Below are positions 1 through 64,000 of a stretch of 64,000 bases of DNA, one piece after another (position 1 is the first letter of the stretch; each line of letters starts with the position of its first letter). The translations under genes and the position numbers were made by a program. The notes beneath the pieces are model-generated. The model was given only the letters and a program-made list of their open reading frames with translations. It searched no databases and was not told the origin of the DNA. Location of the stretch: positions 124,001 through 188,000 of the forward strand of contig NZ_PXYK01000004.1 in NCBI RefSeq assembly GCF_003012745.1. The letters are read 5' to 3'. This DNA is from Kumtagia ephedrae (GTDB lineage: Bacteria > Pseudomonadota > Alphaproteobacteria > Rhizobiales > Rhizobiaceae).

Positions 1-707
1 ATGCGGGTCGCCTCCTGCTCCTCGTGGCCGAACAGGCCCATGGTGCGCCGCACCTGGTCGCGCGTCGTCACCACATAGGCGATATCGCCGACGAAAAGCT
101 GGTCGGCCGAATGCGGAATGAACAGCTTTCCGGCGCGGCTGACGCCGACGACCGTCGCCGGCAGGTCGGGGAACAGCTGGCTGAGCTGCCCCAGCGGCGT
201 GTTGATGACCGGGCAGTCCTCAAGGCACTCGATGGCGACGGCGGCGATCTTGTCGTCGGCGAAGCGCATCACGTCCATAGCGCCGGGCAATGCGATGCGC
301 CGCAGCACCATCTCGCCGACCTCCACCTCCGGCGAGATGATCACGTCGATCGGCAGGTGCTCGCGCGAGAACAGGTCCTGGTAATGCGGCTGCAGATAGG
401 CCTGAGCACGCAGCCTGGCGATCTTCATCGGCACGTTGAACAGCGCATGCGCGACCTCGCAGGCGACGATGTTGACCTCGTCGTAGAAGGTCACGGCGAT
501 GATCATGTCGGCCTGCTCGGCGCCGGCCTTTTCCAGCACGTCGGGATGCGCGCCATGGCCGACGAAGCCGCGCACGTCGAGCGCGTCGCGGACCGTCTGG
601 ATGAGGTCGGGCGAGGTGTCGATGATCGACACGTCGTTCTTCTCGGCCGCCAGCCGCTCGGCGATGCCGTAGCCGACCTGCCCCGCGCCGCAGATGATGA
701 CGCGCAT
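1..707 (-). CDS. trkA: Trk potassium uptake regulator TrkA (partial, C-terminus beyond window)
   Basis: This is the NAD-binding peripheral subunit of the Trk K+ uptake system and acts on the cytoplasmic face of TrkH. The start codon is at 705-707, and the protein opens with a Rossmann nucleotide-binding motif (VIICGAGQVGYGIAERLA), then an acidic strand end (DVSIIDTSP) and a TrkA-C/RCK segment with EVEVGEMVLRRIALPGAM. About 235 residues are visible; the rest of the roughly 458-residue family length lies left of base 1. It is the last gene of the ntrB-ntrC-ntrY-ntrX run and starts 33 bases after the ntrX stop, so it is probably cotranscribed. The same order is known in rhizobia. Identification is firm; the C-terminal half cannot be judged. 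Confidence 0.93.
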   Translation of the reverse strand, partial: MRVIICGAGQVGYGIAERLAAEKNDVSIIDTSPDLIQTVRDALDVRGFVGHGAHPDVLEKAGAEQADMIIAVTFYDEVNIVACEVAHALFNVPMKIARLRAQAYLQPHYQDLFSREHLPIDVIISPEVEVGEMVLRRIALPGAMDVMRFADDKIAAVAIECLEDCPVINTPLGQLSQLFPDLPATVVGVSRAGKLFIPHSADQLFVGDIAYVVTTRDQVRRTMGLFGHEEQEATR

Positions 708-739
708 TCAGAAGCCGCCGGAAAGGAGGTGATCTGGCA

Positions 740-2101
740 TCACACGCCCAGCGACTTGAGCTTGCGGTGCAGCGCCGAGCGCTCCATGCCGATGAACTCG
801 GCGGTGCGCGAGATGTTGCCGCCGAAGCGGTTGATCTGCGCCACAAGATACTCCTTTTCGAACATCTCGCGGGCCTCGCGCAGCGGCAGCGCCATGATGT
901 GGTGGTCGGACTGGTTGGGCGCGCGCGGCATTACGTCGCCGATCTCGGAGGGCAGCAGGTCCGCGGTGATCGGCGCCTCTACGTCGTCGCCGCGCACCAG
1001 AATCATCAGCCGCTCGATGTTGTTGCGGAGCTGGCGCACGTTGCCCGGCCAGTTGTGCGCCTGGAGCACCGCCATGGCGTCGTCGGCGATGCGGCGCGGC
1101 TTGATGCCGGCATTGCGGGCGACCTGCTTCATGAAGCTGTCGACGAGATACGGGATATCCTCGCGCCGCTCCGCAAGGCCGGGGACCAGCACCGGCACCA
1201 CCGCCAGCCGGTGGAACAGGTCTTCGCGGAAGCGGCCTTCGGCGATCATGCCTTCGAGGTTCTGCGCGGTCGAGGAGATGACGCGGACGTCGACCTTGAC
1301 CCGCTTCGTCCCGCCCACCCGCTCGAACTGCTGCTCGACCAGCACCCGCAGGATCTTTGCCTGGGTCTCGCGCGGCATGTCGGCGATCTCGTCGAGATAG
1401 AGCGTGCCGCGATGCGCCTCCTCAAGCGCGCCGACCTTGCGCTCGGTGCCGTTCGATTCAGTGCCGAACAGCTCGATCTCCATGCGCTCCGGCGTGATCG
1501 TGGCGGCGTTCAGCGACACGAACGGCCCGGTCTTGCGCGCCGAGTTGGCATGGATGGCGCGCGCCACCTGCTCCTTGCCCGAGCCGGACGGGCCGACGAT
1601 CATGATGCGGCTGTTGGTGGGCGAGACCCGCTCGATGGTCTGGCGCAGCTGGCTCATCGCCGAGGACATGCCGATCAGCTCGAAGGTCTCGGCGCTGCGG
1701 TTGCGCAGTTCGGAGACCTCGCGCTTCAGCTTGGAGGTCTCCAGCGCCCGCTCGGCCACGAGAATCAGCCGGTCGGCCTTGAACGGCTTCTCGATGAAGT
1801 CGTAGGCGCCGCGGCGGATCGCCGACACCGCCGTCTCGATGTTGCCGTGGCCGGAGATCATCACCACCGGCAGGTTGGGGTGCATCACCTTGATCTCGTC
1901 GAGCAATGCCAGCCCGTCGAGCCGCGACCCCTGCAGCCAGATGTCGAGGAACACCAGGCGCGGCACCCGGTCCGCGATGCATGCCAGGGCGCTGTCGGCG
2001 CCGTGCGCCGTACGCGTCTCGTGGCCCTCGTCGCTCAGGATGCCCGCGACCAGTTCCCGGATGTCTTCTTCGTCGTCGACGACAAGGATGTCAGATGCCA
2101 T
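740..2101 (-). CDS. ntrX: Nitrogen assimilation response regulator NtrX
   Basis: NtrX is the response regulator partner of NtrY and is known to link nitrogen and redox state to transcription in alphaproteobacteria. It has a receiver domain (residues 1-120; acidic DD at 9-10, phospho-acceptor D53, K105), a sigma54-type AAA+ domain (Walker A GPSGSGKE at 170-177, Walker B LYLDEI at 234-239) and a C-terminal Fis-type helix-turn-helix (about 427-453). The sigma54-contacting GAFTGA loop is absent: residues 213-232 read GTESNGTERKVGALEEAHRG, where NtrC in this window has GAFTGA. This agrees with what is known of alphaproteobacterial NtrX, which is not expected to open sigma54 promoters. Its start overlaps the ntrY stop by 11 bases, indicating translational coupling. 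Confidence 0.95.
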   Translation of the reverse strand: MASDILVVDDEEDIRELVAGILSDEGHETRTAHGADSALACIADRVPRLVFLDIWLQGSRLDGLALLDEIKVMHPNLPVVMISGHGNIETAVSAIRRGAYDFIEKPFKADRLILVAERALETSKLKREVSELRNRSAETFELIGMSSAMSQLRQTIERVSPTNSRIMIVGPSGSGKEQVARAIHANSARKTGPFVSLNAATITPERMEIELFGTESNGTERKVGALEEAHRGTLYLDEIADMPRETQAKILRVLVEQQFERVGGTKRVKVDVRVISSTAQNLEGMIAEGRFREDLFHRLAVVPVLVPGLAERREDIPYLVDSFMKQVARNAGIKPRRIADDAMAVLQAHNWPGNVRQLRNNIERLMILVRGDDVEAPITADLLPSEIGDVMPRAPNQSDHHIMALPLREAREMFEKEYLVAQINRFGGNISRTAEFIGMERSALHRKLKSLGV

Positions 2102-4385
2102 TGCCGACCTTTTCAGTCTCTCGTTGTTCTTGCGAAGGCGCGACCTCGCGCTTCGTCTCTCCGTCGGCCGCCGCGGCCGGGAAGAACAGGCTCACCATGG
2201 CGCCCCTGCCGCCGTGGAAGTCCGGCGGAGCGTCGTGCAGTTCCAGCCTGCCGCCATGGTCTTCGACGATCTTCTTGACGATAGCGAGGCCGAGGCCGGT
2301 ACCTTTCTCGCGGGTCGTCATGTAGGGCTCCAGGAGGCGCTGCCGGTTCTCGCGCGGCAGCCCCTTGCCGTTGTCGATCACGTCGACGCGGATCATCCCG
2401 GCGTCATTGCTCGCCACGACGCGAACCACGCCGCCCTCGCCGTCGACGTGGTCGGCCGCGTCGATCGCCTCGGTGGCGTTCTTGATGACGTTGCCGAATG
2501 CCTGCGCGAGCAACCGGCTGTCGAACCGGCCTTTGAGCGGCACGCCGCCATAATCGCGCTGGAAGGCGATGTCGGAACGGCTCACCTCGATCAGGAAGGA
2601 GGCTTCCCGCAGCGCCTCGCGCAGGTCGATCTCCTTCATCTCCGGCTTGGGCATGCGCGCGAAGGCCGAGAACTCGTCGACCATGCGGCCGATGTCGCCG
2701 ACCTGGCGGATGATCGTGTCGGTGCACTGGTCGAAGACCTCGCGATCCTCGGTGATGACCTTGCCGTAGCGGCGGCGGATGCGTTCGGCCGAAAGCTGGA
2801 TGGGCGTCAGCGGGTTCTTGATCTCGTGGGCGATGCGGCGGGCGACGTCCGCCCAGGCCGAGGTGCGCTGCGCGGTGACGAGATCGGTGATGTCGTCGAC
2901 GGTGACGACGAAGGACTGCTCGCCGGCGCCCACCTCGCTACGCTCGTGCGTCACCTGGACGTTGAAGGTCCGCTCGGCGCCGGCGCGCGAGAAAGTGACC
3001 TGCTCGCGATAGACCGGCTTTCCGGAGCCTCGGCCGATCTCGAACACTCGGCCGACATGCGGCAGCAGCTTCGACAGGTTCTGCCCGACGCCGGCGCGCG
3101 CCGAGATGGCCAGCATCATCTCGGCCGAGCGGTTGACGATGGTGATGGTGCCGCTCGGGTCGACGCCGATGATGCCGGCCGTGACGCCTTCCAGCACCGC
3201 CTCGGAGAAGCGCCGGCGTTCGTCCGCCAGATCCTTGGCGGACAGGATCTCGTTGCGCTGCGACTTGAGCTGTAACAGCATCTTGTTGAACGTGTCGCCC
3301 AGCGAGGCGACGTCGCCGTCGGATGCCCTGACGGGCACCGCCACGTCGAGATTGCCGGTCGCCACCTCGTCGGCGGCGCCGATCAACTGGCGGATCGGCC
3401 TCACCAGCCGGTCGGCGACGGCGATACCGGTCCAGATCGCCGCCAGCACGATCACCAGCGTCACGCCGAGATAGAGCAGCGCGAAGGCGATCTGCGTGGT
3501 GCGGCGGTTGGCCTCCAGCCCGCGATAGGCGTCGGTGTTGGCCGTGACGATCTGGCGTGCCCGGATCACGTCGGGATCGACCAGCCGGATGGTATAGAGA
3601 TAGGTGTCTTCGAAATCGCGCAGCTTCACCACCGCGCCGACGATGTTCTTGGTGCGCGGCTCGATCAGCACCGGCTTGCCGTCGGCGGCCGTCTGCACCG
3701 CCTCGATCGGCACTTCCGGCATGGCGAAGTCGGCCGCGGTCTGCGCCGTCATCAGGAACGACCCGTCGGAGCGGATGAGCGCGGCATGCGCCAGCGCCCG
3801 CCCGACGGCCTGCTGGCTCATGAAATCGCGAAAACCGGTGCGGTCGAGATTGTAGAGCGTGCGGGCGTTGGTCAGGTCGTAGGCCATCGACAGGGTGGTG
3901 CCCTGCAGGTTGCGCGCGTTCTCGAGCACGTAAGCCTCGGCGATCGACAGCGACGAGTTGACGATCGTCTTGGTGCGGATCTCGAACCAGCGGTCTAGGC
4001 CGACATCCAGCGTGATCGAGGCGAAGATCGCCACGATCAGCGCCGGGATCGCCGCCACCACGGAGAACAGCGCGACGATGCGCACATGCAGGCGCGCAGC
4101 CGCCTTGCCGTCCTTGCGCGCCACCAGGATACGCCGCACCTCGCGCGCGATCAGCCCGATCAGGAAGATCACGAAGGCGGCGTTGACGCCGATGATCAGG
4201 GCGAGCGTCGTGGTGCTGTCCGGCTCGATCGGCGTCGCGCCGACTAGCACGGCGAAGGACAGGCCGGCCGTCACCAGCGCGCCGACGACGGCGATGATGC
4301 CGGTCAGCGCGAGCAGCCGCCGTCCCTCGAATGCCCTGGCATTCGGGAACACGGGCATCGGTGCGGTCGGTATGTTGATGGCCAT
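2091..4385 (-). CDS. ntrY: Membrane sensor histidine kinase NtrY
   Basis: NtrY is the membrane sensor kinase that phosphorylates NtrX. With the start at 4385 (MAINIPT) it has 764 residues; a longer frame reaches 4448, but its first 21 residues look non-coding. Four hydrophobic segments lie at about 24-49, 60-81, 105-127 and 299-321, with a large extracytoplasmic loop between the third and fourth. A HAMP region, a PAS region (about 400-500), the HisKA box [10 protein letters not shown] (His about 520) and an HATPase domain (DNGKGLP; GTGLGLAIVKKIVEDHGG) follow. The stop lies inside ntrX. A gap of 156 bases separates it from ntrC, so a separate ntrYX promoter is possible. Confidence 0.95.
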   Translation of the reverse strand: MAINIPTAPMPVFPNARAFEGRRLLALTGIIAVVGALVTAGLSFAVLVGATPIEPDSTTTLALIIGVNAAFVIFLIGLIAREVRRILVARKDGKAAARLHVRIVALFSVVAAIPALIVAIFASITLDVGLDRWFEIRTKTIVNSSLSIAEAYVLENARNLQGTTLSMAYDLTNARTLYNLDRTGFRDFMSQQAVGRALAHAALIRSDGSFLMTAQTAADFAMPEVPIEAVQTAADGKPVLIEPRTKNIVGAVVKLRDFEDTYLYTIRLVDPDVIRARQIVTANTDAYRGLEANRRTTQIAFALLYLGVTLVIVLAAIWTGIAVADRLVRPIRQLIGAADEVATGNLDVAVPVRASDGDVASLGDTFNKMLLQLKSQRNEILSAKDLADERRRFSEAVLEGVTAGIIGVDPSGTITIVNRSAEMMLAISARAGVGQNLSKLLPHVGRVFEIGRGSGKPVYREQVTFSRAGAERTFNVQVTHERSEVGAGEQSFVVTVDDITDLVTAQRTSAWADVARRIAHEIKNPLTPIQLSAERIRRRYGKVITEDREVFDQCTDTIIRQVGDIGRMVDEFSAFARMPKPEMKEIDLREALREASFLIEVSRSDIAFQRDYGGVPLKGRFDSRLLAQAFGNVIKNATEAIDAADHVDGEGGVVRVVASNDAGMIRVDVIDNGKGLPRENRQRLLEPYMTTREKGTGLGLAIVKKIVEDHGGRLELHDAPPDFHGGRGAMVSLFFPAAAADGETKREVAPSQEQRETEKVGNGI

Positions 4386-4541
4386 GCCTGTTGGATTCGT
4401 CCGAAACGAATCCGATCTATGCAATGCATTGTGGCGATTATGCAACAAAGCTGCCGGCTACGGAACCGATGGTCCCCAAAATTTGCAGCACGCCGGCGGC
4501 CGCCCGTCATCGGCGAGCCGCCAGGATCGGCTTTGTCGATC

Positions 4542-6002
<1,461 letters not shown>

Positions 6003-6003
6003 G

Positions 6004-7128
6004 TCACCTCTCCGTGCCGTCGCTGGCCGGCGCTTCCTTCCACGCCGGCATGAGGATGCGGAAGGTCGTTCCGCGTGTCGTCGAATCGCATTCGACGATG
6101 CCGCCATGCTCGCCGACGATTTTCGCGACCAGCGCCAGGCCGAGGCCCGAGCCGTTCGGCTTGGTCGTGATGAACGGGTCGAACAGGATCGGCAGCAGGT
6201 CGTCGGGAACGCCCGGACCGTTGTCGTGGACGCAGAATTCGAGCGGCAGCGACACGCGGTCCTGCGAGCCCGGCGCCGAGACGCGGATGCCGGGGCGGAA
6301 CGCCGTCGACAGCGTGATTTCGGCGCTCGGCACGTTGCCGGTCGCCTCCGCCGCGTTCTTGATCAGGTTGAGGAACACCTGCACGAGCTGGTCGCGGTTG
6401 GCATAGACCGGCGGCAGCGACGGGTCGTAGTCCTCGATGACCTTGACCTTGCTGGCGAAGCCGTTGCGGGCGATCGCCTTCACATGGTCGAGCACCACAT
6501 GGATGTTCACCGGATAGCGGTCGATCGGCCGCTCGTCGGAAAACACCTCCATGCGGTCGACCAGCGAGACGATACGGTCGGTCTCGTCGGTGATCAGACG
6601 GGTGAGCGCCCGGTCGTCGTCGGAAACCACAGTCTCCAGCAGTTGCGCGGCGCCGCGGATGCCCGACAGCGGGTTCTTGATCTCGTGCGCCAGCATGGCG
6701 GCGAGCCCGGTCACCGAGCGCGCGGCACCCCGGTGCGTCATCTGCCGGTCGATCTTATCGGCCATCGACCGTTCCTGGAACATGATGACGACCGAACCCG
6801 GCAACTCCGGCACCGGGGCGACATACAGATCGACGATCCGCTCGATGCCGAGCCGCGGCGACGACAGGTCGACGCGGTATTCGTTGACCGGCGCGTTGCG
6901 CTCGCGCACCTGGTCGATCAGCGTCAGGATCGGGCTGCCGAACGGCACGAAGCGCGCCAGCGTGGTGCGCGCCAGCATCGGCGCGCTGGAGCGGAAGAAA
7001 TCCTCCGCGTCGGCATTGGCGTAGGTGATGTGCCCGTCCGGCCCGAGCATGATCACCGGGCGCCGGATCGTGTTCAGCACGATCTGTGCGGCCTCTTCGG
7101 CGCCGGCAGGCGGTGGCACCAGGTTCAT
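6004..7128 (-). CDS. ntrB: Nitrogen regulation sensor kinase NtrB (GlnL)
   Basis: NtrB is the soluble bifunctional kinase/phosphatase for NtrC and is controlled by PII proteins. The start at 7128 (MNLVPPPAG) gives 374 residues and overlaps the dusB stop by four bases (ATGA). A much longer reading frame to 7701 runs through dusB in another frame and is not real. A PAS domain covers about 15-120 ([20 protein letters not shown]). The HisKA box is [18 protein letters not shown] with H148. The HATPase domain contains [18 protein letters not shown] and [18 protein letters not shown]. No membrane segment is present, as expected for NtrB. Confidence 0.96.
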
Positions 7129-8156
7129 GCTGCGCTCCGCATCTGGTGGGATTCCTCGCTGGCGACCAGGAACGCCCGGCGCAGGCCGGCGACGACTGCG
7201 GCCGGGTCGAGCGAACGCAGGATCTCCGAGCGCGATGCCGGATCGGTGCGCGGGGCATGGCGGTCGAGATACCAGCCGAGATGCTTTCGCGCCTGGCGCA
7301 GGCCGCTTTCCGTGCCGTAGAGCGCCAGCATGTCCTCGTAGTGAGCGACGACGTAGTCGGCCAGCGCCTCGCCGGGGGTCGGCTCTCCCTCGCCGTCCAC
7401 GCCGGCGGCAGCATGGGCGATCCGGCCGGCCGTCCACGGTGCGCCGTAGCTGGCGCGGCCGACCATGACGGCGTCGGCGCCGGACTGCCGCAGCACGGCC
7501 TCGGCGTCCGCGAGGTCGCTCACGTCGCCATTGGCGACGACCGGAATGGAAACCGCCTCCTTGACCCGGCGGATCGCCCGCCAGTCGGCCTTGCCCTCGT
7601 AGAACTGGCAGCGGGTGCGGCCGTGCACGGTCACCATGCGCACGCCGGCGTCTTCGGCGCGGCGCGCCAGCGCCGGCGCGTTGAGCGCGTTCTCGTCCCA
7701 TCCCAGCCGCATCTTCACCGTCACCGGCAGGTCCACGGCGCCGATCACGGCGTCGATCAGCGACACGGCATGGTCGAGGTCGCGCATCAGCGCCGAGCCG
7801 GCATAGCCGCCGGTTACCTTCTTGGCCGGGCAGCCCATGTTGATGTCGACGATATCGGCGCCCTCGCCCGCGGCGATGCGGGCGGCCTCGGCCATATGCC
7901 CGGCCTCGCGTCCCGCAAGCTGGACCACATGAATGTCGAGGCCGGAATGGCGGATGCGCTGCTGCGAGCCGGCGCGCCCCTTCGCCAGCTCGCCGCTCGC
8001 CACCATCTCCGAGACGACGAGCCCGGCGCCATGGCGATGGGCGCGCATGCGCATGGCGCCGTCGGTGATGCCCGACATCGGCGCCAGGAAGACGCGGTTG
8101 CGGATGGTCTTGCCGCCGACCGTCAATGGCTGGGCCAGCAGCGACGCCTCATACAT
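7125..8156 (-). CDS. dusB: tRNA-dihydrouridine synthase DusB (NifR3 family)
   Basis: DusB is an FMN-dependent enzyme that reduces uridine to dihydrouridine in the tRNA D-loop. It has 343 residues from the ATG at 8156; the frame extends to 8219, but the family begins near this point. It carries the TIM-barrel signatures [12 protein letters not shown] (25-36), the catalytic Cys in [10 protein letters not shown] (C109), KMRLGW, TVHGRTR and PVVANGDV. It is the first gene of the ntrBC operon, the arrangement from which the old name nifR3 comes. It diverges from ispDF, so the 140-base gap must contain both promoters. Confidence 0.95.
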
Positions 8157-8296
8157 GCACAAAAACCAAGCATCCGTATACCATGCACAATTGCTAGACA
8201 GAATCGGGACGAAGCGCAACTGCCGAGCAGGTGAATTTTAGCAATGGGAACGGAAAACTCTGGCCCTTCCCGGCGGCTCCGATTAAGCGTCCCGGC

Positions 8297-9517
8297 ATGT
8301 CCGTCCCAGCTTCCTTTCCCGAAACGCAAGGCGACGTCGCCCTCGTCATCGTGGCGGCGGGTCGCGGCGAGCGCGCCGGACAGGCCGGGGGACCAAAGCA
8401 GTATCGCAGCATCGGCGGCAAGCCGATCATTCGACGCACCCTCGACGCGTTTATGGCCCATCCGGCGATTGGCTCGGTCGTCACGGTCATCCATCCCGAC
8501 GATCACGCGCTGTGCACGGCGGCACTCGGCCCGCTCTGCGACAAGGTGATCGCGGTAGAGGGCGGCGTGACACGCCAGGATTCCGTGCGCCTCGGCCTGC
8601 AGGCGCTGCGCGAGGCGGCGCCCGCCAAGGTGCTGATCCACGACGCGGTGCGGCCGTTTGTCGACGCGGCGCTGATCGACCGCACGATTGCGGCGATCGG
8701 CGAGCGGCAGGCGGCGCTGCCCGTCCTGGCCGTCGCCGACACGCTGAAGCGCGGCGACGGCGGCCTCGTCGCCGCGACGGTGCCGCGCCAGGGGCTGTTC
8801 ACCGCGCAGACGCCACAGGGTTTTCCCTTCTGGCCCATCCATGCCGCGCATGTGAAGGCGCACCGGGCGGGAAGGAGCGACTTCACCGACGACGCGGCGA
8901 TCGCCGAGTGGACCGGCATGCCGGTCAAGCTCGTGGAAGGCTCTTCCGCCAACATCAAGCTGACATGGGCCGGAGACATAGACATGGCCGACCGCCGCCT
9001 CTCGGGCGACTCGATGCATTTTCCGGACGTGCGCACCGGCAACGGCTACGATGTCCATTCCTTCGAGGACGGCGATCACGTCTGGCTCTGCGGAGTGCAG
9101 GTGGCGCATACAAAAAAACTGTCCGGCCATTCCGACGCCGATGTCGGCCTGCACGCGCTTACCGACGCGCTGCTGGCCACCTGCGGGGCCGGAGACATCG
9201 GCACGCATTTCCCGCCCTCCGACCCGCAATGGAAGGGCGCGCCGTCGAAACTGTTCGTCGAGCACGCCGCCTCGCTGGTGCGCGCCCAGGGCGGACGCAT
9301 CGCCAATGCCGACGTGACGCTGATCTGCGAGGCGCCGAAGGTCGGGCCGCACCGCGAGGCCATGGTCTCGGCCATGGCGGCGATGCTGAAGATCGGCGCG
9401 GGACGCGTCTCGGTGAAGGCGACGACCAACGAGAAGCTCGGCTTCATCGGCCGCGGCGAAGGCATCGCCGCCATCGCCACCGCCACCGTCATCTTTCCGG
9501 GAGGGCTGGAGCCGTGA
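8297..9517 (+). CDS. ispDF: Bifunctional MEP cytidylyltransferase / MECDP synthase IspDF
   Basis: This fused enzyme carries out two steps of the MEP isoprenoid pathway. The N-terminal IspD half (to about residue 235) makes CDP-methylerythritol, and the C-terminal IspF half cyclises the phosphorylated product to MECDP. IspD shows [12 protein letters not shown] and [13 protein letters not shown]; IspF shows [28 protein letters not shown] and [11 protein letters not shown], the metal-binding Asp/His signatures. Fusion is common in alphaproteobacteria. The ATG at 8297 (MSVPASFPE, 406 residues) is preferred; an in-frame GTG at 8231 would add 22 residues. The stop overlaps the next start (GTGA). 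Confidence 0.94.
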
Positions 9518-10023
9518 CCGACATCGGCGGCCTGGCGGATCGTTTCCTCGACGCCTGCCGGCGCCGGAAAATGATGGCGGCAACCGCCGAATCCTGCACC
9601 GGCGGCATGATCGTCGCTGCGCTGACCGACATCGCCGGCTCGTCCGCCGTCGTCGATCGCGGCTTCGTGACTTATTCCAACGAAGCCAAGATCGACATGC
9701 TCGGCGTGTCGGCGGCGACGCTCGCAGCGCATGGCGCGGTGTCGCGCGAGACCGCGCTGGAAATGGCGTCGGGGGCGCTTGCCCGCTCGCGTGCCGGCAT
9801 CGCGCTCGCCGTCACCGGCATCGCCGGCCCGGACGGCGGCTCGGCCGAGAAGCCGGTCGGGCTGGTGTGGTTCGGCCTGGCGCTCGCCGGTCGCGCCCCG
9901 CTCGCGGAAAAGCATGTGTTCGACAATCGCGGCCGCGACTTCATCCGCCGCGAAACCGTCCGCACTGCGCTGGAGCTGGGGCTGGCAGCGCTGGAGGACG
10001 GTCAGGTCACCGGCACGCCGTAG
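9514..10023 (+). CDS. pncC: CinA C-terminal-type nicotinamide-nucleotide amidase
   Basis: This is a 169-residue protein with a GTG start that overlaps the ispDF stop by four bases, so the two are coupled. It matches the stand-alone CinA C-terminal domain (PncC), which deamidates NMN to nicotinate mononucleotide in pyridine nucleotide salvage. Signatures are [46 protein letters not shown] and [18 protein letters not shown]. The N-terminal MoCF-like CinA domain is missing, as in other PncC proteins. The 3' end overlaps the convergent RatA-like gene by 22 bases. The link to isoprenoid synthesis is positional only. Confidence 0.9.
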
Positions 10024-10460
10024 ATCGCGTCCGCACGCTTCTCGAAAGCTTCGGAAAACATGCGGAAGGCGCGGTCGAACATCGAGCCCATCAGCATGCC
10101 GAGCAGCCGGCTCTTGAATTCGTATTCGATCGAGAAATGGATGTTCGCCGCTCCCGGCTCCGCCTGCTCGAACCACCAGACATTGCTCAGATATTTGAAC
10201 GGCCCGTCGATGTAGCGCACTTCGATGCGGTTCTCGTCGGGCTTCAGATGCACCTGGCTGGTGAACGTCTCGCGGATCGCCTTGTAGCCGACGGTCATGT
10301 CGGCGACCAGCACGGACTGGCCGTCGCGCTCCTTGCGCGAGCGCACGGTGAGCGCCTCGCACAGCGGCAGGAACTCCGGATAGCGCTCGACGTCGGCGAC
10401 CAGCGCGAACATGTGCTCCGGCGTGTGCCGGACATGGCGGACGGTTTCGAAACTGGGCAT
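10002..10460 (-). CDS. RatA/Coq10-like START-domain protein
   Basis: This is a 152-residue polyketide cyclase/START-fold protein of the RatA/Coq10 family. It opens with PSFETVRHVRHTPEHMFALVADVERYPEFLPLC and has the C-terminal block FEYEFKSRLLG.MLG-type (here EYEFKSRLLGMLMG). Bacterial members are called ubiquinone-binding or ribosome association toxin RatA; mitochondrial relatives are Coq10. Adjacent to lipA (seven bases apart), it probably shares the lipA transcript, an arrangement common in alphaproteobacteria. Whether it carries quinone or acts on ribosomes cannot be told from sequence, so no symbol is given. It overlaps the 3' end of the convergent pncC by 22 bases. Confidence 0.88.
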   Translation of the reverse strand: MPSFETVRHVRHTPEHMFALVADVERYPEFLPLCEALTVRSRKERDGQSVLVADMTVGYKAIRETFTSQVHLKPDENRIEVRYIDGPFKYLSNVWWFEQAEPGAANIHFSIEYEFKSRLLGMLMGSMFDRAFRMFSEAFEKRADAIYGVPVT

Positions 10461-10467
10461 CGGCGCC

Positions 10468-11433
10468 TCAGCCGGCCCTTCTCAGCATATCCTCGCGGGC
10501 GGCGCGCAGCCGGGCGAAGTCGTCGCCGGCGTGGTGCGAGGAGCGCGTCAGTGGGCTGGACGCCATCACCAGGAAACCCTTCGACAGGCCGATCGTCTCG
10601 TAGGACTTGAATTCCTCCGGCGTGACGAACTTCTTCACCGGGTGGTGCTTCTTCGACGGCTGCAGGTACTGGCCGATGGTCATGAAGTCGACGTCGGCCG
10701 AGCGCAGGTCGTCCATCAGCTGCAGCACCTCGTTGCGCTCCTCGCCGAGGCCGACCATGATCCCCGACTTGGTGAAGATCGACGGATCGAGCTCCTTCAC
10801 CCGCTGCAGCAGCCGGATAGAATGGAAGTAGCGGGCGCCCGGCCGCACGGTCAGGTAGTTCGAGGGCACGGTCTCCAGATTGTGGTTGAAGACGTCGGGC
10901 CTCGCCGCCACGACGATCTCCAGCGCGCCTTCCTTGCGCAGGAAATCGGGTGTCAGGATCTCGATGGTCGTGTCGGGGTTGAGCGCTCGGATGTTGCGGA
11001 TCACCGCGGCGAAATGGCGGGCGCCGCCGTCGGCGAGGTCGTCGCGGTCGACCGAGGTGATGACGACATGCGACAGCCCCATCTTGCGCACCGCGCGGGC
11101 GACGCTGCCGGGCTCCGTCGGGTCGAGCGGCCCGGGCTTGCCGGTGGCGACGTTGCAGAAGGCGCAGGCGCGCGTGCAGATCTCGCCCATGATCATGAAG
11201 GTGGCGTGCTTCTTGTCCCAGCATTCGCCGATATTGGGGCAGCCGGCCTCCTCGCAGACGGTGACCAGCTTGTGCGAGCGCACGATCTCGCGCGTCTCGG
11301 CATAACCCGGCGACGTCGGTGCCTTGACCCGGATCCAGTCCGGCTTGCGCAGCACCTCCTGGTCCGGGCGGTGCGCCTTCTCGGGATGGCGCGGCCGCGG
11401 CGGCGTAGCGATTCGGTCGAGGACTGTGACCAT
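10468..11433 (-). CDS. lipA: Lipoyl synthase LipA
   Basis: LipA is a radical-SAM enzyme that inserts two sulfurs into protein-bound octanoate to make lipoate. Lipoate is the cofactor carried by the PdhB and PdhC lipoyl domains encoded 5-8 kb away. It has 321 residues. The auxiliary cluster motif is [12 protein letters not shown] and the radical-SAM motif is [10 protein letters not shown]. The conserved [21 protein letters not shown] and [17 protein letters not shown] blocks and the C-terminal RSSHHAGD are present (the RSS serine ligates the auxiliary cluster). It is complete and normal. Confidence 0.97.
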
Positions 11434-11442
11434 TCCTGCTTC

Positions 11443-11739
11443 CTATCTGGAACCGGCGGCCTGCGAGCGGCCGAAAATCCAAAGAATGAGGATCGCGCCT
11501 GCGATGGCGACGACCAGATTGCCGAGGAAACCGTAATAGTTGAAGCCGATCAACCCTGCCAGAGTACCGCCGACGAACGACCCGGCGATGCCGACCAGGA
11601 TGTTGGTCAGGAACCCGTGGTCGCGGTTCATCGTCTTCTCGGCGACGTAGCCGGCAAGGAAGCCGATGACCAGCATGCCGAAAAAGCCGGTGCCCGGCAT
11701 GCTGAGGATTCCGTAGCTCTGGTCCATTCTCGCCTCCAT
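11443..11739 (-). CDS. GlsB/YeaQ/YmgE-family small membrane protein
   Basis: This is a 98-residue (or 94 from the internal Met at 11727) hydrophobic protein with three glycine-rich transmembrane segments. They contain GFFGMLVIGFLAGYVAEKTM, LTNILVGIAGSFVGGTLAGLIGF and LGNLVVAIAGAILILWIFGR. This is the transglycosylase-associated (YeaQ/GlsB) family, often induced by stress, with no firmly established activity. It lies nine bases upstream of lipA on the same strand and may share its transcript. Confidence 0.85.
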   Translation of the reverse strand: MEARMDQSYGILSMPGTGFFGMLVIGFLAGYVAEKTMNRDHGFLTNILVGIAGSFVGGTLAGLIGFNYYGFLGNLVVAIAGAILILWIFGRSQAAGSR

Positions 11740-11794
11740 TCACGCCAATATAGGCAGGCAGGCACGCGACCGACAGGCCGCCGACGCAAACCCG

Positions 11795-13258
11795 CTATGC
11801 GTTCAGCACGCGCCCGTACGCGTCGAGCACGGCCTCCTTCATCGCCTCCGAGAGGGTCGGATGCGGGAAGATGGTGTGCATCAGCTCTTCCTCGGTGGTC
11901 TCCAGATTCATGGCGACGACAAAACCCTGGATCAACTCGGTGACTTCCGCGCCGACCATATGGGCGCCGAGAAGCTGGCCGGTCTTCTTGTCGAACACGG
12001 TCTTGACCATGCCCTGGTCCTCGCCGAGCGCCACCGCCTTGCCGTTGGCGACGAAGTTGAAGCGCCCCACCCGCACGTCGTGGCCGGCCTCCTTGGCCTT
12101 GGCTTCGGTGAGGCCGACCGAGGCGACCTGCGGATTGCAGTAGGTGCAGCCGGGAATCTTCAACTTGTCCATCGGATGCACATTGGGCAGGCCGGCGATC
12201 TTCTCCACGCACACCACCGCCTCATGCTCGGCCTTGTGGGCGAGCATCGGGGGACCGGCCACGTCGCCGATGGCGTAGATGCCGGCCACGTTGGTGCGGC
12301 CGTAGCCGTCGATGGCGACGACGCCGCGCTCGGTCTTCACGCCGAGCGCTTCCAGGCCGAGATTCTCGACATTGGCCTGCACGCCGACGGCCGAGATCAG
12401 CCGCTCGGCGGTGATCTTCTGCACCTTGCCGTCCTTGGTCTCGACATGGGCGGTGACGGAGTCCGCGCCTTTCTCGACCTTGGTGACCTTGGCGTCGAGC
12501 AGAATCTTCATGCCCTGCTTCTCGAACTGCTTTTTGGCGAAGGCCGAGATTTCGGCGTCCTCGACCGGCATGACCTGCGGCAAGAGCTCGACCACGGTGA
12601 CGTCGACGCCCATGGTGCGGTAGAAGCTGGCGAACTCGATGCCGATGGCGCCGGAGCCCATGACCAGCAGCGACTTCGGCATCTTCGGCGGCACCATCGC
12701 CTCGAAATAGGTCCAGATCAGTTTTCCGTCCGGCTCGATGCCGGGCAGAGCGCGCGGCCTCGCTCCGGTGGCGATGATGATGTGTTTTGCCTGGTACGTG
12801 CCCTCGCCCAGCGCGTTCTTCGGCACCGGACCCTGGGGTTCCATCGGCTTCTTGGTGGTTTTTGCCACCACGATCTCGCCCGGCTTGTCGGCGCTCGCGG
12901 CCTTGGTGATCTTGGCCTCGCCCCAGATCACGTCGACCTTGTTCTTCTTCATCAGGAAGCCGACGCCGTTGTTCATCCGCTGCGCGATGCCGCGCGAGCG
13001 ATCGACGATGGCCTTGAGGTCCGGCGTGACGCTGCCCTCCAGCTTCAGCCCGTAGCTCTTGGCGTGCTCGGCATAATGAAAGATCTCGGCAGAGCGCAGC
13101 AGCGCCTTGGTCGGGATGCAGCCCCAGTTGGAGCAGATGCCGGCCAGGTGCTCGCGCTCGACGATCGCCGTCTTCAGCCCGAGCTGGGCGGCGCGGATCG
13201 CCGCGATGTAGCCGCCGGGACCGGCGCCGATGACGATGACATCGTAGGATTGAGCCAC
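11795..13258 (-). CDS. lpdA: Dihydrolipoyl dehydrogenase (E3)
   Basis: This flavoenzyme reoxidises dihydrolipoyl groups in 2-oxoacid dehydrogenase complexes. It has 487 residues. It opens with the FAD fold VIVIGAGPGGYIAAIRAAQLG and the redox-active disulfide CSNWGCIPTKALL (Cys four residues apart). The NAD fold is VMGSGAIGIEFASFY, the second FAD motif is YAIGDVAGPPMLAHKAEHE, and the C-terminal interface is HTIFPHPTLSEAMKEAVLDA. The acidic EMVP-type linker near residues 125-150 contains a family-typical insertion (KPMEPQGPVPKNALGEG). It is close to the pdh genes and is probably the E3 used by that complex. Confidence 0.96.
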   Translation of the reverse strand: MAQSYDVIVIGAGPGGYIAAIRAAQLGLKTAIVEREHLAGICSNWGCIPTKALLRSAEIFHYAEHAKSYGLKLEGSVTPDLKAIVDRSRGIAQRMNNGVGFLMKKNKVDVIWGEAKITKAASADKPGEIVVAKTTKKPMEPQGPVPKNALGEGTYQAKHIIIATGARPRALPGIEPDGKLIWTYFEAMVPPKMPKSLLVMGSGAIGIEFASFYRTMGVDVTVVELLPQVMPVEDAEISAFAKKQFEKQGMKILLDAKVTKVEKGADSVTAHVETKDGKVQKITAERLISAVGVQANVENLGLEALGVKTERGVVAIDGYGRTNVAGIYAIGDVAGPPMLAHKAEHEAVVCVEKIAGLPNVHPMDKLKIPGCTYCNPQVASVGLTEAKAKEAGHDVRVGRFNFVANGKAVALGEDQGMVKTVFDKKTGQLLGAHMVGAEVTELIQGFVVAMNLETTEEELMHTIFPHPTLSEAMKEAVLDAYGRVLNA

Positions 13259-13326
13259 AAGCTACTCCTTGGTCCTGCAGGCGGCAGCATCCGAGCTGCC
13301 GTCCCTTTAGAGATTGTCCGAATGGG

Positions 13327-13965
13327 TCAGAGTTCCAGCACCTTGCGCACGACTGGCGCCAGCGCCCGGCCGATCGCCCGCGTGTTTTCGGCGTCGAGAT
13401 GCACGCCGTCGAGCGGCGTGGTTCTTGCGATCGAGCCCGCGTCGAAGAAGCCGCAGCCCTTCTCCTCCGCCACTTCGGCATAGAGTTTCGCCAGCTTGCG
13501 CGATTCCGCCACGCCGCCATCGAACATGGCGTCGAAATCGGCGTCCTCGGTCGGCGTCAGCGGCGGCGGCGAGACGATAAGCAGCTTCGGCGCCCTGGCA
13601 TCGTGCGGATAGGCATGGCCGCGCACGATGTCGGCCAGCCGCTGCATGCCCTGCTTGGCGCCGATGGCGCGGCCGCAGATGAAGGGCTTCATGTCGTTGG
13701 CACCGAGCATGATGATGACGAGGTCGAGCGGCGCATGCGTCTGCAGGATGGTCGGCAGCACGCGCGCGCCGTTGCGGTCGCAGTCGGCGAGGTGGTCGTC
13801 ATGCGCCGTGGTGCGGCCGTTGAGCCCCTCGGCGATCACCAGCGCGCCGGAGCCGAGTTCGGCGGCCAGCACGCTCGGCCAGCGGTCCGCGTAGGCGTGG
13901 CGCCCCGGGCCTTCGGCCGAATAGCCCCAGGTGAGCGAATCCCCGTAGCAGAGAATGTTCTTCAT
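13327..13965 (-). CDS. GDSL/SGNH-family hydrolase (arylesterase-like)
   Basis: This is a 212-residue SGNH hydrolase. Block I is CYGDSLTWG (nucleophile Ser), block II has the oxyanion Gly in NGRTTAHDD, block III is IMLGANDMK, and block V is DGVHLDAEN (Asp-x-x-His). It lacks a signal peptide. It resembles the octameric acyltransferase/arylesterase type (relatives include mycobacterial MsAcT). The substrate is not predictable. Its 5' end overlaps the stop of the upstream membrane-protein gene by four bases. Confidence 0.9.
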   Translation of the reverse strand: MKNILCYGDSLTWGYSAEGPGRHAYADRWPSVLAAELGSGALVIAEGLNGRTTAHDDHLADCDRNGARVLPTILQTHAPLDLVIIMLGANDMKPFICGRAIGAKQGMQRLADIVRGHAYPHDARAPKLLIVSPPPLTPTEDADFDAMFDGGVAESRKLAKLYAEVAEEKGCGFFDAGSIARTTPLDGVHLDAENTRAIGRALAPVVRKVLEL

Positions 13966-14390
13966 GAAACCGTCCCGTTCCGTCCGAATCCTTCACGGCG
14001 CATGCCGACGCGCCAGCGCACGAACAGCCAGTCGACCAGGACGATCGCCAGGCCGGGCAGCACCAGGCCGGCGATCATCGGCAGATCGGCCTCGAGCTTT
14101 GCCGTATCGCCCGCCACCGCCCAAAGCTCGAAAGCAAGCAGCGCGGCAATCGCCACCACCAGGGCGGCCAGCGACCATTTTCCGGCGCGGTCGATGCTGG
14201 CTCTGGTTCTTCCGATGACCTGCGGCAGCAGGAAGACCAAAGCGAACACGACCGCCAGCACCGGAACGGAGGCGAACACCAGGATGAATTCCTCCGTCGC
14301 CCCTGTTGCCAGCGCCAGCCACTGGGCGACGAAGATGCCGGCCAGCAGCGACAGGAAGAACGCCATGAGCGAGGTCAGGATGGCCCGCAC
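13962..14390 (-). CDS. Small membrane protein of unknown function
   Basis: This is a 142-residue protein with four hydrophobic segments: ILTSLMAFFLSLLAGIFVAQ, FILVFASVPVLAVVFALVFLL, WSLAALVVAIAALLAFELWAV and MIAGLVLPGLAIVLVDWLFV. The C-terminal tail is basic. I do not recognise a named family. The stop/start overlap (ATGA) with the GDSL hydrolase implies translational coupling, and the HdeD-like gene lies 12 bases upstream, so the three may form an operon. Confidence 0.75.
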   Translation of the reverse strand: MRAILTSLMAFFLSLLAGIFVAQWLALATGATEEFILVFASVPVLAVVFALVFLLPQVIGRTRASIDRAGKWSLAALVVAIAALLAFELWAVAGDTAKLEADLPMIAGLVLPGLAIVLVDWLFVRWRVGMRREGFGRNGTVS

Positions 14391-14402
14391 GGCGCCCGCC
14401 GG

Positions 14403-14945
14403 TCACGCGCTGCGCAGGCCGAACGCGACCATCAGCAGGAATACGCCGTTGGACAGCAGCTCGACCGCCAGCAGGATGCCGAGCACGGTCGTCGCCGCCC
14501 ACGGATAGTCGGCGAAGATGACGATGCCGAGCAGGATCGACAGCAGGCCCGAGATCAGCGCGAACACCCAGCCGGAGACGGGACGCAGCGAGAAAGCGTA
14601 CATGACCTTCACCACGCCCAGCACCACGAACAGCACCGCGACCAGCATGGTGAGCGACACCGCCCCGGCCAGCGGATTGGCAAGCAGCGACACGCCGACC
14701 GCCGCCGTCAGCACGCCGAGCAGCAGCGACCACAGGAAACCCGGCCAGTCCTTCACGCTGAAGGCCTGGATGATCTGCAGGATGCCGAACAGAAGGAACG
14801 TCCAGCCCGCCAGCAGAACGGCCGCGAAGGTCGCGGCGAAGGGGTTGGCGAGCGCCAGCACGCCGCCGATCAGCGATATGACACCCAGGATGGCGAGCCA
14901 AATCCAGGAAGATTTCAGCCGTTGAACCTGTTCACCGGTAGCCAT
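14403..14945 (-). CDS. HdeD-family membrane protein
   Basis: This is a 179-residue protein made of six transmembrane helices in three similar pairs, each with GG/LAxxNPxxA-type motifs (LIGGVLALANPFAA, TAAVGVSLLANPLAG, SILLGIVIFADYPWA). That pattern is typical of the HdeD/DUF308 family. The E. coli namesake is linked to acid resistance, but the general role is unclear. The start at 14945 is chosen because GAGGAGGGAG lies just upstream; the longer frame to 14990 lacks a ribosome binding site. Confidence 0.86.
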   Translation of the reverse strand: MATGEQVQRLKSSWIWLAILGVISLIGGVLALANPFAATFAAVLLAGWTFLLFGILQIIQAFSVKDWPGFLWSLLLGVLTAAVGVSLLANPLAGAVSLTMLVAVLFVVLGVVKVMYAFSLRPVSGWVFALISGLLSILLGIVIFADYPWAATTVLGILLAVELLSNGVFLLMVAFGLRSA

Positions 14946-15006
14946 TACTCCCTCCTCAGTTGCCGGAGTGTAGATGTCCGTCCTGGACATCCCTGGCTCC
15001 GTAGCC

Positions 15007-15083
15007 GCGGACAGTTTACTTGCTTTCGGCGGAAGGGTCGCGACGGTTCAGAGGTCGCGCGGGCCGAAAAAGCAACCGTCCCC
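15007..15083. repeat. Palindromic REP-like element, copy A
   Basis: This 77-base element has inverted ends: ACAGTTTACTTGCTTTCGGC on the left and GCCGAAAAAGCAACCGTCCCC-type on the right. It lies between hdeD-like and pdhC. A diverged second copy at 33024-33102 shares CTTTCGGCGGAA near the left and GCGCGGGCCGAAAAA near the right. Its termini resemble the GGGGACAG/CTGTCCCC ends of REP elements mobilised by RAYT transposases; that link is inference. Confidence 0.75.
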
Positions 15084-15092
15084 TGCATCTCC

Positions 15093-16508
15093 TCAAACCA
15101 GCATGCCGATCGGATTCTCGATGTAGCGTTTGAAGGCGCCGAGCAGTTCGGCGCCGAGCGCGCCGTCGACCGCCCGATGGTCGGTGGACAGCGTCACCGA
15201 CATGACGGTCGCCACCTTGACCTCGCCGTTTTTCACCACCGCCCGCTGCTCGCCGGCGCCGACCGCCAGGATGGTGGCGTGCGGCGGGTTGATGACGGCC
15301 GAAAAATCCTTGATGCCGAACATGCCGAGATTGGACACGGCGGTCGTACCGCCCTGGTATTCCTCCGGCTTCAGCTTGCGGTTCCTGGCGCGGCCGGCCA
15401 GATCCTTCATCTCGTTGGCGATGACCGACAGCGTCTTCTGGTCGGCCTTGCGGATGATCGGCGTGATCAGCCCGCCGGGGATCGACACCGCCACGCCGAC
15501 GTCGGCATGGCTGTGCTTGACCATGGCGCCTTCGGTCCAGGAGACGTTGGCGTCCGGCACCTCGATCAGCGCCAGCGCCAGCGCCTTGATCACCATGTCG
15601 TTGACCGACAGCTTGTAGGCGGGCACCTCGCCTTTGTCGGTCTTCTTCACCGGTGCGGCCGCGTTCAGTTCGCCGCGCAGCTTCAAGAGCGCGTCTAGCT
15701 CGCAGTCGAGCGTCAGGTAGAAATGCGGGATGGTGCTTTTCGCCTCGACCAGCCGGCGCGCGATGGTCTTGCGCATGTTGTCGTGCGGGATGAGTTCGTA
15801 GGAGCCTTCCTCGAACAGCTTCAGCACCGCCTCGTCCGACATCGGTTTCGGCGCCTGCGCCGGAGCCTGCTTGGCGGCGGCGGTTTCGGCAGCCTTGCCG
15901 GCAGGCGCCTTCGCGCCGCCGGCGACCGCCGCGTCCACATCCGCCTTGACCACACGGCCGTGCGGGCCGGAGCCGGAAACGTCCGAAAGGTCGATGCCGG
16001 CTTCCTTGGCGACGCGGCGGGCCAGCGGCGAGGCGAAGATGCGCTCGCCGGCGGCATGGCCGTTCGCAGCAGGCTTACCCTCCCCCGACGTGGGGAGGGT
16101 CGGCGGCGCAGCCGCCGGGGTGGGGGGCTGAGATGCCTTTTCACCCCCACCCGCGCCTTCGGCGCGACCTCCCCCCTCCGAGGGGGAGGTTGGCGCTTTC
16201 TCCTGCTTCGTCTCGGCCTTGGCGGCAGGAGCATCGCCGCCCTTGGCGGCCGCGCTCGCGTCCTCGCCCTCACCAGCCAGAACGGCGATCAGCGCATTGA
16301 CCTTGACGCCCTCCGTGCCGGCCGGCACCACGATCTTGGCGACCGTGCCCTCGTCGACCGCCTCGACTTCCATCGTCGCCTTGTCGGTCTCGATCTCGGC
16401 GATCACGTCGCCGGGAGCGACCTTGTCGCCTTCCTTGACCAGCCATTTTGAAAGGTTGCCCTCCTCCATCGTGGGCGACAGGGCCGGCATGGTGATGTTG
16501 ATCGGCAT
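15093..16508 (-). CDS. pdhC: Pyruvate dehydrogenase E2, dihydrolipoyl acetyltransferase
   Basis: This is the E2 core of pyruvate dehydrogenase, which transfers acetyl from lipoate to CoA. It has 471 residues: an N-terminal lipoyl domain with [12 protein letters not shown] (lipoyl K43), a flexible linker, a peripheral E1/E3-binding domain ([28 protein letters not shown], about 159-190) and a catalytic domain ending in [10 protein letters not shown] (H444, D448). Within the linker, about residues 107-144 ([12 protein letters not shown] to [10 protein letters not shown]) are encoded by a palindromic repeat element. The same element family lies upstream of recG. The rest is normal. It is separated from pdhB by two non-pdh genes. 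Confidence 0.96.
16077..16190. repeat. Palindromic mosaic repeat inside pdhC, in frame
   Basis: This 114-base element (38 codons) is built from hairpins. ACCCTCCCC/GGGGAGGGT has its arms at 16077-16085 and 16092-16100. CGGCGGC/GCCGCCG spans 16101-16117, CGCGCC/GGCGCG spans 16152-16166, and ACCTCCCCC/GGGGGAGGT spans 16167-16190. GGGTGGGGG and CCCCCACCC form an inner pair. The same order of hairpins occurs at 37940-38060 upstream of recG. Inside pdhC it encodes a Pro/Gly/Glu-rich part of the lipoyl-to-binding-domain linker. Confidence 0.88.
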
Positions 16509-16510
16509 GG

Positions 16511-17128
16511 TCAGCGGTCTCCGGCGTAGAGGGCTTGCGGGTCTTCATTGAAGCCGAGCGGCTGGTCTAACGGCCATAGGTCGACGAGAGAAAGGGATAT
16601 CGCTTCGAAGGGAGGCGCGCTCACGACGTCGCCCGAGGTCCAACTTCCCTCCAGGAGCCACTGTCGCTCCAACAGGGTAAAGACTTCAAGCAGTTGCTGC
16701 CTCGGATCGACGATCCATAGATGTCCAATGCCCGCCTCCGCGTAGAGACGTGTCTTCACCGTGCGGTCGCGGCGTTCCGTGGAAGCCGACAGAACCTCGC
16801 AGACCCAGTCGGGCGCAATTGTGGAGCGGTTTGTATCCGGATAGCCCGAGAGTCGTTCGCGGCGCCAGCCTGCTATGTCCGGTACGAGAACGTTGGAGCC
16901 CAACTTGAGTTCGGGTTCGACAATGAATAGCCAACCGCCCGGGCCACCAGAATCCTTGAATTGGAACGCCGCTCCCAATCGAATGTTCAAGGCCGTCGCC
17001 GAACCACCATGTCGGAACGACGGCCTCGGATGCGTCATCAACTCGCCGTCGATGATCTCCGCTACCAGATGCGACGGAACCGCTTCTAGGTCGGCGTAGG
17101 TGGCGGGGCGGCCGCTCGTTTTGGTCAT
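16511..17128 (-). CDS. Uma2-family (DUF820) endonuclease-like protein
   Basis: This 205-residue protein belongs to the Uma2/DUF820 PD-(D/E)xK-like family. Supporting blocks are [57 protein letters not shown] and the K in [29 protein letters not shown]. These carry the acidic E-D-E..K pattern of the nuclease fold. The biological role of the family is unproved. It sits between pdhB and pdhC, three bases from pdhC, and its start overlaps the stop of the upstream unknown gene by four bases. Codon use looks less GC-biased than the pdh genes, suggesting insertion into the operon. Confidence 0.85.
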
Positions 17129-17517
17129 CTGGCAATCTCGCGCGTTATATTAAGTCGCTCATACGCATCAAAATACTCGTCGCTAGGTCTGAAAGATAAG
17201 AGATTTTCAGACGCTTCGAGATCGAAAATCTCCATCATTGCAGGGTTCGGCAAGGAGGCATCCAGCCTGGATCGGAAGCAGAACCCTTTGGATTCGAACT
17301 CCTCGTCGTGACGCAAGAGATACTCATGCTCCTGTTGGGCGACCGCGGTTGCGTGCCGCGCGAAATATGCACGATAAACTTCGAACCAAGCCGTCGGCTC
17401 GAAGTTACAAATCCATGCGGGGAAATTCGCTTTGCGAAAGACCACGGTTCCGAGCGATTCGCCGCCCGCGTCCAACAAGTCCCACGAATGATCTGAGTCC
17501 TCCCGCAGATCAGTCAC
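17125..17517 (-). CDS. Hypothetical protein, lower GC, inserted in pdh operon
   Basis: This is a 130-residue unrecognised protein. It is acidic and aromatic (SWDLLDAGGESLGTVVFR, FPAWICNFEPTAWFEVYRAYFARH, EYFDAYERLN), with no signal peptide or membrane helix. The base composition is plainly more AT-rich than flanking pdhB and pdhC. It starts five bases after the pdhB stop (TAG at 17523) and ends in an ATGA overlap with the Uma2 gene, so the two form a coupled pair riding on the pdh transcript. No function can be assigned. Confidence 0.72.
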   Translation of the reverse strand: MTDLREDSDHSWDLLDAGGESLGTVVFRKANFPAWICNFEPTAWFEVYRAYFARHATAVAQQEHEYLLRHDEEFESKGFCFRSRLDASLPNPAMMEIFDLEASENLLSFRPSDEYFDAYERLNITREIAR

Positions 17518-17522
17518 GCTCG

Positions 17523-18959
<1,437 letters not shown>

Positions 18960-18971
18960 GTCCGGCCTCCC

Positions 18972-20015
18972 TCAGTGTACGATGTCGGTCCAGAGTTCGG
19001 ACGCATCCGGCTCGGGATCGGTCTGGGCGAAGTCGGCCGAGTCGGCGACGATGTCGCGCACCTCCTTGTCGATCGCCTTCAGCTCGTCCTCGCTCGCCCA
19101 CTTCTTGTCGATGACGCGCGCCTTGACCTGCTCGATCGGGTCATGCTCGGAGCGCATCTTCTGCACCTCCTCCTTGGTCCGGTATTTCGCCGGGTCCGAC
19201 ATGGAGTGGCCGCGATAGCGGTAGGTCAGCATTTCCAGGATGATCGGCCCCTTGCCGGTGCGGCAGTGCTCGAGCGCCAGCTCGCCGGCCGACTTGACCG
19301 CGCGCACGTCCATGCCGTCGACCTGGATGCCGGGAATGCGGAAAGAGGCGCCGCGCTGCGAGAAATCCGTCTCGGCCGACGAGCGCGCCACCGAGGTGCC
19401 CATGGCGTAGCGGTTGTTCTCGATGACGTAGATGACCGGCAGCTTCCACAGCGAGGCCATGTTGAAGCTCTCGTAGACCTGGCCCTGGTTGGCCGCGCCG
19501 TCGCCGAAGAAGGTCAGCGACACCGCGCTGTTGTCGCGGTAGCGGTTGGCGAAGGCCAGCCCGGTGCCGAGCGACACCTGAGCTCCCACGATGCCGTGGC
19601 CGCCGTAAAAATTCTTCTCCTTGGAGAACATATGCATGGAGCCGCCCTTCCCCTTGGAATAGCCGCCTCGCCGCCCCGTCAGCTCGGCCATCACGCCGCG
19701 CGGCGACATCTCCATGGCCAGCATGTGGCCATGGTCGCGATAGGCGGTGATCATCTGGTCGCCGTCGGCCATCGCCATCTTGAGGCCGGTGACCACCGCT
19801 TCCTGGCCGATATAGAGATGGCAGAAGCCGCCGATGAAACCCATGCCGTAGAGCTGGCCGGCCTTCTCCTCGAAGCGCCGGATCAGAAGCATGCCGCGAT
19901 AGGCGGCGAGTTCCTGCTCCTTGGTGAAGTCCGCCGGCTTCGGCGCCGTCGGGTATGGCTGGGATTTCCCGTCCGCCCTTGTCTTGGCGGACGATTTCCT
20001 GGCGGCTTGGGCCAT
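18972..20015 (-). CDS. pdhA: Pyruvate dehydrogenase E1 alpha
   Basis: This is the ThDP-binding alpha chain of pyruvate dehydrogenase E1. It has 347 residues from the ATG at 20015, which has AGGGAG upstream; the longer frame to 20075 is not supported. Motifs include RRFEEKAGQLYGMG, GQEAVVTGLK, the ThDP motif GDGAANQGQVYESFNMA ending in NN, and the phospho-loop-like RYRGHSMSDPAKYRT. It is the first gene of pdhA-pdhB-(unknown-Uma2)-pdhC; the 194-base gap upstream should hold its promoter. Confidence 0.96.
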   Translation of the reverse strand: MAQAARKSSAKTRADGKSQPYPTAPKPADFTKEQELAAYRGMLLIRRFEEKAGQLYGMGFIGGFCHLYIGQEAVVTGLKMAMADGDQMITAYRDHGHMLAMEMSPRGVMAELTGRRGGYSKGKGGSMHMFSKEKNFYGGHGIVGAQVSLGTGLAFANRYRDNSAVSLTFFGDGAANQGQVYESFNMASLWKLPVIYVIENNRYAMGTSVARSSAETDFSQRGASFRIPGIQVDGMDVRAVKSAGELALEHCRTGKGPIILEMLTYRYRGHSMSDPAKYRTKEEVQKMRSEHDPIEQVKARVIDKKWASEDELKAIDKEVRDIVADSADFAQTDPEPDASELWTDIVH

Positions 20016-20140
20016 GCATCGCTCCCTGGGAATCGTCTCTTGCGGACATGCCGGGAGCCCTTGCAGCCCCCTCACTTTGCGATGAGGCTAGCACGCGGCG
20101 CAGCCTTCGGCCATGCTGAAAAAATGCATGGCTGGCATGA

Positions 20141-20158
20141 AAATACGAAGCCGTATTT
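20141..20158 (-). terminator. Hairpin between ftsB and pdhA
   Basis: AAATACG and CGTATTT form a perfect seven-pair stem with a four-base loop. Read on the minus strand it is followed by a short T run and lies about 50 bases past the ftsB stop. It is a plausible weak intrinsic terminator for ftsB, upstream of the pdhA promoter. Confidence 0.45.
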
Positions 20159-20209
20159 CGTCTAACCGATTGTATTGTCTATCTGTATAGCAAATTAACT
20201 GGATTCGAG

Positions 20210-20533
20210 TTAATTCGCTTGTGACGGCAACATGATCGTTACCTCGTCGGCATGTGAAAGGTTGAGCGCCCGGCGGGCCTGCTCGTCCAGCATGTCCTTG
20301 TCGATGCTGCCGTCGCGCAGCATGCGCACCTTGCCCTCAAGCGCCACGCGCTCCGAGCGCGTCCTGTCGAGCTGCGCCTGCAGCACCGTGGCGCGGGCGC
20401 GCAGCTGGTCCTTGGAGTTGATGCCGAACTCGCCGTGATAGACGTGGTAGCCGAAATAGGAGAGCACGACCGCCGCCAGCGCCGGCACGATCAGGCGGCC
20501 GGTCTTGCGGGGGCGGTACTGGCGTGTCCACAT
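20210..20533 (-). CDS. ftsB: FtsB-like septum formation initiator (DivIC family)
   Basis: This is a 107-residue bitopic division protein: a basic N-terminus, one transmembrane helix (about 14-30, VPALAAVVLSYFGYHVYHG), then a coiled coil (DQLRARATVLQAQLDRTRSERVALEGKVRML) and a short tail. The family links FtsQ and FtsL in the divisome. Between eno and pdhA is the usual location in rhizobia. Here eno is present, but an ABC exporter and a repeat-filled gap have been placed between eno and ftsB. Confidence 0.85.
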   Translation of the reverse strand: MWTRQYRPRKTGRLIVPALAAVVLSYFGYHVYHGEFGINSKDQLRARATVLQAQLDRTRSERVALEGKVRMLRDGSIDKDMLDEQARRALNLSHADEVTIMLPSQAN

Positions 20534-20701
20534 TGGGCGATTCCTTGGGTCGCTCCATCTCGCCCGATCTTGCTTAACGGCCGGTTACGACGCCGCCTTG
20601 CATGCCCGAGCCCGATGGCCCAAGGCGCCCGGGCCCCGACTACGATCGACGCGGAACGGCGGCATTCGTTGTGCCACCGCCGGTTTTTTCGCTGCACCCG
20701 G
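20534..20701. other. Gap between ftsB and exporter leader
   Basis: This gap lies between the divergent ftsB (minus) and the exporter leader (plus). It should contain the ftsB promoter. I see no coding frame with a ribosome binding site and no clear operator. A GGCGCCCGGGCCCC-type GC palindrome occurs near 20628. Confidence 0.4.
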
Positions 20702-20728
20702 CTTGGCGGCGCGGCCATTCTCCTTTAT
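20702..20728 (+). promoter_or_regulatory. Candidate promoter for exporter leader
   Basis: CTTGGC at 20702-20707 and TTTATA at 20723-20728 are spaced by 15 bases. This resembles the rhizobial CTTGAC/CTATAT housekeeping pattern. A start near 20734 would begin the transcript at the CCCTCCC/GGGAGGG hairpin (20735-20760). It is a pattern match only. Confidence 0.4.
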
Positions 20729-20765
20729 AGGCGTCCCTCCCTCAATCCCGTATGGGAGGGTACGA

Positions 20766-20804
20766 ATGACAGTATCTTGCATCACGCGAGGCCGCGAGGC
20801 TTAG
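20766..20804 (+). CDS. Possible 12-codon leader peptide upstream of ABC exporter
   Basis: The ATG at 20766 is five bases after GGGAGGG (20754-20760), an excellent Shine-Dalgarno, and the frame encodes MTVSCITRGREA then TAG. The same GGGAGGG pairs with CCCTCCC at 20735-20741, so ribosome access could be controlled by this hairpin. Immediately after the stop are GC-rich stems, including CCCGG...CCGGG and a second copy of GGCCGCGAGGCTT. The main gene ATG is 199 bases on. This looks like an attenuation or uORF leader, but no known family is recognised. Confidence 0.42.
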   Translation: MTVSCITRGREA

Positions 20805-21002
20805 GTCCCGGCTGCCCGCCCGGGAGGCCGCGAGGCTTTTCGGGCAACAGATAGCCGCAGGACCGGCGTCCCGCTCGCCCGTCCGCCGCCCCGGCTCGGC
20901 CGGCGCGCATTCGTACCGTAGCCGCTTCCCGACGTTTCGTCTGTCGCGGCGTTTTCATTTCCGACCGATTGCTGGGACCGGACGCTTCGTCCGGGCAAGT
21001 TC

Positions 21003-22805
21003 ATGGCTCGTTTCAAGATCAATCTGCGCGGCGGCGCCTTCCGCAGCGTTTTCACCTTCACCGCCGACCACTGGCGCCGCCAGCCGTTCCGGCTCGCCCT
21101 GATCGTCGGCGCGGTGCTGGTCGCCACGCTGGCCGACGTGCTGACCCCGCTCTATTCCGGGCGGCTGGTCGACGCCATCGCGCAAGGTGCAGCCGGCGAC
21201 GTCGTCGCCTGGAATGCGGCCGTCGCCGCCTTCTCGACGCTGATCGCGCTGGCCTTCGGCGCCGTCGTCTTCCGCCACATCGCCTTCATGGGCATCATCG
21301 CGCTCACGCTGAAGATGATGTCGGACATCGCGGCCGACGCCTTTCATCGCGTCCAGCGTTTTTCGACCGACTGGCACGCCAACAGCTTTGCCGGCTCCAC
21401 GGTGCGCAAGGTGACGCGCGGCCTGTGGGCGCTCGACCTGCTGAACGACACGATCCTGGTGGCGCTGCTGCCGTCGCTGGTCATGCTGGTCGGCTCGACC
21501 CTGCTGCTCGGCTGGTACTGGCCGCTGATGGGGCTGATCGTCGCCGTCGGCTCGCTCGTCTACATCGCCGTCACCGTGTCGCTGACGCTGGGCTATGTCG
21601 CGCCGGCGGCGAGCCTCGCCAACAGCTGGGACACCAGGCTGGGCGGTGCGCTCGCCGACGCGGTCAGCTGCAACGCCGTGGTCAAGGGTTTTGGCGCCGA
21701 GGACCGCGAGGACCGGCGGCTGGCGAAGATCGTCGACAAATGGCGGCTGCGCACCGACCGCACCTGGGTGCGCGGCACCTGGAGCGGCACGGCGCAGGGC
21801 GTCACGCTGCTCGTGCTCCGGGCCGCCGTGGTCGGCTTCACGCTCTTCCTGTGGTCGCGCGGCCAGGCGAGTGCCGGCGACGTCGCCTTCGTGCTCACCG
21901 CCTTCTTCGTGCTGCAGGGCTATCTGCGCGACGTCGGCATGCATGTGCGCAACGTGCAGCGCTCGGTGAACGACATGGAGGAACTGGTCGACATCCACGA
22001 CCAGCCGCTCGGCATCGTCGACAGGCCCGGCGCCAAACCGATCCGCATCGGCGCGGGCCGCATCGACTTCGAGAACGTCACCTTCCACTACGGAAACCAC
22101 CGGCTGCCGCTGTACAGGGATTTCTCGGTGACGATTCCCGCCGGCGAGCGGGTCGGGCTGGTCGGCCATTCCGGCTCAGGCAAGACCACCTTCGTCAAGC
22201 TGATCCAGCGGCTCTACGACCTGAACGCCGGCCGCATCGTCATCGACGGGCAGGACATCGCCGAGGTCACGCAGTCGTCGCTGCGCAGCCAGATCGCCAT
22301 CGTCCAGCAGGAGCCGATCCTGTTTCACCGCTCGCTGGCGGAAAACATCGCCTATGCGCGCCCCGGCGCCACGCAGGCCGAGATCGAGGCGGCGGCGAAG
22401 CTTGCCAGCGCGCACGACTTCATTGCGCGCCTGCCGAAAGGCTACGGCACGCTGGTGGGCGAGCGCGGCGTAAAACTGTCGGGCGGCGAGCGCCAGCGCG
22501 TGGCGATCGCCCGCGCCTTCCTGGCCGACGCGCCGATCCTGATCCTCGACGAGGCGACGTCCAGCCTCGATTCGGAATCGGAGGTGCTGATCCAGCAGGC
22601 GATGGAGCGGCTGATGGTGGGGCGCACGACGCTGGTCATCGCCCACCGGCTGTCGACGGTCAGGGCGCTCGACCGGCTGCTGGTGTTCGACGCCGGCCGC
22701 ATCGCCGAGGAAGGCAGCCACGAGGCGCTGATCCGCCGCGACGGCGGCATCTACCGCCGGCTGTTCGAGCGCCAGGCGCTGGAGCTGACCCGGGGGCTGA
22801 TGTGA
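21003..22805 (+). CDS. ABC exporter, fused membrane and ATPase domains
   Basis: This is a 600-residue half-transporter of the MsbA/ABCB type: six transmembrane helices in the first about 320 residues (for example LIVGAVLVATLADVLTPLYSG, LMGLIVAVGSLVYIAVTVSL), then the ATPase domain. The latter has Walker A GHSGSGKTT (about 388), the Q-loop VQQEPILF, signature [15 protein letters not shown], Walker B ILILDEATS and the H-loop IAHRLSTV. Homodimers of this type export lipids, drugs or peptides; the substrate is unknown. It sits between ftsB and eno and is flanked by a structured leader and repeat-rich DNA. Confidence 0.9.
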   Translation: MARFKINLRGGAFRSVFTFTADHWRRQPFRLALIVGAVLVATLADVLTPLYSGRLVDAIAQGAAGDVVAWNAAVAAFSTLIALAFGAVVFRHIAFMGIIALTLKMMSDIAADAFHRVQRFSTDWHANSFAGSTVRKVTRGLWALDLLNDTILVALLPSLVMLVGSTLLLGWYWPLMGLIVAVGSLVYIAVTVSLTLGYVAPAASLANSWDTRLGGALADAVSCNAVVKGFGAEDREDRRLAKIVDKWRLRTDRTWVRGTWSGTAQGVTLLVLRAAVVGFTLFLWSRGQASAGDVAFVLTAFFVLQGYLRDVGMHVRNVQRSVNDMEELVDIHDQPLGIVDRPGAKPIRIGAGRIDFENVTFHYGNHRLPLYRDFSVTIPAGERVGLVGHSGSGKTTFVKLIQRLYDLNAGRIVIDGQDIAEVTQSSLRSQIAIVQQEPILFHRSLAENIAYARPGATQAEIEAAAKLASAHDFIARLPKGYGTLVGERGVKLSGGERQRVAIARAFLADAPILILDEATSSLDSESEVLIQQAMERLMVGRTTLVIAHRLSTVRALDRLLVFDAGRIAEEGSHEALIRRDGGIYRRLFERQALELTRGLM

Positions 22806-23014
22806 GACGGGGAGAGGGGGTGCTCATTCTACCCCCCGCATCCTTCCAGCCATCGATCGAGAAGAGATCGTACCTTTCCCGAGGAAGGCTCTTGGCTGCG
22901 GCGCGGATGCCCCCTCTCCCCGTTTTTCACGGCTATCGGATTCACACATCTCACCGTGCGAACGAGACGGGTTGGTATCGGCAGGCGACAAATTCTGTGG
23001 AGACTTTGTTATCA

Positions 23015-23212
23015 CCACCGTCGAGGCATGGATTCCCGACACTCTCCGCTCGCTTCGCTCGCTCACGAGGTCGGGAATGACGACATCACTGAAGCCCCAG
23101 CCAGTCGCCAACGCCGGAGATTGGCGGAAGCGGATCATGATTGTCGTCATTCCCGACCTCGTGAGCGAGCGAAGCGAGCGGAGAGTGTCGGGAATCCATG
23201 CCTCGACGGTGG
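23015..23212. repeat. 70-bp perfect inverted repeat with 58-bp spacer
   Basis: Arms at 23015-23084 and 23143-23212 are exact reverse complements over 70 bases by direct comparison. Each arm contains CTCCGCTCGCTTCGCTCGCT and ends in GGTCGGGAATGACGAC. The 58-base spacer has its own small stem (CGCCAA/TTGGCG). It is probably two opposed copies of one dispersed repeat. Confidence 0.95.
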
Positions 23213-23366
23213 CGAAGCCAGAGGCGGTCACGGCAATCGGCTCTTGGCATCGCCCGTCGCCAGCGAAATGTGTGAATGCCGACAGGTCCTTCACGGGGAG
23301 AGGGTAAGGGTGAGGGGCTGCGCAATCTTCGAGGTCAGGGCCGTCCCCTCATCTGCCTGCCGGCAT

Positions 23367-23393
23367 CTTCTCCCCGTGAAGAACGGGGAGAAG
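23367..23393. terminator. Strong hairpin between convergent ABC exporter and eno
   Basis: CTTCTCCCCGT (23367-23377) and ACGGGGAGAAG (23383-23393) form a perfect 11-pair stem with a five-base loop. It lies 18 bases past the eno stop, with no good T run on either strand. It may stop transcription of eno or be another copy of a rhizobial intergenic palindrome. Confidence 0.5.
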
Positions 23394-23410
23394 AGCGCCT
23401 GCAACAGCCT

Positions 23411-24727
<1,317 letters not shown>

Positions 24728-24844
24728 TTAGCCAAAGTGCTGCAAAAGGCAATGTGGAGCGGAGACGGCAGCCTACTTTCTTTATGCGACAGCCCGCTCA
24801 CACGGGGCCGCGAACGGAAGAAGGAATGGCCGCAAGCTCCGCCG

Positions 24845-25528
24845 TCACAGCGGCACGACGTGCCCCTCGGACAGGGTGACGCGGCGGTCCATGCGGCGCG
24901 CCAGCTCGTGGTTGTGGGTGGCGATCAGCGCCGCCAGGCCGGACTGGCGCACCAGCGCCGACAGCGCGTCGAACACGTAGGAGGCCGTCGTCGGGTCGAG
25001 ATTGCCGGTCGGCTCGTCGGCAAGCAGCACCAGCGGCGCATTGGCGACGGCCCGCGCGATCGCCACGCGCTGCTGCTCGCCGCCCGACAGCTCCGCCGGC
25101 CGGTGCTCGGCGCGCTTGGCGATCTGCATGTAGTCGAGCAGTTGCATGGCGCGTGCCCGCGCCTCGGTCGCCGGCAGCCCCTTCACCAGCTGCGGCATCA
25201 TGATGTTCTCCACCGCCGAGAACTCCGGCAGCAGGTGATGGAACTGGTAGACGAAGCCGATGTCGTTGCGGCGGATGGCCGTCCGCTCGTCGTCGGAGAG
25301 CCGCCCGCAGGCGCGGCCCGCCAGCATGACGTCGCCGGCGTCCGGCCGCTCGAGCAGGCCGGCGGTGTGCAGCAGCGTCGACTTGCCGGTGCCGGACGGT
25401 GCGACCAGCGCCACCATCTCGCCGCGATGCAGCGAGAAATCGACGCCGTTGAGGATGGTCAGCTTGCGCTGGCCCTGCACGTAGTGGCGCTCGACCGCCT
25501 TCAGTTCGATGACGACGTCGGCAGCCAT
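24845..25528 (-). CDS. lolD: Lipoprotein-releasing ABC ATPase LolD
   Basis: LolD is the ATPase that drives release of outer-membrane lipoproteins from the inner membrane to LolA. It has 227 residues. Walker A is APSGTGKST (43-51), the signature is [19 protein letters not shown], and Walker B is [13 protein letters not shown], typical of the MacB/LolD branch. It starts two bases after the LolE-type permease stop and clearly functions with it. No gene lies in the 159-base gap before eno. Confidence 0.94.
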
Positions 25529-25529
25529 G

Positions 25530-26819
25530 TCATTCGTACCGCAGCGCTTCGACCGGATCGAGCCGCGCGGCGCGCCAGGCCGGAAAGATGGTCGCTATGA
25601 AGGAGAGCACCAGCGCCATCAGGACGACGGTCATCGTCTCGCTGAGGTCCATGCGGGCCGGCAGCTGGCTGAGGAAATAGAGTTCCGGGCTGAACAGCTC
25701 GGTGCCGGAGAGCCAGGAGAAGAACTGCCTGATCTTCTCGACGTTCAGGCAGACCACGACGCCGAGCACCACGCCGGCGACGGTGCCGGCGACGCCGATC
25801 GCCGCACCCGTCATCAGGAAGATGCGCAGGATGGCGCCGCGCGTGGCGCCCATGGTGCGCAGGATGGCGATGTCGTGCCCCTTGTCCTTCACCAGCATGA
25901 TCAGGCCGGAGATGATGTTGAGCGCCGCCACCAGCACGATCAGCGTAAGAATCATGAACATGACGTTGCGCTCGACCTGCAGCGCCGAGAAGAAGGTCTG
26001 GTTGCGCTGGCGCCAGTCGGACAGGTAGACGGGGCGCCCCGCCGCCTCCTCGATCTGCGGCTTCAGCGCGTCGACGCCGTCCGGGTTGTCGACGAAGATT
26101 TCGATGGTCTGCGCCTGCCGCTCCAGGTTGAAATAGAGCTGCGCCTCGCCGAGCGGCATGAAGATGATCGAGGAATCGTATTCCGACATGCCCACTTCGA
26201 AGATCGCCGTCACCGGATAGGTCTTTACCCGCGGCGTGGTGCCGAATGGCGTGGCGTCGCCTTCCGGCGAGACCAGCGTGATCGTGTCGCCGAGCACCAG
26301 GCCGAGATTGTCGGCCATGCGCTGGCCGATGGCGACGCCCTCGCCTGTGTCGAAGCCGACCAGCGAGCCCTGGCGGATGTTGTTGGCGACCAGCGTGATC
26401 CTGGCGAGATCGGCGCCGCGCATGCCGCGCACCAGCGCGCCGCTGCCGGGGCCGGCGATGCCGGAGGCCAGCACCTGCCCGTCGATCATCGGGATGGCGT
26501 AGCGGACGCCCGGCACGCCGTCGATGCGCGTGGCGATGGCTTCGTAGTCGTCGAGCGGCAGGTCGACCGGCGACAGGATGACATGGCCGTTGATGCCGAG
26601 GATGCGGGTGAGCAGCTCGGCGCGGAAGCCGTTCATGACGGCCATGACGATGATCAGCGTCGCCACGCCCAGCATGATGCCGAAGAAGGAGATGGAGGCG
26701 ATGACCGAGATCACCGTCTCCTTGCGGCGCGAGCGCAGATAGCGCCAGGCGACCATGCGCTCGAAGGGCGAGAACGCCCCGGCCCCGGCCGATGCGACGG
26801 CCGACTTCTTGTCCGTCAT
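25530..26819 (-). CDS. lolE: Lipoprotein-releasing permease LolC/LolE type
   Basis: This is the membrane subunit of the lipoprotein release complex, 429 residues from the ATG at 26819, which overlaps the proS stop by four bases. The longer frame to 27068 runs through proS and is not used. It starts [26 protein letters not shown]. It has one membrane helix, then a large periplasmic domain, then three helices of the FtsX-like permease domain ([78 protein letters not shown]). A single permease suggests a LolF-like homodimer with LolD; lolE is a family label. Confidence 0.92.
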
Positions 26820-28147
26820 GCCGGCTTGCCCGAAAGCCGCGCCGCCACCTCGGCGAGCGGCACGGTGCTGCGCTCGCCGGTCGCCCGGTTCTTGATCTCG
26901 GCCTCGCCGCTCGCCGCGCCGCGCGGGCCGACGATCACCTGCCAGGGCAAGCCGACCAGGTCGGCGGTCGCGAATTTTCCGCCCGGCCGCTGGTCGGTGT
27001 CGTCGTAGAGCACGTCGCGGCCCGCCGCCGTCAGCGCCGCGTAGAGGCCGTCGCAGGCGCTGTCGCAATCGGCGTCGCCGGCCTTCATGTTGATCAGCGC
27101 CACGTCGAAGGGCGCCACCGATTCCGGCCAGATGATGCCGTTCTCGTCATGGCTCGCCTCGATGATGGCCGCGATCAGGCGCGACGGGCCGATGCCGTAG
27201 GAGCCCATCGAGACGAAATGGTCCTTGCCGTCCGGCCCCGCCACCTTGGCACCCATCGGCTTCGAGTATTTTTCGCCGAAATGAAAAATATGGCCAACCT
27301 CGATGCCGCGCGCCGACAGCCGTTCGGCCTCGGGTATCCGCTCCCACGCGGCCTCGTCATGCATCTCGTCGGTCGCCGCGTAGGGCGTCGTCCACTCCTT
27401 GACGATGCGGCCGATCTCGGCGTCGTCGCTGAAGTCGGTATCCTCGCCGGGGACCGGCAGCGACAGGAAATCGCGCTGGCAGAAGACCTGGCTCTCGCCG
27501 GTGTCGGCCAGGATGATGAACTCGTGGCTGAGGTCGCCGCCGATCGGGCCGGTGTCGGCGCGCATCGGGATCGCCTGCAGCCCCAGCCGCGTGAACGTCC
27601 TGAGATAGGACACGAACATGCGGTTGTAGGCCGCCCTGGCGCTCGCGTAGTCGAGGTCGAAGGAATATGCGTCCTTCATGAGGAATTCTCTGCTGCGCAT
27701 CACGCCGAAGCGCGGCCGTACCTCGTCGCGATACTTCCACTGGATATGGTAAAGATTGAGCGGCAGGTCCTTGTACGACTTGACGTAGGAGCGGAAGATT
27801 TCCGTCACCATCTCCTCGTTGGTCGGGCCGAACAGCATGTCGCGGTCCTGGCGGTCCTTGATGCGCAGCATCTCCTTGCCGTAGTCGTCGTAGCGGCCGC
27901 TCTCGCGCCACAACTCGGCCGACTGGATCGTCGGCATCAGGATCTCCAGCGCCCCGGCGCGATCCTGCTCCTCGCGCACGATGCGGCACACCTTGTCGAG
28001 CACCCGCTTGCCCAGCGGCAGCCAGGAGAAGCTGCCCTGCCCCTGCTGGCGGATCATGCCGGCGCGCAGCATCAGCCGGTGCGACACGATCTCGGCCTCG
28101 CGGGGCGTTTCTTTGAGGATCGGCAGGAAATAGCGCGACAGCCGCAT
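26816..28147 (-). CDS. proS: Prolyl-tRNA synthetase, alphaproteobacterial short form
   Basis: This class II aminoacyl-tRNA synthetase charges tRNA-Pro. It has 443 residues, well below the about 570 of E. coli-type enzymes. Motif 2 ([25 protein letters not shown]) runs directly on through the region where the INS editing domain would sit, so cis-editing of Ala-tRNA-Pro is absent. The motif-3 region ([16 protein letters not shown]) and anticodon-binding domain are intact. A YbaK-type deacylase gene at 47582-48046 could supply editing in trans. It is translationally coupled to lolE. Confidence 0.95.
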
Positions 28148-28356
28148 GAAAGGTCCGTTGGTGCTGGAAAGGCGCCGGAATCGGCGGCAGGCGGGAGGGT
28201 CTGCACGCGCTTCATAGCGATTTCATGACAGGAAGAAAACCCGGCCGTCCGAAGCGCTCCGCCGGCCCTCGGGACAACTGTCTTTTTTTCGTGCAAGGAA
28301 TGCCGTTCTATTGTGCAGTGCAGCACATCAAAGGCTGTTTCCCGTCAAAATTTTCC
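28148..28356. other. Gap upstream of proS
   Basis: This region separates proS (minus) from the candidate small RNA (plus). It should contain the proS promoter. It includes TTGTGCAGTGCAGCAC near 28313, a TGC/GCA-repeated motif of the kind bound by PhaR-like regulators in related bacteria; that link is inference. No gene is seen. Confidence 0.35.
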
Positions 28357-28409
28357 GTGACAATTTGTCCTCCCTTGTTCTAAGGTGCCTCCACATAACC
28401 GAGAAGGCG

Positions 28410-28460
28410 ATGAGCAATTCGCTTTCCTACGCGGTCAAGTCTTGGGAGGATGCGATCTAG
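28410..28460 (+). CDS. Possible 16-residue small protein within the RNA
   Basis: ATG at 28410 follows GAGAAGG with short spacing and encodes MSNSLSYAVKSWEDAI, then TAG. Amino acid use is protein-like rather than Arg-rich as in frame shadows. The terminator begins 55 bases after the stop. Coding status is unproved. Confidence 0.4.
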   Translation: MSNSLSYAVKSWEDAI

Positions 28461-28514
28461 GCGCGAGAAATTGCTGCCGCCGGACACCGGAAAGCAGATC
28501 GGACGCGTTAAAAT

Positions 28515-28543
28515 TGCAAGGCCTTGTGCCTTGCATTTTTTTT
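28515..28543 (+). terminator. Intrinsic terminator of the candidate RNA
   Basis: TGCAAGGC (28515-28522) pairs perfectly with GCCTTGCA (28528-28535) over a five-base loop, followed at once by eight T. It is a strong Rho-independent terminator on the plus strand. Confidence 0.9.
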
Positions 28544-28762
28544 GTGCAGATTTTTCAGCTACTTTTGACGGAACGCGGAGAAACGACGTGCGCGCGGCCG
28601 CGAGAGGCGGCGGCATTTCCCGTCGCACCGTATCCGTGTCCGAGCCGAAACGAAGTGCTGTGGCCCCGCGAAAGGCGGCCGCTTCGCGGCTCGTGAGCCG
28701 GCTGTCGATTTGCCGCGTGCCCGACTGGCCTCGCCCTTCGGCCTCGCCTGCCGCGGCGCATC

Positions 28763-28788
28763 AAAAAAGCGGGGACGACGCCCCGCTT
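28763..28788 (-). terminator. Intrinsic terminator of the IalB-like gene
   Basis: AAGCGGGG and CCCCGCTT form an eight-pair stem with loop ACGACG. On the minus strand it is followed by TTTTTT (28763-28768 read in reverse) and lies about 30 bases past the stop of the IalB-like gene. Confidence 0.85.
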
Positions 28789-28816
28789 CTTCCTGTATCG
28801 CCCGTTTGCGTCGATG

Positions 28817-29443
28817 TCAGTTGGCTGTCTTCGCCTTGTCCTGCTCTTCCTTGAGCTTCTTGGCGAAGTCCTCGTTGTTCTTCGACACGAATTCCTGGAG
28901 CTTCTTCTGGCGGTCCTCGATGTCGGACTGCTGCAGCGGCGCGCCGTCATAGGCGCCGGTGAAGCCCTGCAGCGACACCTTCACCGGATTGGGCTGGTTC
29001 TGGAAGTTGACGGAGGTCAGCGTGAGCTCCGAGCCCTTCTTGAAGTTGCCGACGAGCTGGTCGGAAAGCTGGACCTCGGCGACGCAGCGGTCCGGGAAGC
29101 AGATGACGTAGTCGAGCTTCTGCGCCTTGCCGTTGTCGACCTGCAAGCCGATGCCGGGCGGCACGAGGCGCCCGGTCGGCACGGTCACCTGGAAGACCTT
29201 GCGGTTGATCTTGCCCTTCAGCTCGATCAGGCTGATGCCGGTCACCAATTGTCCGTTGGACGCGGTGATGATGTTCTGCACGTTGCAGATGTCGACTTCC
29301 TCCTGCTTCGTGCAGGCCTTGAACCAGCCCTGCGGAAGCTGCTGCTGCTGAGCCGACGCCGGGGCAAGACCCGTGGCGAGCAACCCGACGACGCCTGCGG
29401 ACAGCACCGAAAGACGGAACCTGTCGGTTTTCGAGCTCGTCAT
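28817..29443 (-). CDS. Invasion-associated locus B (IalB) family secreted protein
   Basis: This is a 208-residue protein from the ATG at 29443, preceded by GAGAGGAAAGG. It has a signal peptide (LSVLSAGVVGLLATGLAPASA, cleavage after ASA) and the IalB fold with four Cys in two pairs (WFKACTKQEEVDICNV; DYVICFPDRCVAE). The C-terminus is a long charged helix rich in Lys/Gln/Asp. The family is named for the Bartonella invasion protein but is common in free-living rhizobia, where the role is unknown, probably periplasmic. The 256-base divergent gap to the YejA-like gene is empty of ORFs. Confidence 0.88.
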   Translation of the reverse strand: MTSSKTDRFRLSVLSAGVVGLLATGLAPASAQQQQLPQGWFKACTKQEEVDICNVQNIITASNGQLVTGISLIELKGKINRKVFQVTVPTGRLVPPGIGLQVDNGKAQKLDYVICFPDRCVAEVQLSDQLVGNFKKGSELTLTSVNFQNQPNPVKVSLQGFTGAYDGAPLQQSDIEDRQKKLQEFVSKNNEDFAKKLKEEQDKAKTAN

Positions 29444-29699
29444 CTTGACCTTTCCTCTCAATGATCCGGAACGGCGTGAAGCGCCGTGTATGGCGGCTAC
29501 CTGTTGCGCAAATGCGGCAACAGCATGACTCGGGCACGCCTGTACAGCCGTCGGCGCCGTAAATCCAGCCTCGGAGCGCAACAAACGCGCGGGGCCAGCC
29601 AGGAAGGCGCCGCCTCCGAGCACCGGCCAACCGGCCCCATATTAACGACATCATGGTAGTGTGGAACACGAATCATCGTGATCCCTGCGGATTTCCGCC

Positions 29700-31517
29700 A
29701 TGCGACGTCCCCTTCTCGCGCTCTGCGCAGCGCTTGCCGCCATTGCCATGCCGGCGTCCGCCGTGGCGGAGCCGAAGCACGCCATCGCCATGCAGGGCGA
29801 GCCGGCCCTGCCCGCCGATTTCACGCATTTCCCCTATGCCGATCCCGACGCGCCGAAGGGCGGCGGCATCACCTATTGCGTGGTCGGCAGCTTCGACAAC
29901 CTCAACCCGTTCATCATCAGGAGCCTGCGCACCACGGCGCGCGGCGTGATCGACACGATCTACGGCAACCTCGTCTTCGAGCCGCTGATGCAGCGCAACC
30001 TGGGCGAGCCGTTCTCGCTCTACGGCCTGCTGGCTGAATCGGTCGACATCACGCCCGACCGCAAGGTGGCGACCTTCAATCTCGATGCGAAGGCAAAATG
30101 GTCGGACGGCCGCCCGGTGACGCCGGAAGACGTCATCTTCACCTACGAGGTCTTCACGGAAAAGGGCCGGCCGCCCTACAGCGACCGGATGAAGGGCATC
30201 GCCAGGCTGGAGAAGACCGGCCCGCTGTCGGTGCGCTTCACCTTCAACGACCGGGCCGACCGCGAATTCCCGCTGATCGTCGCGATGACGCCGATCCTGC
30301 CGAAGCACGGCTTCGACAAGGAGACGTTCGACCACACCACCCTCGACCCGATCGTCGGCAGCGGGCCCTACACCATCGACAAGGTCGTTGCCGGCCAGCG
30401 CATCGTCTACAAGCGCAACCCCGGCTACTGGGCGCGCGACCTGCCTTCCAAGCGCGGCTTCGACAATTTCGACAGCATCGCCATCGAGTATTTCCTCAAC
30501 GAGAACTCGCTGTTCGAGGCGTTCAAGAAGGGCATCTGCTCGGTCTATCCCGTCGCCGACCCGCTCAAGCTGAAGCGCGACTTCGACTTCCCCGCGCTCA
30601 AGGACGGCCGCGCCACCGTCGGCGAGTTCACCATGGGCGTGCCGCCGGTGGTCACCGGCTTCCTGTTCAACACGCGGCTGCCGAAATTTTCCGACCCGCG
30701 CGTGCGCCGGGCGCTGGCCATGCTGTACGACTTCGAATGGGTGAACAAGAACATGTTCGACGGCCGCTACGACCGGCTGGCGAGCTATTGGCAGAATTCG
30801 GAACTCTCGGCACTCGGCCGGCCGGCCGACGACAGGGAAAAGGCCCTTCTCGCCCCCTACCCCGACGCAGTGATGCCCGAGGTGATGGACGGAAGCTGGC
30901 GGCCGGCCGTGACCGACGGCTCGGGGCGCGACCGCAAGGCGCTGAAGGCGGCGCTCGACCTGCTGAAGACGGCGGGCTATCGGCTCGACGGTGCCGCGCT
31001 CGTCGGCCCCGACGGCCAGCCGCTCGCCTTCGAGATCCTGACCTCCTCCGACAGCGAGCAGCGGCTTGCCGCCGTCTACCAGCGCACATTGGCCAGGATC
31101 GGCATCGGCGTCTCGATCCGCACGCTGGAGGCCGACCAGATCCAGATGCGCAAGCAGCGTTTCAATTTCGACGTGCTGATCGGCGCCACCGGCTTCCTCG
31201 GATCGCTGTCGCCGGGCATCGAGCAGACTTTCCGCTGGGGCTCGGAATCGGCCAATGTCGAGGGCTCGTTCAACCTTGCGGGGGTGGCGGACCCGGCCAT
31301 CGACGCGACGATGCAGGCCATGCTCAACGCCCGCGACAAGGACGACTACGTCGCCGCGGTCAGGGCGCTCGACCGGCTGCTGATCTCGGGCGCCTACATG
31401 GTGCCGATGCAGTACAATCCAAAACAGTATCTCGCCTACTGGACCTATCTGGAACACCCGGCCGAAACGTCGCTCTACGGCTACCAGTTGCCGACATGGT
31501 GGCGGAAGCCTAACTGA
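29700..31517 (+). CDS. YejA-like periplasmic oligopeptide-binding protein
   Basis: This is a 605-residue family 5 extracellular solute-binding protein. It has a signal peptide (LLALCAALAAIAMPASAVA) and the YejA-type opening HAIAMQGEPALPADFTHFPY.DP.APKGG. WSDGRPVTPEDVIFTYEVF and GSGPYTIDKV...GQRIVYKRNPGYWARDLP are typical of SBP5 proteins that bind peptides or modified peptides. No permease or ATPase gene is adjacent, so it may feed transporters encoded elsewhere. It is followed 35 bases on by the FrnE-like gene. Confidence 0.9.
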   Translation: MRRPLLALCAALAAIAMPASAVAEPKHAIAMQGEPALPADFTHFPYADPDAPKGGGITYCVVGSFDNLNPFIIRSLRTTARGVIDTIYGNLVFEPLMQRNLGEPFSLYGLLAESVDITPDRKVATFNLDAKAKWSDGRPVTPEDVIFTYEVFTEKGRPPYSDRMKGIARLEKTGPLSVRFTFNDRADREFPLIVAMTPILPKHGFDKETFDHTTLDPIVGSGPYTIDKVVAGQRIVYKRNPGYWARDLPSKRGFDNFDSIAIEYFLNENSLFEAFKKGICSVYPVADPLKLKRDFDFPALKDGRATVGEFTMGVPPVVTGFLFNTRLPKFSDPRVRRALAMLYDFEWVNKNMFDGRYDRLASYWQNSELSALGRPADDREKALLAPYPDAVMPEVMDGSWRPAVTDGSGRDRKALKAALDLLKTAGYRLDGAALVGPDGQPLAFEILTSSDSEQRLAAVYQRTLARIGIGVSIRTLEADQIQMRKQRFNFDVLIGATGFLGSLSPGIEQTFRWGSESANVEGSFNLAGVADPAIDATMQAMLNARDKDDYVAAVRALDRLLISGAYMVPMQYNPKQYLAYWTYLEHPAETSLYGYQLPTWWRKPN

Positions 31518-31552
31518 AGGTACGAGCACCCAACTGAAACCGGAGACATTCG

Positions 31553-32239
31553 ATGAGCGAACGGCAGTCCGTAACCGTCGACGTGGTGTCCGACGTCGTC
31601 TGTCCCTGGTGCTATGTCGGCCAGAAGCGTCTGGAAAGCGCGATCGCCGGCCTGGCCGACATCGACGTCACGGTGAACTGGCGGCCGTTCCAGCTCGACC
31701 CCACCGTTCCGCCGGAAGGCACGGATCGCAGGCAGTACATGCTGGCGAAGTTCGGCAGCGAGGAGCGCATCCGCCAGATCCACCAGCGCATCGAGCCGCT
31801 GGGCGAGGCCGAGGGCATATCCTTCGCCTTCGACGCCATAAAGGTGGCGCCCAACACCCTCGACGCGCACCGCCTCATCCGCTGGGCCGCCAGCGGCGCG
31901 CCGGACGCGCAGAACCGCCTCGTCAAGCGGGTGTTCGCCCTTTATTTCGAGGAAGGCGGCAACATCGGCGACCACGCCGTGCTGGTGCAGGCCGCACGCG
32001 AGGCCGGCATGGACGCCGCCGTCGTCGAGGCGATGCTGGCCACCGACGCCGACCGCGAGGCTGTGGAGACGGAGGTGGCGACGGCTTCGAGTATGGGCAT
32101 CACCGGCGTGCCCTGCTTCCTGCTCGACAGCCGCTATGCGGTGATGGGCGCGCAGGAGACGGAAACGCTGGCGGATGCGATCCGGCAGGTGGCGGCGGAG
32201 AAGGGGAAGGCTTCCCTTGGACAGTCGTCCACGCCATAA
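31553..32239 (+). CDS. DsbA-family oxidoreductase, FrnE type
   Basis: This is a 228-residue thioredoxin-fold protein with the active-site CPWC at C17-C20 (VVSDVVCPWCYVGQ), an inserted helical domain, and the cis-Pro loop SMGITGVPCFLLDSRY containing an extra Cys beside the cis-proline. This is the FrnE/2-hydroxychromene isomerase-like branch of DsbA. There is no signal peptide, so it acts in the cytoplasm, probably in disulfide exchange or stress response. It follows the YejA-like gene on the same strand. Confidence 0.9.
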   Translation: MSERQSVTVDVVSDVVCPWCYVGQKRLESAIAGLADIDVTVNWRPFQLDPTVPPEGTDRRQYMLAKFGSEERIRQIHQRIEPLGEAEGISFAFDAIKVAPNTLDAHRLIRWAASGAPDAQNRLVKRVFALYFEEGGNIGDHAVLVQAAREAGMDAAVVEAMLATDADREAVETEVATASSMGITGVPCFLLDSRYAVMGAQETETLADAIRQVAAEKGKASLGQSSTP

Positions 32240-32246
32240 TGCAGCG

Positions 32247-32474
32247 ATGACGCAGCTTTTCGACCGCGCGGTAGAGGCCGCCCGCAATCTCCCTGCATCG
32301 GTTCAGGACGACATTGCCCGCCTTGTCCTCGAGTTGGCCGGCGAAGAACAACCGCCAGTTCAGCTCACGGGCGAGGAAGAGGCATCCCTGTCCGAATCGC
32401 TGGCGCAAGCAGCTCGCCGTGAATTCGCGAGCGAGGATGAGGTACGCGCCATCTGGGCGAAATACGGGCTGTGA
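32247..32474 (+). CDS. RelB/ParD-like antitoxin (orphaned)
   Basis: This is a 75-residue acidic protein starting at ATG 32247 (MTQLFDRAVEAARNLPASVQDDIARLVLEL). It has an N-terminal helical dimerisation region and an acidic tail ending in SEDEVRAIWAKYGL. This is the usual layout of small type II antitoxins placed upstream of ParE/RelE toxins. Its stop overlaps the GTG of the following toxin frame (GTGA). Since that toxin is broken, the antitoxin has no visible intact partner. Confidence 0.78.
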   Translation: MTQLFDRAVEAARNLPASVQDDIARLVLELAGEEQPPVQLTGEEEASLSESLAQAARREFASEDEVRAIWAKYGL

Positions 32475-32757
32475 GGCTTCGCTACACACCAAGAGCAGCC
32501 GCCGAACTCGTCCGCATCTCGCCTACATAGATAAACAATCGCCCCAAGGCGCGCGACGCGTATAGCGGCGTATTCAAGTGATCCTCGACCTTCTGGTCCA
32601 GCAGCCTCACAGCGGGCGACGGACAACCAATCGTCGCCTGCGACGCATCACAGCGACGCCCTACCCCTATCTCATCTTCTACGAAGTGACGGATCAGGAA
32701 GTCATTATAGTCGGCGTGCGGCATGGCGCCCGCGAGCCGAAATCCATGCCGCGGTGA
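32471..32757 (+). pseudogene. ParE/RelE-like toxin, frameshift plus amber
   Basis: Starting at GTG 32471, the frame reads VRLRYTPRAAAELVRIS and then hits a stop at 32528. Shifting frame near 32519 gives AYIDKQSPQGARRV, then an in-frame TAG at 32563-32565. Beyond it are RRIQVILDLLVQQPHSGRR and YPYLIFYEVTDQEVIIVGVRHGAREP, ending at 32757. The joined product is a normal RelE/ParE toxin of about 95 residues. Two independent lesions make loss of function very likely. Confidence 0.85.
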
Positions 32758-32926
32758 CGGCAGACGCTTGTCCGTGCTGCCCGGTGACGAGCCGTCCCGG
32801 CAACTCATGCCAGGCTCGCTCCTGGCTGCCATTGTCAGTATTTGTCAGGATTATTTTCCCCGAATTTATCCCCGCCCCTCCCTGCCGGAGCGATACTTTC
32901 GCCGCCCGTGCTGGAAAGGAGCGGCG

Positions 32927-33784
32927 ATGGACTGGACCGTGGCAATCGAGAGAAATCGCGAGGCGCTGAAGCGTATCCTCGCCATGCTCGTCGCAATGGC
33001 CGGGTTGGACTCCAGGGAACTCGGGGGACAGTTCATTTTCTTTCGGCGGAAAGGCGGCAGCAGTGAAGAGGTGGCGCGGGCCGAAAAAAGTGAACTGTCC
33101 CCGGCACTGTCCCCTTCCCTTACCCTGCCGCGCCGCCTCCACCGGGCCGTGGTCAAATTGCTGCATCCGGCCGAGGCGGCGGTGCGGCGGCTGGTCATCG
33201 TGGCGGCGCGCGGCCTGGTCGTGGCCTTGCCGGCGCCGTGCCCGCGCAAGCCGAAATCGGCGATGCCGCGCAAGGCCGGTCGTCCCGGCGTGCCGCCGCC
33301 TGCGCAAAACTCCGCACGGCGTGTCCCGTCGTTGCCCCTGCTCGATCCGCTGCGCATGCCCCGGCCCTGGAGCGGCCGCGCCTGGTGGGTTCCCAGGAGC
33401 GTGCCGCGCATCTCCTTTCCCGGCTACAGCAAGCCGTTCCGCATCCCGCCGCCGCCGTCGCCCGACGACCCCGTGAGCGCGACGCGCCTCGTCCTGCGGC
33501 TGCAGGCGCTGGCCGCCGCGCTCGACGACCTGCCGGGCCAGGCAAGACGTTTCGCCCGCTGGCGGGCGCGCCACGACGCCGCCCTCGCGCAAGAGCGGGA
33601 AACCGGCACGCGCCGGCTTCGCCGGACAAGGCCGCTGAAGCCCGGCCGGCCGCCGGGCTGGCGGCGAAAGCCCGACCACGAGGTGCGCGAAGTGCTGAAC
33701 GAGCTGCACGGGCTTGCCTTCGACGCCTTGCAGCGCCCCGCACGTCGTGACGGCACCTCGGTCGGCCCGAGAAGCGAAGCATAA
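32927..33784 (+). CDS. Pro/Arg-rich hypothetical protein carrying an in-frame repeat
   Basis: This is a 285-residue protein starting at ATG 32927, with AAAGGAG at ideal spacing. The N-terminus DWTVAIERNREALKRILAMLVAMAGL and the segment LPRRLHRAVVKLLHPAEAAVRRLVIVAARGLVV look helical. A Pro/Arg-rich middle and a helical C-terminus with LQALAAALDDLPGQARRFARWRARHD and EVREVLNELHGLAFDALQRP follow. I recall similar unnamed proteins in rhizobia. Residues about 33-59 (GGQFIFFRRKGGSSEEVARA) are encoded by a palindromic repeat and look foreign to the protein. No function is known. Confidence 0.7.
   Translation: MDWTVAIERNREALKRILAMLVAMAGLDSRELGGQFIFFRRKGGSSEEVARAEKSELSPALSPSLTLPRRLHRAVVKLLHPAEAAVRRLVIVAARGLVVALPAPCPRKPKSAMPRKAGRPGVPPPAQNSARRVPSLPLLDPLRMPRPWSGRAWWVPRSVPRISFPGYSKPFRIPPPPSPDDPVSATRLVLRLQALAAALDDLPGQARRFARWRARHDAALAQERETGTRRLRRTRPLKPGRPPGWRRKPDHEVREVLNELHGLAFDALQRPARRDGTSVGPRSEA
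33024..33102. repeat. Palindromic REP-like element, copy B, inside a coding gene
   Basis: This 79-base element begins GGGGACAGTTCATTTTCTTT and ends with TGAACTGTCCCC. Its ends are inverted repeats (GGGGACAGTTCA / TGAACTGTCCCC exact over 12 bases). An extra CTGTCCCC follows at 33107-33114. It matches copy A at 15007-15083 through the CTTTCGGCGGAA and GCGCGGGCCGAAAAA blocks. Confidence 0.88.
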
Positions 33785-33940
33785 GCGGCCGGCGCGGATT
33801 TTTTCGCGGTCTGGCGGCGATAGGTGCTGTCCGGCAGTGCCGTTTTGGTTGGCGGGCTGGTCAAACCTGGCTGGTGACAATCGGCCTTCGGCGTAACGAC
33901 CCCCGACCCGAAGACTTGACTTCAATGCCCGCGAGCCGCG

Positions 33941-36900
33941 TCAAGCCGCCTTCGTCGCCAGCCTCGCCAGCTGCGTCATCACCACGGCCGAGCCGGCGAG
34001 ACGCTTGTCGGCGTTTGGCCAGTCGCGGATGAAGACCACGCTCTGGTCCGGCCGGATCTTCGCCATCGAGCCCTGCTCGCCGATATAGCGCACCAGACCG
34101 GCCGGATCGGCGAATTCGCGCTTGCGGAAATGGATGACCACGCCCTTCGGCCCGGCATCCAGCTTCTCGACATTGGCTTTCCGGCACAGCCCCTTGATGA
34201 AGACGATCTTCATCAGGTGCTCGACCTCCTGCGGCAGCGGCCCGAAACGGTCGATCAGCTCGGCGGCGAAGCCGTCGATTTCTTCCGGCGTGTCGAGATC
34301 GGCCAGGCGGCGGTAGAGCGCCAGCCTGAGCTGCAGGTCGGGCACGTAGCCTTCCGGGATCATCACAGCCGTGCCGATGGCGATCTGCGGCGACCAGTCG
34401 CCGTCCGACACCTCGCCGGTGCCGCGGATCTCCGCGACCGCCTCCTCAAGCATCTGCTGGTAGAGCTCGAAGCCGACCTCCTTGATGTGGCCGGATTGCT
34501 CCTCGCCGAGCAGATTGCCGGCGCCGCGGATGTCGAGATCGTGGCTGGCGAGCTGAAAGCCGGCGCCGAGCGTGTCCAGCGATTGCAGCACCTTCAGCCG
34601 CCGGTCAGCGGTGTCTGTGAGCTTCCGGTTGGCCGGCAGCGTGAACAGCGCATATGCGCGCGTCTTGGAGCGTCCGACGCGGCCGCGCAGCTGGTAGAGC
34701 TGGGAGAGGCCGAACATGTCGGCGCGGTGCACGATCAGCGTGTTGGCGGTCGGGATGTCCAGCCCGGATTCGACGATGGTCGTCGACAGCAGCACGTCGT
34801 ACTGGCCGTCGTAGAAGGCGTTCATGATGTCGTCGAGCTCGCCCGGCGGCATCTGGCCGTGCGCGGTCGCGACCTTCAGCTCCGGCACCGACGAATGCAG
34901 GAACTCGCGGATTTCGGGAAGATCGGAAATGCGCGGCACGACATAAAAACTCTGGCCGCCGCGATAGCGCTCGCGCAGCAGCGTCTCGCGGATGACCAGC
35001 GGGTCGAAGGGCGAGATGAAGGTGCGCACCGCCAGCCGATCGACCGGCGGCGTGGCGATCAGCGACAACTCGCGCACGCCGGTGAGCGCCAGCTGCAGGG
35101 TGCGCGGGATCGGCGTCGCCGACAGCGTCAACACATGCACGTCGCTCTTGAGCTCCTTCAGCCGCTCCTTGTGTTTGACGCCGAAATGCTGCTCCTCGTC
35201 GATGATCAGCAGGCCGAGCCGCTTGAAGCTGATCGACGAGCCGAGCAGCGCATGCGTGCCGACGACGATGTCGACGCTGCCGTCGGCTATGCCTTTCTTG
35301 GTCTCCGCAAGTTCTTTCGCCGGCACCATGCGCGAGGCCTGGCGGACGACCAGCGGCAGGCCGGAGAAGCGCTGCGTGAAGGTCTTGAAATGCTGGCGCG
35401 ACAGCAGCGTGGTCGGCACCACGACGGCGACCTGGAAGCCCTCCATGGCCGCCAGGAAGGCGGCGCGCAGCGCCACCTCGGTCTTGCCGAAGCCGACGTC
35501 GCCGCAGATCAGCCGGTCCATCGGCTTGCCGGCGGCAAGGTCGTCCATGACCGCGTCGATGGCGCGCTGCTGGTCGTCGGTCTCCTCGTAGGGGAAACGC
35601 GCGGCGAACTCGCCATAGACGCCGGCCGGCGGGTTGAACGCCGGCGCGCCGCGCATCTGCCGCTCGGCGGCGAGGTTTATGAGCTGGCCGGCCATCTCCA
35701 GCAGGCGGCGCTTGAGCTTGGCCTTGCGCGCCTGCCACGAGCCGCCGCCGAGCTTGTCGAGAGAAGCCTCGGAGCCGTCCGAGCCGTAGCGCGACAGGAG
35801 CTCGATGTTTTCCACCGGCAGGAACAGCCGGTCGTCGCCGGCATAGTGCAGCTCCAGACAGTCGTGCGGCGCGCCGAGCGCCTCGATGGTCTTCAGCCCG
35901 ACGAAACGGCCGATGCCGTGCTGGGCGTGCACGACGATGTCGCCCGCCGACAGCGACGAGGCCTCGGCGATGAAGTCGGCGGCGCGCTTGCGCTTGTGCC
36001 GGCGGACAAGGCGGTCGCCGAGAATGTCCTGCTCGGCGATGAGGGCGAAAGCGTCGGTCTCGAAGCCGGATTCGAGCGGCAGCACCGTCAGGCCCGCCTG
36101 CCCGGCCGAGAGCTTCTCGACATCGGCCAGCGTCGCCACCGGCTTCAGGTTGCCGAGCCCATGCTCGCCGAGAATCTGCGCCAGCCGGTCGCGCGAGCCC
36201 TCGGTCCAGCCGGCGACGACCACCTTGCGTCGGTCGGCGCGCAGCGCGGCGATGTGATCGACGGCGGCCTGGAAGACGTTGGCGTTGGGGTCGGCGCGCT
36301 CCAGCTCGAAGCCGCGACCCTGGCGCGAGCCGGCATGCAGCACCTGGCGGCCGCCGGCGTCCGGCGCGGCGAAGGGCGTGAACTCCGCCGTCAGCCGGTC
36401 GGGCAAGGCGGCGGCGACGTCGTCGGGCGTCAGATACATCAGCGCCGGCGGCACCGGGCGGTAGGGCACGGCGTCCTTCATCGCCCCGGCGACTTGGCCG
36501 TGGCGGGCCTGGTAATAGTCCTCGATCAAGGTATGGCGCTCGCCGATCGCCTCGCGCGCCAGATGGTCGAAGACGAAGGGCGCGTCCGGCACATAGTCGA
36601 ACAGCGTCTCCAGGCGATCGTAGAAGAAGGGCAGCCAGTGCTCCATGCCGGCGAAACGGCGGCCCTCGCTGACGGCCGCATAGAGCGCGTCGTCGCGGTT
36701 CGGCGCGCCGAAGGCCTCGATATAGCTGCGGCGGAAGCGGCTGATGGTCTCGGCCGTCAGCGCCACCTCGCTCATCGCCTGCAGCACGATCTCGGTGCGC
36801 TGGCCGGTGGTGCGCTGGGTGGCGACGTCGAAGGCGCGGATCGAATCCAGCGTGTCGCCGAAGAAGTCGAGGCGCAGCGCGTCGGGCGCGCCGGGCGCGA

Positions 36901-37435
36901 ACAGGTCGAGGATGCCGCCGCGGACCGCATATTCGCCGACTTCTCGGACGGTCGCGACGCGGTCGAAGCCCGACGTCTCCAGCCGCTCGATCAGCGCCTT
37001 CATGTCGACCTGGTTGCCGGTCCTGGCGCGGAACGTCTGCGCTTCGACGACGGCGCGAGGCGGCATGCGCTGCACCAGCGCGTTCGCCGTCGTCAGGATC
37101 ACGGCGCGGTGCGGGCTCTTGGCAAGTGCGGCCATGGCGGTCATCGCCTCGACGCGGCGCGCCGTCGCATCGGCTCCGGGCGAGACGCGGTCGTAGGGCA
37201 GGCAGTCCCAGGCCGGGAATTCCAGCACCGGCAGGTCCGGCGCGGCAAAGGCAAGCGCATCGGCGATCATCGGCAGGCGTTGGCCGTCGCGCGCCACGAA
37301 GACGACGGGACCATCCGGCGCGGCTTCCGCCGACAGGGTGGCGAGGGCGAAGGCCTCAAAACCTTCGGCGACGCCGTCGATCATGACGGCGCCGGTGCGG
37401 TCTTTGCGCAGGCCGAGTTTTTCGATCAGGGGCAT
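33941..37435 (-). CDS. mfd: Transcription-repair coupling factor Mfd
   Basis: Mfd removes RNA polymerase stalled at DNA damage and recruits UvrA. It has 1164 residues. The UvrB-like N-terminus (EFPAWDCLPYDRVSPGADATARRVEAM; REVGEYAVRGGILDLFAPG) is followed by the RNA polymerase-interacting domain (DIVVHAQHGIGRFVGLKTIE). The RecG-like motor comes next (GDVGFGKTEVALRAAF, DEEQHFGVKHKERLK, LSATPIPRTLQLAL, TTIVESGLDIPTANTLIVHRAD, QLRGRVGRS), then the C-terminal TRCF domain. It starts three bases after the sdhE stop. Confidence 0.97.
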   Translation of the reverse strand: MPLIEKLGLRKDRTGAVMIDGVAEGFEAFALATLSAEAAPDGPVVFVARDGQRLPMIADALAFAAPDLPVLEFPAWDCLPYDRVSPGADATARRVEAMTAMAALAKSPHRAVILTTANALVQRMPPRAVVEAQTFRARTGNQVDMKALIERLETSGFDRVATVREVGEYAVRGGILDLFAPGAPDALRLDFFGDTLDSIRAFDVATQRTTGQRTEIVLQAMSEVALTAETISRFRRSYIEAFGAPNRDDALYAAVSEGRRFAGMEHWLPFFYDRLETLFDYVPDAPFVFDHLAREAIGERHTLIEDYYQARHGQVAGAMKDAVPYRPVPPALMYLTPDDVAAALPDRLTAEFTPFAAPDAGGRQVLHAGSRQGRGFELERADPNANVFQAAVDHIAALRADRRKVVVAGWTEGSRDRLAQILGEHGLGNLKPVATLADVEKLSAGQAGLTVLPLESGFETDAFALIAEQDILGDRLVRRHKRKRAADFIAEASSLSAGDIVVHAQHGIGRFVGLKTIEALGAPHDCLELHYAGDDRLFLPVENIELLSRYGSDGSEASLDKLGGGSWQARKAKLKRRLLEMAGQLINLAAERQMRGAPAFNPPAGVYGEFAARFPYEETDDQQRAIDAVMDDLAAGKPMDRLICGDVGFGKTEVALRAAFLAAMEGFQVAVVVPTTLLSRQHFKTFTQRFSGLPLVVRQASRMVPAKELAETKKGIADGSVDIVVGTHALLGSSISFKRLGLLIIDEEQHFGVKHKERLKELKSDVHVLTLSATPIPRTLQLALTGVRELSLIATPPVDRLAVRTFISPFDPLVIRETLLRERYRGGQSFYVVPRISDLPEIREFLHSSVPELKVATAHGQMPPGELDDIMNAFYDGQYDVLLSTTIVESGLDIPTANTLIVHRADMFGLSQLYQLRGRVGRSKTRAYALFTLPANRKLTDTADRRLKVLQSLDTLGAGFQLASHDLDIRGAGNLLGEEQSGHIKEVGFELYQQMLEEAVAEIRGTGEVSDGDWSPQIAIGTAVMIPEGYVPDLQLRLALYRRLADLDTPEEIDGFAAELIDRFGPLPQEVEHLMKIVFIKGLCRKANVEKLDAGPKGVVIHFRKREFADPAGLVRYIGEQGSMAKIRPDQSVVFIRDWPNADKRLAGSAVVMTQLARLATKAA

Positions 37436-37438
37436 GGC

Positions 37439-37729
37439 TTATCGGAACGTCATCGCCTGGCGAAAGGCGACGATCTTTTGCAGGATTTCGCTTTGGAGCC
37501 TGTCCGGCACCGGCTGCTCTCCGGTGATCGAGGGCAGGAGCACGGTGTCGGGAATGTCGAGAAGTCCCTCATATTGGTCGAGTTCGGCCTCGGTCAAGGC
37601 ATCGATGCGGGCATCGGCGAACGAGCCGAGGATCAGGTCGGTCTCGCGCATGCCTCGATGCCATGAGCGGAACAGCAGCTTTCGCCGGCGGGGATCCAGA
37701 TCGTGGCTGGAGCGTGTGGTTCCGGTCAT
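37439..37729 (-). CDS. sdhE: Succinate dehydrogenase flavinylation factor SdhE
   Basis: This is a 96-residue protein from the ATG at 37729; the frame extends nine residues further. It contains RRRKLLFRSWHRGMRETDLILGSF with the RGxxE motif of SdhE/Sdh5 proteins, which help attach FAD to succinate dehydrogenase flavoprotein. LTEAELDQYEGLLDIPD is the second conserved block. The sdhE-mfd adjacency is common in alphaproteobacteria. Confidence 0.92.
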   Translation of the reverse strand: MTGTTRSSHDLDPRRRKLLFRSWHRGMRETDLILGSFADARIDALTEAELDQYEGLLDIPDTVLLPSITGEQPVPDRLQSEILQKIVAFRQAMTFR

Positions 37730-37892
37730 CGGGGCGCCCTGTGCAGAGCGGCGCATATAGCGTGGATAGACGATGGTGTCAGCCTTGCGCTGTCAGCAGT
37801 GAAGCCTAACATCCAGGCGGTGAACCGCTTTCGTGTGAATATCGCGCCTTGTCGCACCCCCCTCTGTCCTGAGCCCGTCAAATGGGCCGGAC

Positions 37893-38060
37893 ATCTCCCC
37901 CGCAAGGGGGGAGATTGGCCGTGGCCGCGCCGCCGCTTTACCCTCCCCCTTGTGGGGAGGGTCGGGCCGCAGGCCCGGGGTGGGGGTCAACAAGGGCATG
38001 CTGCCGTCTCCCCCACCCCGATCCGCTTCGCGGATCGACCCTCCCCCCCAGGGGGAGGGT
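37893..38060. repeat. Palindromic mosaic repeats upstream of recG
   Basis: A hairpin ATCTCCCCC/GGGGGAGAT occupies 37893-37915. A 121-base composite (37940-38060) then follows with ACCCTCCCC/GGGGAGGGT, CGGGCC/GGCCCG-type, GGGGTGGGGG/CTCCCCCACCCC and a final GACCCTCCCCCC/GGGGGAGGGT arm. This is the same hairpin order as the element inside pdhC. The right arm ends four bases before the recG ATG. The rest of the 335-base sdhE-recG gap (37730-37892) shows no gene. Confidence 0.88.
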
Positions 38061-38064
38061 GAAG

Positions 38065-40173
38065 ATGCGCCCTTCCCTGCTCGATCCGCTGTTCGTCCCC
38101 ATCACCTCGCTCGACGGCGTCGGTCCTAAGATCGGCGCTCTCATCGAGAACGTGGTGCCGGCCGACCTGACTGCACGGCCGGCACGCGCCGGCGACCTTC
38201 TCTTCACCTTGCCCAACAGCATCATCGACCGCCGCAACCGGCCGGGCGTGGCTCTGGCGCCGCAGGGCGCCATCGTCACGCTGGAGCTGCGCGTCGACCG
38301 GCACCAGCCGCCGCCGCGCGGACACCGCTCCGTGCCCTACCGCGTCTATGCCTTCGACGAGACGGGCGAGATCGCGCTGACCTTCTTCCACGCCAACGCC
38401 GCCTGGCTGGAACGCAGCCTGCCGATCGGCGGGGACGTGGTGGTGAGCGGCCGCATGGACTGGTTCAACGGCCGCCCTTCCATGGTGCATCCCGACCACA
38501 TCGCGACGGCCGGCCAGACGGAAAACCTGCCGCTGGTCGAGCCGGTCTATCCGCTGACCGCCGGACTGCATGCCAAGGTGCTGCGCCGCGCCATCGGCCA
38601 GGCGCTGGCGCGCCTGCCGGAGCTGCCGGAGTGGCAGGACCCGGACGTGCTCAGGCGTCAGACGTTTCCGAGCTTCGCCGAGGCGCTGCGGCGCATCCAC
38701 AATCCCGCCGAGCCGATCGACGTCTCGCCGGAGGCAACGGCGTGGCGGCGGCTCGCCTATGACGAGATCCTTGCCGGCCAGGTGTCGCTGGCGCTGGTGC
38801 GCGCCAATGTCCACAAGCGCGCCGGCCGGCCGCTCGTCGGCGACGGCACCCGCATCGCCGCCCTGCGAGCCGCCCTGCCCTACAGCCTCACCGCCTCCCA
38901 GGAGCAGGCTCTGGCCGAGATCGATGCCGACATGGCAAAGTCCGACCGCATGCTGAGATTGCTGCAGGGCGACGTCGGCTCCGGCAAGACGGTGGTGGCG
39001 CTGCTTGCCATGGCGCGCGCGGTGGAGGCCGGCGGACAGGCGGCGCTGATGGCGCCGACCGAGATTCTAGCGCGCCAGCATCTGACCACCATCGCCCCGC
39101 TTGCGGCGAAGGCCGGCCTCAGCGTCGCCGTGCTCACCGGCCGCGAAAAGGGCCGCGAGCGGGCGGCGATCCTCGACGGCCTGGAAAGCGGCGCGATCGA
39201 CATCGTCGTCGGCACCCATGCGCTGTTCCAGGAGACAGTGCGGTTCCGCGACCTGGCCTTCGCCGTGGTCGATGAGCAGCATCGGTTCGGTGTGCACCAG
39301 CGGCTCGCCATCACGGCCAAGGGCGAGGCGCCCGACATGCTGGTGATGACGGCGACGCCGATCCCGCGCACGCTGGTGTTGACCGCCTTCGGCGACATGG
39401 ACGTGTCGCGGCTAACCGAGAAGCCGGCGGGCCGGCAGCCGATCCGCACCGTCACCCTGCCCTCCGAGCGCTACGACGAGCTGGTCGGCCGCATCGCCGA
39501 CGCGCTGGCTGAGGGGCAGAAGATCTACTGGATCTGCCCGCTGGTCGAGGAATCGGAGGAGGTCGAGCTGACCTCGGCGGAGGAGCGCCACGCGGCGCTT
39601 CAACGTGAGTTGGATGCCGCTGTCGGGCTCGTGCATGGCCGCATGCCGGGCCGCGACAAGGACGAGGCGATGCGCGCCTTCAAGGCGGGCGAGACCCGCG
39701 TGCTGGTCGCCACCACGGTGGTCGAGGTCGGCGTCGACGTGCCCGACGCCACCATCATCGTCATCGAGCATGCCGAGCGCTTCGGCCTGGCGCAGCTCCA
39801 CCAATTGCGCGGCCGGGTCGGGCGCGGATCCAAGGCCTCGACCTGCGTCTTGCTCTACAAGCCGCCGCTCGGCGAGACCGCGACCGGCCGGCTGTCGGTG
39901 ATGCGCGAGACCGAGGACGGTTTCCGCATCGCCGAGGAGGACTTGAAGCTGCGCGGCGAAGGCGAGTTGCTGGGCACGCGCCAGTCCGGCACGCCGGGCT
40001 TTCAGGTGGCGCGGCTGGAATTCCATGCCGATCTGCTGGAGATCGCCCGCGACGACGCCGGGCTGCTGCTCACGCGCGACCCCGGCCTGACCTCGGAACG
40101 CGGCGAGGCGGTGCGCGCCCTGCTCTACCTGTTCGGCCGCGACGAGGCGGTGCGGCTGCTGCGCGCCGGCTGA
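38065..40173 (+). CDS. recG: ATP-dependent DNA helicase RecG
   Basis: RecG reverses stalled replication forks and branch-migrates Holliday junctions. It has 702 residues from the ATG at 38065 (MRPSLLDPLFVPITSLDGVGPK); the longer frame upstream translates repeat DNA. It has an N-terminal wedge/OB domain and motor motifs GDVGSGKTVVALL, MAPTEILARQH, DEQHRFGVHQR, TATPIPRTLVLT and TTVVEVGVDVPDA. QLHQLRGRVGRG and a C-terminal LKLRGEGELLGTRQSG follow. Its Shine-Dalgarno (GGGAGGGTGAAG) is the terminal arm of the palindromic repeat. Its 3' end is four bases from the convergent DUF502 stop. Confidence 0.96.
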   Translation: MRPSLLDPLFVPITSLDGVGPKIGALIENVVPADLTARPARAGDLLFTLPNSIIDRRNRPGVALAPQGAIVTLELRVDRHQPPPRGHRSVPYRVYAFDETGEIALTFFHANAAWLERSLPIGGDVVVSGRMDWFNGRPSMVHPDHIATAGQTENLPLVEPVYPLTAGLHAKVLRRAIGQALARLPELPEWQDPDVLRRQTFPSFAEALRRIHNPAEPIDVSPEATAWRRLAYDEILAGQVSLALVRANVHKRAGRPLVGDGTRIAALRAALPYSLTASQEQALAEIDADMAKSDRMLRLLQGDVGSGKTVVALLAMARAVEAGGQAALMAPTEILARQHLTTIAPLAAKAGLSVAVLTGREKGRERAAILDGLESGAIDIVVGTHALFQETVRFRDLAFAVVDEQHRFGVHQRLAITAKGEAPDMLVMTATPIPRTLVLTAFGDMDVSRLTEKPAGRQPIRTVTLPSERYDELVGRIADALAEGQKIYWICPLVEESEEVELTSAEERHAALQRELDAAVGLVHGRMPGRDKDEAMRAFKAGETRVLVATTVVEVGVDVPDATIIVIEHAERFGLAQLHQLRGRVGRGSKASTCVLLYKPPLGETATGRLSVMRETEDGFRIAEEDLKLRGEGELLGTRQSGTPGFQVARLEFHADLLEIARDDAGLLLTRDPGLTSERGEAVRALLYLFGRDEAVRLLRAG

Positions 40174-40177
40174 CCAG

Positions 40178-40918
40178 CTACCTGTGCGGCCGGGACGAGC
40201 CGGTACGAAGATTCTCCAGTGTCGGGTTGGCGAGCGAGATGTCGATGGGCTCACCCTTGGTTGTGACGACCTTGCGCTTGTATTCGGGCGCCACCAGCCC
40301 GGCCGAGACGATCAGCTTGGCGCCGTCCTCGATGCTCATGTCGAGCGTCACGATCTCGGATCTGTGCACATACATCAGGAAGCCGGTGGTCGGGTTGGGC
40401 GTGCACGGCATGAACACGGCGACCAGCGGGTCGCCCGGCTTGTCCAGCCGGACGTTGATCTCGGTCTCCTTCTCGCCGGCCACGAACACCAGCGACCAGA
40501 CCCCGGTGCGCGGATATTCGACCAGGCCGACGGTGCGGAACATCTCGTTCTTGTTGGAGAGAACCGTCTCGAATATCTGCTTCAGCGCGCGGTAGATGCC
40601 GCGCACCAGCGGCGTGCGGCCGACCAGCCCCTCGCCGAAACGGATGATCGAGCGGCCGATGATGTTGGCGGTGAGGAAGCCGATCAGCGTGATCAGCACC
40701 AGCGCCACGATCAGGCCGACGCCCGGTACCGCGAAGGGCAGGTAGTTATCGGGATTGTAGGCCGAAGGCAGGTAGGGTTTCACCCAGGAATCGACCCAGT
40801 GGATGAAGCTCCAGGCGAGATAGGCGGTGATCGCCAGCGGCGCGCACACGACCACGCCGGTCAGGAAGTAGTTCCTGATCCGCGTCATGCCGGAAAGGGA
40901 GATCGGAGCGTCGCTCAT
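40178..40918 (-). CDS. DUF502 family inner-membrane protein
   Basis: This is a 246-residue protein from the ATG at 40918. Two transmembrane segments (NYFLTGVVVCAPLAITAYLAWSFIHWV; FAVPGVGLIVALVLITLIGFLTANIIG) precede the DUF502 core (GEGLVGRTPLVRGIYRALKQIFETVLS, VFMPCTPNPTTGFLMYV). The family role is unknown. The neighbours recG and glmS are the normal context in rhizobia. Confidence 0.9.
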   Translation of the reverse strand: MSDAPISLSGMTRIRNYFLTGVVVCAPLAITAYLAWSFIHWVDSWVKPYLPSAYNPDNYLPFAVPGVGLIVALVLITLIGFLTANIIGRSIIRFGEGLVGRTPLVRGIYRALKQIFETVLSNKNEMFRTVGLVEYPRTGVWSLVFVAGEKETEINVRLDKPGDPLVAVFMPCTPNPTTGFLMYVHRSEIVTLDMSIEDGAKLIVSAGLVAPEYKRKVVTTKGEPIDISLANPTLENLRTGSSRPHR

Positions 40919-41012
40919 CCGGGGCCCGAGAGTTTGTGAACCGCCGGAATAGAGCATTCCCGAGGCGGCGATACAATCCACAACGCCGCCGCCTCACGAA
41001 CGTTTCAAGCCG

Positions 41013-42836
41013 CTATTCGACCGTCACCGACTTGGCGAGGTTGCGCGGCTGGTCGACGTCGGTGCCCATCACCACGGCGGTGAAATAGGCGAGCATCTGG
41101 ATCGGCAGCGAATAGATGATCGGCGTGATGATCTCCGGCACGTCCGGCAGCACGATGGTCTCCATCGCGTTGATGGTGGCGTGCTCGGCGCCCTTCTTGT
41201 CAGTGATCAGGATGATCTTGCCGCCGCGCGCCGCGACCTCCTGCATGTTCGACACGGTTTTTTCGAAGATGCGGTCGTGCGGCGCGATCACGATCACCGG
41301 CATCTTCTCGTCTATCAGCGCGATCGGCCCGTGCTTGAGTTCGCCCGCCGCATACCCTTCGGCATGGATGTAGCTGATTTCCTTGAGCTTCAGCGCGCCT
41401 TCCATCGCCAGCGGATAGTTGGTGTCACGGCCGAGATAGAGCACGTGGCGGTAGCGTGCCAGCTCGTGCGCCACGGCCTCGATCTGGCTTTCCAGCTTGA
41501 GCACCTGGCTGGCGTAGCGCGGCGCCTCGGCGAGATGGCGGACAAGGACCCTCTCCTGCTCGGGCGAGATCGTGCCGCGCTCGACGCCGGCGCGCACGGC
41601 GAGCGAGGCGAGCACGGAGAGCTGACAGGTGAAGGCCTTCGTCGAGGCGACGCCGATCTCCGGACCGGCCAGGGTCGGCAGCGTCACGTCGGCCTCGCGC
41701 GCGATGGTCGAGCCGCGCACGTTGACGATGGCGCCGATCGGGATGCCTTCCCTGCGGCAGTAGCGCAGCGAGGCCAGCGTGTCGGCCGTCTCGCCCGACT
41801 GCGAGACGAACAGCGCGGCGCTGTTCTTCGACAGCGGCATCTCGCGGTAGCGGAATTCCGAGGCGATGTCGGCGTCGACCGGCAGACGGGCCAGCCGCTC
41901 GAACCAGTACTTGCCGATCGAGCTGGCGAGGAAGGCGGTGCCGCAGGCCGACAACGCGATTCGGTCGAGGTTCTTGAACTCGAACGGCAGGTCGAGCGCG
42001 CGCGTGGTTCCCTCGACGAAGTCGAGATAGTGGGCCAGCGTATGCGAGATCACCTCCGGCTGCTCATGGATCTCCTTCTCCATGAAGTGCCGGTGGTTGC
42101 CCTTGTCGACGAGAAAACTGGTCCCGAGCGATTGCTGGCGGTCGCGCCGCACCTCGTTGCGGTCCATGTCGAAGATGGTGACCTTGTCGCGGCGCAGCAC
42201 CGCCCAGTCGCCGTCCTCCAGATAGGTGATGGCGTTGGTGAAGGGGGCAAGCGCGATGGCGTCCGAGCCGAGGAACATCTCGCCCTCGCCATGCCCGACC
42301 GCCAGCGGCGGGCCGTTGCGCGCGCCGATGATCAGGTCCTCGTCGTCGCTGAACATGATGGCAAGGGCGAAGGCGCCCTCCAGCCGCCTGAGGGCGCGAT
42401 AGGCGGCCTCGACCGAATTGGCGCCGCGAGCGATCTCGCGGGCTATCAGATGCGCCACGACCTCGGTGTCGGTCTGCGAATGGAAGACGTAGCCGTCGGC
42501 CATCAGCTCGGCGCGCAGCTCGGCGAAATTCTCGATGATGCCGTTGTGGACGATCGCCACGCCGTTGGAGAAATGCGGATGCGCGTTGGCCTCGTTGGGC
42601 ACGCCGTGGGTGGCCCAGCGCGTGTGGCCGATGCCGATTCGCCCGCCCAGCGGCTCCTCGCCGAGGCGGCGCTCGAGATTGATCAGCTTGCCCTGCGAGC
42701 GCCGCCGCGCCAGCGTCCCGCCCTCGATGGTGGCGACGCCGGCCGAATCATAGCCGCGATATTCCAGGCGCTTCAGCGCATCGACGATCAGCGGCGCGAC
42801 CGGCGACTGGCCGACGATTCCGACAATGCCACACAT
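41013..42836 (-). CDS. glmS: Glucosamine-6-phosphate synthase GlmS
   Basis: GlmS makes glucosamine-6-P from fructose-6-P and glutamine, the first step to UDP-GlcNAc. It has 607 residues. The N-terminal glutaminase has nucleophile Cys2 (MCGIVGIVG), HTRWATHG and DGYVFHSQTDTE. Two SIS domains follow (SACGTAFLAS, SQSGETADTLASL, EIGVASTKAFTCQ), with the C-terminal DQPRNLAKSVTVE. It lies 150 bases downstream of glmU, the next enzyme of the pathway. No glmS ribozyme is apparent in the gap. Confidence 0.97.
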   Translation of the reverse strand: MCGIVGIVGQSPVAPLIVDALKRLEYRGYDSAGVATIEGGTLARRRSQGKLINLERRLGEEPLGGRIGIGHTRWATHGVPNEANAHPHFSNGVAIVHNGIIENFAELRAELMADGYVFHSQTDTEVVAHLIAREIARGANSVEAAYRALRRLEGAFALAIMFSDDEDLIIGARNGPPLAVGHGEGEMFLGSDAIALAPFTNAITYLEDGDWAVLRRDKVTIFDMDRNEVRRDRQQSLGTSFLVDKGNHRHFMEKEIHEQPEVISHTLAHYLDFVEGTTRALDLPFEFKNLDRIALSACGTAFLASSIGKYWFERLARLPVDADIASEFRYREMPLSKNSAALFVSQSGETADTLASLRYCRREGIPIGAIVNVRGSTIAREADVTLPTLAGPEIGVASTKAFTCQLSVLASLAVRAGVERGTISPEQERVLVRHLAEAPRYASQVLKLESQIEAVAHELARYRHVLYLGRDTNYPLAMEGALKLKEISYIHAEGYAAGELKHGPIALIDEKMPVIVIAPHDRIFEKTVSNMQEVAARGGKIILITDKKGAEHATINAMETIVLPDVPEIITPIIYSLPIQMLAYFTAVVMGTDVDQPRNLAKSVTVE

Positions 42837-42986
42837 GAGAAACCCCCGATCTACTTAAAATAGCTTCCGCTTTCCTTAGAAGAAGCTGTCCGGCGGATGA
42901 TAATCAATTTCGGTGTCAGATGATGACAGTGAGCTGTCGGCATAAGTCTATTGGGCAGGACCTTCCAAACCGTTATCGTTGGCCGG

Positions 42987-44333
42987 CTATTTTTTGGTCG
43001 AGGCCAGACGCTCGCGCAGCCGGCGTCCGCGTTCCGGCAGGTTCTTCTGGCGGGCCCGCCCGAACGCCAGCGCGTCCGCCGGGACGTCTTCGGTGATGAC
43101 GCTGCCGGCAGCGACGTTGGCGCCCTCGCCGATGCTGACCGGGGCGACCAGCGCCGAATTGGAACCGATGAAGGCGCCCCGGCCGATATCCGTGAAAGCC
43201 TTGTTGAAGCCGTCATAGTTGCAGGTGATGACGCCGGCGCCGACATTCGCCCCGGCGCCGACGCGCGCATCGCCGACATAGGCCAGGTGGTTGACCTTGG
43301 CGCCGGCCTCGATATTGGCCTTCTTGATCTCGCAGAAATTGCCGACCTTCACCCCTTCCGCGAGCGTGGCGCCGGGCCGCAGCCGCGCGAACGGCCCGAC
43401 ATGGCTGCCGGGGCCGATGTCGGCGCCGTCGATATGGCTGAAGGCATGGATGACCGTGCCGCCCGCCACCCTGACGCCCGGACCGAAGAAGACGTTCGGC
43501 TCGACATAGGCGTCGGCGGCGATCTCGGTGTCGTGGGAGAAATAGACGGTGTCGGGCGCCACCAGCGTCACCCCCGCCAGCATCGCCTCCCGGCGGCGGC
43601 GGCGTTGCCATACCGCCTCGGCTTCGGCCAACTCGGCCAGCGTGTTGACGCCGAGCGTGCTTTCGAACGGCGTCTCGATGGCGGCCGCCTTCAGCCCCGC
43701 CCGGTTCGCGAGCGCGACGATGTCGGTGAGGTAGAATTCGCCCTTGGCGTTGTCGTTGCCGATCCGGTCGAGCAGGCTGAGCGCATGCGCCCCGGAAATC
43801 GCGATCAGGCCGCTGTTGCAGAAGGTGATCAGCTTTTCGGCCGGCGAGCAGTCCTTTTCCTCGCGGATGGCGACCAGCGCGTCGTTCTCCTCGATCAGCC
43901 GGCCGTAGCCGGTCGGCCGGTCGGTGCGGAAACCCAGCACCGCCACCGCAAACCCTTCCGCCAGCCTGGCGCGCGCCAGCATCAGCGCGCCCGCATCGAT
44001 CAGCGGCGTGTCGGAAAACATCACCAGCACGTCGTCGAAGCCGCGCGCGATGGCCTCGCGGGCGGCAAGCACCGCATGCGCGGTGCCGAGGCGCGGCTCC
44101 TGCACGAACATTTCGGCCCCGGCGGCGAAGGAAGCGGCCGCCTTGCGCACCGCATCCGAATCGTGGCCGACCACGACCGCCATCTGCTCGGCCCCTGCCT
44201 GCTCAGCCGTCTTCAGCACATGCGCCAGCATCGGCAGGCCGGCGATCCTGTGCAGCACTTTTGGCGTGCTGCTCTTCATCCGGGTGCCCTCACCGGCTGC
44301 GAGGACGATCGACAGGCAGCTTCTCGACGACAT
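42987..44333 (-). CDS. glmU: Bifunctional GlcNAc-1-P uridyltransferase / GlcN-1-P acetyltransferase GlmU
   Basis: GlmU acetylates glucosamine-1-P and then couples it to UTP, giving UDP-GlcNAc for peptidoglycan and LPS. It has 448 residues from the ATG at 44333. The pyrophosphorylase domain has [33 protein letters not shown]-type (FCNSGLIAI) and NVNTLAEL-like ([12 protein letters not shown]). The C-terminal left-handed beta helix has hexapeptide repeats ([40 protein letters not shown]). It is complete. Confidence 0.97.
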
Positions 44334-44474
44334 TCTTGGTTTCCTGGCGGGACGGCGGAAAGGATTCGAGGCGCGCCCTTCTAGCATCGCCGGCGCCGGC
44401 TTCCAACGCCCGCTCCGGTCACCGTTTTTTACAACGGATACAAAGCAGGCTTGATGACGGCCGCGAAGGCCGCT

Positions 44475-45221
44475 TCAGCCGAGCCTGCCGAGCGCCGGAA
44501 ACGTCTCGAGCAGCCAGTAGGACATCGTCTGCACGCCGCCGTTCATGAACAGCACGCCGGCAACGACCAGCAGCGCGCCGATCGCCTTCTCGACACGCCC
44601 GAGATGGACGCGGAAGCGCCCGAGGAAGCGCATGAACGCGCCCGAAAACAGTGCGGCGACGAGGAAGGGGATGCCGAGGCCGAGCGAATAGGCGGCGAGC
44701 AGCAGCGCCCCGTCGCTGACCGTGGCGCTGCCGCCGGCCAGCGTCAGGATCGGTCCGAGCACCGGGCCGATGCAGGGCGTCCAGCCGAAGGCGAAGGCGA
44801 GGCCCATGACATAGGCGGCCGCAGCGCTCGCCGGCTTGCCGCGCGTCTGGAAGCGCGCCTCGCGCGACAGGAAGGGAATCTTGATCAGGCCGAGAAAATT
44901 GAGCCCCATCAGGATGATGACGAGGCCGGCGGCGATCGCCAGCGGCTCCTGCCAGACCCTGAGCAGCCGGCCGATGCTGGAGGCGCCGGCGCCGAGCGCC
45001 ACGAACACGGTGGAGAAGCCGAGCACGAAGGCGACTGCCGTGAATGCCAGCCGGCGACGCGCCGGCGTCGGCGCGGCAACCTGGGCATCGCCGCGGAAAT
45101 CCTCGACCGACACGCCGGCCATGTAGCAGAGGTAGGGCGGCACCAGCGGCAGCACGCAGGGCGACAGGAACGAGATCGCGCCCGCGCCCACCGCCGTCAG
45201 GTAGCCGACATCGACCGCCAT
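44475..45221 (-). CDS. ccdA: CcdA-type cytochrome c biogenesis / thiol-reductant membrane protein
   Basis: This is a 248-residue membrane protein from the ATG at 45221. Six transmembrane helices with the CcdA/DsbD-beta signatures GAISFLSPCVLPLVPPYLCYMAG and AFAFGWTPCIGPVLGPILTLAG carry the pair of membrane-embedded Cys (SPC and TPC). CcdA passes electrons from thioredoxin across the membrane to periplasmic thiol proteins for cytochrome c maturation. No partner gene is adjacent. The longer frame to 45305 lacks support. Confidence 0.9.
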   Translation of the reverse strand: MAVDVGYLTAVGAGAISFLSPCVLPLVPPYLCYMAGVSVEDFRGDAQVAAPTPARRRLAFTAVAFVLGFSTVFVALGAGASSIGRLLRVWQEPLAIAAGLVIILMGLNFLGLIKIPFLSREARFQTRGKPASAAAAYVMGLAFAFGWTPCIGPVLGPILTLAGGSATVSDGALLLAAYSLGLGIPFLVAALFSGAFMRFLGRFRVHLGRVEKAIGALLVVAGVLFMNGGVQTMSYWLLETFPALGRLG

Positions 45222-45346
45222 GTTTCCGTATCCCGTTCGACCGCCCGCATATAGACAAGGAGCGCGCCCGGCTCCAATCACCTTGCCGTGGCGGATCGTC
45301 GCCATGCGACGCGGATGAGGATTGCCGAAAACCGCATTTTTTGCGA

Positions 45347-45375
45347 TTGACCGCCCAAGCGGCTGTCCCTATGGT
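45347..45375 (+). promoter_or_regulatory. Promoter of tRNA-Lys
   Basis: TTGACC (45347-45352) and TATGGT (45370-45375) are 17 bases apart and lie 38 bases upstream of the mature tRNA 5' end. This is a good match to the housekeeping promoter pattern. Confidence 0.65.
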
Positions 45376-45412
45376 CCGCCGCACTTTCGGGGGCGCCGCG
45401 CGCGCCCCGCGG

Positions 45413-45488
45413 GAGCGCATAGCTCAGCCGGTAGAGCAACTGACTTTTAATCAGTAGGTCCAGGGTTCGAGTCCCTGTGCGCTCACCA
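45413..45488 (+). tRNA. tRNA-Lys (anticodon UUU)
   Basis: This is a 76-base cloverleaf. The acceptor stem is GAGCGCA/TGCGCTC, the D-arm contains AGCTCAGCCGGTAGAGC, and the anticodon arm is ACTGA-CTTTTAA-TCAGT with anticodon TTT. The T-arm is CAGGG-TTCGAGT-CCCTG, with discriminator A and encoded CCA. It is the last normal-composition feature before the lower-GC defence islet, consistent with a tRNA integration or insertion hotspot. Confidence 0.97.
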
Positions 45489-45619
45489 TAACTGACCAAA
45501 ATCAGTATTCCCGGTGCTCACTAAACCGCGTCCACACGATTAGGCGCCAGCTACTTCCGAACGCAATCCACAGCCGCTCGCAGACCACCTGCCAAGAAGG
45601 CGCTGGCGACCATATCAGG

Positions 45620-45648
45620 AAGAGAAGGCGAATTTTCTTATTTTTTTT
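45620..45648 (+). terminator. Likely terminator after tRNA-Lys
   Basis: AAGAGAA (45620-45626) and TTTTCTT (45633-45639) can form a seven-pair stem with one G-U, followed by A and eight T. The stem is weak, but the T run is strong. Confidence 0.55.
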
Positions 45649-45895
45649 CAGCGCGGATCTGACTCGCGCTTTGACCAGATTTCACGACGAAAGGACCTCT
45701 CAATTCAGAGGGCCGACCGCTCAACGATTTTGCGGCATGGGCAAGGGCCTTCTCAATGTGGCTGGAGTATTTTTGGTTAGAGCTAGCCACTATCGCTCCT
45801 CGAGAATCCTTGGACATGTTGATTCCTCCAACGTCCCGATTAATGAATCGTTATGGTTTCAACGACAAGCAATTTTGTTGGTTCCGGGGGAGCAA
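45649..45895 (+). other. Leader of the dCTP deaminase gene, possible antitoxin-RNA site
   Basis: These 247 bases between the tRNA terminator and the deaminase ATG are lower in GC and have no convincing gene. The deaminase frame stays open upstream to 45671 but reads unlike family N-termini. A TTGACC at 45671 could be a -35 element without a good -10. In Vibrio AvcID systems the inhibitory RNA AvcI is encoded just upstream of avcD. This is where an analogue would be, but no sequence match can be claimed. Confidence 0.4.
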
Positions 45896-47497
45896 ATGGG
45901 CACGCTCGAAGGAGTGATTTCGGATTTCACTGATTGGCCTGAACTCGTGTTCGGACTCGTTGGTCCGATTGGCGTCAATATGGATATCGTTGAAAGGAAG
46001 CTGTCTGAAGCGCTCACGTCTGTTGGGTACAAATCGCACCGTGTCCGCTTAACGGAATTAATGACGGAGATCGCGATCGACGGCGTCGAACTGACCGACA
46101 GTACTGACCCGTACGTCCGATACAAATCCCGCATCGACTACGCGAACGCAGTCCGCACGAAATGCGAGAACGACGCGGCTCTAGCAGCTTTAGCGATTAG
46201 CGAAATTAGGCGAACGCGAGCCAACCACTGGGAAGGGACACGGCCAGGTACCGATCTGGAAGGAATTCCGATCGACAGATTGGCCTACATTTTGAGGCAG
46301 CTCAAGCGATCTGAGGAAATCCAACTGCTTCGGAAAGTTTACGGTCGAAAATTTGTTCAAATCTCAATTCATGCAAGCGAGCGCGACCGCCTTAAGAACC
46401 TCGAGAGGAGCATTGCCCTTTCAAATCCCCATCTTTCGCCAGCCGATTGCGCCGACGCAGCGGAATTTTTAGTCACTACCGATATGCACGAACGCTCAGA
46501 TATTCATGGGCAGCGGATTGAAGAGGTTTTCCACCTAGGCGATGTTTTCATCAATGGAAAGAACGAGGACAGCATCTCAAGGACGATGGATCGCTTCATT
46601 GATGCGTTGTTCGGAAAAAACTCCATAAGCCCAAATCGCGACGAATACGGGGCCTATATAGCGGCATCCGCTTCGCTTAGATCGATTGATCTTTCGCGTC
46701 AGGTTGGCGCGGCAGTATTCTCCTCTCGCGGCGAAGTAATTTCCTTAGGCTGCAATGAGGTACCGAAGTTTTCAGGTGGAACCTACTGGACAGACGACCC
46801 CGATCCGCACCGTGACTTTGAAGATGGCGTGGACGCTAATCGAACCGAGAAGAATCGAATTATTTACGATTTTCTGAGGACTCTCGAAGAAGCGTCAGCT
46901 CTAAAACAAGGAGCAACGGCAGCATCGCTTTTCGCGGACGAGGAGATCAAAAATCGCATACGAACCGCTTCAGTTTCGGACATCACCGAATTCGGCCGAA
47001 TGACCCACGCCGAAATGACCGCCCTTTGTGATGCTGCCCGCCTAGGCCGCGCCACAGCTGGAGCTACCATTTTTGTTACAACGTTCCCGTGCCACAACTG
47101 CGCAAAGCACATAATAGCTTCCGGTATTCGACGGGTCGTTTTCATTGAGCCCTATCCGAAAAGCAAAGCTCTCGACTTCCATGAAGATTCTGCGGTGCTC
47201 GATGAGAAGCATGATCAGCGGGTAATGTTCGATCACTTCGTTGGCATCTCGCCTCGGCGGTATCGAGACATATTCGAAAAGGCGTCGCGGCGTGGGCCCG
47301 GAGGTAAGATTGCTGAGTGGTATCGGGGCCAGCCAATGCCAATGCTGGAGGACAAGGGCCCCGCATACATCTGGAATGAAGATTCTGCAATTTATTCGAC
47401 GTTATTGAAGGTGGCAAACGAACTTGGGATTGAGATCACCCCACACGATCCCCCGCTCGACGAAGACCAAGTGCTCCCGAATGCCACGCAACTATAG
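45896..47497 (+). CDS. Anti-phage dCTP deaminase (AvcD/DCD type)
   Basis: This is a 533-residue two-domain protein. The N-terminal P-loop-kinase-like domain opens LVFGLVGPIGVNMDIVERKL, a degenerate Walker A without GK(S/T), and contains RIDYANAVR and KFVQISIHASERDRLKNL. The C-terminal zinc deaminase domain begins VGAAVFSSRGEVISLGCNEVP and has the catalytic HAE (H371, E373) and PCHNC (C399, C402), plus IEPYPKSKALDFHEDS. This is the layout of the deaminases known to deplete dCTP/dCMP on phage infection. The start at 45896 follows GGGGGAG; its length fits the family. Lower GC and its place behind tRNA-Lys suggest horizontal transfer. Confidence 0.9.
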   Translation: MGTLEGVISDFTDWPELVFGLVGPIGVNMDIVERKLSEALTSVGYKSHRVRLTELMTEIAIDGVELTDSTDPYVRYKSRIDYANAVRTKCENDAALAALAISEIRRTRANHWEGTRPGTDLEGIPIDRLAYILRQLKRSEEIQLLRKVYGRKFVQISIHASERDRLKNLERSIALSNPHLSPADCADAAEFLVTTDMHERSDIHGQRIEEVFHLGDVFINGKNEDSISRTMDRFIDALFGKNSISPNRDEYGAYIAASASLRSIDLSRQVGAAVFSSRGEVISLGCNEVPKFSGGTYWTDDPDPHRDFEDGVDANRTEKNRIIYDFLRTLEEASALKQGATAASLFADEEIKNRIRTASVSDITEFGRMTHAEMTALCDAARLGRATAGATIFVTTFPCHNCAKHIIASGIRRVVFIEPYPKSKALDFHEDSAVLDEKHDQRVMFDHFVGISPRRYRDIFEKASRRGPGGKIAEWYRGQPMPMLEDKGPAYIWNEDSAIYSTLLKVANELGIEITPHDPPLDEDQVLPNATQL

Positions 47498-47581
47498 GTG
47501 CGCAAAGCTGCCTGATCTCAATCCACGGAACATCGGCCGCGCGGCGGCGATCACGTAGCCTTGCGCCAGCAGCGAACCCGT

Positions 47582-48046
47582 TCACCCGCTGATCCGCCCG
47601 TGCGGCACGCCGTACATCAGCCGGCCGAATCCGTCGCCCAAGACGTGCACGAGCGTGCGGTGGTCGCCGCCTTCGAACCAGACGTCGTCGCGGCGCTCCA
47701 GCCGGTCGTCGACCACGCATGGCACCCGGTAGGGCGCGCCGAAGATCGGCACGGCGCCGGTGTCGCAGTCCGGGAACAGCGCGCTCGCCTCGTCCTCGTT
47801 GGCGAGCTCGACGGGCTCGCCGACCAGGGCGGAGACCTTGTCGAGGTCGACATGGCGCGAGGCCGGAACCACCGCCAGCAGGTAGCTGCCGTCCCAGCGA
47901 AGCACGACACCCTTGGCCAGCGCCCCGCCGGGCACGTGGCTGGCCTGCGCCGTCATCGCCGACGACCCGGTCTTGCTGTGACGCCCGACGTCGTAAGGGA
48001 CGTGGTTGTCTTCCAGATATTCCTGCATGGTGAGCGCGATACCCAT
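47582..48046 (-). CDS. YbaK/ProX-type aminoacyl-tRNA deacylase
   Basis: This is a 154-residue protein from the ATG at 48046, with AAAGGAG upstream; the longer frame is not supported. The YbaK/aaRS-associated fold is shown by HSKTGSSAMTAQASHVPGGALAKGVVLRWDGSYLLAVVPASRHVDLDKV, with the conserved Lys in AKGVV, then the GAVPIFG block (family GxxPPFG) and HRTLVHV. Such proteins hydrolyse mischarged tRNAs such as Ala-tRNA-Pro or Cys-tRNA-Pro. The short ProRS in this window lacks its own editing domain, so a trans-editing role is plausible but not proved. Confidence 0.83.
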   Translation of the reverse strand: MGIALTMQEYLEDNHVPYDVGRHSKTGSSAMTAQASHVPGGALAKGVVLRWDGSYLLAVVPASRHVDLDKVSALVGEPVELANEDEASALFPDCDTGAVPIFGAPYRVPCVVDDRLERRDDVWFEGGDHRTLVHVLGDGFGRLMYGVPHGRISG

Positions 48047-48311
48047 CGCCGTCTCCTTTCGCGTCGCTGCCGTGGCGCCCGGCGCGGGGCAAGCGGCGGG
48101 AGGTTTGGCGCGCCTGCGGAGCGACAACCGCGGCGCGCCGGTGACCGGCTCCTCGCCACATCGCCGGCTGGTCGCGTGGCCAGCCCTGTCGGCCGACCCA
48201 TCCGAGAGCGAAGAGTACACCCGCGGGCCGATGCAGGCCAGCGGAATGCGCGAATCAGCCGACCTTGGCCCGCAACGCCGCGTGAAACGCGAGATGCTTC
48301 GGCAGATCCGC

Positions 48312-48710
48312 TCAGCCCGGCGGCGGGCCCTGCTCGTATTGCGGCAGGCCGTCGTCGATCCTCACCCAGGGCTGCCTGGAGGCGGTGAAGATGTGCATCT
48401 GCGGCCTGAACAGCGACGGGTCGTCGAGCGAGCCGCTGGTGAGACCCAGAATGCCGGCGGCGTCGCGGCGCGAGAAGATGGTGGTGCCGCAGTTGGCGCA
48501 GAAACCGCGCTTCAGGTCGGGCGAGGAATGCACGGTCGCCACCAGCCCGTCGAAGGCGACATCCTCGATGCGGAACAGCAGGCGGGCGTTGAATGCGGCG
48601 CCGATCGCCTTCTGACAGAGCCGGCAGTGGCAGACGCGCTGGTTGATCGGCGCCGCCTCGGCGCAATAGCGCACCGCGCCGCACAGACACCCGCCTTCGT
48701 ACCTCGCCAT
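48312..48710 (-). CDS. GFA family zinc-binding protein (CENP-V/GFA)
   Basis: This is a 132-residue protein from the ATG at 48710. Zinc ligands follow the GFA pattern: CLCGAVRY (C8, C10), CHCRLCQKAIGA (C27, C29, C32) and GFCANCGTTIF (C71, C74). The name comes from glutathione-dependent formaldehyde-activating enzyme, although most members are unlinked to formaldehyde. Oxidative demethylation by the nearby Rieske enzyme would release formaldehyde, which makes the location suggestive only. Confidence 0.88.
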   Translation of the reverse strand: MARYEGGCLCGAVRYCAEAAPINQRVCHCRLCQKAIGAAFNARLLFRIEDVAFDGLVATVHSSPDLKRGFCANCGTTIFSRRDAAGILGLTSGSLDDPSLFRPQMHIFTASRQPWVRIDDGLPQYEQGPPPG

Positions 48711-48818
48711 CCCCGCCACCTGCCGCCGGATTTGGCGACAGGGTAACGTTTCCCGCCCTGCCGTCAAACGGCTTGTACGCGACCAGCGCCTTTCATGAAG
48801 CGGGCAGCGAAGCCGTCC

Positions 48819-49772
48819 TCACTGCGATTCCTTCACCAGTTCGTCCCAGCTCTTCACCCTGGTCTCGCCGTCGAGAAATGGCCGGACCGTGCTCGCCAGC
48901 TCCGGCGCGAAGAAGACGTCGTAATGGGTGCGGTTGGGGATGATCGCCAGCCGGTTCTGCGACATGGTCTCGCGCATCCAGCCCGCGTCCCTCTGGCCGC
49001 CGCCGAGCAGCTGGTAGAATTTCACGATGTGCTCGGGCCGGTACATGTCGCTGTCGCCATAGACCAGCATGACCGGCATCTTCAGCGTCTTCACGTCCTC
49101 CGACCAGTCATAGGGCTTGCGCATATACTCGCCCATGCGGTCGAGCAGCCTCGGAAAATCCTCCGGCTTCGGCGCGATCGCGACGTAGGACTGGTACATC
49201 GGCGTGTCCTTCATCATATCGGCCATCGCGGCGCCGACGGCGGCCTGCTGCGGCAGCATCTCCGGATAAAAACCGTCCTGTGCAAAACCGGCCGAGACAA
49301 CAGCCAGGCGCCGCACCAGATCGGGGTGCTGGACCGCCAGCCGCAAGCCGGCGCCGCCGCCGAAGGAATAGCCGAGCACGTCGAGCTTGTCGTAGCCGAG
49401 CTCCCTGACGATCACCGCCAGGTCGTCGCCGATGGCTTTCAAGTCGATCGGCCGGTCGCCCAGCGTGGTGCGGCCATGGCCCTGCAGGTCGACGCCGATG
49501 ACGGTGCGGCCTTGCGCCAGGGCCGGCAGCACGGGTCCGAACATGCCGGTCGAGCCCAACCCGCCATGCAGCAGCAGCAGCGGCTCGCCCGCGCCATGCA
49601 CCTCGTAATAATAGTCGATGCCGTTCACCGCGATGCGGCCGCTCCTGGCCGGCGCCGGCGTGGTCACCGTTTCGGCGTGCTGCGCCTTGGCTTCCTCGGC
49701 GGCCGCGACGGCCGGCATGGCCAGCACGGCCGCGGCCGAGGCGAAAAGCGCGATCAGGGTGGACTTCAGCAT
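48819..49772 (-). CDS. Secreted alpha/beta-fold hydrolase
   Basis: This is a 317-residue protein from the ATG at 49772, with GAGGAG upstream. It has a signal peptide (LIALFASAAAVLAMPAVAAA), the oxyanion motif LLLHGGLGSTGMF, the nucleophile elbow GYSFGGGAG, the acid in VYGDSDMY and the His in NRTHYDVFF. It is a periplasmic esterase or similar with an unknown substrate. The 265-base gap upstream has no gene I can support. Confidence 0.88.
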   Translation of the reverse strand: MLKSTLIALFASAAAVLAMPAVAAAEEAKAQHAETVTTPAPARSGRIAVNGIDYYYEVHGAGEPLLLLHGGLGSTGMFGPVLPALAQGRTVIGVDLQGHGRTTLGDRPIDLKAIGDDLAVIVRELGYDKLDVLGYSFGGGAGLRLAVQHPDLVRRLAVVSAGFAQDGFYPEMLPQQAAVGAAMADMMKDTPMYQSYVAIAPKPEDFPRLLDRMGEYMRKPYDWSEDVKTLKMPVMLVYGDSDMYRPEHIVKFYQLLGGGQRDAGWMRETMSQNRLAIIPNRTHYDVFFAPELASTVRPFLDGETRVKSWDELVKESQ

Positions 49773-50037
49773 GTCTGGCTCCTCGGAATGGGCTGTCGTT
49801 CTCGTGATGTCTCGAGGACGCGCGGATAGGCCTGGTGCCGACATGGGTTGGCAAAAAACTTCGCCCCGTGATGCCGATGTCCTAGCGCATCTCGGATTTG
49901 GCTGTGCCTCCCCAACCATCCGGGTGCGTCTTCACCGGCTTTGGCTTCGGGACGTCGAAGTCGATCAACAAATCCCACACCACCCGGATCGAAAGCCCGG
50001 CGCGTTCCGCCATCGGCGCCGGGGCCGGACAGTCCGG

Positions 50038-50286
50038 TCAATGCCGGCGCGCCTGCACCAAATAGGCGTTGATCTCGGTCTCGCCGAGCCACTTCGCCGC
50101 CTCCAGCCGGTGCAGGCCCTCGACCAAAATGTGCCGCTTGCCGTCATGGCGCACCTGGATCGGCACCTTCAGGCCGTTTTCTAGGATGTCCTCGGCGAGC
50201 AGCCGCACCGTCTGCGGGTGGAGCGTCTTGCGCCGTCCCACCGGCACGTAGATGTCGTCGACGGGAACTTTGTGGATTCGCAGCAT
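50038..50286 (-). CDS. Small stand-alone ParB/sulfiredoxin-fold protein
   Basis: This is an 82-residue protein resembling the ParB N-terminal nuclease-like domain alone: VPVDDIYVPVGRR, VRLLAEDILENGLKVPIQVR and HILVEGLHRLEAAKWLGETEINAYLV. The last block corresponds to the ParB GEHRxxA signature, here GLHRLEA, with the Glu moved. No DNA-binding or CTP-switch partner is nearby, so it is not a partition protein. The role is unknown. It is the last gene of the strand run with the Rieske operon but lies 53 bases beyond it. Confidence 0.7.
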   Translation of the reverse strand: MLRIHKVPVDDIYVPVGRRKTLHPQTVRLLAEDILENGLKVPIQVRHDGKRHILVEGLHRLEAAKWLGETEINAYLVQARRH

Positions 50287-50339
50287 CGTCTACCTCCCGC
50301 ACGGGCATCACCCGCGACAGGATAGAGGGATCGCCGTGC

Positions 50340-50606
50340 TTAGCAAGGAAGCCGGGCGCCCGCCCCGGGGACGGCCGCCGGCTTCGGCCCGATCTCCGGA
50401 ACCGCCACGGCGGCGAACAGCGCGCGCAGCCGCAGACCTTGCGGGCCGAGCGGAGCCCGCCGGTCGATCAGCCCGATCTGCCGCAGCGCCGCGGCTTCCA
50501 GATCGGCGCCGCGCGGAAGAGAGACCAGCCATTCCATGAAGACGTCCTCGGGTTCCGGCAGCGGTGCCGACCGGAGCGCACGGCCAAATATTTCGCCCGC
50601 GCTCAC
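50340..50606 (-). CDS. Small protein coupled to the GbcB-like reductase
   Basis: This is an 88-residue protein hidden in a longer antisense-looking frame. A GTG start at 50606 overlaps the TGA of the reductase gene (GTGA), the same coupling seen elsewhere in the window. The product reads SAGEIFGRALRSAPLPEPED, MEWLVSLPRGADLEAAALRQ and RLRALFAAVAVP, a compact helical protein with a Pro-rich tail. It is probably an accessory protein of the Rieske system; no family is recognised. Confidence 0.6.
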   Translation of the reverse strand: MSAGEIFGRALRSAPLPEPEDVFMEWLVSLPRGADLEAAALRQIGLIDRRAPLGPQGLRLRALFAAVAVPEIGPKPAAVPGAGARLPC

Positions 50607-51712
50607 GCCTCGATCTCCAGGGCCGACAGCGGCCTGGAGCAGCAGGCGAGGATAAAACCTTCTGCGATCTCGTCGTCGAGGATGCCGCCATTGTGCTGCA
50701 TCTCGACCTCGCCCGACACCTTCCTGACCCGGCAGGTGCCACACAGGCCAAACTCGCAGGCGGCGGCGATGCGCACGCCGGCGGCGCGGGCTGCCTGCAG
50801 CACCGTCTGGCCGGATAGGCACCGGCCCTCCACCCCGGAGACGCTGAAGCGGACGGGTATCGAGGCCCCCGCCTCGCCTTCCGAAGCGCCTTCGGCCGTG
50901 TCGGCGAAGGGCGCCGGCAGGGCTTCGACCGGTGGCACGCCAAAACTCTCCTGGTGGTAGCGGGCCATGTCGAAGCCGGCGGTTTCCAGCATGTCGCGCA
51001 CCGCGCGCATGAACGGCTCGGGGCCGCAGCAGAACACCTCGCGCTCGCGGAAGTCGGGCGAAAGCAGCGGCAGCCGCACCGCGTCGATGCGGCCCATATG
51101 GCCGAACCAGCTCTCGCGGCTGGAGCGCTCCTCGATGAGGAAGCCGAGCGACAGGCCCGGCATGCGGCTGCCGAGCAGCTCCAGCTCCTTGCGAAAAATG
51201 ATCTCCTCCGGCCGCCTGGCGCAGTTGACGAAGGCGACGTCGGTCCATGGGGCGCAGTCGTTCAGCCAGCGCAGCATCGACATCATCGGGGTGACGCCCG
51301 ACCCGGCGGAGACGAACAGATATTTCGCCGCCGGATGGTTGTGGTGCGAGAAATCCCCGGCGGGACCGAAGGCCCTGACGCGCATGCCGGGGAGGAGATG
51401 GTCGAACATCCAGCGCGTGCCGAGGCTGCCGGCCTGCGCCTTGACCGTGACGGCGATCGAGAACGGCCGCGACGGCGACGACGACAGCGTATAGGTGCGC
51501 ATCAGCGGGCCGTCCGGCACCGGCAGCTCCAGCGTCACGAACTGGCCGGGCTTGTAGCGGAACCAGGTCTGCGCGTCGGAGCGGAAGGTGAAGGTCTTGA
51601 CGTCCGGCGCCTCGTCGGCGACGGCGACCACCTCCAGCACCTGCAGCCGGTCGTTCCACGGCGCCATCTCGTCGAGGTGGCGGTAGAGGCCGAGATCGGT
51701 CATGGCGTTCAT
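50603..51712 (-). CDS. GbcB-like ferredoxin reductase of Rieske demethylase
   Basis: This is a 369-residue oxidoreductase. The FAD domain has RTYTLSSSP, the NAD domain has SAGSGVTPMMSMLRW and CGPEPFMRAVRDML, and the C-terminal plant-type 2Fe-2S domain has CEFGLCGTCRV with a distal Cys in FILACCSRP. This matches the reductase partner of glycine betaine (GbcB) and related Rieske demethylases. It lies 12 bases downstream of the oxygenase gene with GGGAGGGGGAG before its start. It supplies electrons from NAD(P)H to the oxygenase. Confidence 0.9.
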   Translation of the reverse strand: MNAMTDLGLYRHLDEMAPWNDRLQVLEVVAVADEAPDVKTFTFRSDAQTWFRYKPGQFVTLELPVPDGPLMRTYTLSSSPSRPFSIAVTVKAQAGSLGTRWMFDHLLPGMRVRAFGPAGDFSHHNHPAAKYLFVSAGSGVTPMMSMLRWLNDCAPWTDVAFVNCARRPEEIIFRKELELLGSRMPGLSLGFLIEERSSRESWFGHMGRIDAVRLPLLSPDFREREVFCCGPEPFMRAVRDMLETAGFDMARYHQESFGVPPVEALPAPFADTAEGASEGEAGASIPVRFSVSGVEGRCLSGQTVLQAARAAGVRIAAACEFGLCGTCRVRKVSGEVEMQHNGGILDDEIAEGFILACCSRPLSALEIEA

Positions 51713-51724
51713 CTCCCCCTCCCG

Positions 51725-52972
51725 TCAGGCGACGCTGCGCAGCGCCGGCTTACCGCCCTCGGCCAGCCGCGACTCGATGAAGCGCGCGTACCAGTCGACG
51801 AACTGGATGACGCCGCCCTCGTGCAGCTCAGAATACGGCCCCGGCTCGTAAGCCGGCGACTTGATGCCGAAGGCGTTCTCCTCGACGATGCGGCGGTCCT
51901 GGTCGTTGGTCTCGGTCCACACATGGATGAGTTCGGCCAGGTCGTAGTCGACGCCCTCGATCGCGTCCTTGTGCACCAGCCATTTGGTGGTAACCGCCGT
52001 TTCCGTGGCGCTGATCGGCAGCACCCGGAAAGTGACGGCGTGGTCGTCGAGAATGTGGTTCCAGGTCGTCGGGTAGTGATAGAGCATTAGCGTGCCGATG
52101 CGCTCGACCGCCACCTGGGCCGACAGGCTCTTCCTCACCGCCCGCTTGCCGGTCATGGTGTAGCTGACGGCGTCGCGCAGCAGCGGCGCGCGGGTGGCGC
52201 GATACTGGCCGGCGGCGTCGATGCGGAAGCGCGCCGGCAGGCCGGCCGCCTCGCATTTCGCCCAATGATCCAGCATCTCCGGGTCGCTCTCGGCGCCGTT
52301 GACCCCGGTGACCGTCGGGGCTTCCGGAAAGGTCTTGCACAGCTCCGGATGGTTGCCGGCGCAGTGATAGCACTCGCGGTTGTTCTCCCAGACGAGCTTC
52401 CAATTGCCTTTTTCGACGATGGTCGATTCGTGGGCGATCTTCGCCTCGGTCAGCCGGTGCGGCGCGAAATAGGGCTGCATCAGCGCCCGGAACGGCGCAA
52501 AATCGGCAGGCTCGTCGGCGAGGCAGATGAAGACGTAGCCGCCGACGCTTTCGCAGGCGACCGGCTTGAGGCCGAAAGCGCCCTTGTCGAAACCCTCGGC
52601 CATCTGGCGCGCGAACAGCAGTTTTCCGTCGAGGTCGTAGGTCCACTGGTGGTAGGGGCAGACGAGCCGCGCCGACATGCCGCGCTCGGCGTTGCAGACG
52701 CGGCTGCCGCGATGGCGGCAGGAATTGTGGAAGGCGCGGATGCGCCCCTCACGGTCACGCACGATCACCACCGGATAGTCGCCGACCTGCACGGTGAAGA
52801 AGCTGCCCGGCTTGGCGATCTCGCAGTCATGGCCGACGAACAGCCAGTCGCGATACCAGACCAGCTCCATGTCCAGCCTGAAGAAGTCCGGGTCGATGTA
52901 GAAGGGCTGCTCCAGGCTGAAGCCGTCGCGACGGCGGCGGATCATCCTCAGCATTTCGGTGCGTGCGTCCAT
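51725..52972 (-). CDS. GbcA-like Rieske non-haem iron oxygenase
   Basis: This is a 415-residue oxygenase subunit. The Rieske centre is CRHRG...CPYHQW (C85, H87, C105, H108). The mononuclear iron site is in the NNRECYHCAGNHPEL block (H203, H208). Its sequence style, including EQPFYID, WLVHKDAIEGVDYDL and TNDQDRRIVEEN, follows GbcA (glycine betaine monooxygenase) and the related stachydrine demethylase. The likely reaction is O2-dependent N-demethylation releasing formaldehyde; the exact substrate is not certain. The leader of this operon carries a cobalamin riboswitch, an unusual regulator for this enzyme. Confidence 0.88.
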   Translation of the reverse strand: MDARTEMLRMIRRRRDGFSLEQPFYIDPDFFRLDMELVWYRDWLFVGHDCEIAKPGSFFTVQVGDYPVVIVRDREGRIRAFHNSCRHRGSRVCNAERGMSARLVCPYHQWTYDLDGKLLFARQMAEGFDKGAFGLKPVACESVGGYVFICLADEPADFAPFRALMQPYFAPHRLTEAKIAHESTIVEKGNWKLVWENNRECYHCAGNHPELCKTFPEAPTVTGVNGAESDPEMLDHWAKCEAAGLPARFRIDAAGQYRATRAPLLRDAVSYTMTGKRAVRKSLSAQVAVERIGTLMLYHYPTTWNHILDDHAVTFRVLPISATETAVTTKWLVHKDAIEGVDYDLAELIHVWTETNDQDRRIVEENAFGIKSPAYEPGPYSELHEGGVIQFVDWYARFIESRLAEGGKPALRSVA

Positions 52973-53094
52973 GTCCTGTCCTCACGGTGCAAGGACTGAA
53001 CTGGTGGTGATGAAAGGAGGATCGGCGACGGCAGTCGGGCTGCGACCGGCCGAGCGCTTCCGCCTCTTGACCGCCCACCGCGATCAGTCGGGTT

Positions 53095-53285
53095 CCGATG
53101 CTTCAAGGCTGGTTTCCGGGCTCCGAAGCTGGCCTTGGCAGGCCCGTCCCGACACCTTCCCGGGCATTTGCCCAGTGGTCTCCCGTCGAGACGAAAACTT
53201 CGATACCGTTGCGGGGGCAGCGCCGGCATCAAACCGGCTTCCCAATTCTCCCCGCGGCCTGTCGCCGAAGGGCACCTTGAACGGG
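53095..53285 (-). promoter_or_regulatory. Cobalamin riboswitch upstream of the Rieske operon
   Basis: Read on the minus strand, the sequence gives, in order, AAGGTGCCCTTCGG, GAGAATTGGGAAGCCGG, GCTGCCCCCGCAACGGTA, CCACTGGG with GCCCGGGAAGG, and a B12-box-like GCCCGGAAACCAGCC. This is the conserved order of the alphaproteobacterial cobalamin aptamer. It ends about 120 bases before the oxygenase ATG, on the same strand. In family practice such elements repress when adenosylcobalamin is bound. Confidence 0.88.
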
Positions 53286-53385
53286 GATCATCAGACCAGA
53301 GGGCGCGGCCGGCGTCCCGCGAGAATGCGACTTCGGCTGCGTCTCCAGCGACGCCGGAAAAATAGCGGGGCTTGCTCTCCCGATT

Positions 53386-53405
53386 TGTTATGTTATTACG
53401 TTACA
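53386..53405. promoter_or_regulatory. Zur-like operator upstream of COG0523 gene
   Basis: TGTTATGTTATTACGTTACA is an imperfect 20-bp palindrome (TGT-A-GT-AT-AC-T-ACA preserved in both halves). It has the length and composition of alphaproteobacterial Zur boxes. It lies 120 bases upstream of a YciC/ZigA-type gene, a classic Zur target. Confidence 0.65.
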
Positions 53406-53524
53406 GCTCCGGTGAATGCGAATACCTCGCCGGGACGAATGGTCGTTCCTCCCAAGCGATCGTCCGCATCCGGCCCGGGCACTCGGGCCGGATGCATCCC
53501 CCAGCTCCGAACGGATTCCAAAAC

Positions 53525-54745
53525 ATGCCCGACGCAGCCAAGCCGACAAAACGCCTTCCCGTCACCGTCCTCTCCGGCTTCCTCGGCGCCGGCAAGACGA
53601 CGCTGCTCAACCACGTGCTCAACAACCGCGAGGGCCGGCGCGTCGCCGTCATCGTCAACGACATGAGCGAGGTGAACATCGACGCCGCGCTGGTGCGCGA
53701 CGGCGGCGCGAATCTTTCGCGCACGGAAGAGCAGCTGGTGGAGATGACCAATGGCTACATCTGCTGCACGCTGCGCGACGACCTTTTGAAGGAGGTGCGC
53801 CGGCTGTGCGAGCAAGACCGCTTCGACTATCTGCTGATCGAGGGCACAGGAATCGCCGAGCCTCTGCCGGTCGCCACCACCTTCGATTTCCGCGACGACA
53901 GCGGCGACAGCCTGTCGGACGTCGCCCGGCTCGACACCATGGTCACGGTCGTCGACGCGGCGAGCCTGCTTAAGGACTATTCCTCGCAGGATTTTTTGCG
54001 CGATCGCGGCGAGACGGCCGGAGAGGGGGACGACCGCGCGCTGGTCGATCTCCTGGTGGAGCAGATCGAATTCGCCGACGTCGTCGTGCTCAACAAGGTC
54101 TCGGAAGCCGCCCCGCACGATCTCGACCTTGCGCGCAAGATCGTCCGCGCGCTGAACCCGGATGCCGCGCTGGCCGAAACCGATTTCGGCAGAGTCGGGC
54201 TCGATCAGGTGCTCGACACTGGCCGCTTCGACCTCGAAAAGGCGCAGCAGCATCCGCTGTGGTTCAAGGAGTTGAACGGTTTCGGCGACCACGTCCCGGA
54301 GACGGAGGAATACGGCATCCGCTCCTTCGTCTACCGCGCGCGCCAGCCTTTCGACCCGGTTAGCTTGAAGGCTTTCGTCAACCGGCCCTGGCCGGGGGTG
54401 GTGCGCGCCTAGGGTTTTTTCTGGCTGGCGACCCGTCCGCACCATGTCGGCGAGCTCAGCCAGGCCGGCGCGCTGGTGCGGACGGGCAAGCGCGGACTGT
54501 GGTGGGCCGCCGTGCCGAAGGACCAATGGCCCGACCATCCCGAATGGCGCGCCGCGATGCGGCCCTATCTCGATCCGGTATGGGGCGACCGGCGCCAGGA
54601 GATCGTCTTCATTGGCTGCGACCCGATGGACGAGAAGGCGATCAGGGCAGAGCTGGACGCCTGCCTCGTCGCCGAAACCGGCTTCATGCCGGCCCGCTGG
54701 CGCGGCCTGCCCGATCCGTTCCCCTCATGGGAGCGGGCGGCATGA
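53525..54745 (+). pseudogene. COG0523 (CobW/ZigA-type) GTPase interrupted by an amber codon
   Basis: This is a G3E GTPase metallochaperone gene of the zinc-responsive YciC/ZigA branch. Walker A is GFLGAGKTT (18-26), and [21 protein letters not shown] and LNKV follow. Codon 296 (54410-54412) is TAG in GVVRA-stop-GFFWLATRP, where the family has Lys. The frame then continues without shift through WWAAVPKDQWPDHPEW and DRRQEIVFIG to 54745. The metal motif usually reads GCxCC; here it is GYICC (Y78), so the first Cys is missing. Two lesions suggest decay; a sequencing error or readthrough at TAG cannot be excluded. It would have 407 codons if intact. Confidence 0.85.
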
Positions 54746-54939
54746 TGCTGCGTTTTTTGCGCAAGGTGGCCGGCAGCGCGGCGGCTCGTCCGCCCTGCGC
54801 CTGCCATCCGGCCGGCGAGCCGGACGGCGTCCGAGACGACCCGACACAGGAAAGAGAGGGGGACAGGGCGTCGCGCTTCACCTGCGACGAGGCTGATGCT
54901 TGCCTGCAAGCGGATCACCACGAGCAGGCCGGCGACTGA
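54742..54939 (+). CDS. Small Cys/His-containing protein coupled to COG0523 gene
   Basis: A 65-residue frame starts in an ATGA overlap with the final stop of the COG0523 gene. The product has a basic N-terminus (MMLRFLRKVAG) and scattered Cys/His/Asp (PPCACHPAGE, FTCDEADACLQADHHEQAGD). This would suit metal binding, and zinc regulation of the upstream gene makes that attractive. No family is recognised, and it may be a chance frame. Confidence 0.45.
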   Translation: MMLRFLRKVAGSAAARPPCACHPAGEPDGVRDDPTQEREGDRASRFTCDEADACLQADHHEQAGD

Positions 54940-55037
54940 GTTGCGTCGCGGTCGGCTCGCGCCGGAACCCGTATCGGTGGCAAAAGCACGGTCTCACGCC
55001 TCGCAGCGGCGAAGCCAAGCCGGCGAAGAACCGAATA

Positions 55038-55733
55038 TTATCTCGGTTTGAGTTTCGACTCTCGACCCGAACCGGAAGGCCAATCCAGGCCCAGAGTCTG
55101 CGTGCGTCGTGCCCGTCTCGCCCGAACGCTCAGCCACCGATCATCGGGCCTTCCGATGCACGGACGTATCTGGCTGACGATCCAGCCGGCCTTCGTGAGT
55201 GCGGACCGCAGGGCAGCCTCGCGCCAGTACGTCTCGACGTAGCGCCGAGGCGCCGCAGCGCCGCCGTATGTGGAAACATCCTCGCCATCGCCCTCTCTGA
55301 CAGAGACGTGCAATCGGCCATCGGTCCGGGTCGCCTCGGCAAGCCGTCCAAGCACCGTGCTGAAATCCTCGCGCGCGACGTGAATAAGAGAGGCACAGGC
55401 CCAGATTCCGTTGTACGGCATACCGGGACGCCGCGGGTCGGCCAGGTCATCGGTCAGAGGGTCCAACAGGTCGGCCTCGAAGCCGGCCTCGCGGAGCAGT
55501 TCGACGAAACCATTTGAAATGTCGGTGCGCCGGACGCTGATTCCCCGCTTCTCAAGCTCAAGTGCATCTCGCCCGCCGCCGCTTCCGATCTCCAGCACCC
55601 TGCCCGAGCCACCCAGCTCGGCCACGAACGCATCGATCTCCGTCGCGACCCATTCGGGCACCGCCGCTGCCTCGGCAGCGTACTCCGCCGCGACCGTATC
55701 ATAGGACCGCACGGTATCCCGGTCGGTGCTCAT
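55038..55733 (-). CDS. Class I SAM-dependent methyltransferase
   Basis: This is a 231-residue protein from the ATG at 55733, preceded by GGGAGGAG. Motif I is VLEIGSGGGRDALELEKRG, with the acidic post-I RRTDIS. WACASLIHVAREDFSTVLGRLAEATRTDGRLHVSVREGDG is typical of small-molecule methyltransferases of the UbiE/Tam type. The C-terminus is Arg-rich. The substrate is unknown. It stands alone between convergent genes. Confidence 0.87.
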   Translation of the reverse strand: MSTDRDTVRSYDTVAAEYAAEAAAVPEWVATEIDAFVAELGGSGRVLEIGSGGGRDALELEKRGISVRRTDISNGFVELLREAGFEADLLDPLTDDLADPRRPGMPYNGIWACASLIHVAREDFSTVLGRLAEATRTDGRLHVSVREGDGEDVSTYGGAAAPRRYVETYWREAALRSALTKAGWIVSQIRPCIGRPDDRWLSVRARRARRTQTLGLDWPSGSGRESKLKPR

Positions 55734-55987
55734 CCCGGCGCTCCTCCCTAACCCCATGAACGAGAGGCCCGTTGTGCCCCTCGCACTTTGGCTGTTGGCG
55801 ACATCGCGGGCGATCTGCTTCCTACATAGCAGAAATTTGATCCGAGACCCTGCCAAGAATCGGTCGTATCTGATGGCTGCCGAAAGCGGAATGCGTGAAT
55901 GCGGGGTCGTTCGCCGCGGAACGCGCCAGCCTGCGCGCGCTTCTCAGGCACGTCACGGCACGCTCGATGCCCGGAAGTCGCCCGGTC

Positions 55988-59779
<3,792 letters not shown>

Positions 59780-59810
59780 TCTTCATTTCCGATGCGACAT
59801 TCATGCAATC

Positions 59811-59830
59811 ACATAAAGACATCTTTATGT
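59811..59830. promoter_or_regulatory. Operator-like palindrome upstream of metH
   Basis: ACATAAAGACATCTTTATGT has perfect nine-base arms around a two-base centre and lies 32-51 bases upstream of the metH start. The spacing and its sharing with 63495-63514 suggest a repressor site. ArsR-family SahR, known to control methionine-cycle genes in proteobacteria, is a candidate. Confidence 0.7.
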
Positions 59831-59935
59831 CAACATGCCATTCGTAAGACTTGCCGAGATGGAAATCGATTGTCCAGGCCGTTCCCTTCCAACCTGCGGC
59901 TGCGCTAAGCTGCCGGGGTAAATGGGAGAGGACGC

Positions 59936-60163
59936 ATGTGGATCAAGCTGACCAGTGTAAGGGATGAGACCGTACTGCTTGCGGTCGACAAGGTAACGCA
60001 TGTGACTGCGCGGGAGTCGGGCGGCTCTTCGGTTTATCTGCTTGGCGATACGGTTGACGGTCGGCCGCGCGTGCTCGGCGTCAAGGAAACCCTCGACCAG
60101 CTCGCGGCGCTGCTCGATGTTTCCGGTGCACCGGCAAAGCGCGCGGCCAAGGCGGCGAAATAG
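59936..60163 (+). CDS. Hypothetical small protein
   Basis: This is a 75-residue protein with GGGAGAGGACG before the ATG. The N-terminus MWIKLTSVRDETVLLAVDKVTHVTA and a following strand-rich segment faintly resemble FlbD-type small proteins (IKLT plus an alternating hydrophobic pattern). An Ala/Lys-rich tail follows. There is no flagellar context, so no function is given. Confidence 0.65.
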   Translation: MWIKLTSVRDETVLLAVDKVTHVTARESGGSSVYLLGDTVDGRPRVLGVKETLDQLAALLDVSGAPAKRAAKAAK

Positions 60164-60303
60164 CGTGCCGTCTTGAAAGCATTCCCGCCGGGCAGCACGC
60201 TGGCCGGCGGGCTTTCTTGCATTCGTCGGAAGGCAACCGCACCGTAGGCCGCATAGGCAGCCGGCATTTACCGGCCGGCGATTTTGCCGTTAGATGTCCG
60301 CCC

Positions 60304-61218
60304 ATGTCGGACATCGATCACCGCGCGGTCATCGCGCAACTGTCGCCCGAGCAGCGCCGGCTCATCACCGCGAAGGCCGACCGGCCGGGCCTGTTTCGCC
60401 TCGCCGTTCATGGCGGCCTGATCGTTCTGCTCGCCATCCCGATCATTCTGGAAATTCCGTTCTGGCCGCTGCTGATGCTGCCGCAGGGCGTGCTCGTCGT
60501 CTTCCTGTTCACCCTGCTGCACGAAACGATCCACGACACCGCTTTCGAGACGCCCTGGCTGAACCGTGCCGCCGCCTTCACCTCGGGTTTCATGATCCTG
60601 CTTCCGCCGGACTGGTTCCGTTATTTTCATTTCGCCCATCACCGCCACACGCACGATCCGGACAACGATCCCGAGCTCATGACGCCGAAGCCGGAGACGC
60701 TGGGCCAGTACCTGCTCTATCTCTCCGGCATTCCGTACTGGATCGCCATGGTGCGGGTTGTTTTCGCGAATGCGGCCGGGAAAAACCGCGACAGCTTCGT
60801 TCCGGAGAAGGGCCGGCCGAAAATCCGATGGGAAGCCCGCGTTTTTCTCGCGCTTTATGCCGTGCTCCTGGCGAGTTCCCTGGTCGCCGGGTCGAGCATC
60901 CTTCTGTGGGTCTGGATCGTGCCTGCCCTGGTCGGCCAGCCATTCCTGCGCGCCTATCTGCTGGCCGAGCACACGCGCTGCCCGCATGTCGCCAACATGC
61001 TCGAAAACACCCGCACGATCTTCACCACGGGGCTCGTCCGGTTCTTCGCCTGGAACATGCCCTACCACGCCGAGCATCATTCCTATCCGACCGTGCCGTT
61101 CCACCAATTGCCGCGATTTCATCGGATCGCCGCCGAGCACTTGCGCAGCACCGAAAAGGGTTACGTCCGTTTCCATCGCAAGCTGGCCGCCGACCTGAAG
61201 CGGCACCTGTTCCGGTAA
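60304..61218 (+). CDS. Membrane fatty acid desaturase family protein
   Basis: This is a 304-residue integral membrane di-iron enzyme from the ATG at 60304; the longer frame is not supported. Histidine boxes are HETIHD, HFAHHRHTH and HAEHHSYP, with transmembrane pairs between (GLIVLLAIPIILEIPFWPLLML, LALYAVLLASSLVAGSSILLWVWIV). The box order fits acyl-lipid desaturase/hydroxylase relatives; the substrate and product are not predictable. Confidence 0.9.
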   Translation: MSDIDHRAVIAQLSPEQRRLITAKADRPGLFRLAVHGGLIVLLAIPIILEIPFWPLLMLPQGVLVVFLFTLLHETIHDTAFETPWLNRAAAFTSGFMILLPPDWFRYFHFAHHRHTHDPDNDPELMTPKPETLGQYLLYLSGIPYWIAMVRVVFANAAGKNRDSFVPEKGRPKIRWEARVFLALYAVLLASSLVAGSSILLWVWIVPALVGQPFLRAYLLAEHTRCPHVANMLENTRTIFTTGLVRFFAWNMPYHAEHHSYPTVPFHQLPRFHRIAAEHLRSTEKGYVRFHRKLAADLKRHLFR

Positions 61219-61342
61219 GCCGGATACGCCCTGTCCGCGATGTCGGTGCGCGTCGCTTTTGAAGGCCCGCGCGTCGCCGGATGAGAAGCGGGCCCCTCCC
61301 CCTTCCGGCAATGCTCGCGCAACAGAAACACGCGAGTTGCGA

Positions 61343-61645
61343 ATGGCCGATCTCATCGTCGTCTACTGGCGCGACATCCCCGCCCAGGTCATCGTGAAAC
61401 GAGGCCGGCAGAGCGCCAAGCGCAAGTTGCCGCTGCGCTTCACCGAGGCGATCGACATGGCGGCGATGCGCTCGGGCGCGGCCGAGACCGACGCCTATCT
61501 GGCGGAGTGGCGCAAGGCCGATCCGGTGCCCGTCGGCGACGACCTCGAAGCGGAAGCCGACAAGGCGGCGGTCGAGATCGACGCCAAGTATGGCCGGGAG
61601 CGGCTGGTCGCTCTCGCGAAATCCGGCGGCAAGGAAAATGTCTGA
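61343..61645 (+). CDS. Small 'virulence factor' family protein of metVF operon
   Basis: This is a 100-residue protein from the ATG at 61343 (ADLIVVYWRDIPAQVIVKRG), with RFTEAIDMAAMRSGAAETDAYLAEWRK. It corresponds to the small protein labelled virulence factor that accompanies MTHFR-type genes in rhizobia. The label has no proven meaning here. It overlaps the next gene by eight bases, so it is part of the one-carbon operon. Confidence 0.78.
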   Translation: MADLIVVYWRDIPAQVIVKRGRQSAKRKLPLRFTEAIDMAAMRSGAAETDAYLAEWRKADPVPVGDDLEAEADKAAVEIDAKYGRERLVALAKSGGKENV

Positions 61646-62278
61646 GCCCCACCCGAACTCCACGACGGCCAAGGGGCCGGCCAACGGCACGCCCGTCGTG
61701 ACACCGCCGGCAGGCGGCGGTGTCACCCAGGCGACCATCGTCAAGAAGGCGGCGCCGAAGAGCGATTACAAGCCCGCCGACGTATCGCCGCAGCGGCGCG
61801 TGCAGCGCTCCTATTCGGTGCGGCTGTGGGCGATCCGCCATTCGCGCCTGCTCGAATGGTTTTATGCCCGCTTCGCCGACGTCTTCCTGCTCCTCCATCC
61901 GCTGTGGAAGGGTCTTGGCTACGGCCGCGTTGAAGCGCCGGTTAAATTCGTCGAGAAGCGGGTCAAGGGTTTCATGTTCGACTGCCGCATGTGCGGCCAG
62001 TGCATCCTGTCCTCCACCGGCATGTCCTGTCCGATGAACTGCCCGAAGCAGTTGCGCAACGGCCCCTGTGGCGGGGTGCGCGCCAACGGCAATTGCGAGG
62101 TCGAGCCCGACATGCCCTGCGTCTGGGTGAAGGCCTGGGAAGGCTCGCGCAACATGGTCAAGGGCGACGCCATCCTCGCCGTGCAGAAGCCGGTCGACCA
62201 GTCGCTGCGCGAGACCTCGGCCTGGTTGCGCGTCACGGCTCGCGCCGCGGCCGAGCGGGAACAGGCGAAGGTAGCCGC

Positions 62279-62282
<4 letters not shown>
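61638..62282 (+). CDS. MetV-like methylene-THF reductase C-terminal domain protein
   Basis: This is a 214-residue protein from the ATG at 61638. After a low-complexity N-terminus it carries a Cys-rich zinc/iron-sulfur type region CRMCGQCILSSTGMSCPMNCPK followed by NGPCGG. It is the MTHFR C-terminal-domain family, the MetV partner of MetF in acetogens. The last codons overlap the metF start (ATGA). It probably helps MetF use a non-standard electron donor; that is inferred from acetogens. Confidence 0.86.
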
Positions 62283-63379
<1,097 letters not shown>

Positions 63380-63489
63380 TGGTGAATGGTGAATGGTGAA
63401 TGGGCGGAAGCTTGGATTTGCAGCGACGGCAAGTGAGCCTCCGCACCGACCGCTTCCATAATCACCGTTCACTATTCACCATTCACCAC
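63380..63489. repeat. Heptamer-tandem inverted repeat element
   Basis: The left side repeats GGTGAAT three times (63381-63401). The right side has ATTCACC twice plus a TTCAC variant, giving complementary arms. GGCGGAAGC and CGCTTCC inner arms also match. It fills most of the 153-base gap between metF and the methyltransferase gene. Confidence 0.85.
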
Positions 63490-63494
63490 TAACG

Positions 63495-63514
63495 ATATAA
63501 CCAACTCTTTATAT
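63495..63514. promoter_or_regulatory. Operator-like palindrome upstream of methyltransferase
   Basis: ATATAACCAACTCTTTATAT agrees with the metH palindrome at 14 of 20 positions, with the right half TCTTTATRT conserved. It lies just upstream of the Shine-Dalgarno CGGAGAA of the methyltransferase gene. Confidence 0.5.
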
Positions 63515-63532
63515 CCCCGAACGGAGAACTCC

Positions 63533-64000
63533 ATGACCCGCACGATCGTCGCCTCGGCGACCCGCGAAATCGTCATCGGCTTCGATCAGCCCTTCTGCGT
63601 CATCGGCGAGCGCATCAATCCGACCGGCCGCAAGAAGCTGGCGGCCGAAATGTCAGCCGGCAATTTCGAGACGGTCATCAAGGACGCGATCGCGCAGGCC
63701 GCCGCCGGCGCCACCATGCTCGACGTCAATGCCGGCGTCACCGCGGTCGACCCGAACGCCACGGAGCCGGCGCTGCTCGTGCAGACGCTGGAGATCGTCC
63801 AGCAGACGGTCGACCTGCCGCTGTCGATCGACTCCTCCGTCAGCGCCGCCATCGAGGCCGCGCTGAAGGTGGCAAAGGGCCGGCCGCTGGTGAATTCGGT
63901 GACAGGCGAGGAGGAGAAGCTGGAAGCGATCCTGCCGCTGGTGAAGAAATACAACGTTCCGGTCGTCGCCATCTCCAACGACGAGACCGGCATCTCGATG
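63533..64000 (+). CDS. Methyl-THF:corrinoid methyltransferase (partial)
   Basis: 156 residues are visible before the window ends. The pterin-binding TIM barrel begins FDQPFCVIGERINPTGRKKL, then AAAGATMLDVNAGV, LPLSIDSSV and PLVNSVTGEEEKLE. It is a stand-alone relative of the MetH pterin domain (AcsE/MtrH-like), which moves methyl between THF and a corrinoid protein. In related rhizobia a corrinoid protein and its activator follow; that lies outside this window. Confidence 0.88.
   Translation, partial: MTRTIVASATREIVIGFDQPFCVIGERINPTGRKKLAAEMSAGNFETVIKDAIAQAAAGATMLDVNAGVTAVDPNATEPALLVQTLEIVQQTVDLPLSIDSSVSAAIEAALKVAKGRPLVNSVTGEEEKLEAILPLVKKYNVPVVAISNDETGISM

Follow-up and report, generated by a model that had tools for sequence, protein, structure and literature searches.

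Cobalamin riboswitches precede certain B12-independent enzymes in genomes that also encode the B12-dependent counterpart; the main known cases are the metE/metH pair and, in deoxyribonucleotide synthesis, nrdAB with nrdJ. In the available text of PMC2211319, metE is the riboswitch-controlled, B12-independent stand-in for methionine synthesis. For glycine betaine, the monooxygenase GbcA/GbcB consists of a Rieske oxygenase and an FAD/ferredoxin reductase, while in Ruegeria pomeroyi the demethylation of glycine betaine by MtgBCD depends on cobalamin (PMC12478193). The accessible part of that paper presents MtgBCD as the route of aerobic bacteria without GbcAB and describes no B12-regulated switch between the two systems.

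We analyzed a 64,000-nucleotide stretch of the Kumtagia ephedrae genome (the window), in which a cobalamin riboswitch heads an operon for a GbcA/GbcB-like enzyme pair. Homologues of mtgB, mtgC, mtgD, metF2, ramA and the DUF1638 gene of R. pomeroyi are also present, and we propose MtgBCD as the B12-dependent counterpart of the Rieske pair. We consider it probable, from the sequence comparisons described below, that this operon is repressed by B12 and encodes a B12-independent substitute for the corrinoid-dependent betaine demethylase. The best reading is that MtgBCD and the GbcAB/Stc2-like demethylase would form a third B12-dependent/B12-independent pair beside MetH/MetE and NrdJ/NrdAB. The shared features are a cobalamin riboswitch before the B12-independent enzyme and a B12-dependent counterpart in the same genome; however, metE and nrdAB are biosynthetic, whereas the Rieske target is a catabolic monooxygenase that needs O2. 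We also lean towards the broader proposal that the B12 riboswitch marks a fork for one osmolyte, between corrinoid methyl transfer and a formaldehyde-releasing Rieske route, that this pair is the third and a catabolic one, and that the riboswitch tracks MttB genes in rhizobia and some other alphaproteobacteria. No earlier report of such a riboswitch-controlled betaine demethylase pair was found in the open literature searched. If true, a catabolic pair would be added to the B12-independent stand-ins under riboswitch control. The GbcAB and MtgBCD routes, which appear as alternatives of different bacteria in the available text of PMC12478193, would be united in one cell, and B12 would be the named signal that picks between the two betaine routes.

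The riboswitch-headed operon and its enzymes

The earlier note had placed a cobalamin riboswitch at the head of the Rieske operon, about 120 bases before the Rieske start and directed at that transcript, and each of these points was borne out. The Rfam covariance model RF00174 matched with a score of 105 bits and an E-value of 3.2e-25 (cmscan, Rfam 15); the match spanned the whole model (1-189) and clearly exceeded the gathering score of 31.5 bits. The aptamer ended 117 nt before the Rieske ATG (52972), and its placement on the strand of the Rieske gene was the same here and in 62 of the 87 orthologues compared. The oxygenase, the reductase and a small ORF followed the aptamer in that order, all on the minus strand (Table 1). 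The window's genome contains five cobalamin riboswitches in total, including this one; B12/cobalt genes or an ABC transporter with a periplasmic binding protein follow the remaining four.

Table 1. Features of the window and its immediate continuation, with positions counted from the first letter of the window.
Feature	Position	Strand	Basis
Small ORF of 88 aa; its GTG start overlaps the stop of the reductase gene	50340..50606	-	Homologues after the reductase in relatives
GbcB-like reductase; FAD, NAD and 2Fe-2S ferredoxin domains	50603..51712	-	Pfam, NCBIfam
Rieske oxygenase, predicted GbcA/Stc2-like quaternary-amine demethylase	51725..52972	-	Pfam, structure matches, NCBIfam
Shine-Dalgarno region GAGGACAGGAC ahead of ATG	52973..52983	-	Sequence; conserved in leader alignment A1
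Putative anti-Shine-Dalgarno segment GUCCUUG, sharing GUC with the ON helix	52990..52996	-	Predicted
Proposed ON helix, 3' side (CCACC and UCAGUC)	52994..53007	-	Predicted
Hairpin UGAUCGC-GGUGG-GCGGUCA after the aptamer	53068..53086	-	Pairing in 25 leaders; function predicted
Proposed ON helix, 5' side (GACUGA and GGUGG)	53075..53089	-	Predicted
Cobalamin riboswitch aptamer (RF00174)	53090..53294	-	cmscan; kept upstream of 62/87 orthologues
metH, B12-dependent methionine synthase	55988..59779	-	NCBIfam PRK09490, 2175 bits
Small 'Virulence_fact' (PF13769) ORF	61259..61645	+	Homologues accompany mtg genes in relatives
metV-like gene, methylene-THF reductase C-terminal (PF12225)	61590..62282	+	Pfam
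metF2-like gene	61991..63379 (ORF as listed)	+	True start probably near 62.28 kb
mtgD-like pterin:corrinoid methyltransferase	63533..64000, continuing to 64507 past the window end	+	PRK07535
RACo/RamA-like corrinoid activator after the mtgD-like gene	65025-67127		RACo domains

The oxygenase is, by both of the required domains (Rieske, PF00355, and the catalytic domain Ring_hydroxyl_A, PF00848, each over its cut-off), a Rieske non-haem iron oxygenase. The best NCBIfam matches of the enzyme pair were GbcA and GbcB, with scores of 516.3 bits for the oxygenase (NF058607, equivalog cut-off 670) and 376.2 bits for the reductase (NF058606, equivalog cut-off 500). Because both subunits lay under these cut-offs, the wording 'GbcA/GbcB-like' in the earlier note was correct, and 'GbcAB' would be wrong. 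Besides the lower scores, the B12 riboswitch ahead of most orthologues sets the pair apart from the glycine betaine monooxygenase. Among solved structures, 3vca, 4qup and 3n0q were nearest to the oxygenase; the closest, 3vca and 4qup, which we take to be the stachydrine (proline betaine) demethylase Stc2, matched with about 541 bits over 397 residues. Stc2 is considered here as a sequence relative only, outside the gene tree. The small ORF had no match in Pfam or NCBIfam. ORFs in the same place in two relatives showed 50% identity over 70 aa (L055) and 54% over 50 aa (L052), and the small ORFs behind the reductase formed clusters c35 and c42, with 7 loci.

Gene neighbourhoods and a probable common substrate

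As the earlier note had reported, metH and a methyl-THF methyltransferase operon, which starts at 61259 and continues past the end of the window, lie within 13 kb. The mtgD-like protein scored 394.7 bits against NCBIfam PRK07535 (cut-off 259); the metF2-like gene takes its name from PMC12478193 and was recognized, by eye, through its likeness to an ORF that relatives carry in their mtg clusters. MttB/MtgB-type corrinoid methyltransferase genes, hereafter MTTB, were detected with profile PF06253, which is blind to substrate. The window's genome contains five MTTB genes as well as an MtgC-like corrinoid protein and MtgD-like and RACo proteins, and near its MtgB lies a large protein in which some parts resemble GcvT and others sarcosine oxidase.

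Comparison of neighbours in relatives, also suggested in the earlier note, revealed that some loci adjoin riboswitch-headed metE and nrdAB. In particular, metE or nrdAB with its own B12 riboswitch was nearby in 7/47 riboswitch-bearing loci, and in two of the relatives (L051 and L054) the Rieske operon was flanked by both genes, each with its own riboswitch. In the stretches examined, metE, nrdAB or metH was present in 16/47 riboswitch-bearing loci compared with 0/20 riboswitch-less loci, and every metE/nrdAB there was riboswitch-headed (one copy per family was checked for identity).

The Rieske enzyme probably acts on glycine betaine, and gene context suggests that both enzymes would act on one substrate. 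A riboswitch together with exactly one MTTB gene was found in six family genomes; in all five of those examined, the single MTTB was accompanied by mtgC, DUF1638 and mtgD homologues, and in one (L170) an OpuAC betaine-type binding protein was near this cluster. Additionally, betaine genes adjoined an oxygenase of the window's type in L096, where the neighbours of a 68% orthologue without riboswitch are genes for OpuAC transport, a GbdR-like regulator and sarcosine oxidase. Another MttB-family quaternary amine, such as proline betaine, carnitine, gamma-butyrobetaine or some other, could be the substrate instead, and the switch logic would be unchanged. The five MTTB genes of the window's genome and the GbcA score under its cut-off are in keeping with this alternative, as are the nearest solved relatives, which are Stc2-type proteins. 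However, the pairing of single MTTB genes with mtgC/mtgD homologues, the OpuAC protein in L170, the betaine/sarcosine cluster in L096 and the GcvT-/sarcosine-oxidase-like protein near MtgB all argue against it, and we regard it as possible but on the unlikely side.

Co-occurrence of the riboswitch with MttB-family genes

The comparison covered the 87 Rieske orthologues (at least 62% identity), 62 of which carry the riboswitch directly upstream; the gene tree omitted 11 paralogues (L112-L122, 41-50% identity) and took in 7 homologues of greater distance (55-59%), which are not counted among the 87. We found MTTB in the genomes of 60/62 riboswitch-bearing and 3/25 riboswitch-less orthologues (2x2 table 60/2/3/22; Fisher p 2.5e-15, with relatedness ignored), and the riboswitch was missing in 22/24 orthologues of MTTB-less genomes. 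The presence of the Rieske gene hardly tracks MTTB (48/143 MTTB-bearing vs 23/56 MTTB-less family genomes); only its riboswitch does. The remaining 95/143 MTTB-bearing family genomes have no such Rieske gene, and both further genomes from the window's genus are among these. The exceptions were two genomes of one genus (G169 and G094) with a weak riboswitch (56-61 bits) and no MTTB, and four (G102, G174, G381 and Ciceribacter lividus, L262) with MTTB and no riboswitch. Strains of Mesorhizobium ciceri (L219) and Ensifer adhaerens (L278) carry the riboswitch.

This co-occurrence lends comparative support to the suggestion of the earlier note that low B12 would turn on an O2-dependent demethylation replacing corrinoid methyl transfer. 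The suggestion also gained from a prediction on new genomes, set beforehand, which was correct in 41/42, though not from the distant homologues. MTTB was present in 25/25 riboswitch-bearing and absent from 16/17 riboswitch-less new genomes, and all 16 new genomes without MTTB were without the riboswitch. On the gene tree, the homologues with 53-58% identity branch apart from the orthologues, and an earlier prediction on these was correct in only 7/11. The six MTTB-less genomes were all without a riboswitch as predicted (in G491, 489 nt upstream were covered), but only one of the five MTTB-bearing genomes had it and the prediction failed for the other four; therefore, the rule is claimed for orthologues only. 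Among the distant homologues, the riboswitch is present in L187, L190 and L192 and absent from L109-L111, L188, L189, L191 and L193-L202.

General B12 use was considered as a cause of riboswitch loss and rejected, because methylmalonyl-CoA-mutase-type genes persist in 47/48 riboswitch-bearing and 19/23 riboswitch-less genomes and a cobalamin riboswitch was found elsewhere in 23/23 riboswitch-less family genomes. Alternatively, the Rieske operon might feed B12 synthesis, with low B12 inducing betaine breakdown for methyl groups and corrin glycine as the supply side of the regulon. The cobalt/cobalamin genes and the ABC transporter gene behind the other four riboswitches of the genome would suit such a role, and the available text of PMC9699165 connects the betaine pathway with cobalamin production in Pseudomonas. 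However, precursor provision should be independent of MTTB, whereas the riboswitch-less genomes, which keep cobalamin riboswitches elsewhere (23/23), lack this one together with MTTB; moreover, some relatives have the classic isozymes metE and nrdAB as neighbours, and a supply role seems improbable.

We also give little credence to the view that the co-occurrence is due to shared ancestry, in which both traits disappeared from a small number of lineages through unconnected causes. Several riboswitch-less genomes do cluster, and the sign test on independent pairs, when restricted to starred branches, stayed above 0.05 (median p 0.06 with 94 rows and 0.125 with 87 rows). In these pairs, however, the traits changed together in about 4.3/5 and almost never oppositely. 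On the gene tree, which was used in place of a species tree in the phylogenetic tests, the riboswitch changed 11 times and MTTB 10 times, and these changes moved together; a dependent model of trait change was favoured (LR 38.9, 4 df, p 7e-8). Single-lineage losses were also present in G008, G107 and G097, whose nearest tree rows keep both traits. This pattern offers an idea for finding partners of orphan riboswitch targets, which is to seek B12-dependent genes that vanish along with the riboswitch.

Proposed switch in the leader

If the operon is a B12-repressed stand-in, the ligand-bound riboswitch fold would sequester the Rieske ribosome-binding site when B12 is ample, and MtgB, MtgC and MtgD would demethylate betaine and pass the methyl group to tetrahydrofolate. 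Upon shortage of B12 or cobalt, MtgC would be inoperative. With B12 short, the riboswitch would free the ribosome-binding site, allowing the oxygenase and reductase to be made. Using O2 and NAD(P)H, these would remove the methyl group and release formaldehyde as GbcAB does, in contrast to the methyl-THF of the B12-dependent route.

Pairs were counted in 25 of the 62 leaders, chosen from the part of the gene tree to which the window belongs; a second set of 24 sequences (3 shared) aligned poorly near the start codon and was not counted. Among the 25 leaders, the two sides of the ON helix were paired in 97.8% of cells, and the helix was strongly conserved with one compensatory change. The anti-Shine-Dalgarno segment was paired with the Shine-Dalgarno region in 91.9% of cells; this pairing of the ribosome-binding site was conserved, with scant covariation, and for the OFF pairing 326/500 shuffles attained at least the observed percentage paired. 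When stems with the Shine-Dalgarno region were scored leader by leader, they beat shuffles (p<0.05) in only 8/62; therefore, we relied on the conserved alignment, from which we infer translational control at the Rieske ribosome-binding site through an anti-Shine-Dalgarno/ON-helix switch. A relic aptamer, or one acting in the opposite direction (ON with B12), is very improbable: a weakened aptamer is kept without MTTB in two genomes, but whole-model scores are near 100 bits in many lineages, the leader with its anti-Shine-Dalgarno segment is conserved, the dependent model indicates fast riboswitch loss once MTTB is absent, and genes of the isozyme class are repressed by cobalamin where both isozymes are present, according to the available text of PMC2211319.

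Scans of 52900-53600 revealed no sigma-70 promoter and, on the minus strand between the aptamer and the start codon, no terminator. The hairpin that follows the aptamer, which we assume is probably P13 of the riboswitch, was paired in 98.9% of cells in the 25 leaders, with one pair showing a compensatory change.

Riboswitch and Rieske operon

The Rfam cobalamin model matched the leader of the Rieske operon along its whole length with a score of 105 bits (gathering score, 31.5; E 3.2e-25), which confirms the cobalamin aptamer of the earlier note. Its placement about 120 bases before the operon start, on the same strand, also held; the Rieske oxygenase is the next gene on the minus strand and starts 117 nt past the aptamer. 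The genome of Kumtagia ephedrae (G000) contained five cobalamin riboswitches, one each for cbtA-cobU-cobO, cobW-cobN, bluB, a periplasmic-binding-protein ABC transporter and the Rieske operon.

Features discussed in the text, in window coordinates
Feature	Position	Strand	Remark
Cobalamin aptamer	53294-53090	-	Rfam match
Hairpin after aptamer	53086-53068	-	kept in 25 leaders
Alternative pairing	53089-53075 with 53007-52994	-	kept in 25 leaders
Segment complementary to Shine-Dalgarno region	52996-52990 with 52984-52978	-	kept in 25 leaders
Rieske oxygenase	51725-52972 (start 52972)	-	PF00355 and PF00848
FAD/NAD/2Fe-2S reductase	50603-51712	-	3' of oxygenase; Pfam domains
88-aa ORF	50340-50606	-	GTG overlaps reductase stop
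ParB_N-like ORF	50038-50286	-	
COG0523 GTPase	53525-54412	+	
sRNA ar9 (RF02343)	28395-28542	+	
metV-like, metF2-like and mtgD-like genes	61590-64507 overall		start of mtgD-like gene inside window

The solved structures closest to the oxygenase were 3vca, 4qup and 3n0q (541 to 538 bits), the first two of which we take to be Stc2-type demethylases. The best NCBIfam matches were GbcA for the oxygenase (516.3 bits, below the cut-off of 670) and GbcB for the reductase (376.2 bits, below the cut-off of 500), so that the label "GbcA/GbcB-like" stands. Because Stc2-type structures are closest and these cut-offs are not reached, we regard the oxygenase as a quaternary-amine demethylase by kinship rather than as an established GbcAB. 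The genome holds a single close copy of it. The 88-aa ORF matched neither Pfam nor NCBIfam families. Relatives of it, 82-105 aa long, sit 3' of the reductase in seven of the loci fetched around Rieske homologues (L045, L048, L050, L052, L053, L055 and L063), the likeness having been verified for L055 and L052; the product is possibly a third subunit or accessory protein.

Conservation of the unit and its leader

Across 199 genomes of the family, Rieske matches of at least 64% identity formed one group, separate from those of at most 57%. The fetched loci, mostly of 20 kb, were searched with a profile made from the five riboswitches of G000, and the search was then widened to other families of the same order. 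In the final set (at least 62% identity), the riboswitch lay directly upstream on the same strand in 62 of 87 orthologues. The Rfam model agreed in every weak or distant riboswitch case submitted to it, and gave zero matches in all 23 riboswitch-less family loci and likewise in L180, L186, L188 and L189. In the named collection, the in-house profile found the riboswitch in 58 of the best 80 loci. Those with it include Mesorhizobium, Aminobacter, Sinorhizobium/Ensifer, Labrys, Pannonibacter and Inquilinus, whereas it was absent from all three Agrobacterium records and from Rhizobium phaseoli. The riboswitch and the Rieske operon are thus a genuine, conserved unit. Orthologues of 70-85% identity also occurred under genus labels that presumably fall outside the rhizobial order, with the riboswitch present in Inquilinus limosus (L212) and a record labelled Arenimonas (L250) and absent in Sphingomonas paucimobilis (L242); horizontal transfer and mislabelled bins are alternative explanations.

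Leader pairing was counted in the window's own leader and 24 others selected from the 62; the remaining leaders align poorly near the start codon. The hairpin and the anti-Shine-Dalgarno pairing are compatible, and the alternative pairing competes with both. Paired cells amounted to 95.4% for the OFF pairing (ribosome-binding site sequestered) and 97.8% for the ON pairing (alternative helix), with slid partners reaching at most 49.8% and 51.2%; most pairs hardly vary, and shuffles equalled the observed pairing in 326/500 (OFF) and 21/500 (ON) cases. One leader (L178) showed a compensatory change in each pairing, a single letter change suiting both states. We infer the direction and the ligand response, whereby ligand binding would favour sequestration of the Rieske ribosome-binding site.

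Genes for metH, metE or nrdAB were found within the fetched stretch in 16 of 47 riboswitch-bearing loci versus 0 of 20 riboswitch-less loci (metH 9, nrdAB 5, metE 4; metE or nrdAB 7). Every metE and nrdAB observed beside the Rieske operon carries its own riboswitch, and both flank the operon in L051 and L054; NCBIfam confirmed the family on one example each for MetE (L055), NrdA (L063) and NrdB (L054). Immediately after the Rieske operon, L052 (4657-7774) and L053 have another cobalamin riboswitch, which heads genes for a BtuB-like receptor and a binding protein (families verified in L052). Such neighbours belong to established classes of B12 stand-in and uptake genes. Passages of PMC2211319 state that, where both isozymes are present, the B12-independent one is repressed by cobalamin, and guess at a desaturase pair of this kind; PMC3766115 recognizes a class of "isozymes of B12-dependent enzymes"; Rieske and betaine are absent from its main text.

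Co-occurrence with corrinoid methyltransferases

The earlier note had proposed that the Rieske enzyme replaces corrinoid-dependent methyl transfer at low B12. If it is such a stand-in, its riboswitch is sensible only where the corrinoid enzyme exists, which was the basis of our test. MttB/MtgB-type methyltransferases (MTTB; PF06253) were present in 143 of the 199 family genomes. Among the 87 orthologues, 60 had riboswitch and MTTB, 2 the riboswitch alone, 3 MTTB alone and 22 neither. The two genomes with the riboswitch alone (G169 and G094) belong to one genus and have weak aptamers (56 and 61 bits); those with MTTB alone were G102 and G174, of one genus, and G381.

Trait changes were analyzed on the gene tree in place of a species tree; on this gene tree, 11 riboswitch and 10 MTTB changes were needed. 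Both traits moved together in a mean of 4.3 of 5 independent pairs on starred branches (sign test on these few pairs, median p 0.125; 0.06 with all 94 rows). Our own two-trait Markov model, run on a quick, midpoint-rooted tree, favoured dependence (LR 38.9, 4 df, p 7e-8), with fast riboswitch loss when MTTB was absent (31 vs 0.19 per unit of branch length).

For the named orthologues, the prediction was recorded before the search, which covered 49 of 52 loci (leaving out L255, L271 and L246); the remaining 28 of the 80 were set aside in advance, every one of them with the riboswitch and most from Mesorhizobium. MTTB was present in 29/29 riboswitch-bearing and absent in 19/20 riboswitch-less genomes, Ciceribacter lividus (L262) being the sole exception; removal of seven genomes with a gene identical to one of the first set left 25/25 and 16/17. 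An earlier prediction, on eleven distant homologues (53-58% identity), was right in 6/6 MTTB-less genomes and in just 1/5 MTTB-bearing ones. G102, G174, G381 and L262, with MTTB but a riboswitch-less Rieske orthologue, are useful exceptions in which another regulator may have taken over.

A link to B12 enzymes in general was ruled out by mutase-type genes (PF01642), found in 47/48 riboswitch-bearing versus 19/23 riboswitch-less genomes. Each of the 23 family genomes whose Rieske orthologue lacks the riboswitch retains one or more cobalamin riboswitches at other sites, and has thus not lost B12 control as such. Presence of the Rieske gene does not follow MTTB in the 199 genomes (48/143 MTTB-bearing vs 23/56 MTTB-less), and MTTB occurs without the orthologue in both of the other genomes from the window's genus; the stand-in is therefore optional, and its riboswitch, not the gene, follows MTTB. 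The proposed replacement thus gains comparative support from the table of 87 orthologues and the new genomes, and the Rieske demethylase and MTTB would form, with good support of this kind, a new pair of B12-independent and B12-dependent enzymes. No earlier paper pairing a cobalamin riboswitch with a Rieske or betaine demethylase turned up among the titles, abstract openings and selected passages of the open literature searched, which takes in few subscription papers or preprints.

Proposed counterpart, probable shared substrate and nearby features

As described in parts of PMC12478193, Ruegeria pomeroyi demethylates glycine betaine aerobically by cobalamin-dependent MtgB, MtgC and MtgD, with MetF2, RamA and DUF1638 levels raised on betaine. 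In G000, a RACo/RamA-like activator follows the mtgD-like gene beyond the window, and genes for an MtgC-like corrinoid protein and DUF1638 lie close to that of one of the five MTTB proteins. Six family genomes combine the riboswitch with exactly one MTTB gene; in all five fetched (G187, G117, G042, G140 and G047; not G014), this gene was accompanied by mtgC, DUF1638 and mtgD homologues, and in G047 (L170) an OpuAC-type betaine-binding protein lies close to the cluster. The MTTB protein of G187 scored 1039 bits to the solved 4yyc and 414 bits to 9yce ("glycine betaine methyltransferase"). At L096, in an MTTB-less genome, a 68% orthologue without riboswitch is flanked by genes for OpuAC/ABC transport, for a GbdR-like regulator and for sarcosine oxidase. 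The single-MTTB mtg clusters, the OpuAC neighbour and the betaine/sarcosine context of L096 point to glycine betaine as the likeliest substrate common to both enzymes, judging from gene context.

Just downstream of the Rieske operon lies the short ParB_N-like ORF, which is sub-cut-off in Pfam. The divergent COG0523 GTPase is closest to ZigA (465 bits, cut-off 600); of the 390 profile positions, its open frame spans no more than 283, and the stretch after it was read only as it stands. The palindrome-like TGTTATGTTATTACGTTACA upstream of this gene may resemble a Zur box. The alphaproteobacterial sRNA ar9 was matched with 110.5 bits.
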